From the IMG/VR virus record IMGVR_UViG_3300025771_000165, positions 1 to 25,689 of that record: a stretch of 25,689 nucleotides of DNA. One strand, written 5' to 3'. Each line of letters begins with the position of its first letter. Position 1 is the stretch's first letter. Both the position numbers and the translations under genes were made by a program. The notes below the pieces were generated by a model, which had not been told where the DNA came from, ran no database searches, and was given only the letters and a program-made list of their open reading frames with translations. This DNA is from a virus. Positions 1 through 25,689 of the stretch are shown here, in pieces.

Positions 1-2
1 CG

Positions 3-83
3 GAGCTAGACCCGTTCTACCGAAGAGAACAGCTTACCTTACCCAAAAAAGAAAGGGGCCGAAGCCCCTTCCCGTTTAGGTAG
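3..83 (+). CDS. Possible 3' end of a rightward ORF (partial)
   Basis: A frame is open from the left edge to a TAG at 81-83 and reads ELDPFYRREQLTLPKK and ten further residues. It would converge on the leftward block and overlap the terminator at 45-70. Nothing upstream is visible, and a 26-codon open frame is expected by chance, so this is only a possibility. Confidence 0.15.
   Translation, partial: ELDPFYRREQLTLPKKERGRSPFPFR
45..70 (-). terminator. Rho-independent terminator of the leftward block
   Basis: Read leftward, a perfect 7-bp stem (AAGGGGC/GCCCCTT, 53-59 with 64-70) is capped by a TTCG tetraloop and followed by TCTTTTTT. This is a textbook intrinsic terminator. It lies just beyond the ribonucleotide reductase and the small cysteine-rich gene, so it probably ends the replication transcript. 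Confidence 0.85.
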
Positions 84-162
84 CGCTACTCCGAGCACGT
101 CTCGGTGTAACATCGCTAAGATAATACAGCTGGGATATCCAGCATTGATCTATACGCTTCAT
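76..162 (-). CDS. Possible 28-residue peptide before the terminator
   Basis: An ATG two bases beyond the TGA of the 50-residue gene (stop at 164-166) opens a 28-codon frame, MKRIDQCWISQLYYLSDV and ten more residues, ending 6 nt before the terminator stem. The spacing fits a terminal operon gene. However, the stretch also holds two clean 5-bp hairpins (129-133/139-143 and 91-95/101-105), so it may instead be a structured 3' untranslated region. I recognise no family. Confidence 0.25.
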   Translation of the reverse strand: MKRIDQCWISQLYYLSDVTPRRARSSAT

Positions 163-163
163 A

Positions 164-316
164 TCAGAAGTTATATAGATGACACTCACAGTGCTTCCTG
201 CCACACTTGTAGCACCTGCCTTGTCGGTCCATCTGTCTCATGTATCGCTTCCATCCAAACTTGTCCATGTACCAGTCGTGGATGTCTTCGATGAGTAGCT
301 TTATCTTACTGGACAT
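164..316 (-). CDS. Small cysteine-rich protein (50 aa) coupled to the reductase gene
   Basis: The 50-residue frame begins MSSKIKLLIEDIHDWYMDKF and ends with CYKCGRKHCECHLYNF. The CxxC at 35-38 and CxC at 43-45 could bind zinc or act as redox thiols. The ATG at 316 lies inside the last codons of the reductase gene (16-nt overlap) behind the very strong Shine-Dalgarno AAGGAGG, so translation is probably coupled. I recognise no family. A role with the reductase, for example re-reducing its C-terminal cysteines, is inference from position and cysteines only. A zinc-ribbon DNA- or RNA-binding role is equally possible. Confidence 0.7.
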   Translation of the reverse strand: MSSKIKLLIEDIHDWYMDKFGWKRYMRQMDRQGRCYKCGRKHCECHLYNF

Positions 317-2193
317 GCTCCTCCTTCGCAATCGTCAATCTCCACCTCGTCCATGTCAATCTGTTCGAGACTTGTGATCGGGGTTACACCTTTGCGCATC
401 TCCAAGTAAGTGCCTTCGTCAATCTCTTCGAGAGGAGCTTGCTTGAATCCGTGCTCATTGTGAAGTAAGAACGAAACAGACTTGACTTGCTTGTAGTTAA
501 GCGCCAGCCATTCTTTGATTGCATCCAGCTCCTCCTTGCGGTAGTAGATGGTCACGGACACAGCGTTGTCTGACCACTCGGCCTGCAAGCGCTTGATGAC
601 TTCGAGTTGGTCGATAGCCGTCATGTCCTGAGCAAACGTCGTGCCCTTTGGGAACTTACAAGGGAAGCTCACTACGATGGTAGACTTGTCTTCTGTGCCG
701 TCAAAGTTCAGCACGTACTCCACAGGGTACCCGTGCTTCCTGGCGGCATGTGCCAAACTGCTATCAGCTGACATGCGGATTCGTCTAATGTAGTATTCGC
801 TGTATCCTGGGTGAGCTCCTGGTGTAACGCCAGCAAGTAGACTAAGCGTTCCAGAAGGCTTGACTGTTGTAAGTTTAATGGATGCTGGAAATCCTGCCAG
901 TCTAGAGTATTCTTTGTCATAGTTTCGAATGTAGTTGTAACAACCGTCTAACCAGCTACGCTGCTCTTCGGTAGCCTGAAGATAACCCGTAACTCCGATA
1001 CCCATACGCATGTTCTTGTGAACGATGTCCTCAGTCTCCTTGATCGCACACTTGATGGCAAGGCTGTGCTTGTTGATGCGATACAAGTAGCGAGCTACTT
1101 TAAGCAGTTCGTCGTAGCTCTCGATGTTCGGGAGGTAAATCTCTGCAAGGCAGCACGTCTCGAAGTTGGCAAGCGACTGCTCAGCACAAGGGTTGAATCC
1201 CTGTACGTCAGGGTCAGGGTACTCCACCTCGAAGGTACGACCCATGCGGCGTGATGCATCCAAGTTAATCAGTCCGTATGGCTCGCCGTTACCGTTATAC
1301 CCTTCCCAGAATTCGTCAGGCAACTCAGAGACATCAGAACAGATTACAGAATTGTTGGACATAGCCCTCCAGTTAGGGATACCACCGAGGTCCCAACGCT
1401 TGGCTCGCAAGTACTCGATATCGTCGCAGTCACCGAGTGCAATCTGCGCTGATCGGCGGACGTTACCAGCGACAACAATCTTGCCAATGATATTCATAAT
1501 GTCCAGACAATCAATAGGTTGAAGGCGTTTACCTGAAGCTTTATTTAGGATACTGTTGATCTCTCCCATACCCCATACGAGGTCTTCGGGACCAGAGGCT
1601 GTTCCGCCAAAACCCTTGATGGCTGAGCCTTTGGAGCGGATGAGGTGAGCAGCGTAAGTGAAGTCCTCACCCGTAACGAACGAAGCTTCCAGCACACGGC
1701 GAAGCAGCTCTACCCAACCCTCGCGGCTATCAGGCACGATGAAGTCTGCATCGTTAGCGTCTACACGCTCAATCTTTACTCGGCTCTTTACCTTCGGGAG
1801 CTGGTATACGTTCTCCCGCTGGATGTTAAAGCCTACGCCCGATCCAAGCATCAGCATCTCGAATGCCCAAGTGAATGGACGGATAGGGTCATCGACCACC
1901 ACGAAGGCGCAGTTTTGAAGTGACGGCAGACCCAAACGGTCTACGGTCTTGGTACCTAGTTGCCAGAGAAATCTCCCAGCAACAGTACCTTTCAGTCCCA
2001 TCATAATCTCTTTGAGCTCAGCCTCTTCGTGCTTCTCAAACCCAACGTTTAGTTGCTCTCGGCAAGAGTCGATTACGCGGTCAACTGTGTCTTCCCACTC
2101 TTCGGTCTTACCGTTTTCTAGTTCTCTGGAATAGGTACGCTTATAGACAGCATACCCTACCTCGCCCCAAGGGACAAGTGAAGGATCGTACAT
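301..2193 (-). CDS. nrdJ: Class II (adenosylcobalamin-dependent) ribonucleoside-triphosphate reductase
   Basis: Reduces ribonucleotides to deoxyribonucleotides for phage DNA synthesis using coenzyme B12, with no small subunit. The N-terminus (PWGEVGYAVYKRTYSR) aligns with the monomeric Lactobacillus leichmannii enzyme. Key residues are present: Cys95 in QNCAF and Cys347 in FETCCLAE (the redox pair), Cys336 and Glu338 in NPCAEQ (thiyl radical and acid), GNVRRSAQ at 243-250, VKPSGTL at 444-450, and the C-terminal CEGGAC pair (Cys622, Cys627) that shuttles electrons. The spacing of 11 between Cys336 and Cys347 matches Cys408/Cys419 of the model enzyme. At 630 residues it is about 100 shorter than that enzyme, as is common in phages. 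It makes the phage dependent on host cobalamin. The leader holds TTAACCTTTAAA, a motif shared with the paralogue pair near 15.5-15.8 kb. Confidence 0.95.
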   Translation of the reverse strand: MYDPSLVPWGEVGYAVYKRTYSRELENGKTEEWEDTVDRVIDSCREQLNVGFEKHEEAELKEIMMGLKGTVAGRFLWQLGTKTVDRLGLPSLQNCAFVVVDDPIRPFTWAFEMLMLGSGVGFNIQRENVYQLPKVKSRVKIERVDANDADFIVPDSREGWVELLRRVLEASFVTGEDFTYAAHLIRSKGSAIKGFGGTASGPEDLVWGMGEINSILNKASGKRLQPIDCLDIMNIIGKIVVAGNVRRSAQIALGDCDDIEYLRAKRWDLGGIPNWRAMSNNSVICSDVSELPDEFWEGYNGNGEPYGLINLDASRRMGRTFEVEYPDPDVQGFNPCAEQSLANFETCCLAEIYLPNIESYDELLKVARYLYRINKHSLAIKCAIKETEDIVHKNMRMGIGVTGYLQATEEQRSWLDGCYNYIRNYDKEYSRLAGFPASIKLTTVKPSGTLSLLAGVTPGAHPGYSEYYIRRIRMSADSSLAHAARKHGYPVEYVLNFDGTEDKSTIVVSFPCKFPKGTTFAQDMTAIDQLEVIKRLQAEWSDNAVSVTIYYRKEELDAIKEWLALNYKQVKSVSFLLHNEHGFKQAPLEEIDEGTYLEMRKGVTPITSLEQIDMDEVEIDDCEGGACPVR

Positions 2194-2236
2194 GTTTTAA
2201 ATGTTTAAAGGTTAAAAAAAGGGATGGCTAAGATAG

Positions 2237-2734
2237 TTAAAACTCCTTAGAATATTCCCATACTCTGTATGAATCTAACAGCCTGATATCCAATAAGTTC
2301 AGTCTGGTTATCACATCTGCTCGATCTTTGCGAGTGTACTTTTTCTTGTATGCGTCCTTCTTGTTTGAGACGAACACATCCTCGACAGTTTTCTCGCAAT
2401 AATCTTTGAGCTCCTCACGTTGTACAACGCTGAACCCACCCTCCTCTGGCATGTCAAAAGCGATTATCTCAGCGCCTCCGTACATCCATCCTGGATTGCC
2501 CGCTACGTTTTTGAACTCGCACCATATCTCGTCAGGGAGATTGTTGCCCTTGACGTCTACACCCCAGGTACTGTCTCCGCTGTGCGCAAGCCAGTAGTCG
2601 ATGTGCAAGTGCATGTCATCCTTCCTGGTGCCTTTCGTTACCTGGAAGCCTAGTTGTTCTGCTGCTCGAATGAATCGAACTTCAGCTACCCTCCCCGTCG
2701 CCGAAGAGTATTTCCGCCTGTTCTGACTGATCAT
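2237..2734 (-). CDS. Putative PD-(D/E)XK-fold nuclease, small
   Basis: A 165-residue protein. The N-terminal part holds a helix with Glu18 (GRVAEVRFIRAAEQLGF), then Asp46 in HIDYWL, then WGVDVKGNN with Asp60 and Lys62. This E...D...DxK order is the signature of the PD-(D/E)XK nuclease fold. The start at 2734 is inside the upstream gene (53-nt overlap) behind GAGG, and the next Met (41) would cut off the catalytic core. It lies two genes from another PD-(D/E)XK protein, which suggests a role in DNA processing. A Holliday-junction or restriction-like function cannot be told apart from sequence alone. Confidence 0.65.
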   Translation of the reverse strand: MISQNRRKYSSATGRVAEVRFIRAAEQLGFQVTKGTRKDDMHLHIDYWLAHSGDSTWGVDVKGNNLPDEIWCEFKNVAGNPGWMYGGAEIIAFDMPEEGGFSVVQREELKDYCEKTVEDVFVSNKKDAYKKKYTRKDRADVITRLNLLDIRLLDSYRVWEYSKEF

Positions 2735-2963
2735 AGTTGGCCTCGAAATGTTGATACGAAGCCTCCTTGATAAAGTCGAGTTCGTGGTTAATGATTACTC
2801 TCGCTACTGTAATCATGTTAGCCACGATTCCAGGGTTAATGCATGCACCCCCGTCAACGTCATGCAAATCCTCGTAAAACTCAGTGATGTAGTCGTGCAA
2901 GCGCAAACACGCTATGCTGTAGCTATCACTTAGTTGCTCTCTTGTTAGATCTTTTTTTGCCAT
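2682..2963 (-). CDS. Hypothetical protein, 93 aa
   Basis: No family recognised. The protein is acidic and mostly helical in appearance (LTREQLSDSYSIACLRLHDY). It overlaps the genes on both sides, by 38 nt upstream and 53 nt downstream, and so sits between two predicted nucleases. It could be an accessory factor for one of them, but only position suggests this. Confidence 0.7.
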   Translation of the reverse strand: MAKKDLTREQLSDSYSIACLRLHDYITEFYEDLHDVDGGACINPGIVANMITVARVIINHELDFIKEASYQHFEANYDQSEQAEILFGDGEGS

Positions 2964-3411
2964 ATCCTAGTTCTTTTAGTATCGCTATTGCTTGCTCCAC
3001 CTGCTGTTTGTTTTTGCAGATGAAGAGAGCTGGGACTGGTTCTCCTGAGTCTATCAAGTGACGAAGGAACAACTTCCACCGCATCGGGAAATCATGATGC
3101 GATGGAGTGTACCCTTTGGTTTCTATCACCCATTCTCCGTTTGGTCCTACGAAGTCTGGAGTGTATTTAATGGGAAGGACCGTCGAGTCTGTTCGATTCG
3201 ACAGGTCTTTCCGCTTGGTAGTCATCTTCCAGTATATACCAGGGTATTTGAATTTATCTACGAGCATGTATTCATGTGTCTCGTAGGTAAAACTTAGCCC
3301 CGATTCAGCTAAAAGATCAGCGCAGGTTTTTTCTAACCCGCTTTTATACTTCCCCAAAGACCGCTTCTTGGCTGTTTTTCTCCTCGGTGTCCCGTTTTTG
3401 TTTCGCTTCAC
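2926..3411 (-). CDS. T7 endonuclease I-like Holliday junction resolvase
   Basis: A 161-residue protein with the residue order of T7 gp3: YKSGLEK (Glu27), YTPDF (Asp86) and WVIETKGY (Glu97, Lys99), which form the PD-(D/E)XK metal site. Enzymes of this family cut branched DNA, resolve recombination intermediates and debranch replicating phage DNA before packaging. Lysine-rich tails at both ends probably bind DNA. The start is a GTG at 3411; a TAnnTTTG box ends 6 nt upstream, so the mRNA may be leaderless. It follows the primase-helicase gene and overlaps the next gene by 38 nt. Confidence 0.85.
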   Translation of the reverse strand: MKRNKNGTPRRKTAKKRSLGKYKSGLEKTCADLLAESGLSFTYETHEYMLVDKFKYPGIYWKMTTKRKDLSNRTDSTVLPIKYTPDFVGPNGEWVIETKGYTPSHHDFPMRWKLFLRHLIDSGEPVPALFICKNKQQVEQAIAILKELGYGKKRSNKRATK

Positions 3412-3416
3412 TAAGG

Positions 3417-3424
3417 CAAAGGTA
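3417..3424 (-). promoter_or_regulatory. Candidate -7 box TACCTTTG before the resolvase gene
   Basis: Read leftward, TACCTTTG matches the Bacteroidota TAnnTTTG element and is followed by CCTTA and the GTG start. There is no clear TTTG about 20 bp upstream, only a T-rich run, so this promoter is weaker on paper than those at 8.2, 11.6, 13.6 and 15.2 kb. Confidence 0.45.
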
Positions 3425-3428
3425 CAGC

Positions 3429-5246
3429 CTATTGCATTAAAAACGACGTATTAACAGGAAAATTTATTACATCTTGCTCACCACCCTCCAGTTCAACAGC
3501 ATCAAAGAGCAAATTTTGCTTGGGCCAAACCCTAAATCCTGTGCGAGATGTATTCATTTCGAGTCGGATAGGGTCATCAAGGCCAGTAGGCTGTCCGCCT
3601 GTCTCTACGTCTCGCACCTTACGGACGTGAAACTCGGTGATTCTGCGTTGCGAATGGTCTGGATGCTGAACCTTTCGGTGAATAGTGATGAAGCAGTCGG
3701 CACGGTTTACAAACTTGCCTCCACCCTCGGTGTCTTCTGCATACGGAGCCGTGGGTAATCCGTCGTCTCCTTTGCGTCGTTGCGCCTCGCTGAATGCATG
3801 CATGTTTAACCAAACGGCTACGTTGTTAGCCGTAGAGAAGGTAAGAAACTCAGAAGCTGCTTCGTAGTGGTATTCGTGACTGCTCTTGTTTGTAGTTCCC
3901 ATATCAAGCTTTAAGCTGTTGTAGGGATCAACGAAAACAGCATCCACTTCTTGTTGGCGAAGGATCTTCTCAAGGAATACGATGATATCTCCGTAGCTGT
4001 ACACTTGCTTATTGCTGATGACCGTGAAGTGCTTTCCTACCCACTCATAAGCTCGCTTCCTCTCCATGTGATTCATAGAAGTTACGTTCTTGTTCATAGC
4101 AAACTGAATAAGCGTTTTCTTCAGGGCTGCTGTGCGGTTCTCAGAGGAGTACACCACCCACTTCCATCCATGACGGATAGCAGCGTTGACCATGAGGTAA
4201 AGCACCATAGTAGTTTTACCCACGTTGCTGTGACCATTGATGATAGTGAATTCTTTCTTGTAGCGGAAGAACTCGTCCATACTGGTGTCGCCTGTGTCCA
4301 GACCTACCTCGATGTTACCGTTAGCGTAGTCATCAATCCATCGGAAGTCCTCATCGTCCGAGGATATGAATGACATGTCACCATCGTTAATAGCCATCTC
4401 ACGGCGCATCTTGTTCTCCTCGTCCATGGTCTCATGGATAGGACGCAGCTTGCCCGCTTCTATGCCGTCGCGGATAGTACGTAGTGCTAATTGCTCGTCG
4501 TCTACTTCGCGCTTCATAATCTCTCGCGTGAGAACACGAATGACCTCATCTTCTTCTGCGCGTCCAGCCGCTATCAAACCGCCGCAGAATCGGGAAGCAC
4601 GTAACAGAGTACTGTGTTTCTCTCCGTCCTCGCAGAGACGAATCAAACGAGACGCGATGTTAATCTTCTGGTAGTCTGTGTATACCCCCGCTTTGGATAC
4701 AGCTACCTGAGATTCAGACTTCTCTGAAGATAGCCCACCATACACAGCTGATTCCTCGTTGATTACAATCTCAGGGTCGTATGACTCGAAGCAAGCTCGG
4801 GATTCGTTAATTCCAGATTCGTCTACCTCTAGGTCATAGGTCTTCTCGAAGTATGTGCGAAGCGAACGGAAGTGGTCGCGGTGCCGCTCAGGGTTGCTTA
4901 CCTTAACGAGCGCCTTAAGTCCGTCGCCACTCGGAGAAACCCAACAGCCATAGACATAAGGATCCGTGGATAGAAGCGCCTTGGATGCCGTAACATCAAT
5001 GTGATCGAAGTCGAGTACAATGAATTGGCTATGACGCGCAAGCGCATTGTCATTACGTGTTTCAAATTCCCCTGAGAAGAGGACGACAGGTAGGGACTTC
5101 TTAAAATCTTTAGCTTGTTCTCCTCCATTGCGTATTGTTTCAATCTTCGTTGCAGAATCGCCCTCCTTGATTCGCTTCAGGGCTTTGGCTATCGGCATGT
5201 GGTAAGCCTTCTTCGAGTACAGGGTCTCGAACATCGTTACTCTCAT
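3429..5246 (-). CDS. Primase-helicase: BT4734/VirE-like primase domain fused to a RecA-fold helicase
   Basis: Numbered from a TTG at 5258 (609 aa); I prefer the ATG at 5246 (605 aa). Residues about 1-170 resemble the BT4734/VirE N-terminal, archaeo-eukaryotic-primase-like domain: LDFDHID (Asp83, Asp85), SPSGDGLKALVK at 108-119 and the SRACFESYDP strand at 153-162. A linker of about 110 residues leads to a DnaB/RecA-like ATPase with Walker A GHSNVGKT (342-349) and Walker B VFVDP (Asp444). The fusion would lay primers and unwind DNA at the fork. The gene overlaps the upstream DUF3310 gene by about 107 nt, yet the conserved primase N-terminus lies inside the overlap, so the overlap appears real. 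Whether the primase half still makes primers is not provable here. Confidence 0.85.
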   Translation of the reverse strand: MRVTMFETLYSKKAYHMPIAKALKRIKEGDSATKIETIRNGGEQAKDFKKSLPVVLFSGEFETRNDNALARHSQFIVLDFDHIDVTASKALLSTDPYVYGCWVSPSGDGLKALVKVSNPERHRDHFRSLRTYFEKTYDLEVDESGINESRACFESYDPEIVINEESAVYGGLSSEKSESQVAVSKAGVYTDYQKINIASRLIRLCEDGEKHSTLLRASRFCGGLIAAGRAEEDEVIRVLTREIMKREVDDEQLALRTIRDGIEAGKLRPIHETMDEENKMRREMAINDGDMSFISSDDEDFRWIDDYANGNIEVGLDTGDTSMDEFFRYKKEFTIINGHSNVGKTTMVLYLMVNAAIRHGWKWVVYSSENRTAALKKTLIQFAMNKNVTSMNHMERKRAYEWVGKHFTVISNKQVYSYGDIIVFLEKILRQQEVDAVFVDPYNSLKLDMGTTNKSSHEYHYEAASEFLTFSTANNVAVWLNMHAFSEAQRRKGDDGLPTAPYAEDTEGGGKFVNRADCFITIHRKVQHPDHSQRRITEFHVRKVRDVETGGQPTGLDDPIRLEMNTSRTGFRVWPKQNLLFDAVELEGGEQDVINFPVNTSFLMQ

Positions 5247-5451
5247 AGTGGTATTCAATTAGTAAGTTCAGGTAATGGATTGCTTTTAGAACGTCCTCCT
5301 TCCCATTCTTGTGGGCGTGTCTGCACACGTATTTGATTACGTTCCCTTCGATGAACGGTATGTCATTAGCAGCTATGAATTCAGTTGGCTGAATTTTCAT
5401 GTGCTTGTAATGGCCTCCGCCTATCTGTTTATCGCTGTGTTTCTTTGACAT
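5140..5451 (-). CDS. DUF3310 family protein (T7 gp1.7-related)
   Basis: Residues 13-66 contain the DUF3310 pattern: GGHYKHMKIQPTEFI, then EGNVIKYVCRHAHKNGKEDV and LKAIHYLNLLIEY. In coliphage T7 the related gp1.7 is a nucleotide kinase acting on dTMP and dGMP. Many phages carry short versions of this domain whose activity is untested, so a role in nucleotide metabolism is inference. The tail after residue 66 has low conservation value and is encoded in the stretch that overlaps the primase start. Confidence 0.8.
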   Translation of the reverse strand: MSKKHSDKQIGGGHYKHMKIQPTEFIAANDIPFIEGNVIKYVCRHAHKNGKEDVLKAIHYLNLLIEYHYESNDVRDPVLEEGLPHADSQSPEANQGGRFCNED

Positions 5452-5683
5452 CTACAGTGGTTCCTATTTGCTTAATGTTATCGACCCTATCAATTATGAT
5501 AGCTCGTTGCTTAGCCTTTGGGGTAAGCAGCTCCTGATCGAGCCTGTACATAGTGTGTTTGTCATGCTTCATAATATCCCTGGGGTTATCATATTTGCTT
5601 ACAATCCACACGTTTCTTTTCTGGGGGTGCTTGTTCTTAATGAACGTAGCCCTCCCAGTCATGTAATAGATTGGTTGACCCAT
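5429..5683 (-). CDS. Hypothetical basic protein, 84 aa
   Basis: No family recognised. Rich in Lys/Arg (FIKNKHPQKRNVWIVSKYD; IIIDRVDNIKQIG). It starts at an ATG 13 nt beyond the terminator that follows the SSB-like gene, and overlaps the DUF3310 start by 23 nt. A partial -7 box (TATCTTTA) lies just upstream of the ATG, so it may open a new transcript. Confidence 0.6.
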   Translation of the reverse strand: MGQPIYYMTGRATFIKNKHPQKRNVWIVSKYDNPRDIMKHDKHTMYRLDQELLTPKAKQRAIIIDRVDNIKQIGTTVDVKETQR

Positions 5684-5696
5684 GGCGTAAAGATAA

Positions 5697-5735
5697 GAGG
5701 AAAGAAAGGGGGTGAGACTTTCGCCTGCACCCCCC
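5697..5735 (-). terminator. Terminator after the SSB-like gene
   Basis: Read leftward: GGGGGTG pairs with CACCCCC (5728-5734 with 5708-5714). Inside, AGGC/GTCT closes a GAAA tetraloop. TTTCTTTCC follows. The U tract is interrupted, so it may stop only part of the transcripts. That would let the SSB-like protein be made in excess over the genes beyond. Confidence 0.7.
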
Positions 5736-5758
5736 TGCTAACCTGAAAACCACTATGC

Positions 5759-6064
5759 TTAGAACGGGATAGTCTCGGTATCCTCTGTTTTAGCCGTATT
5801 GTTTCGACGCTCTTGCGCCGCTTCGCTGTTCGGGTCCCACACGCTGAGGCATGCTTTGCCGTTCTTCGACATGAAGAGACGGAATCGAACGTTACCGCCT
5901 TGACCGCTAGCATCACGCTTGGTGGTGTATTGGTCAATGCAGTCCTTTAGCTCGTTGTCCTTGAGGCGGAAAGACCACCCCATCAACTCGCCGTTGTCAT
6001 TGTAGCTAGGCTCGTCTGCCCAGCCTACGAGAACACTCTCGTACTTCTTGCTCTGATCACTCAT
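5759..6064 (-). CDS. Single-stranded-DNA-binding-like protein
   Basis: A 101-residue protein ending KTEDTETIPF, very like the acidic C-terminal tip (DDDIPF) by which bacterial SSB recruits partner proteins. The body alternates polar and aromatic residues (MGWSFRLKDNELKD; VRFRLFMSKNGKACLSVWDP), as expected of an OB fold, but it is shorter than E. coli SSB (178 aa) and I see no classical SSB motif. It has its own promoter (6093-6123) and terminator, which fits an abundant protein needed in stoichiometric amounts. It would coat ssDNA at forks and hand it to the annealing protein and exonuclease encoded upstream. Confidence 0.65.
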   Translation of the reverse strand: MSDQSKKYESVLVGWADEPSYNDNGELMGWSFRLKDNELKDCIDQYTTKRDASGQGGNVRFRLFMSKNGKACLSVWDPNSEAAQERRNNTAKTEDTETIPF

Positions 6065-6092
6065 TTGTAAAGAAAGTTAGTAAATAAGACAT

Positions 6093-6123
6093 GAAAGATA
6101 ATGGCTGCTGAAACAAACAGCAA
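6093..6123 (-). promoter_or_regulatory. Promoter of the SSB-like gene with an overlapping hairpin
   Basis: Read leftward: TTG (6123-6121), 20 bp, then TATCTTTC (6100-6093), seven of eight matches to TAnnTTTG. The leader is about 25 nt. The spacer contains most of an 8-bp hairpin (6103-6110 with 6118-6125, 7-nt loop). That hairpin pairs fully only in leftward RNA, where one pair is G-U, so it may also act as a terminator or RNA stabiliser for the exonuclease gene that ends at 6140. Confidence 0.65.
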
Positions 6124-6139
6124 CCGTTTGATTGGTTTT

Positions 6140-6922
6140 TTATACTTCATACTGCAAATAATCTTTTACGGGGTCATAATCTTCTCGCATGAAATGCCTG
6201 ATACGATTGATTGCATCGTTGAATTTCATTTCCCCAGTGAATAATGTTTCATCCGTACACTTGACCAATGCTGGCAGGTAAGGATATGTTTTTTCTTGCA
6301 CCACCCAGTAGAAATCTTTGATTCCAAAGACCTTCGTGTAGATGTATGCTTGGATGTCGTAACAGAAGTCGCGCACTGCATAGCGGAACTTCTCCGCACT
6401 ACGCGCTGACTTGCTGTCGCTGATGAATCCGTCACCCAGGCAGTCGAGGAATCCCTTGACCTGAACACCGTTCAGTTCCTCAAGGAATCCCACCTGGTAG
6501 TCTCCCGCCAGGTATGTATCTAGTAAGCCGCAAGTGGCGAGACGGTCGATCATATCGTTCGCCATTTGCCAGTCATCACTAGAGACAATCGTCTTGCCTT
6601 CTTCGAGAGCCTCCGTCTTCATGGATGCAACAACAGCCTTGTACTCAGAGGTCATCGATGGTTTCTTCGAGTTTCGTGCCTTATCTGAAAGCCTAGCCAT
6701 TACTTGGCTGTCAGACATCACGATGTATTTCTCGAATGCTTGCTCACGTTCGAACAGCAGCATATCGTATAATGTACCGAAGTCTAACGCATCGGACTTG
6801 TACTTCAGCTCTCCCTTCATGTAGCGGTCGAACTGCGCCATGTCACCCAGCGCTTGCTTCAGCGAGGAGTACGACAGGTGTGACTTGCCGTACCGTTCTT
6901 GTAGTTGTTCAGATAAATTCAT
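6140..6922 (-). CDS. RecE-like PD-(D/E)XK exonuclease
   Basis: Probably resects double-stranded DNA ends 5' to 3' for the annealing protein encoded two genes upstream. Numbered from the ATG at 6922 (260 aa): LDFGTLYDMLLFE at 47-59 matches the start of the RecE/DUF3799-type fold. Glu148, Asp160 in GFLDCL, and FISDSKSA (Asp169, Lys171) give the E...D...DxK metal site, and YDIQAYIYTKVF (Gln191, Tyr193) is the usual QxxxY helix. A longer frame begins at a TTG (6967), but the ATG overlaps the upstream stop by 14 nt in the style of this operon, so I prefer it. Cas4-like or AddB-like nuclease is a less likely alternative. Confidence 0.8.
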   Translation of the reverse strand: MNLSEQLQERYGKSHLSYSSLKQALGDMAQFDRYMKGELKYKSDALDFGTLYDMLLFEREQAFEKYIVMSDSQVMARLSDKARNSKKPSMTSEYKAVVASMKTEALEEGKTIVSSDDWQMANDMIDRLATCGLLDTYLAGDYQVGFLEELNGVQVKGFLDCLGDGFISDSKSARSAEKFRYAVRDFCYDIQAYIYTKVFGIKDFYWVVQEKTYPYLPALVKCTDETLFTGEMKFNDAINRIRHFMREDYDPVKDYLQYEV

Positions 6923-7247
6923 CGTATACTGGTGTTCCGTCTTCGTAAGTGTATTCGTAAGTCTCAATCTCTGCCCACTCAGTAGGCGGTGAGGGTAGTA
7001 GCCAGAATCGCTTGCCCTTTCGGTTGATGAAGAACTCAGCGATGTTAAACTCCGCAGGGAATTCCTTCTGCTTGACGAAGAACAACCCCGAAAAATCAGG
7101 GTTGCCCTCCTTCTCTACGTCCACCCAGTGTTTGGGCATCTTCGATTTCAAGCATTGTTCACGGAATCGCTCATAAAGCTTTTCATTGGTGCGTGTCTGA
7201 TCGAGTGGCATGTACCACGTCTGACCGTTCCATCGCTCCTTCCTCAT
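6909..7247 (-). CDS. Hypothetical protein, 112 aa, between exonuclease and annealing protein
   Basis: No family recognised. Aromatic-rich and charged (WNGQTWYMPLDQTRTNEKLY; KRFWLLPSPPTEWAEIETYE). Its ATG overlaps the TGA of the annealing-protein gene (ATGA at 7247-7244) and its end overlaps the exonuclease start by 14 nt, so the three genes are likely translated as a set. That places it as a candidate third component of the recombination module. Confidence 0.7.
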   Translation of the reverse strand: MRKERWNGQTWYMPLDQTRTNEKLYERFREQCLKSKMPKHWVDVEKEGNPDFSGLFFVKQKEFPAEFNIAEFFINRKGKRFWLLPSPPTEWAEIETYEYTYEDGTPVYDEFI

Positions 7248-7798
7248 CGCACAAACTTTTGGAGGCCAGCAATCTGTCCAGCAGTCAGCGAGTCTTCGTA
7301 CTTGTCCATGATAGACTGGAAAGCTTTCTTCTTGTCGGTCTGCGACTTGATGTAAGCAACAGCCTTGTCCATGATGTTTACAGGTGGTTCGGTGTCGAAC
7401 TTCTCTTGTACCTGCTTGACCTTCTTGGACGTCGTGCTTTCTTGCTTGGCGATTGCGTCATTGACTTCATTAGCTGACGCAATAGAAGTGTCGATTCCGA
7501 TTCCAAGCATAGCAAGGGCTCGTCCAACAGCTGAGGTTTCGCAGTTCTCAACGTAGCTGGTCTTGTTGATGTTAGATGCACCTTGCACTTCGTGTGCATG
7601 TCCAGTGGCAATAACACGTCCAGTAGCATCTGCGATGGTTGTCTTACATACGCAATCCTCTGGGGTAAGGACGGTGAACTCGGACATGATCGTCCAATCC
7701 TTGTATCGGTCTTCTTGACGAAAGAACTTGATACGCTCGTTGACTTCGACGTACTGCTTACCACGGATGTTGGTTGTTTTGAATTTGTAATTAGACAT
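7244..7798 (-). CDS. Single-strand annealing recombinase, Rad52/Sak-like
   Basis: A 184-residue protein. Residues about 15-110 look like the beta-beta-alpha core of phage annealing proteins: YVEVNERIKFFR, then a strand pair around DCVCKTTIADATGRVIATG, then NCETSAVGRALAMLGIGID at 85-103, which resembles the ETSAVGRAL helix of Sak/DUF1071-type proteins. The C-terminal third is lysine-rich. These proteins coat ssDNA and anneal complementary strands. The RecE-like exonuclease nearby completes a Red-type two-component system. The exact subfamily cannot be fixed without a profile search. Confidence 0.7.
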   Translation of the reverse strand: MSNYKFKTTNIRGKQYVEVNERIKFFRQEDRYKDWTIMSEFTVLTPEDCVCKTTIADATGRVIATGHAHEVQGASNINKTSYVENCETSAVGRALAMLGIGIDTSIASANEVNDAIAKQESTTSKKVKQVQEKFDTEPPVNIMDKAVAYIKSQTDKKKAFQSIMDKYEDSLTAGQIAGLQKFVR

Positions 7799-8183
7799 TT
7801 GTAATCTGTTTTGATTGAATTGTTTCTTCTAGTTTTCGTTGCATGCTTTGTAGTCGGGCGATGCTTGCCTTCACAGAATGAAGCTTGGATTGCCAAGCCT
7901 TGTACTTCAACGTCTCTCCACACAGTCGCACAGCAGCTATGTAGTTTTTCTCATAGCCAGGCCATGTAGCCATGTTAGCGTCGTGCTTCCTGGTGTGGTG
8001 AACCACAGTGCTGTGGTCAGAGTCGAAAAGTTTTGCTATTGATGTCGTCGTCAGGTCGTTCTGACGCATGGCGGTCATCATCGCCGCTCTTGCTTTTACT
8101 TGTTCTTGCTTTCTTGATTTATCACGTTTGATTCCAAGTACATGGTAGTACTCTTTCAGTATTTGTCTTCCTTCTTCGTACAT
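7791..8183 (-). CDS. DnaA domain IV-like DNA-binding protein
   Basis: A 130-residue protein whose centre (residues about 30-67) has the layout of the DnaA C-terminal helix-turn-helix, ending TSIAKLFDSDHSTVVHHTRK. The DHSTV at 56-60 is the DnaA signature that contacts DnaA boxes. The ATPase domains of DnaA are absent. The C-terminal third looks like a coiled coil (LHSVKASIARLQSMQRKLEE). It may mark the phage origin or compete with host DnaA; both are inference. A good promoter (8185-8216) lies so close that the predicted RNA start falls at or inside the annotated ATG. A downstream Met (35 or 36, within ARAAMMTAM) is therefore an alternative start, though it would trim the edge of the domain. 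Confidence 0.8.
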   Translation of the reverse strand: MYEEGRQILKEYYHVLGIKRDKSRKQEQVKARAAMMTAMRQNDLTTTSIAKLFDSDHSTVVHHTRKHDANMATWPGYEKNYIAAVRLCGETLKYKAWQSKLHSVKASIARLQSMQRKLEETIQSKQITNV

Positions 8184-8184
8184 T

Positions 8185-8216
8185 CAAATATAGGTTTTAA
8201 GTGTTAATAATCCAAA
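8185..8216 (-). promoter_or_regulatory. Strong Bacteroidota-type promoter for the DnaA-like gene
   Basis: Read leftward: TTTG (8216-8213), exactly 20 bp, then TATATTTG (8192-8185). Both boxes are perfect. The last G of the -7 box is only one base from the annotated ATG. Confidence 0.8.
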
Positions 8217-8219
8217 TAA

Positions 8220-8312
8220 GAGAGGGACTTTGTTTCTCAGAGTTCTCTAACAAACTCGTTACGGGATCTCCCCGCACACCATGCGCCCCTCTCCCTGTCA
8301 GCGTTCTGACAG
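8220..8312 (-). other. Multi-branched RNA-like structure after the 104-aa gene
   Basis: A 7-bp closing helix (8220-8226 with 8287-8293, GAGAGGG/CCCTCTC) encloses three hairpins: GAGTT/AACTC (8240-8244 with 8253-8257), CGGG/CCCG (8262-8265 with 8271-8274) and a 5-bp stem at 8274-8278 with 8282-8286. The last one pairs fully only in leftward RNA, through a G-U. Next to it a perfect 7-bp hairpin (8295-8301 with 8306-8312) covers the stop codon of the upstream gene. The stretch sits between that stop and the DnaA-gene promoter, so it could be a 3' RNA structure or part of an origin. Confidence 0.45.
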
Positions 8313-8612
8313 TGCTTCGTTGTATGAGGTTAGAATCTCATAGAACTTGACGTAGTAGTACATTGACTGCGACACATTGCACAGTCCGTCAGCTAGTTTG
8401 TCCATGCTGATACCCTCTTTGATGACGTCATCGGCTAGTTCTCTTGCTACGTCGGGGAACTGAGCGAGGTATTGCGACACGTCGGTGTCAAGCCATACAT
8501 CAATGTCTGCATCGAGGATGTCATCCATGGCGTACATGGCGGCCAGTCGCTCTGGCTCATTAGCTTCTTGTGCTTTTTCTTGAATCAATTGAATTGCGTT
8601 TTCGTTTGTCAT
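8298..8612 (-). CDS. Hypothetical acidic protein, 104 aa
   Basis: No family recognised. Mostly helical and acidic (AMYAMDDILDADIDVWLDTD; DVARELADDVIKEGIS). I take the ATG at 8612 (MTNENAIQLIQEKA). The longer frame to 8711 would translate through the structured element at 8650-8722 and has no support. The stop codon lies inside a perfect 7-bp hairpin. Confidence 0.6.
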   Translation of the reverse strand: MTNENAIQLIQEKAQEANEPERLAAMYAMDDILDADIDVWLDTDVSQYLAQFPDVARELADDVIKEGISMDKLADGLCNVSQSMYYYVKFYEILTSYNEALSER

Positions 8613-8649
8613 ATATCTGTATGTAATTTGTTTCTTGTTTTTGCTAAGC

Positions 8650-8722
8650 AAAGAAGCGCGGCTATATAGATGATCGTCGGTAGGCACCCTGCAAGCTAGG
8701 TGTCTCATCACCGCGCCTCTTT
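8650..8722 (-). ncRNA. Candidate structured RNA element (leader of the 104-aa gene)
   Basis: Read leftward, the ends form a continuous 12-bp helix, AAAGAGGCGCGG with CCGCGCTTCTTT, including one G-U pair that would be an A-C mismatch on the other strand. Inside are a 5-bp helix (8669-8673 with 8705-8709) and a directly adjoining 6-bp hairpin (8683-8688 with 8699-8704, 10-nt loop). The asymmetric single-stranded parts (9 nt and 7 nt on one side) resemble riboswitch or regulatory RNA architecture. It ends 37 nt before the ATG at 8612. I cannot match it to a named RNA class. Confidence 0.5.
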
Positions 8723-8769
8723 ACTCACCAAAAGGTTGGCCTGTCTTTCCAAGCTGTCAGTCTTTAACA

Positions 8770-8916
8770 CCCATGGCCGCATGATGGGGGCTTACGTATG
8801 ACGCGCGGCTTTGCCCTAACTGTGTGTAAAATCTTCACAAAAACACACAGCGTTTGAAATTCGGGTGGGTGCTCGGTAACTCCTCCGACAAGAGCTGAGG
8901 TTCCGATGCGTCATAC
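8770..8916. repeat. Nested inverted repeats, possible origin or RNA
   Basis: A perfect 9-bp inverted repeat (GTATGACGC 8796-8804, GCGTCATAC 8908-8916) brackets a perfect 8-bp hairpin (CTGTGTGT 8820-8827, ACACACAG 8843-8850) and a weaker TCGG/CCGA stem. Just outside lies CCCAT/ATGGG (8770-8774 with 8784-8788). The long-range arms suggest one folded unit of about 120 nt. Confidence 0.45.
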
Positions 8917-8928
8917 ACCCCTGATGCG

Positions 8929-9315
8929 TTAGAATGGAGGGGAATCAACGGGGTCTTCTTCCTCCTGGCATTCATGATTTCCAGTCAAGACGAAGATGCT
9001 GCGGTCATCAGTCACAAGGACGTCGAACTTCTCATCGTTCATGATGTTGCTGTACCTGTCCGTCCAGTTGGGGTTGTGGCGTGGGTTGAAGCGTACATAG
9101 AAGTCGTTCTCGCATGGCTTGATGAGGTCAGCTTGACCTAGCACTTGCAATTCGTCACACTCCACCCAAGCACACACAGTTTTGCATGCACCTTCATGGA
9201 TTTTCTTTGATGTACCGAGCTGCACCTTGAGCTTGGCGTTGAACATAGCAAGCTGTCGTTGCTCTGGTCGGTAGTACTCGACTGTACCGTCAGGGCATTT
9301 TACCTGCCACTTCAT
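8929..9315 (-). CDS. Hypothetical protein with an SSB-like C-terminal tip, 128 aa
   Basis: No family named. It begins MKWQVKCPDGTVEYYRPEQR and ends EEEDPVDSPPF, an acidic tail closing in Pro-Pro-Phe that resembles the SSB partner-binding tip. Four cysteines occur between residues about 40 and 70. I choose the ATG at 9315: it overlaps the upstream stop as ATGA and is preceded by GAGGAG. A longer frame to 9357 exists but would overlap the upstream small gene. It may bind ssDNA or mimic the SSB tip to recruit host proteins. Confidence 0.7.
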   Translation of the reverse strand: MKWQVKCPDGTVEYYRPEQRQLAMFNAKLKVQLGTSKKIHEGACKTVCAWVECDELQVLGQADLIKPCENDFYVRFNPRHNPNWTDRYSNIMNDEKFDVLVTDDRSIFVLTGNHECQEEEDPVDSPPF

Positions 9316-9464
9316 GAAGTTGTCTCCTCGTCCGAGGTGGAATCTAATTTTGTACATGAGAGTTTTGATTGGTAGTTAATTTTTACTTGGTGGTATACGT
9401 GTTGCATCCACTCGTTGAAGTCCTTCGCGGGATCTTCGTTCGCGCTTGACCGTATGCATATCAT
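9312..9464 (-). CDS. Small protein, 50 aa, coupled at both ends
   Basis: The frame begins MICIRSSANEDPAKDFNEWM and ends STSDEETTS. Its ATG overlaps the TGA of the upstream gene (ATGA at 9464-9461) and its TGA overlaps the next ATG (ATGA at 9315-9312). Perfect coupling on both sides is strong evidence that it is translated. No family recognised. Confidence 0.7.
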   Translation of the reverse strand: MICIRSSANEDPAKDFNEWMQHVYHQVKINYQSKLSCTKLDSTSDEETTS

Positions 9465-10021
9465 AGCAGAGATTCGAGGTACTTGATTCGTTTTTGCTCG
9501 TTCTTTATTTCGGTTCTTAATCGCGTCATCTCTGAATCGAAGTAAACCTTGAAGGTGCTTGGCTCTTCACACCGTTTGTTTAATTCCCATCGCTTCTTGT
9601 ATTCCTTGAAGCTTTCATTTTCTTTACGCTCATCATACGCTAGACTTTCAAGGCATTCCTCTTCGTATTCCTTGGTTTTTTCTACCATCGCTTCATGAAA
9701 CAGCTTTTTGATTATGTTCCAATCTAATTCCTGTCCAGGGAACAGAGTATCCAAGTCTTCCATCTCGAAGTAGTAAAGCTCATTGGATATTTGCTTAAGG
9801 AAATCAGCGGACGTTACAATTGGTTCGTTTACAACAATCATTTCTGCTGGTGTGCATTCCATTGTGCCTTCGGCTAGATTTTCTATCAGTCTGTCCATAA
9901 ATGTCTTCAGCTTCATCTGCTCTGCAACTTCTTCATTCCTGCATGATTTAATTTCTTCCTTCATAGCTTCAGACCACTCCACCATAGGGGTGTGGATGAA
10001 TGTTTCTGTTTTTCCGTTCAT
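9461..10021 (-). CDS. Hypothetical coiled-coil protein, 186 aa
   Basis: No family recognised. Strongly charged and helical throughout. The C-terminal segment (MTRLRTEIKNEQKRIKYLES) has heptad-like leucines and isoleucines typical of a coiled coil. I use the ATG at 10021 (MNGKTETFIHTPMVEWSE), 12 nt beyond the stop of the HTH gene. The longer frame starts at a TTG inside that gene and is unlikely. Confidence 0.65.
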   Translation of the reverse strand: MNGKTETFIHTPMVEWSEAMKEEIKSCRNEEVAEQMKLKTFMDRLIENLAEGTMECTPAEMIVVNEPIVTSADFLKQISNELYYFEMEDLDTLFPGQELDWNIIKKLFHEAMVEKTKEYEEECLESLAYDERKENESFKEYKKRWELNKRCEEPSTFKVYFDSEMTRLRTEIKNEQKRIKYLESLL

Positions 10022-10032
10022 GATGCAATCGT

Positions 10033-10440
10033 TTAAACTTTTTCTTTTACAATTTCCAAAGCCCCCCAAAACAAGCTGAACTTTGATTTAATGCCTGAGC
10101 TTTTGGGCTTTACTTGTTTTGCGATGGCGGGCTTAACTTCCTTCGTTGAAGTCTTGGTGCTTCGCTTAGTATTATTGATGATGCGGCTGACAGACGACAG
10201 GCTAACACCCGTTATTCTCTCGATTTCCCTGTGTGTGACGCCTTGCTTTTTGAGTTTAATCACTTTGTTTTTCTGTGCTTGAGTAAGCTTTCTGGTGTTG
10301 TTTGGCATGTCGTTTATTTTTAAAATTGATTTCACTTTTGATTCGGATAAAGAGTAAAGCTCTGCTATTTCGGTGATCGTGTTACCACGCTCATGAAGCC
10401 GTCGCATAGCTACCTCTGGGGTTACTTTTTTACTTTCCAT
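10033..10440 (-). CDS. DNA-binding protein with two helix-turn-helix motifs
   Basis: A 135-residue protein. The first HTH is at residues 21-40 (TITEIAELYSLSESKVKSIL), the second at 69-89 (THREIERITGVSLSSVSRII), like the resolvase/Hin-type HTH. Each is preceded by a short helix (AMRRLHERGN; QKNKVIKLKKQG), so the protein looks like an internal duplication of one small DNA-binding domain. The lysine-rich linker after residue 92 may add DNA contacts. A transcription regulator or origin/terminase-site binder are the main options. No catalytic recombinase domain is present. Confidence 0.75.
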   Translation of the reverse strand: MESKKVTPEVAMRRLHERGNTITEIAELYSLSESKVKSILKINDMPNNTRKLTQAQKNKVIKLKKQGVTHREIERITGVSLSSVSRIINNTKRSTKTSTKEVKPAIAKQVKPKSSGIKSKFSLFWGALEIVKEKV

Positions 10441-10441
10441 G

Positions 10442-10594
10442 TTATTTCATTTCATCGAACACAACCATGCTGTCCTCTTCGGACGGTGTGTTGCGTACAA
10501 TAGTCTGTGCTTGTTCTCGTGTGAGTCCATCCATAAGGACTTTGGGTCGCTTGTTCCAGTCGCGGAAGATGCGGTATACTGCGTAGTTAGTCAT
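10442..10594 (-). CDS. Small protein, 50 aa
   Basis: The frame begins MTNYAVYRIFRDWNKRPKVL and continues MDGLTREQAQTIVRNTPSEE. Short phage proteins of this look (a YxVYR strand, then a GLTREEA helix) are widespread but unnamed. Its ATG overlaps the stop of the upstream gene by 8 nt, and it ends one base before the HTH gene's ATG (10440). Confidence 0.7.
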   Translation of the reverse strand: MTNYAVYRIFRDWNKRPKVLMDGLTREQAQTIVRNTPSEEDSMVVFDEMK

Positions 10595-10730
10595 TTGCTT
10601 TAGTGTTTTGTTTTTCTTGAATTCGTTTTAACCTCCGTCTTTTTTGTCTTGCAGATTCAAAGCGCTCCTTGGTTACCCCAAGGTGTATCGCTGCGAGATG
10701 TGTTGTAACGCCTGCTCGTTTACTATTCAT
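10587..10730 (-). CDS. Small basic protein, 47 aa
   Basis: The frame begins MNSKRAGVTTHLAAIHLGVT and ends RRRLKRIQEKQNTKAND. The ATG at 10730 overlaps the upstream TAG (ATGAATAG), which is why I prefer it to the longer frame starting at 10796. HLAAIHLGVTKERF could be part of a small helix-turn-helix, but it is too short to be certain. Confidence 0.55.
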   Translation of the reverse strand: MNSKRAGVTTHLAAIHLGVTKERFESARQKRRRLKRIQEKQNTKAND

Positions 10731-10935
10731 TGATGTCAGGGTTTTGCTCGATGAAAGCATCGAAGATGATACGTGCCTTGCCTCTTGCATAGGCATCTTG
10801 TTGTGAGAGAGTACCAGCCGTCTGCGGTGTAGGCAGGTCGTCGATACGGAAGTTGTCAGTTACGTAGCCCGATGCGCCTGTCTTGATGCAGAAGGCAATG
10901 TTGCGGATATGCTCCTCTTTGCGTTGTGTTGTCAT
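10723..10935 (-). CDS. Hypothetical protein, 70 aa
   Basis: The frame reads MTTQRKEEHIRNIAFCIKTG near its start and ends DAFIEQNPDINE. No family recognised. The ATG is 3 nt beyond the stop of the preceding small gene, and the end overlaps the next gene's start. Confidence 0.65.
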   Translation of the reverse strand: MTTQRKEEHIRNIAFCIKTGASGYVTDNFRIDDLPTPQTAGTLSQQDAYARGKARIIFDAFIEQNPDINE

Positions 10936-10938
10936 GAT

Positions 10939-11094
10939 TTAGAAATTTTTGTGCAGGTAGCCTGAAAGCATTAGCTGCTGGTTTACGTCTGATGTTGGTG
11001 TCTTGAGGATTTTACGTACACCCTCGTCCTCGGATGCAATCACGGGATCGATATTGTACTCCTCACACAGGAAGATGAAGTCGTTTACTTTCAT
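10939..11094 (-). CDS. Small protein, 51 aa
   Basis: The frame begins MKVNDFIFLCEEYNIDPVIA and ends QLMLSGYLHKNF. It starts 2 nt beyond the stop of the 166-aa gene and ends 3 nt before the next ATG, so it fills the gap exactly. The DFIFLCEEYNIDPVIA stretch is a typical amphipathic helix. No family recognised. Confidence 0.65.
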   Translation of the reverse strand: MKVNDFIFLCEEYNIDPVIASEDEGVRKILKTPTSDVNQQLMLSGYLHKNF

Positions 11095-11096
11095 GA

Positions 11097-11597
11097 TTAA
11101 TCTATAAGCTTAGGCAGTTTGAAGTAGTAGATGCAGATGTCGTCGGCATCGAACATAGCGGCACCTCCGTACCATAGGTCGTTGACAAACTCGTGGAATA
11201 CCTCGACGTCGAAGGTGTCAGCAACAGCCTCTTGTCGTTCGCACAAGTCCTTGATGACAGCCATGTCAGTCGGTAGGTAGTCACCATCGTATGGGGCTTC
11301 GCAATTCATTTGGTCCCACACGAGGTACTCTCGGACGTCTTTGTTCTCAGGCCACGTAGGTTTGAGTTCAATGATTTTGACAATCTCGTGTTCGCTGTTG
11401 TCATCATCAATGATAATAATGTCCTGCATACCGTCTGTGCTGCTTACGATTTCTTCATGGTCGGTTTCCATAAGACGTGCAAGGGACTTCTGTTTGGCAT
11501 CCATAGCCTTGTCCAGGTCGTTGAACCATCGGACTGTGGTGTCGGAGTAACCTTCGGCTAGTCCACATACACCGTGTAATAATGCATAGTATTTCAT
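11097..11597 (-). CDS. Hypothetical acidic protein, 166 aa; first gene of a promoter-led segment
   Basis: No family recognised. Begins MKYYALLHGVCGLAEGYSDT; strongly acidic in the middle (IIIIDDDNSEHEIVKIIELK). It is the first gene after the promoter at 11622-11653, with a leader of about 20 nt ending AACTCTAACAC before the ATG. The same leader ending occurs before the gene at 13101. Confidence 0.7.
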   Translation of the reverse strand: MKYYALLHGVCGLAEGYSDTTVRWFNDLDKAMDAKQKSLARLMETDHEEIVSSTDGMQDIIIIDDDNSEHEIVKIIELKPTWPENKDVREYLVWDQMNCEAPYDGDYLPTDMAVIKDLCERQEAVADTFDVEVFHEFVNDLWYGGAAMFDADDICIYYFKLPKLID

Positions 11598-11621
11598 GTG
11601 TTAGAGTTTTGAATTGTTCGA

Positions 11622-11653
11622 CAAAGATACGATGAGGAATCCGTTATTCCAAA
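11622..11653 (-). promoter_or_regulatory. Promoter copy 1 of 3 inside the small-gene operon
   Basis: Read leftward: TTTG (11653-11650), 20 bp, TATCTTTG (11629-11622). The upstream box is part of a longer conserved block, AAAATAAATTTGGAA, shared with the promoters at 13608 and 15205. The AAAATAA also forms the last codons of the preceding gene. Confidence 0.85.
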
Positions 11654-11654
11654 T

Positions 11655-12056
11655 TTATTTTGTAACTAACTGATTATCAATCTTTAAGATGATGTGGTCA
11701 ATGTAGTCATCAATCAAGCTAGACAGCCCGTAATCCTTGTCGTACTGTACGTACTCTATGATCTTGCGCTTGAGCCTGTCTACATCCAGTCCTGTGTAGT
11801 CGCATAGTTCTTCGAAGAATTCATCCCACCACCGCTCGACTTCGTACAGCGTATACCATTCTCCGTCGTCATCCACCTCCATGCTTTCGTTCACGATGTT
11901 ACCTGCGCCGTTGTTGAAGACGTCGTGGTTGATGCGAGCGATAGCACGGAGTGCGTTACCTGCATCGGTGTCCGCCCGCCCGCTTTCGGGTACGAGGGCT
12001 TTCCAATATTTGTCAAACAGGTCTTGATATTGACCTTCTCCGTTCCAGTATTTCAT
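11655..12056 (-). CDS. Hypothetical protein, 133 aa
   Basis: Begins MKYWNGEGQYQDLFDKYWKA and continues LVPESGRADTDAGNALRAIA. Proteins with this PxSGxAxTxxGxxLRAxxR stretch followed by a Tyr/Asn-Asn-Gly segment recur in unrelated phages, but I know of no assigned function. Acidic with several Trp/Tyr (EWYTLYEVERWWDEFFEEL). The last codons (NQLVTK) run into the promoter for the next gene, and the same codon-promoter junction recurs at 13641. Confidence 0.7.
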   Translation of the reverse strand: MKYWNGEGQYQDLFDKYWKALVPESGRADTDAGNALRAIARINHDVFNNGAGNIVNESMEVDDDGEWYTLYEVERWWDEFFEELCDYTGLDVDRLKRKIIEYVQYDKDYGLSSLIDDYIDHIILKIDNQLVTK

Positions 12057-12310
12057 TGTTCTTCAGCTTTTAGTTGTCCTTCTTCAATCATGTATACGAT
12101 GGTGTCCCCAATCGCTTCGTCGATGGTTTCCATCAATCGATAGTTGTCTTGAAACGCAGCAATGAGTATGCGCTCCACGTCCTCCTTCGAGGTGGTGGTT
12201 GCCCTGCCGAATCGTTCGAGTACATTCCGCACGTCATCCATACCCCACATGAGTTCGCTCCCTGCATAGAAGCCGTCTTCGTTAATCAGTTTTTTATTCT
12301 TGTCCAGCAT
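12053..12310 (-). CDS. Hypothetical protein, 85 aa
   Basis: No family recognised. Begins MLDKNKKLINEDGFYAGSEL. The end overlaps the next ATG as ATGA (12056-12053), and the start overlaps the upstream gene by 17 nt. Confidence 0.65.
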   Translation of the reverse strand: MLDKNKKLINEDGFYAGSELMWGMDDVRNVLERFGRATTTSKEDVERILIAAFQDNYRLMETIDEAIGDTIVYMIEEGQLKAEEQ

Positions 12311-12620
12311 CGTCTTGTTCTTTTAGTCGTCCGATAAGTTCTGAGTGGATGGCGTTGATAGCATCGGCTACCTTCTGCTTGCCACCCTTGAGTCCGAAGT
12401 ATGCCTTCACATCTCCAATCTTCCACCCACGGTGGGGTTTGAGTCCATGTAGGTACAGGTTCACATCACGCTTGGTTACCATCAGGTTGTACAAGCATCG
12501 GGGTACGGTGTTACCTTGGATTTGCATCGTCGGTGCATCTTCGTCGTGGAGTTCCTGCCAGAACTGGGCAGAACTGTCTACCTTCTGCATGAAGGCTTGG
12601 GCTTCTTTGTCTGTCATCAT
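12294..12620 (-). CDS. Hypothetical protein, 108 aa
   Basis: No family recognised. The centre (RDVNLYLHGLKPHRGWKIGD, then VKAYFGLKGGKQKVADAINA) is basic and could form a small nucleic-acid-binding fold, but this is a guess. It begins with two Met codons. The start overlaps the upstream gene (ATGA). Confidence 0.65.
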   Translation of the reverse strand: MMTDKEAQAFMQKVDSSAQFWQELHDEDAPTMQIQGNTVPRCLYNLMVTKRDVNLYLHGLKPHRGWKIGDVKAYFGLKGGKQKVADAINAIHSELIGRLKEQDDAGQE

Positions 12621-12799
12621 CGTTCGTCAATTATTTCGTTTACTTCTTGTACAATAAAGGCTTCGAGTCGGTCAACCAACTCCTCCACCTCCTGGGGTGC
12701 GAGTATGCCAGTACGTGTGGATAGGGTAGTCATCAACTCCTTGTACGCACCAGTATCATTGAATGCGTTACTGATTTCGAGTGTGAGTTCTTCGTTCAT
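12617..12799 (-). CDS. Small acidic protein, 60 aa
   Basis: Begins MNEELTLEISNAFNDTGAYK; two helices are likely, the second being PQEVEELVDRLEAFIVQEVN. ATGA overlaps occur at both ends (12799-12796 and 12620-12617). No family recognised. Confidence 0.65.
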   Translation of the reverse strand: MNEELTLEISNAFNDTGAYKELMTTLSTRTGILAPQEVEELVDRLEAFIVQEVNEIIDER

Positions 12800-12951
12800 A
12801 GTCGGGGTAAAAAGTGTTCGTCATTAGCCAAGATTCCTGCAATGTCATGCACGAGATCGATGGCACGGATGTTTGTGTCAGTGTCGTTCGCTGTGTTTGC
12901 CACGCGGTCTGCCCACTGACGGAGCAGTTCAAATTGTTCGTATGTCATCAT
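12796..12951 (-). CDS. Small protein, 51 aa
   Basis: Frame MMTYEQFELLRQWADRVANT, then DTNIRAIDLVHDIAGILAND. The stop overlaps the next ATG (ATGA at 12799-12796) and the start is 3 nt beyond the preceding stop. Helical and neutral. No family recognised. Confidence 0.65.
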   Translation of the reverse strand: MMTYEQFELLRQWADRVANTANDTDTNIRAIDLVHDIAGILANDEHFLPRL

Positions 12952-12954
12952 TCG

Positions 12955-13101
12955 TTAGAGTTTTTCAGAGTTCTCCCAGTCACGCAGGATGGTGAGCGGT
13001 ACGTGGTAGTAGTCACCAGTCACAGGGTCTTTCCACGTTTCCATTTCACCTGCATAGGTCTCCTCGACGTATTCGAGGCGGTCAATAATTGCTTTGTCCA
13101 T
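12955..13101 (-). CDS. Small protein, 48 aa
   Basis: Frame MDKAIIDRLEYVEETYAGEM, then ETWKDPVTGDYYHVPLTILR. The leader is TTCTAACAC-ATG, nearly the same as that of the gene at 11597. The tRNA-like element ends 20 nt upstream, so cutting at its 3' end would release this mRNA with a short leader. Confidence 0.65.
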   Translation of the reverse strand: MDKAIIDRLEYVEETYAGEMETWKDPVTGDYYHVPLTILRDWENSEKL

Positions 13102-13121
13102 GTGTTAGAATTTTGAGTTAG

Positions 13122-13203
13122 TGACTTACCGAGGACTCGAACCTCGTGAGCATCCCCCCTGCCATTACATACGTCTATGCAATGTGGTATGCGGATGTAA
13201 GCC
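13122..13203 (-). tRNA. tRNA-like element with acceptor and T arms but no normal D or anticodon arm
   Basis: Read leftward: acceptor strand GGCTTAC (13203-13197) pairs with GTAAGTC (13129-13123) over all 7 positions, with one G-U. It abuts a perfect T arm, CGAGG-TTCGAGT-CCTCG (13146-13130), followed by discriminator A and then CTA rather than CCA. The 50 nt between contain no GG of a D loop and no 5-bp/7-nt anticodon arm that I can find. Instead CATCC/GGATG flanks a 9-bp hairpin with a GACG loop. It could be a degraded tRNA, a tRNA mimic, a remnant of an attachment site or an RNase P/Z processing signal. A competing ORF (13205-13020) starting MAYIRIPHCIDVCNGRGDAH crosses it, but the ORF overlaps the next gene by 82 nt and is less convincing. 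Confidence 0.5.
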
Positions 13204-13211
13204 ATGTGTAG

Positions 13212-13571
13212 CTATGATGCCAGTATCATATCGATGCCGTCTGACAAATCTCGTCGTCGTCGCGCATCCAGTTCCATCGCGCCCGCCATCTTCTTGGCAA
13301 ACCATTGATGAAACTGCTTCTCCTCATCCCCGAAGCATCCATACGCCTGATTACGCAGGGTGATTCGGTTGCCGTTTGAATCCGTAGCCACGAGGTACGC
13401 AACTGTGGATGTTTCTCCATTGTGTGCGTTGATTTGGTGACGGTATTCGATAGCCACCGTCGTGCCGTTCGGGGCAACAGTCATCACTGAGTCGTTACGC
13501 TCAGGAGTCATGCCAGTGACGATGAGTTTATCCCAAGAAGTCAGGAAGTCGGTAAGTGTGGGTAATGCCAT
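13212..13571 (-). CDS. Hypothetical protein, 119 aa; first gene of a promoter-led segment
   Basis: No family recognised. Begins MALPTLTDFLTSWDKLIVTG. The middle alternates like beta strands (VMTVAPNGTTVAIEYRHQIN; RITLRNQAYGCFGDEEKQF) and the C-terminus is Arg-rich (LDARRRRDLSDGIDMIL). It is read from the promoter at 13608-13639 with a leader ending TCTTTAACAC. Confidence 0.65.
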   Translation of the reverse strand: MALPTLTDFLTSWDKLIVTGMTPERNDSVMTVAPNGTTVAIEYRHQINAHNGETSTVAYLVATDSNGNRITLRNQAYGCFGDEEKQFHQWFAKKMAGAMELDARRRRDLSDGIDMILAS

Positions 13572-13607
13572 GTGTTAAAGATTTAGATGATGTCGTTGTT
13601 GACACTG

Positions 13608-13639
13608 CAAAGATAAGACAGAGTTTTCGTTTTTCCAAA
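13608..13639 (-). promoter_or_regulatory. Promoter copy 2 of 3 inside the small-gene operon
   Basis: Read leftward: TTTG (13639-13636), 20 bp, TATCTTTG (13615-13608), with the block AAAATAAATTTGGAA around the upstream box. AAAATAA again supplies the final codons of the preceding gene. Confidence 0.85.
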
Positions 13640-13640
13640 T

Positions 13641-13907
13641 TTATTTTGCAACTGACTGGTTTTCAGTAGGTTGGACAAGGCCATCAACTTGGTAAGAGTA
13701 GCACCAATGACCGTTGTTCAGGGTGAGTACATAGTGGTCGTCCAGTGTGACTGCATCCACCTCATCCCCGTACTTCTCGTTCGGGCCTTGCGTCTGCTCG
13801 ATTGCGATTACCTCTGCGATTTTCTGGGCGTCGCGCCCCCATGACCCACGGTATAGCACCTTTGAGCCTTTACGAATGATTCGTGTGTTGAAGATAGATG
13901 TTTTCAT
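13641..13907 (-). CDS. Hypothetical protein, 88 aa
   Basis: Begins MKTSIFNTRIIRKGSKVLYR and looks like a small beta-barrel (VLYRGSWGRDAQKIAEVIAI; YVLTLNNGHWCYSYQVDGLV). Such folds resemble SH3-like domains, but I cannot place it in a family. It ends NQSVAK, nearly the same last codons as the gene at 11655 (NQLVTK), in both cases running into a copy of the promoter. Confidence 0.6.
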   Translation of the reverse strand: MKTSIFNTRIIRKGSKVLYRGSWGRDAQKIAEVIAIEQTQGPNEKYGDEVDAVTLDDHYVLTLNNGHWCYSYQVDGLVQPTENQSVAK

Positions 13908-14038
13908 TGTTGTTCGTTAAAAATTTCACTTACGTATTCCAGTTCCTCGATGGTCATTTCGTAGACCTGTTCGCGAGTCATGTCCAGTTGCTCGCCGTAC
14001 TTCTCGTACATATAATCCCATACTGTGTTCCTGCTCAT
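13904..14038 (-). CDS. Small acidic protein, 44 aa
   Basis: Frame MSRNTVWDYMYEKYGEQLDM, then TREQVYEMTIEELEYVSEIF. ATGA overlaps at both ends (14038-14035 and 13907-13904). The EEL/YV helices resemble other short acidic phage proteins of unknown role. Confidence 0.7.
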   Translation of the reverse strand: MSRNTVWDYMYEKYGEQLDMTREQVYEMTIEELEYVSEIFNEQQ

Positions 14039-14217
14039 TGTTCGTCAATGTAAAGTTCAAGTAATGGCATACCCGTCTTGCGCTCGATGTATGCGATAAA
14101 GTTTTCCATGTGGGCTTCGTCGTTGAAGACCTTGCTCACCACCCATCCCCGTGAAGGCATGGGCCTGCGCCAGTCACCTCGGTAACCGTTGTCGAATTGT
14201 AGTGTTGCTTTTATCAT
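14035..14217 (-). CDS. Small protein, 60 aa
   Basis: Begins MIKATLQFDNGYRGDWRRPM, with VVSKVFNDEAHMENFIAYIE following. A strand-helix pattern is visible but no family is recognised. ATGA overlaps at both ends. Confidence 0.65.
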   Translation of the reverse strand: MIKATLQFDNGYRGDWRRPMPSRGWVVSKVFNDEAHMENFIAYIERKTGMPLLELYIDEQ

Positions 14218-14528
14218 TCGTCCCCAAAGTTGTAGGTACTGGACGAGGCGGAAATCAAGTACTCATTGATGATTTGAAATGCTGTTTTGTCATCGTTCAG
14301 GTACTCATCTCGCTCCCCTGACCAGTACGCTGCGGCACGTAGCACCTCCACGCCGTGGTTGTACTTGGGCTTTGGAGTCAGGTCAAATCGTGTACCCTTG
14401 AACGCATCCTCCAACAGCTTGGCGTTTCCACCATCGGCCTTCATGTATGCGTCGATCAACGCGGACTCGAATCCGCCCGCTGTCTTGCGCCGTTCGTACA
14501 GCGCATCAATGTGTTGTTGTGTTTTCAT
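14214..14528 (-). CDS. Hypothetical protein, 104 aa
   Basis: Begins MKTQQHIDALYERRKTAGGF; contains YNHGVEVLRAAAYWSGERDE. No family recognised. Its ATG overlaps the upstream TGA (ATGA at 14528-14525). Confidence 0.65.
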   Translation of the reverse strand: MKTQQHIDALYERRKTAGGFESALIDAYMKADGGNAKLLEDAFKGTRFDLTPKPKYNHGVEVLRAAAYWSGERDEYLNDDKTAFQIINEYLISASSSTYNFGDE

Positions 14529-14914
14529 TTTACAAAGATTTCTTTTTCATTCTCAAGGTCGTAGATAGCCCGCTCCCCGCGCTTCGCAGCGAGTGCAAGT
14601 GCTTCCTGCTCGTCATCGAGGACGTTGCACAAATCGAAGACAATCTTGCCGTCTTCGACCCATGTGCCTATGACCACCGCAGACTCGCGCTCCAGAGCCA
14701 ACTCAGCTTGATAGAAGAAGCGGTTATACGTCTGCGTGAAAGCCATTTCGTTGTCCATATCGCAGGACTTTTCGGGTACGATTCCGCCCACTACATACCC
14801 ATACTTAGGTACATAGAACTCGCGGTTGTCCATGATTCCGATTGAAGAGCCACCAGTCAGCATCGTGCTGCCGTATGCGAAGCACATAGCTTCGTCGAAA
14901 GAAAAGTTTTTCAT
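14525..14914 (-). CDS. Hypothetical protein, 129 aa
   Basis: Begins MKNFSFDEAMCFAYGSTMLT. Mixed strands and helices; the C-terminal helix is rich in Ala and Glu (DDEQEALALAAKRGERAIYD). No family recognised. The leader contains AAACTCTAAATCTC, a variant of the leader found before several genes of this block. Confidence 0.65.
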   Translation of the reverse strand: MKNFSFDEAMCFAYGSTMLTGGSSIGIMDNREFYVPKYGYVVGGIVPEKSCDMDNEMAFTQTYNRFFYQAELALERESAVVIGTWVEDGKIVFDLCNVLDDEQEALALAAKRGERAIYDLENEKEIFVK

Positions 14915-14925
14915 AGAAAAGAGAT

Positions 14926-15006
14926 TTAGAGTTTGAACGATTCGTCAGCAACGTAGGTCACGCCCACCACGAAGGCAAGCAGGACAGCGTACACCACCCA
15001 CATCAT
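14926..15006 (-). CDS. Tiny membrane peptide, 26 aa
   Basis: Frame MMWVVYAVLLAFVVGVTYVA plus DESFKL: about 18 hydrophobic residues followed by a short charged tail, enough for one membrane helix with the tail on one side. Its ATG overlaps the upstream TGA (ATGA at 15006-15003) and it fills the gap between two genes. A small holin-like or membrane-anchor role is possible, but there is no lysis gene beside it. Confidence 0.6.
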   Translation of the reverse strand: MMWVVYAVLLAFVVGVTYVADESFKL

Positions 15007-15167
15007 TGGGCAGTTCCGATTAAGTCCTCCAGCTTCATCTGCTCATCGCACGGGAGTGCATCCCAGCCCGCTGTGCAGGTGATGGTAGAACCAAGGAGTT
15101 GAACATCGTTGAACAAGGCCGAAGCCATCTGCGCTTTCTTGCGCTCTGTGTTTGTGCTGTGTAGCAT
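15003..15167 (-). CDS. Small protein, 54 aa; first gene after promoter copy 3
   Basis: I use the ATG at 15167 (MLHSTNTERKKAQMASALFN), about 35 nt beyond the promoter. The longer frame to 15236 would begin upstream of the predicted RNA start. Two cysteines (TITCTAGWDALPCDE). No family recognised. Confidence 0.6.
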   Translation of the reverse strand: MLHSTNTERKKAQMASALFNDVQLLGSTITCTAGWDALPCDEQMKLEDLIGTAQ

Positions 15168-15204
15168 CTGAGAGAGATTTAGAGTTTGGCTGAATTGCCG
15201 ACTG

Positions 15205-15237
15205 CAAAGATAAGGCAAAGAACCCTTAACTTCCAAA
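15205..15237 (-). promoter_or_regulatory. Promoter copy 3 of 3 inside the small-gene operon
   Basis: Read leftward: TTTG (15237-15234), 21 bp, TATCTTTG (15212-15205), again preceded by AAATAAATTTGGAA. The spacer is one base longer than in copies 1 and 2. Confidence 0.8.
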
Positions 15238-15261
15238 TTTATTTTTTACCCTTTAGGGTAG

Positions 15262-15519
15262 TTAGTCGATGACATCGTACATCTCCCATGTGGGAGCGTC
15301 ATCATGCCAGCACACCACCGTGTGTGACTCACACGCTGGCTCGAACACGTAGTCCGCGCTCTCTACTTCTTTGAAGTAGCAGCAATCATCCCCCTCTTTG
15401 AGGATGATATCGACAGCCCAGTTCGCGGCGCTCTCTGCGTCTGCGAAGTTGCGCTTGCAGCGGAACTCTCCGCCGTGTTCCCCGAAGGGGAAAACAAAAG
15501 CAAAAATTGGTTGACTCAT
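15262..15519 (-). CDS. Hypothetical acidic protein, 85 aa (paralogue of the next gene upstream)
   Basis: Begins MSQPIFAFVFPFGEHGGEFR. Shares the order F-x-F-x-x-P-x-G, RxF, AAxxW, DD-x-x-YF and a C-terminal Asp with the 81-aa protein encoded at 15569-15814, so the two look like tandem duplicates. Both also share the leader TAACCTTTAAAATC-nnn-GATTTTATG, a 6-bp hairpin directly before the start codon. No named family. Its DNA is part of the hairpin array. Confidence 0.65.
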   Translation of the reverse strand: MSQPIFAFVFPFGEHGGEFRCKRNFADAESAANWAVDIILKEGDDCCYFKEVESADYVFEPACESHTVVCWHDDAPTWEMYDVID

Positions 15520-15568
15520 AAAATCGTAGATTTTAAAGGTTAGAAAAAACAGAATAAGTTATTGACTT

Positions 15569-15814
15569 TCAGTCAATTTCACGAGCGAAGTGGTGGTGGT
15601 GAAATACCGAATCCCACCAATCCCACTCGACCGCCCAGTATCCACCTACGTGCTTACGATCGAGCGCACTCTGGCCCTCGTATGCAAGCTGGAAGTAGAT
15701 GAGGTCGTCATCGGACTCGACCATGAAGTCCTCCACCCACTCGGTGGCCGCGTCTATGCTCTCGAAAGAGCGCACGACTCCCCCTTCGGGGAGTTGAAAA
15801 AAGTATGCTTTCAT
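15569..15814 (-). CDS. Hypothetical acidic protein, 81 aa (paralogue of the next gene downstream)
   Basis: I use the ATG at 15814 (MKAYFFQLPEGGVVRSFESI); the frame continues up to 15895 through the stop of the upstream gene but has no start support. The C-terminus has a run of four His (SVFHHHHFAREID) that might bind metal. The stop codon lies in the loop of a 7-bp hairpin (15561-15577), and a TTTTTT run 11 nt further could make it a weak terminator or attenuator ahead of the paralogue. Confidence 0.65.
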   Translation of the reverse strand: MKAYFFQLPEGGVVRSFESIDAATEWVEDFMVESDDDLIYFQLAYEGQSALDRKHVGGYWAVEWDWWDSVFHHHHFAREID

Positions 15815-15845
15815 AAAATCAAAGATTTTAAAGGTTAAACTTCGT

Positions 15846-16586
15846 TTAAACAGCAGGGGCAAAAGATGGCTCCAACATCGGATTGCTTTCAGCAATCAAC
15901 GCAAGTGCCTCCAGTCGCTCTCGCTCCAGCACTGCCGAGCGGTGCCGAGCCATAGCCTCCTCTGGAGACTCTCCTGGAAGGAGAGTCAGCTTCATTTGTT
16001 CCTTCTTTCGAACCTTCGGTTCGACTACTTGAACCTCTTTACGAGGTTCAAACGGTTGAGCATCACCTTCGGTGATGGCATGAACAACTTTGGTCTTCAC
16101 TGCTCTGCCAACTTTGTTGGCAGTAGCAGTCTTAGCTTGAGTTAACTCAAGCCCAGCAGTTGACGACCCTTTGGGTCGTCGAACAGTCTTCTTCGAAGAC
16201 TTCTTAGCTTTCTTCGAAAGCTTTCTAGCAGCAGCTCTCTCCTCTTGGAGGAGAGCATGAAGCTCCTTGTTCAGAACGGAACGTTCTGCTTTCTTGAGCT
16301 TCTTACCAGAGGTAAGAATAGCCTCAATCTCAGCCTTACGGCTGGTCTTTGAAGCCGACTTCGAAGCCTTTGGCTTCGCTTTAGAAGCCTTTGGCTTCTT
16401 CTTTGACTTCGAAGCCTTCGGCTTCGGTTGCTCCTTCGGAGCCTCAATGGCTTCGATGAAGTTCGACAACGAAGCTAAAGCTTCGAGAGTAGCCTCCTTC
16501 TTAGAAGGAGTAGGGTTGAAAACAAAGCTGTTTACAGCTTTCTTAGCTGCCTTCAGCAGCTCTGAGTGGGAAATGGTGTTTGCCAT
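15846..16586 (-). CDS. Lysine/alanine-rich basic protein (histone H1-like composition)
   Basis: A 246-residue protein with a short folded N-terminus (ISHSELLKAAKKAVNSFVFN), a long Lys/Ala/Ser/Pro segment with repeats (KPKASKSKKK, PKASKAKPKASK), a second basic stretch (RKLSKKAKKSSKKTVRRPKG) and a helical C-terminus (GESPEEAMARHRSAVLERER). The composition resembles histone H1 and bacterial nucleoid proteins, so binding DNA or RNA is likely; no catalytic motif is seen. Its DNA is packed with perfect hairpins, about twenty between 15967 and 16561, so base choice seems constrained beyond the protein. It could bind the hairpins encoded by its own region, but that is inference. No promoter of the usual form was found upstream. 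Confidence 0.75.
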   Translation of the reverse strand: MANTISHSELLKAAKKAVNSFVFNPTPSKKEATLEALASLSNFIEAIEAPKEQPKPKASKSKKKPKASKAKPKASKSASKTSRKAEIEAILTSGKKLKKAERSVLNKELHALLQEERAAARKLSKKAKKSSKKTVRRPKGSSTAGLELTQAKTATANKVGRAVKTKVVHAITEGDAQPFEPRKEVQVVEPKVRKKEQMKLTLLPGESPEEAMARHRSAVLERERLEALALIAESNPMLEPSFAPAV

Positions 16587-17364
16587 AACTGTTAGATATT
16601 AAGATTAAAAGAAGAATTCACAGAATTCATTCTTCTTATAATCTATATCTACTTCCTCCAAACTCTTTCGGTATCAGCTTGCTGATACTCCTGCGGTTTG
16701 GTAGCCAAACATATGAGCATCGAAGATGCTTCAGCGCGTTTGGACAAACGGCCTCAGTTTCAACCAGTTAGTAGCAGTTTCTTAAACTGCTAGTTAGCCT
16801 TCAGTAATGAAGGCTTGTAGTTCGACCATAGGTCGAGGAGGGGGATTGTCCTGCCCTTCTCCTCAGCAGTTTTACTGCTGTCACTTCCAGCGGTTGATGA
16901 ATCAACCGAGGGCAATCCTCTTAGTATCAGGCTGTTAGCCTGCTACTAAAAGCTGAAAAGTATAGCAGAATCTCAAGAGATTCTGAGGTACGGGGTCTGC
17001 CAAATCGATTTTGGAACGTAGTTCCAAGCGGTCTATACTATATATAATCCCTCAGATCTGTATTACACACCTATTTTCCAAGCCTGGTTGTGCACACGAT
17101 ATCCACGAAACGACCAGCAAATCTGTTTAGTAAGCTGTTTATCAGAGACTTATGGGGATTGCTTAAAGCATATTATAGACTTGCATTTTTAAAAAAAAAG
17201 CTGTAACTTCGCCAAAGCATTGTTAGCGATGATACTTCGAAGCTGTTTTGATTCTAAGGAGCTTCTAGAGGGGTTTGCAAGTGCAAACAAACAGACACTA
17301 CGAAGCGTCAATCAAACTAATGAAGCTGTGAGAGGCGCAAAAACTGTTTTATTATCTTTGTGAC
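16587..17364. other. 778-bp gene-free region between the leftward and rightward blocks
   Basis: No supported ORF. From 16614 to 17039 it is the right half of the hairpin array, including a nested 12-bp hairpin with one mismatch (16921-16949) and a 7-bp outer pair enclosing several hairpins (16959-17039). From 17040 to 17352 structure is sparse: one 7-bp hairpin (17273-17288) and an A tract near 17191-17200. The position between divergent blocks suits an origin, a packaging signal, a long structured leader or a non-coding RNA. Confidence 0.7.
17353..17360 (+). promoter_or_regulatory. -7 box TATCTTTG, first rightward promoter, leaderless
   Basis: A perfect TAnnTTTG ends 4 bp before the ATG at 17365, so the RNA should start at or beside the start codon. 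A TGTG about 22 bp upstream (17327-17330) is a poor match to the upstream box. Confidence 0.7.
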
Positions 17365-17856
17365 ATGAGAACAAAAAAGTACAACGGAGACCCAGTACCA
17401 GCAGAGTCAACTGCTACTAGAAAGCCTATGGATCCTAGGATGATTCAGGCTCTGAATGAGATGGTTGAATTCCAAAGAATGGCCAAAAGAAAGGATGAGG
17501 AAGAGATGCTTGGTTACCCTGCTTCTTATAGCGGGAGAGTAGAGGGTACGGAAGACCCTATTACAGCTTTGCTTGGTTTGGGACCTCAGTTTCTTAAGTC
17601 TGTAGGTAAGAAAGGAGTTCAAGCTTTGATGGGTGCTGTTAAGTCTGGCCAACCAGTTAAGCAAGCGGCTGATGACGTAGCCAGAATGGCTAGAAAGAAC
17701 TACCCAGATGAACCTTTGGACAGCGAAGCTTTGTACAAGTTGTTTGATGAGGCTGGTGTAGACAGTAACGTTTTGGATGAGTGGTTGGTTAATGCTACTT
17801 ACGAACCAGGAGGCCCAGGATACAGAGTTATTAAGATGTCTAGGGACGTCAACTGA
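17365..17856 (+). CDS. Hypothetical protein, 163 aa; first rightward gene
   Basis: Begins MRTKKYNGDPVPAESTATRK. The N-terminal third is hydrophilic; a Gly/Ala-rich helical part (ALLGLGPQFLKSVGKKGVQA) follows, then an acidic C-terminus. This layout occurs in small virion or ejection proteins, but I cannot name a family. The stop overlaps the next start (TGATG). Confidence 0.7.
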   Translation: MRTKKYNGDPVPAESTATRKPMDPRMIQALNEMVEFQRMAKRKDEEEMLGYPASYSGRVEGTEDPITALLGLGPQFLKSVGKKGVQALMGAVKSGQPVKQAADDVARMARKNYPDEPLDSEALYKLFDEAGVDSNVLDEWLVNATYEPGGPGYRVIKMSRDVN

Positions 17857-17987
17857 TGATCGTCAAGAAAAACAACAAATTTGAAGTTAGGAGTAAGAAA
17901 GGGAAACCTATGGGGAGTTACTCTAGCCGAGAAGAAGCTGTTAAACGTCTAAGACAGATTGAGTTTTTTAAGCGTAAAAAGCGATGA
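17856..17987 (+). CDS. Small basic protein, 43 aa
   Basis: Frame MIVKKNNKFEVRSKKGKPMG, then SYSSREEAVKRLRQIEFFKR. The 'GxYxSREEAxKRLRQIEFFK' stretch recurs in short phage proteins found near structural genes; their function is unknown to me. It overlaps both neighbours by 1-4 nt. Confidence 0.75.
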   Translation: MIVKKNNKFEVRSKKGKPMGSYSSREEAVKRLRQIEFFKRKKR

Positions 17988-18211
17988 AAGCCAAGAAGCG
18001 CGACTACAAGAAAGAGTACAAGAAGTTCCAGGCTTCTACTAAGATGAAGAAGTACCGTGCTAAGCTCAATAAGTACAATCGCAAGAAGGGGACATACGGT
18101 AATGGGGACAGCTTAGATGCGTCTCATAGAGGCGGTAAGATCGCTGGGTATGAGGCCGAGAGTAAGAATCGTGGGAGGAGGGAGAAGTCCAGATTGAGAA
18201 AAAAGAAATAA
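17984..18211 (+). CDS. Small very basic protein, 75 aa
   Basis: Begins MKAKKRDYKKEYKKFQASTK and contains NRKKGTYGNGDSLDASHRGG. The KGTYGNGDxxDASHxxGK segment, followed by Asn-Arg-Gly-Arg-Arg, is typical of small conserved phage proteins near packaging or virion genes. The ASH and Gly/Asp residues recall part of an HNH-type motif, but the cysteines and remaining histidines are missing, so I do not call a nuclease. It probably binds nucleic acid. Confidence 0.75.
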   Translation: MKAKKRDYKKEYKKFQASTKMKKYRAKLNKYNRKKGTYGNGDSLDASHRGGKIAGYEAESKNRGRREKSRLRKKK

Positions 18212-18220
18212 CTATATTTG
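18194..18220 (+). promoter_or_regulatory. Promoter with TATATTTG, leaderless
   Basis: TTG at 18194-18196 and TATATTTG at 18213-18220 (spacer 16 bp, shorter than the usual 20). The -7 box ends 4 bp before the ATG at 18225, the same spacing as at 17365. Confidence 0.6.
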
Positions 18221-18224
18221 TAGC

Positions 18225-18407
18225 ATGTACGCAAAGAAGAAAAAAAAGAAGCCGAGTCTTTACGGAAAGGGTGGTATGCTCAAGAAATATATGTCGGGAG
18301 GGATTAAAAAGAACTCTTACAAAGAAGGCGGTGAATTTCCTGACCTGACTGGTGACGGTAAGGTGACTATGGCGGATATCCTCAAGGGTAGAGGAGTTGG
18401 GAAGTAA
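18225..18407 (+). CDS. Small basic protein with an EF-hand-like loop, 60 aa
   Basis: The N-terminus is strongly basic (KKKKKKPSLYGKGGMLKKYM). The C-terminal part contains DLTGDGKVTMADILKGRG, where Asp40, Thr42, Asp44, Lys46 and Asp51 follow the 12-residue calcium loop pattern DxTGDGKVTxAD seen in dockerins and EF hands. A single half-motif in a 60-residue protein suggests a calcium-stabilised loop, perhaps as a virion decoration. The role is unknown. Confidence 0.7.
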   Translation: MYAKKKKKKPSLYGKGGMLKKYMSGGIKKNSYKEGGEFPDLTGDGKVTMADILKGRGVGK

Positions 18408-18546
18408 GAACTACTTCAACCCTAAATTAAAACGAATCAACCCTGCTTGGGTAGCAACTAAGAATGCGGTTAAGCAAAAATTTAACTCTAAAGGAGGCGA
18501 TCAAGTCAAACACGGCGAGTCGCCTAGGTATCCCCAACAATCCTGA
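18397..18546 (+). CDS. Possible 49-aa ORF with a TTG start, overlapping the endolysin
   Basis: The frame from a TTG reads GSKNYFNPKLKRINPAWVAT after the first residue and would fill the 56-nt gap before the endolysin. Its composition looks protein-like, but the second half overlaps the endolysin by 83 nt and the start is a TTG without a Shine-Dalgarno, so it may be spurious. Confidence 0.25.
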   Translation: MGSKNYFNPKLKRINPAWVATKNAVKQKFNSKGGDQVKHGESPRYPQQS

Positions 18547-18934
18547 AGAGTGGGAGATCCACAACTTACGCGCTGTAGCAGAAAATGTATTTCAGCCTGT
18601 ACGCGATCACTTCGGGGTTCCAATCGGGGTAAGCAGTGGATATCGGTCAAAAGCCTTGAACAAAGCCATTGGAGGAAGTAAGTACTCTCAGCACATGATT
18701 GGGGAGGCGCTCGATATCGATGCAGATATCTACGGGAAGGTCACCAACGCAGAGATCTTCAACTACATCAAGAATAACCTCGAATGGGACCAGATGATCT
18801 GGGAGTTCGGGGATGATGAAGAACCCAACTGGGTGCATGTCTCTTACAAAGAAGCAGGCAGGAATCGTAAGCAGATCAAACGCGCCCGAAGAGACGAGAA
18901 GAACAGAGTATACTACACCGTAGAGAATGGCTAA
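18464..18934 (+). CDS. Peptidase M15A-family endolysin
   Basis: Probably cuts the peptide part of peptidoglycan at the end of infection. A 156-residue single domain without signal peptide: SSGYRSKALNKAIGGS (57-72), then SQHMIGEALDID with zinc ligands His77 and Asp84, an acidic Glu114 in MIWEF, and WVHVSY with the third ligand His125. This is the M15A layout of phage D-Ala-D-Ala-type endopeptidases. No holin is evident next to it. The C-terminus is basic (RKQIKRARRDEKNR), which may help bind the cell envelope. Confidence 0.9.
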   Translation: MRLSKNLTLKEAIKSNTASRLGIPNNPEEWEIHNLRAVAENVFQPVRDHFGVPIGVSSGYRSKALNKAIGGSKYSQHMIGEALDIDADIYGKVTNAEIFNYIKNNLEWDQMIWEFGDDEEPNWVHVSYKEAGRNRKQIKRARRDEKNRVYYTVENG

Positions 18935-19061
18935 GCAAGTAAACAACTTCGCCCCAGAGGAACACAAAGTAAGTCGCCCTGGGGTACACGCTAAGACGAA
19001 GACGTCAAGCAACAAGCGTAGCAAGAACTACAAAAAGGGATACCGTGGACAAGGTAGATAA
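18927..19061 (+). CDS. Small basic protein, 44 aa
   Basis: Frame MAKQVNNFAPEEHKVSRPGV, then HAKTKTSSNKRSKNYKKGYR. Short phage proteins ending KxSKNYKKxYRGQGR after a VSRPGVHAKTKTS stretch are common near structural genes; their role is unknown. Overlaps the endolysin end (8 nt) and the next start (17 nt). Confidence 0.75.
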   Translation: MAKQVNNFAPEEHKVSRPGVHAKTKTSSNKRSKNYKKGYRGQGR

Positions 19062-19812
19062 GCCTTCAGTCTGCTTTTTCATGTTGTATTACAAGCGCCC
19101 TGAACTTACCAGGATGTCTATGTGGCACATGGCTAAGGTATTAAAGAAGTTTAGAGACGCTGGTCATGAATGCACTACGGTGGTTGTTGGAGATGAAGAA
19201 GATCAAGAGGCTTATTGCAAAAAGCTTGGTTTGAATCATTATAAGCACGAAAACAACCCCTTGTCAAAAAAATTCAATTTTACTTTTAAAACCGCTGTCG
19301 ATCAGGACAAGGACTACATTTGCTGGATAGGTAGCAACAGTGTTCACTCTGATGAATTCTGGGATAAGTGCCTACAAAAACTTAAGGGACCCCCTGTGGC
19401 TTCGTTTGGCAGCAAGAACTGCACTATTGTTTCAAACGATTTTTTAAACCCCAGAACTAAAACTTGGGTTTCTAGACATTATTCTTTTTGCTCTTGCGGT
19501 CAATTTTACTTCACTCTAACCATAAAAAAGACATTTAACGTTTCTGATATTTTTACTAGTCGTCTAGACGAAAAGAAAATGGGGTTTGATGCAGTCATAA
19601 ACAGAGGCATAAAAAACAAATGGGGTGCAAAAGTTTTTGAAGAACTCCCTATGGACCCCCTCGACTGCGTTGATGTAAAAGGCGATAACGATATTCACGG
19701 CTTTGAAGTTTACGACATGCCTTATTATAAGCAACACTACACTAGAGATGAAGTTTACAGCAAGCTTGAGGAGCTTCAAATGTTAGAGTCCCGTGAATTT
19801 AAATACCCGTAA
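19045..19812 (+). CDS. Putative glycosyltransferase, GT-A-like
   Basis: A 255-residue protein starting at a GTG. Opening VCFFMLYYKRPELTRMSMWH is the usual first strand and helix of GT2-like enzymes. NNPLSKKFNFTFKTAVDQDK then parallels the 'N-x-G-xxx-A' helix, and DYICWIGSNSVHSDEFWDKC stands where the DxD strand is expected, but GSNS replaces DxD. Either the metal site differs or the protein is not an active transferase. The DNA is visibly A+T-richer than its neighbours, which suggests recent acquisition. The end overlaps the convergent regulator gene by 37 nt. Confidence 0.55.
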   Translation: MDKVDKPSVCFFMLYYKRPELTRMSMWHMAKVLKKFRDAGHECTTVVVGDEEDQEAYCKKLGLNHYKHENNPLSKKFNFTFKTAVDQDKDYICWIGSNSVHSDEFWDKCLQKLKGPPVASFGSKNCTIVSNDFLNPRTKTWVSRHYSFCSCGQFYFTLTIKKTFNVSDIFTSRLDEKKMGFDAVINRGIKNKWGAKVFEELPMDPLDCVDVKGDNDIHGFEVYDMPYYKQHYTRDEVYSKLEELQMLESREFKYP

Positions 19813-20216
19813 AAACGCTGTACCGCTAGCCTACCTTTCTGTGACAGCGCATAGCGAACTCTGTAGTTATATTTTGTCTCATCACGGAACAGATGATCCT
19901 CTAGTGTCTGAGAGGGAGTAAGCTTATCGAAATGTTTGTATAGGTACCCCGCTATAACCAGAGGGTATATCATCCTGTCAGCTAGGTTTTTACGATTCAT
20001 ACCATATTCAGACGCTACGTAGTCAATCGTGAAAAACTCTAAGTCGTAAAGGAACAACATGAGGTGTAGATACGACTTGGTTAAGTCTGGGCTACTCTCT
20101 AAGAACTCGTTCGTAGCTGACCGCAGGTTCTTTAAATAGTTATGCTTTACGTATTTATCTGGGAGCTTAGAGAAGTCTCTAAATAACCTGGATCTTTTTA
20201 CAGTGGACTTAGGCAT
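19776..20216 (-). CDS. Winged-helix (MarR-like) transcription regulator
   Basis: The only leftward gene in the right block, 146 residues. Helices at about 45-62 (SYLHLMLFLYDLEFF) lead to a helix-turn-helix at 63-88 (TIDYVASEYGMNRKNLADRM), then IAGYLYKHF and the wing YRVRYALSQKGRLAVQRFYG, as in MarR-type domains. It is divergent from the gene at 20257, and their -7 boxes are 8 bp apart, so it probably controls its own and the rightward promoter. It may time expression of the later genes; that is inference. Confidence 0.7.
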   Translation of the reverse strand: MPKSTVKRSRLFRDFSKLPDKYVKHNYLKNLRSATNEFLESSPDLTKSYLHLMLFLYDLEFFTIDYVASEYGMNRKNLADRMIYPLVIAGYLYKHFDKLTPSQTLEDHLFRDETKYNYRVRYALSQKGRLAVQRFYGYLNSRDSNI

Positions 20217-20229
20217 ATGAATTGTGTTG

Positions 20230-20237
20230 TATCTTTG
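20230..20237 (+). promoter_or_regulatory. Rightward -7 box TATCTTTG for the 20257 operon
   Basis: Perfect TAnnTTTG, about 19 bp before the ATG. The box is itself the left part of a small inverted repeat, TATCT-TTG-AGATA (20230-20242), which could be an operator half-site. Confidence 0.65.
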
Positions 20238-20244
20238 AGATAAA

Positions 20245-20252
20245 CAAATTTA
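20245..20252 (-). promoter_or_regulatory. Leftward -7 box TAAATTTG for the regulator gene
   Basis: Read leftward, TAAATTTG ends 28 bp before the regulator's ATG at 20216. It faces the rightward box across 7 bp, so RNA polymerase could hardly occupy both at once. No clear upstream TTTG. Confidence 0.5.
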
Positions 20253-20256
20253 CATC

Positions 20257-20559
20257 ATGGACTCTAAGACCACCCTCTTCTTCGCCGAAATGTACTCACT
20301 CGTCAAGAAGATGGAGGAGACTATCGACGAATTCGGAATGAAAGATCAGACGCTAGCCTCCATTGTCGTAGGAGTTATCGACTTCGATGAAATTGAACAC
20401 GGCGATACAGACGCCGAAATGAAGACCATGTACAGCTTCAACCTGCAAAGCAGAGCAGAGTTAGAAGCTGTCAAGGAAGTCATGGACAATGCATACAAAG
20501 ACGAAGACGATATCGACCTCGATGAACTATTGGGTGACTTGGGTATATCGTTAAACTAA
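20257..20559 (+). CDS. Hypothetical acidic protein, 100 aa
   Basis: Begins MDSKTTLFFAEMYSLVKKME and ends with an acidic tail (KDEDDIDLDELLGDLGISLN). Helical. No family recognised. It overlaps the next ATG by one base (TAATG). Confidence 0.7.
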   Translation: MDSKTTLFFAEMYSLVKKMEETIDEFGMKDQTLASIVVGVIDFDEIEHGDTDAEMKTMYSFNLQSRAELEAVKEVMDNAYKDEDDIDLDELLGDLGISLN

Positions 20560-20795
20560 TGGAAGGACTTATTAGAAAGATCGTCATCGGCAAAGAGCCG
20601 AAAGACGGCATGGCGTACTATATCGGTATGCGAGCAGGAAAAGGAGAAGTGTCTGCTATCTTGGAAGATGACTACCATCTTCATAAATTTGGTAAGAAAA
20701 GATACCTCATCTATATCGAGAACGAAGAAGGAACCCTCCTTTGGAAGAGCGTGGACGAAATGCCTTGCATGCTAGAATTCGATTTAAATTTTTAA
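20559..20795 (+). CDS. Hypothetical protein, 78 aa
   Basis: Beta-rich pattern (MEGLIRKIVIGKEPKDGMAY; RYLIYIENEEGTLLWKSVDE). It looks like a small barrel. No family recognised. It begins at the upstream stop and ends 3 nt before the co-chaperonin gene, so the three are one operon. Confidence 0.7.
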   Translation: MEGLIRKIVIGKEPKDGMAYYIGMRAGKGEVSAILEDDYHLHKFGKKRYLIYIENEEGTLLWKSVDEMPCMLEFDLNF

Positions 20796-20798
20796 TTA

Positions 20799-21383
20799 AT
20801 GAAAACGTTTGACTTGTTCGTTGTTGAAATCAAGAAACGCATCAACGACACCATGAAAACCGAAAGCGGATTAGAACTCTATATAGACAACAGATTTAAT
20901 GAATTCCAAAACAGAACCACAGAAGCGCCCGTCGTGGCGGTCCCGTTTAAATACGATACTGGAGTCGAAGTGGGTGACACACTCTACTTCCATCATCTTG
21001 TTGTTATTAACGATGGTCAGCCTCTTACTGGTGATGATGATCACTATCTTGTACGGTTTGATCCTAATCACACCGTTAATAACCAGGCTATTGCTTACAA
21101 GTCTGCAAAGACTGGGGACATACGTCCGCTGGCGGGCTGGTCACTTCTCGAACGAGTGGAAGAAAGAGAAGAGAAACAGTCTGATATTATCGACGTTGTT
21201 AAACTTAAGGAAAGCCCTGTCACGAAAGGGAAGGTCTCTTTTACTCCGCCTTGGGTGGAAGAGCTAGGTCTCGAAGTAGGAGACGTAGTTGGGTTCAAAA
21301 AGAACATGGATTACCGCATTACAATCGAGGGTACAGAGTATTACCGCGTCCGAGCAGAAGACTTGATGTATGTCGAAAGGTAA
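20799..21383 (+). CDS. GroES-like co-chaperonin with two cpn10-like halves
   Basis: A 194-residue protein, twice the usual GroES length of about 95. The second half has the cpn10 pattern: KGKVSFTP (143-150), GLEVGDVVGFKKNMDYRITI (157-176), then GTEYYRVRAEDLMYV (178-192), which matches the GroES ending 'GxEYxxxxExDIxAV'. The first half repeats the pattern in weaker form: VVAVPFKYDTGVEVGDTLYF (45-64) and YLVRF, AIAYKSAKTGDI (97-108). Phage co-chaperonins such as T4 gp31 team with host GroEL to fold the major capsid protein; this one probably does the same. A tandem fusion would change the seven-fold geometry, so each polypeptide may supply two adjacent positions, or one half may be structural only. 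Confidence 0.7.
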   Translation: MKTFDLFVVEIKKRINDTMKTESGLELYIDNRFNEFQNRTTEAPVVAVPFKYDTGVEVGDTLYFHHLVVINDGQPLTGDDDHYLVRFDPNHTVNNQAIAYKSAKTGDIRPLAGWSLLERVEEREEKQSDIIDVVKLKESPVTKGKVSFTPPWVEELGLEVGDVVGFKKNMDYRITIEGTEYYRVRAEDLMYVER

Positions 21384-21660
21384 GTTCACTACTATCAGCG
21401 CGGCTGAGCGCCTCATGTCTAGTATGGAGGTGGCTATCAACAACATGATCGAGGAGATAAAGAAGCCTGTCGATCCTGAAGCTGGTGGGTCTGCCCGAAA
21501 AGCGGAGCTACAGTCTATCAAGCAGACAGCTATTGATTGCAAAGAGCTTCTGGTAGAGCGCCAGAGACTAGAACAAATGGTTAAAGACCTCAGAGACAAT
21601 GGAGAAATCGAACAAGAAAAAGACTACTCAGGTGGATTCGCCGAGCGCTTCTCGAAGTAA
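21370..21660 (+). CDS. Coiled-coil protein, 96 aa, possible small packaging or scaffolding factor
   Basis: Frame MSKGKFTTISAAERLMSSME, then a long helical part (ELLVERQRLEQMVKDLRDNG) ending SGGFAERFSK. Phage proteins with this 'KQxAxDCKExxVERQxLExMxKD...FAERF' look lie upstream of TerL genes in several phages, so a small-terminase or scaffold role is possible. I see no HTH to prove it. Overlaps both neighbours. Confidence 0.6.
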   Translation: MSKGKFTTISAAERLMSSMEVAINNMIEEIKKPVDPEAGGSARKAELQSIKQTAIDCKELLVERQRLEQMVKDLRDNGEIEQEKDYSGGFAERFSK

Positions 21661-21781
21661 AGCTAGCGGATTGATCTACTGGGACGACTATGACTTTGAT
21701 AATCAGACAGATACGGCTGGTTACTTAAAGGAAGACTTCAACATTATCTACGATGCCCCAGCAGGACGGAACTCTAACTGA
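21599..21781 (+). CDS. Small hydrophilic protein, 60 aa
   Basis: Frame MEKSNKKKTTQVDSPSASRS, then KASGLIYWDDYDFDNQTDTA. Basic front, acidic and aromatic rear. It overlaps the previous gene by 62 nt and the next by 29 nt, heavy overlaps that lower confidence. Confidence 0.5.
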   Translation: MEKSNKKKTTQVDSPSASRSKASGLIYWDDYDFDNQTDTAGYLKEDFNIIYDAPAGRNSN

Positions 21782-22007
21782 CTATCCTTCGACTATAGAT
21801 TACTACAGCGATGAATGGACTCATGACTGGTCTACCGATGTATCTAGCACCGTACATTTTAATCCATGTAACACGCCTAACCCACCGTGGTGGTGCGAAG
21901 AACACGAACCAATCCCGATCGAACCGAACATTTTAATGATTGTTGGAATGTTCACATTTGGAACATTACTTTTGACAAAGAAATGCACCCGTAGCTCAGC
22001 TGGATAG
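21753..22007 (+). CDS. Small membrane protein whose 3' end overlaps a tRNA, 84 aa
   Basis: A hydrophilic N-terminal part rich in Tyr/Trp/Pro ([37 protein letters not shown]) is followed by one membrane helix at about residues 58-75 ([19 protein letters not shown]). The last eight codons and the stop (23 nt) lie inside tRNA-Arg, from the first base of the acceptor stem into the D arm. Translation and tRNA maturation from the same RNA would be mutually exclusive. No family recognised. Confidence 0.55.
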
Positions 22008-22058
22008 AGCATCTGCCTTCTAAGCAGACGGTCACAGGTTCGAATCCTGTCGGGTGTA
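21985..22058 (+). tRNA. tRNA-Arg (anticodon UCU)
   Basis: Complete cloverleaf: acceptor GCACCCG/CGGGTGT, D arm GCTC-AGCTGGATA-GAGC, anticodon arm TCTGC-CTTCTAA-GCAGA with anticodon TCT, variable loop CGGTC, T arm ACAGG-TTCGAAT-CCTGT, discriminator A. No CCA is encoded. It reads AGA and, by wobble, AGG. It lies directly before the glycosyltransferase cassette, whose first gene uses AGA/AGG for 17 of its 18 arginines by my count. Confidence 0.97.
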
Positions 22059-22072
22059 CTAATTAAGTATCA

Positions 22073-22966
22073 ATGAAAATAAGAATCTACTGGGATGGAT
22101 CTACCCTATGGAGAGACAGTGGGGCTAAGTTATCCCTTAATGAAAGCGATCTTTTTGATTTAAGGGATTTCTTTTATCTGTATGAGGATCGACAAAAAAT
22201 AATTAATGATGGGTACATCATTATGTACGTTCACAGGAGGCACTTAGAATCAATCAGCAAGCTCGTTTCATGGGTCCCTAGCAACGTGAGGTTAATATTA
22301 TGGACCAACGATTGGGCTCCTATTGACGTTCTCACTAAAATTCCTGATTGCACTTTTTTAGCGCCGTATATAATTAAAGATAAGGTTATCTCCTCTAGGC
22401 TGAACTCCAGGTATATTACTCAACCAGGATATAAGTTTGAGTCAGAAATAGATTTTGACAGCTGTGATGTAGCTTTTTATGGAACCTTAAGTTGGGACAC
22501 CGATGCACACAGAGACAGAAACAAGATCGTAAAAAAAATACTAGAAAACGTAGATAGCAAAATATTTTTTAAAAGGGAGAACGATCATGTCCCAATGAAT
22601 AGAAATAATTTTGATTTCAACCTATTGGTTAAAAGTCAATCAAATGCTTATAGAGCTGCAAAGTTTTCGATTTGCGCAACCTCAGGAAAACCTGGCTTTT
22701 CTCACATTCAGAGCAATAGGCTGTTTAACGTTATGGCTTCGGGTGGTTGCCCTTTAGTTTTGAGAAATGAAGGCATTGAGGACTATGTAACGGATGGTGT
22801 TAATGGAAGGATATTTGAAACGGCTGAGCATGCTTTAGACATAATAAACGAAACCAGTAGACTTGACTCCGATAAAATGAAAAAAGAATCTCTGTCTTGT
22901 TTTTTGGAAAACCACACCATAGACGTGCTTTATAGCAAGCTATTAGACATACTGAAAAATGGATGA
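22073..22966 (+). CDS. Glycosyltransferase, GT-B fold, CgeB/GT4-like
   Basis: A 297-residue protein. The C-terminal part has the nucleotide-sugar-binding pattern of CgeB-type and GT4 enzymes: QSNRLFNVMASGGCPLVLRN (213-232), GIEDYVTDGVNGRIF, then helix TAEHALDII. The N-terminal half is a weaker Rossmann-like domain (GYIIMYVHRRHLESISKLVS). The total is short for GT4 (usually 350-400). The DNA is A+T-rich and its arginine codons are almost all AGA/AGG, unlike TerL next door (17 of 43), so the cassette was probably acquired from another source. It may decorate the virion, host surface glycans or phage DNA; the sequence does not decide which. Confidence 0.75.
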   Translation: MKIRIYWDGSTLWRDSGAKLSLNESDLFDLRDFFYLYEDRQKIINDGYIIMYVHRRHLESISKLVSWVPSNVRLILWTNDWAPIDVLTKIPDCTFLAPYIIKDKVISSRLNSRYITQPGYKFESEIDFDSCDVAFYGTLSWDTDAHRDRNKIVKKILENVDSKIFFKRENDHVPMNRNNFDFNLLVKSQSNAYRAAKFSICATSGKPGFSHIQSNRLFNVMASGGCPLVLRNEGIEDYVTDGVNGRIFETAEHALDIINETSRLDSDKMKKESLSCFLENHTIDVLYSKLLDILKNG

Positions 22967-23618
22967 CGTTTACGGCACTATGTGCATGATGCCTAACAGG
23001 TATCCTAAATCCTTAGAATGCGTTATGTCTCTTAAGGGGCAGGTTAAAAAACTATTCATTTGTTTGAATGGATTTAATGATGTTCCTGAAGGGCTAAAAG
23101 AAGACTGGATAGACATTATACACATAGGTGAGAATATTGGTTCTGTTGGTAGGTTCACCAAGCTCCCTGATTTTGAAGGCCACCTTGTTTCTTGTGATGA
23201 CGATCTTGTATATCCTAAGCTTTATGTCTCTGATTTCTTAAAGAGGTATAAAAAGGTTGGTCCAGCTATGTTATCTCATCACGGTAAAACAATAATGTTT
23301 AACAAAGCCGTTAATTTTGTTGCCTGTTTACGAAAAAACACATACGATAAAGACTTGGACATACCAGGTTCTGGCGTGTTGTTTGTTCCGCGTGAATTCA
23401 AAGGATGGAACAAGATGGTTTTAGATTCTCCGAAAAACCCATCAGATGTATACGTTGGATGTATAGCTAAAAAAAACAACTACAGAGTTTTAGCCATGCC
23501 TCATCAAAAAGATTATTTTCGTTACGTTGAGCCACCTAAAGGCGAAACGATATATGACAAAGAAACAAAGCATCAAAATCTAGCGTCTCTGTTTAAAGAG
23601 ATATTAAACAAAATTTAA
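22959..23618 (+). CDS. Glycosyltransferase, GT-A fold (GT2-like)
   Basis: A 219-residue protein. The first strand and helix (VYGTMCMMPNRYPKSLECVM) and VKKLFICLNGFND are GT2-like; GENIGSVGRF occupies the usual 'N-x-G' place. GHLVSCDDDLVYP holds the DDD (80-82) that serves as the metal-binding DxD. IPGSGVLFVPREFKGW then resembles the acceptor region. It overlaps the GT-B gene by 8 nt, so the two form a cassette and may act in sequence on one glycan. Shares the A+T-rich character of its partner. Confidence 0.75.
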   Translation: MDDVYGTMCMMPNRYPKSLECVMSLKGQVKKLFICLNGFNDVPEGLKEDWIDIIHIGENIGSVGRFTKLPDFEGHLVSCDDDLVYPKLYVSDFLKRYKKVGPAMLSHHGKTIMFNKAVNFVACLRKNTYDKDLDIPGSGVLFVPREFKGWNKMVLDSPKNPSDVYVGCIAKKNNYRVLAMPHQKDYFRYVEPPKGETIYDKETKHQNLASLFKEILNKI

Positions 23619-23619
23619 A

Positions 23620-23808
23620 ATGCCAGACTTACATTGCCCAGAATGCGGTAGCGAGAGATTTGAGAGATCTCTCACTATGAAAGTAAAAGACGGAGAGGCC
23701 TACTATGTAGAAGGTCAATGCGAATGCGGAGCCCAGATGGAGCTCACCAATCCCAAGACGGGAGCCCCAGGATTCAAAAGAATGGGAAGATTTGGTAGAA
23801 GTTACTGA
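23620..23808 (+). CDS. Zinc-ribbon protein, 62 aa
   Basis: Frame MPDLHCPECGSERFERSLTM, then YYVEGQCECGAQMELTNPKT. Two pairs, Cys6/Cys9 and Cys34/Cys36, the second as CxC rather than CxxC, form a treble-strand zinc ribbon. Its TGA overlaps the TerL ATG (TGATG), so the two are probably coupled. Likely DNA-binding or a packaging accessory, but the role is unproven. Confidence 0.75.
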   Translation: MPDLHCPECGSERFERSLTMKVKDGEAYYVEGQCECGAQMELTNPKTGAPGFKRMGRFGRSY

Positions 23809-25689
23809 TGTCTGTACTGATTGACATAGACGGTTATGAAACTAAAGGGATTAAGATCGACCCTAACGGTACAGAAGGAGACGTCATTGAGCTCCATGGG
23901 CTACTCGTTGTACTCCCAAAGAAACCAAAGCGATCGGAGATTCTCTTCCATGAAAAGCCAAAGGCAATGCAGATGTGGCAACGCATCGCTATGCCTGAAG
24001 AGCTGCAAAGGATTCGCAGTATGGATGAGTGGCTCGAAAAGCCTTCCGAGTTTCGAAAGAAGTTTCGTGCTTACATCGAACAAGAGTTTCAGCGTAGGCG
24101 CGACGGTGTGTGGTTTTACAATAATGGGGAACCTACGTATATTACAGGGAGACACTATATGTTTCTACAATGGTCTAAAATTGATATCGGATATCCATCA
24201 TACCTCGCTTTCCAAAGAGAAATCTTTCTCCACATGGCTGCTTGCGAAGCTGATCCCCGTTGTTTCGGTCAGCTATATACTAAGTGTCGTCGTTCTGGCT
24301 ACACTAATGTATGCTCTGCTGTCCTTGTTGACGAAGCTAGCCAAGTTAAAGAGAAGCTTTTGGGGATTCAGTCGAAGACTGGTAAAGACGCGCAAGAAAA
24401 TATCTTTATGAAGAAAGTAGTCTCTATTTTTAGAGGCTACCCCTTCTTCTTCAAGCCCATCCAGGACGGTACTACCAACCCTCGTATGGAGCTGGCTTTT
24501 CGTGAGCCATCGAAGCGAATCACGAAGAACAATAAGACATCCCAGAGAGGAGACGCCCTCAACAGCGTAATCAACTGGAAGAACACCACGAACAACGCAT
24601 ACGATGGCGAGAAGCTCCACATGCTGTACCTCGATGAGGCTGGCAAATGGGAGAAACCTACTGACATCCGTGAGGCATGGCGTATCGAGCGCACATGCCT
24701 TATCGTTGGTAAGCGAGTAGTAGGTAAAGCGCTGGTAGGGAGCACGGTAAACCCTATGGATAAAGGCGGGGAAGAATACAAGGGATTGTGGCAGGATTCC
24801 GACCCTAACGAGCGAAACAACAACGGAAGAACAAGGTCGGGTCTGTACAGAATCTTCATCCCAGCTTACGAAGCGCTAGAAGGTTTCTTTGATCAGTACG
24901 GGAATGCTGTTGTAGACGATCCAGAAAAAGAAATCATTGGAGTTGACGGTGAGGTTGTAGACCAGGGGAGTCGTAAGTATCTAAAGAATGAGCGACATTC
25001 CTTTAAGGATGATCCTTCAGAGCTCAACGAAATTATCAGGCAGTTCCCGTTTACCGAAGACGAGGCATTTAGGGACAGCATAGAAGGCAGTCTCTTTAAC
25101 ATAGGTAAGATATACCAGCAGATTGAATATAACGACAACCTGTACCCAAATCCCGTAGTGCAAGGGAATTTCGTCTGGAGGGTCAAGGACGAAGAAGTCG
25201 TCTTTTCCCCAGACCCAAACGGTAGGTTCCGTGTGGCTTGGTTGCCGCCTGATCACCTCAGGAATAAGAAGGCGGACGAACGGGGGAAACGCATAGCTCC
25301 TAACGCACATATAGGGGTAGGCGGGGTTGACTCCTATGATCTTGATGCTACGGTAGATGGGAGGGGCTCGAAGGGTGCGCTACATATGTACAATAAGTTT
25401 AGCATGGATGCACCCGCTAACATGTTTGTTGTAGAGTACGCTTCTCGTCCAGACCTAGCTAGTATTTTTTACGAAGACGTCTTGATGTGTGCGTTCTTCT
25501 ACGGCTATCCACTGCTTATAGAAAACAACAAGTACGGGATTGCAAGATACTTTGAATCAAGAGGTTACGACGGTTACTTAATGGATCGCCCAGAACACCT
25601 CAAGAATCCTAATTCTTCAAGTAACGTCCGAACTAAGGGTATCCCCTCGAACTCTCAGGATGTGATTCAGTCTCATGCTCAAGCTATCG
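23808..25689 (+). CDS. terL: Terminase large subunit (partial, runs off the window)
   Basis: The motor and nuclease that packages phage DNA into the capsid; 627 codons are visible. The ATPase has a variant Walker A, KCRRSGYTNV (159-168), with Ser-Gly-Tyr-Thr in place of Gly-Lys-Thr/Ser. Walker B is LHMLYLDEAG with Asp276 and catalytic Glu277, and the coupling motif is GSTVNP (311-316). The nuclease domain begins near GVGGVDSYDLDA (Asp508) and has LLIENNKYG (Glu572). The last acidic residue of the RNase-H-like site should lie beyond the right edge. The protein was recognised from these motifs and from its context. Confidence 0.9.
   Translation, partial: MSVLIDIDGYETKGIKIDPNGTEGDVIELHGLLVVLPKKPKRSEILFHEKPKAMQMWQRIAMPEELQRIRSMDEWLEKPSEFRKKFRAYIEQEFQRRRDGVWFYNNGEPTYITGRHYMFLQWSKIDIGYPSYLAFQREIFLHMAACEADPRCFGQLYTKCRRSGYTNVCSAVLVDEASQVKEKLLGIQSKTGKDAQENIFMKKVVSIFRGYPFFFKPIQDGTTNPRMELAFREPSKRITKNNKTSQRGDALNSVINWKNTTNNAYDGEKLHMLYLDEAGKWEKPTDIREAWRIERTCLIVGKRVVGKALVGSTVNPMDKGGEEYKGLWQDSDPNERNNNGRTRSGLYRIFIPAYEALEGFFDQYGNAVVDDPEKEIIGVDGEVVDQGSRKYLKNERHSFKDDPSELNEIIRQFPFTEDEAFRDSIEGSLFNIGKIYQQIEYNDNLYPNPVVQGNFVWRVKDEEVVFSPDPNGRFRVAWLPPDHLRNKKADERGKRIAPNAHIGVGGVDSYDLDATVDGRGSKGALHMYNKFSMDAPANMFVVEYASRPDLASIFYEDVLMCAFFYGYPLLIENNKYGIARYFESRGYDGYLMDRPEHLKNPNSSSNVRTKGIPSNSQDVIQSHAQAI

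Follow-up and report, generated by a model that had tools for sequence, protein, structure and literature searches.

Many short inverted repeats per genome are found in the palindromic repeat families REP and RPE, and dense stem-loops occur in known kinds of large structured phage RNAs. The hairpins of phage N4 form at sub-physiological superhelical density, and their extrusion needs a C-G closing pair with G at the 5' end and A at the 3' end of the loop (PMC4496689). N4 is described as having three early-promoter hairpins with conserved bases (-17 to +1), each at a transcription start and served by one polymerase (PMC4496689). Template switching is able to create and maintain hairpins (PMC8794818) and homogenises arms in yeast genes (PMC8604942); quasi-palindrome mutations in yeast assays were seen under high transcription only (PMC3820800). 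For the coding palindromes of Nematomorpha mitochondria, a rule for the order of codon phases has been given, and the authors suggest conversion without function (PMC6649704).

Here, we focus on an array of short perfect hairpins in the window, that is, the whole stretch of 25,689 nucleotides analysed (virus record IMGVR_UViG_3300025771_000165). The data point to a DNA structure zone of an undescribed kind, and not to protein code, a known RNA or a repeat family.

The hairpin array and its genomic setting

The array and its surroundings comprise the following features:

15247..17039, no strand: hairpin array, 41 perfect hairpins, arm 6-9 bp, loop mostly 3 nt
15262..15519, minus strand: small gene, 85 aa, 4 hairpins, tail of the array
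15569..15814, minus strand: small gene, 81 aa from ATG, 1 hairpin inside and others at its borders
15846..16586, minus strand: basic-protein gene, Lys/Arg-rich, 246 aa, 18 hairpins within the coding sequence
16587..17040, no strand: non-coding leader of the array, 13 hairpins
16593..16651, no strand: long conserved imperfect hairpin, ending directly before the basic-gene start codon, with paired changes in relatives
17191..17246, minus strand: terminator-like element, GCTTCG...CGAAG with a minus-strand T run, conserved
17365..17856, plus strand: first gene of the right arm, which is divergent; the array does not extend to this side

A sequence-only reading had claimed a dense cluster of about forty short perfect hairpins, with more than twenty-five 7-bp hairpins in 1.8 kb. 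The cluster is real: positions 15247-17039 hold 41 hairpins with arms of at least 6 bp and loops of 2-5 nt, 29 of them with arms of at least 7 bp, while 300 dinucleotide shuffles give means of 1.69 and 0.49 (maxima 7 and 4). Under a looser rule, which also counts loops able to close further, the total is 43, with arms of 6 bp (12), 7 bp (18), 8 bp (9) and 9 bp (4) and loops of 3 nt (29), 2 nt (9), 5 nt (3) and 4 nt (2). That no two stems are alike is nearly correct, the arms TAAAATC and CGAAGCC each occurring twice; with only these two duplicated among 43, the array is indeed not a copied repeat family. The hairpins are also unevenly spaced, and the small-gene part has gaps of 199 and 98 bp. 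No periodic spacing is evident, and the centres of non-overlapping neighbours are separated by at least about 20 bp. Longer-range helices were rejected as the main feature because their excess in the array is below that of short hairpins.

The excess is not a codon effect, as had been argued from its continuation into gene-free DNA and as counts for the single parts show. The basic-protein gene has 18 hairpins (arm at least 6 bp, here and below) compared with 2.04 in 300 synonymous-codon shuffles (maximum 7), 0.76 in codon-order shuffles and 1.01 in dinucleotide shuffles; its amino-acid order is itself somewhat palindrome-friendly (2.04 vs 0.76). The gene at 15262-15519 has 4 (0.36 in shuffles, maximum 3) and that at 15569-15814 has 1 (0.06 in shuffles). 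The relative excess is larger still in the non-coding part, 16587-17040, with 13 hairpins vs 0.39 (maximum 3). Dinucleotide- and codon-preserving controls, the check that the sequence-only reading had proposed, are thus far lower than the observed counts. Outside the array, the window has a mild surplus (31 vs 18.4 for arms of at least 6 bp, 10 vs 4.0 for arms of at least 7 bp). Chance, codon usage or an assembly artefact therefore has a negligible probability of having produced the array: Lys/Ala-rich coding is slightly palindrome-friendly, but this explanation is already refuted by the shuffles and by the relatives, in which the array is present on 17 contigs (close relatives) and 27 contigs (farther relatives).

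The array lies at the divergence point of left and right genes, at the head of a leftward replication operon, and the GC-skew minimum falls at about 16.5-17.0 kb. Of the packaging or origin zone considered in the sequence-only reading, position and GC skew fit a putative replication origin or early-operon zone. Hairpin density rises about 600 bp upstream of the basic-protein gene, is maximal in the gene and fades across about 1.5 kb. This profile, with a sharp upstream edge and downstream decay, is repeated in three groups of 13, 5 and 18 loci, and in close relatives the terminator-like element marks the upstream edge.

Conservation, turnover and geometry of the hairpins

The array is a conserved property of a phage clade, present at the same locus in close and distant relatives. 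Among 18 close loci on 17 contigs (L011 and L017 share one), 17 have a strong cluster at the same gene, defined as at least 6 hairpins with arms of at least 7 bp in one 500-bp bin, and one (L018) is weak, with 3. L001 and L002 match the window's gene at 100%. Of 30 loci in farther relatives, spread over 27 contigs, 29 have a densest kilobase that overlaps the matched gene; in the remaining one, truncated by the contig end, it stops just short of the match. Relatives of the basic-protein gene are located in the arrays of the other phages, most of which were found with this gene as query, while G009 and G011 entered first via the helicase. Four helicase relatives without a basic-gene match (G007, G008, G010 and G013) have no such array. 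The clade is uncultured, podovirus-like and probably Bacteroidota-infecting. The primase/helicase of the window is 33% identical to that of Maribacter phage Panino, and the array is absent from both Panino and Flavobacterium phage elemo6-3D. Positions 14900-17400 have no DNA match among known phages in the phage collection, and a prokaryote genome scan with alignment A1 gave 174 pattern stretches and no confirmed relatives. Phage ctfjg026 and record G007 were rejected as similar cases, as their early region has repeated near-identical palindromes, which is a different thing.

In coding and non-coding array DNA alike, letters change while pairing is kept. At 10-20% flank divergence, 207 array hairpins are changed but perfect and 244 broken, compared with 2 and 186 for hairpins elsewhere in the same genomes, and pairing is better maintained in the array at each flank divergence tested. 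The paired substitutions that the sequence-only reading expected in relatives are thus present; however, arms are also broken in the array, more often with increasing divergence. Broken vs paired changes amount to 3.5% vs 2.3% at 5-10% flank divergence and 13.1% vs 4.7% at 20-35%. For coding pairs, paired changes reach 3.6% and 3.4% at flank distances under 3% and of 3-8%, compared with 1.3% and 1.6% single-broken, while at 8-15% broken changes (5.9%) exceed paired ones (2.9%). Beyond about 5-8% flank divergence, broken changes are hence more frequent than paired ones. Several positions of leader hairpins are retained among relatives while both arms change. Loci L007 and L010, although they have 0 differences in the 78-80 flank bases aligned, differ in the perfect hairpin at one and the same spot (7 bp in one case, 8 bp in the other); the centres are 3 bases apart, and of the three substitutions between the hairpins a single copying event accounts for two. 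Both this pair and the paired changes support template-switch mutation, one of the mechanisms initially proposed, as a route of change.

Hairpin size is narrowly distributed. Across 14 arrays, 7-bp arms combine with loops of 3 nt in 130 cases (1.2 expected), of 2 nt in 35 (0.7 expected) and of 4 nt in 3 (1.2 expected), and 8-bp arms with 4-nt loops in 10 (0.2 expected). Stem length has its mode at 7 bp and ranges mostly from 6 to 9 bp; arms of 10 or more number 3 in total over these arrays. Stems of 7 bp with 3-nt loops are perfect in 197 cases (1.7 expected) and have one mismatch in 180 (33.6 expected). The mismatch lies at the ends in 117 (9.6 expected; closing pair 32 vs 4.9, outer pair 85 vs 4.7), at pairs 5-6 from the loop in 42 (9.5 expected) and at pairs 2-4 in 21 (14.5 expected). 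Closing pairs of the 221 distinct leader hairpins are CG (134), TA (60), AT (16) and GC (11), and GNA/TNC loops are enriched, making up 61 of 111 triloops closed by CG or TA (26.8 expected). Leader loops are near strand-symmetric (GAA 23, TTC 18; AA 23, TT 27), with asymmetries for TAC (16, vs 4 GTA) and CTT (10, vs 5 AAG). In coding DNA, triloop hairpins (n=122) take codon phases 1, 2 and 3 in 69, 39 and 14 cases and so follow the order of coding freedom, 1 > 2 > 3. All distinct coding hairpins (n=213, counts mapped to phases) give 104, 60 and 49, and loop-2 (19, 8, 19) and loop-4 hairpins (7, 11, 12) alone do not disfavour phase 3.

The basic protein has no match in the phage collection searched. 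Pro-Phe occurs near the C terminus in 15 of 25 aligned basic proteins, 6 of which end in it; among these 25, neither the window's protein nor the G009 group has such an SSB-like tip. The SSB interaction tip motif is DDDIPF, with acidic residues before Pro-Phe (PMC5872125). The predicted structure of the family (first row L111; mean pLDDT 73, pTM 0.29) consists of two N-terminal helices (pLDDT about 95), a linker of poor prediction quality and a long helix. The model has no confident overall fold.

RNA, promoter, by-product or DNA zone

Dense stem-loops might form in the mRNAs of the leader and early genes, or in a non-coding RNA from the opposite strand, and serve stability, regulation or evasion of RNA-targeting defence. 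The RNA folds predicted for 16590-17060 far surpass those of shuffles (z -9.3 on the minus strand, -6.8 on the plus strand), and consensus structures have two-sided changes in 33 of 79 plus-strand and 28 of 67 minus-strand pairs. Some nested longer helices (loop 41-80) are present in the leader (4 vs 0.55) and the coding part (6 vs 2.1), and the array tracks the head of a transcription unit. However, the DNA-parameter fold deviates at least as strongly (z -11.0), and wobble pairs are not preferred inside stems on either strand in four alignment groups. The 117 distinct inner mismatches comprise 22 G-T, 21 A-C and 74 others, compared with 19.5, 19.5 and 78 expected for equal types. In predicted tRNA stems of the same sequences (38 tRNAs), 67 of 788 pairs are G-U, which serves as a yardstick of G-U frequency rather than a full control because the program marks only standard and G-U pairs. 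Loops have 3 rather than 4 nt, whereas rRNA hairpins have loops of 4 nt in 42% and of 3 nt in 6% (PMC8794818, table 2), and the leader loops are nearly, though not fully, strand-symmetric. No Rfam family reaches the gathering score within the array (six sub-threshold matches over 15200-17400); the sole match at this score in the window is a tRNA at 21985-22058. The long RNA of stem-loops considered in the sequence-only reading is disfavoured by wobble, loop size and Rfam, and RNA-level structure as the explanation of the array is improbable. We infer that the constraint acts at the DNA rather than the RNA level. An RNA component may possibly exist in the non-coding part, because A-C states exceed G-T states on its minus strand (10 vs 2, distinct, ends included) and because the RNA consensus is better on the plus strand (-63.0 vs -51.4). 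Counted by cells, the non-coding part has 6 G-T vs 77 A-C, mostly because few end-pair states recur across several sequences.

The suggestion of N4-like hairpins in single-stranded DNA held for geometry: 7-bp stems, 3-nt loops, C-G closing and GNA loops, located at an early operon, would suit promoters read by an injected virion RNA polymerase. The N4 loop rule (C-G closing, 5' G, 3' A) nevertheless appears in the array as a trend only (CG 134/221, GNA/TNC 61/111). The bases shared by N4 promoters are absent, arms and loops vary between hairpins, and many hairpins lie in genes. An N4-like RNA polymerase was not found in the large proteins searched, a weak absence given incomplete records: the G001 protein of 2610 aa matches no polymerase in PHROGs, Pfam or PDB sequences, PHROGs likewise gives no polymerase for three further large proteins, and scanning eight large proteins for motifs turned up isolated DxxGR words and no motif B. 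A set of N4-type promoters is hence very improbable. A mutational by-product, although doubtful, carries more weight. Here, the early-operon head, as R-loop, highly transcribed or origin DNA, would be a template-switch hot spot, where replication repeatedly perfects near-palindromes, protein coding then filters them and the hairpins themselves have no function. The differing hairpins of L007 and L010, the surplus of paired changes at low flank distance in coding pairs and the literature on template switching (PMC8604942, PMC8794818, PMC3820800) favour it, as do an apparent near-binary perfection and the codon-phase bias, as described for Nematomorpha mtDNA (PMC6649704). A hot spot of mutation alone would also be compatible with the smooth decay of hairpin density with distance, with position turnover and with the absence of conserved sequence. 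Yet this reading requires that the process stay within some 2 kb at a single locus across deep divergence while hairpins elsewhere decay; stems end at about 9 bp with loops mostly of 3 nt where free copying could give longer repeats, as in Nematomorpha, and several leader positions are retained.

We give about even chances to the array being a zone of short DNA hairpins that heads the leftward early/replication operon as a DNA-level structural element. In this view, the zone would have a structural role when replication is initiated or early genes are transcribed: negative supercoiling would drive its hairpins out as small cruciforms, or they would fold where the DNA is single-stranded. Template switching may copy one-arm changes to the other arm and so yield perfect pairing, which selection would then keep. 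The first candidate partner is the Lys-rich protein encoded within the array, with its SSB-tip-like C terminus in some relatives; the lack of this tip in the window's protein and the G009 group speaks against it. The preponderance of broken over paired changes at higher divergence, the excess of one-mismatch stems and the missing array in the four helicase relatives speak against the zone. A fuller version, less likely than not, is a structure-only DNA code. In it, some forty extrudable N4-like hairpins, whose geometry is fixed and whose sequence is free, would overlie coding and non-coding DNA. The cruciform row at the early-operon head would be bound by the basic protein encoded inside it and start replication or early transcription, while arm-to-arm template switching keeps perfection.

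Comparison with known systems

We know of no described locus at which dozens of unlike short DNA hairpins, inside genes and outside them, stay paired at a constant position over deep divergence. A full-text literature search, with most subscription papers outside its scope, found no such locus described among the matches listed. The 10-bp minimum arm length in a survey of 118,019 genomes excludes every hairpin of the window's array (PMC13155455). If selected, the array would represent a nucleic-acid element of a new kind that is recognised by its shape. As a by-product, it would be a natural hot spot in which to watch the origin and upkeep of perfect stems and to map the cause of the hot spot, which would make an old question directly testable.

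With REP and RPE the array has in common many short inverted repeats, but it has no shared sequence and occupies a single locus. Dense stem-loops are common to the array and to large structured phage RNAs and Rfam families; unlike Rfam-type RNAs, the array has no gathering-score match, no wobble preference and triloops, and it continues through genes. The coding palindromes of Nematomorpha resemble it in perfect inverted repeats inside coding genes, position turnover, codon-phase bias and a proposed arm conversion by template switching (PMC6649704). There, long repeats of up to 284 bp are described over many mitochondrial genes (PMC6649704), whereas the array has arms of 6-9 bp and mostly 3-nt loops at one phage locus, in coding and non-coding DNA alike. 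Template-switch (quasi-palindrome) mutation likewise keeps arms complementary by paired or multi-base changes; its events are described genome-wide or in RNA genes (PMC8794818, PMC8604942), whereas the array shows maintenance at one locus. The hairpins of N4 are similar in form, with short stems, 3-nt loops, C-G closing, G and A at the loop ends and a location in a phage early region, and the 7-bp stem that is the mode of the array is also that of one studied N4 promoter (PMC4496689). N4, however, has three hairpins with conserved bases, while the array has about 40 of free sequence, many of them in genes.

Setting and hairpin excess of the array

The window (25,689 bases; a virus record in IMG/VR) has leftward left-arm genes, among them those of a B12-type ribonucleotide reductase and of a helicase carrying BT4734-N and DnaB-like domains, and mostly rightward right-arm genes. 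The array lies at the junction of the two arms, where cumulative GC skew has its minimum (~16.5-17.0 kb). Among 31 phage records matching the helicase, 22 carry the names of Flavobacteriia genera; by these helicase relatives, the host may belong to the same class. The following features are referred to below:

15247-17039: hairpin array
15846-16586 (-): basic gene, encoding a Lys/Arg-rich protein of 246 aa
16587-17040: leader, the gene-free array DNA upstream of the basic gene (in relatives, the corresponding DNA)
17191-17365 (-): stretch strongly conserved among close relatives, directly upstream of the array; its end is a terminator-like element (GCTTCG...CGAAG with a T run), and it is perhaps a small leftward RNA
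21985-22059: tRNA-Arg (TCT), right arm

The array contains 41 perfect hairpins with arms of at least 6 bp and loops of 2-5 nt (43 by a slightly looser rule), 29 of them with arms of at least 7 bp. Dinucleotide shuffles of the interval (n = 300) yield means of 1.69 and 0.49 and highest counts of 7 and 4, respectively. The dense array claimed by the sequence-only reading is thus real, and so is its independence of codon usage, as the basic gene holds 18 hairpins vs. 2.04 (maximum 7) with synonymous codons shuffled. The leader holds 13 vs. 0.39 in shuffles; the window outside the array shows a slight excess (31 vs. 18.4 expected). The same reading held that the array is not a copied repeat family, which is upheld, and that no two stems are alike, which is not exact because two arm sequences occur twice each. 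Chance, a codon effect, a repeat family and artefact are excluded as sources.

Arrays and basic proteins among relatives

The basic protein as query gave 18 close loci, spread over 17 contigs; two of the loci match the window's basic gene at 100% identity. At 17 of the 18, one 500-base bin at this gene contains at least six hairpins with arms of at least 7 bp; the exception, L018, has three. Two proteins of the virus record G009 as queries led to 30 farther loci. These lie on 27 contigs, of which the three with L090-L095 share one identical gene. The densest kilobase of each locus contains 8 to 30 hairpins with arms of at least 6 bp, and at 29 loci it overlaps the basic gene that was matched. 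In L119, where the contig ends inside the basic gene, it stops one base short of the match, still within the reading frame (opening at 4809). Since most loci were found through the basic gene, they cannot give the frequency of arrays without it. Among nine further records, G009, G011 and G014 combine strong arrays with a basic-protein match, arrays are weak in G006 and G012, whose matches stand at 7.7e-5 and 2.2e-8 (the G012 hairpin scan covered 20,000 of 26,659 bases), and G007, G008, G010 and G013 (a 34-kb fragment) show neither such an array nor a match at E 0.1.

Five of the 17 close-relative contigs (L001, L004, L010, L012, L014) end inside or within ~450 bases of the basic gene, and thus assemblies may break within the array. 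The contig of L104 forms an inverted duplication around the array (2865-6636), chimeric or real. Two phages without the array, G007 (45287-47388) and ctfjg026 (MW202828.1; 43745-46522), have repeated, operator-like palindromes in their early regions, TGTCCACtagGTGGACA (three identical copies and two variants) and GTGTCGTtaACGACAC (eight copies). G001 (L028 2051-9883; L027 14167-18828) shows distant kinship with crAss-like phages in two proteins, one of 2610 aa containing an LPD38 domain and one of 1553 aa containing a Crassvirus muzzle C-terminal domain.

Relative to the basic-gene start codon, the 13 loci of the window group and the 18 of the most distant group show hairpin density near background until about -750, a peak of 20-30 per kb inside the first 500 bp of the gene and a return to near background by about +1750. 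The divergent right arm has no hairpin array. The G009 group (5 loci) has an additional leading gene that also bears hairpins, and here the rise starts at about -1250. An extra early gene of G009 (58817-59383; L080 18817-19383) encodes 188 aa and contains 17 hairpins; its product resembles the basic protein at the N terminus, and it is possibly a paralogue.

Across 37 listed forms of the basic protein, Lys and Arg make up 16-28%, and two N-terminal helices are confidently predicted; for the window protein, neither Pfam nor PHROGs gives a match at E 0.001. Two other window genes, 5759-6064 (-) and 8929-9357 (-), have products ending in ETIPF and DSPPF, similar to SSB C-terminal tips.

Maintenance of pairing and the level of constraint

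Array and outside hairpins were treated alike in pairwise BLAST alignments of 13 sequences; the counts are sequence pairs, not independent events.

Table. Hairpins by flank divergence (identical/changed but perfect/broken)
<5%: array 187/19/17; outside 23/0/15
5-10%: array 319/31/64; outside 31/12/61
10-20%: array 552/207/244; outside 60/2/186
20-35%: array 192/100/210; outside 9/1/223

Pairing is maintained in the array and not at hairpins elsewhere. The contrast is smallest at 5-10% divergence, and above 5% broken hairpins outnumber paired changes even within the array. In coding array DNA, paired changes amount to 3.6 and 3.4% of pairs at <3% and 3-8% divergence and single-broken ones to 1.3 and 1.6%; at 8-15% the order flips (2.9 vs. 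5.9%). The leader shows no altered stem in 32 comparisons below 8% divergence, and 2.8% paired and 0.3% single changes at 8-15%.

That the array functions through selection is an even proposition in our judgement; a mutational by-product bound to this locus is a less likely but quite possible alternative. Close distinct comparisons comprise 35 identical, 6 paired-only, 12 broken-only and 5 mixed cases; by eye, 7 of the 12 broken-only cases affect an end pair. Two of these 12 rows are L007 vs. L010, close relatives with zero differences in 78-80 flank bases and yet different perfect hairpins (7 and 8 bp, centres 3 bases apart), separated by three substitutions, two of which are accounted for by one copying event. 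Triloop hairpins occupy the codon phases 69, 39 and 14 times (n = 122), matching the order of coding freedom, as computed for nematomorph palindromes (PMC6649704); hence the array genes appear real and to act as a filter on hairpins. Loops of 2 and 4 taken alone lack this order.

Were RNA pairing under selection, the transcribed strand should accept G-U more readily than A-C. Across four alignment groups, the distinct inner mismatches comprise 22 G-T, 21 A-C and 74 other, vs. 19.5, 19.5 and 78 under equal use of all types; for scale, the stems of 38 tRNAs predicted from these sequences contain 67 G-U in 788 pairs. Single mismatches are near chance at pairs 2-4 from the loop (21 vs. 14.5) and over-represented at pairs 5-6 (42 vs. 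9.5) and stem ends, and thus some stems are merely shorter or imperfect. On the leader minus strand, end pairs included, A-C mismatches number 10 vs. 2 G-T; the plus-strand consensus energy is -63.0 vs. -51.4. Both leave room for a plus-strand RNA in the leader. Overall, the constraint is likely to act at the DNA level.

Loop geometry and likeness to known systems

Hairpin geometry is tightly limited. Over 14 arrays, whose related sequences share hairpins so that counts are not independent, loops of 3 occur 80, 130, 45 and 12 times with arms of 6, 7, 8 and 9 (3.0, 1.2, 0.2 and 0.1 expected) and never with arms of 10-13. Loops of 2 come second (arm 7: 35 vs. 0.7), and loops of 4 are scarce (arm 7: 3 vs. 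1.2; arm 8: 10 vs. 0.2). This loop law is unlike RNA: rRNA hairpins favour loops of 4 (42%, vs. 6% of 3; PMC8794818, table 2).

The acidic and Pro-Phe ends of some basic proteins resemble the SSB tip DDDIPF (PMC5872125). Pro-Phe follows mostly acidic residues near the C terminus in 15 of 25 aligned proteins, six at the very end; no such tip occurs in the window's own protein or in the G009 group. In L013, L015 and L016 this end sits in a hairpin spanning the stop codon, so that part of the resemblance may be accidental.

The closing pair of leader hairpins is mostly C-G (134) or T-A (60) and rarely A-T (16) or G-C (11), and 61 of 111 leader triloops closed by C-G or T-A are GNA (TNC on the other strand) vs. 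26.8 expected from neighbouring pentamers; strand symmetry of leader loops is near but incomplete. No virion RNA polymerase was found among the large proteins searched. The early promoters of N4 are hairpins of DNA, with a 7-bp stem in a studied promoter; they extrude at superhelical densities lower than physiological and require C-G as the pair closing the loop, with G at the loop's 5' end and A at its 3' end (PMC4496689). The array obeys the same rule, as a trend only, whereas the bases common to N4 promoters are missing from its hairpins. Nematomorph mitochondria likewise maintain palindromes in coding DNA, but these are long and spread over genes (PMC6649704).
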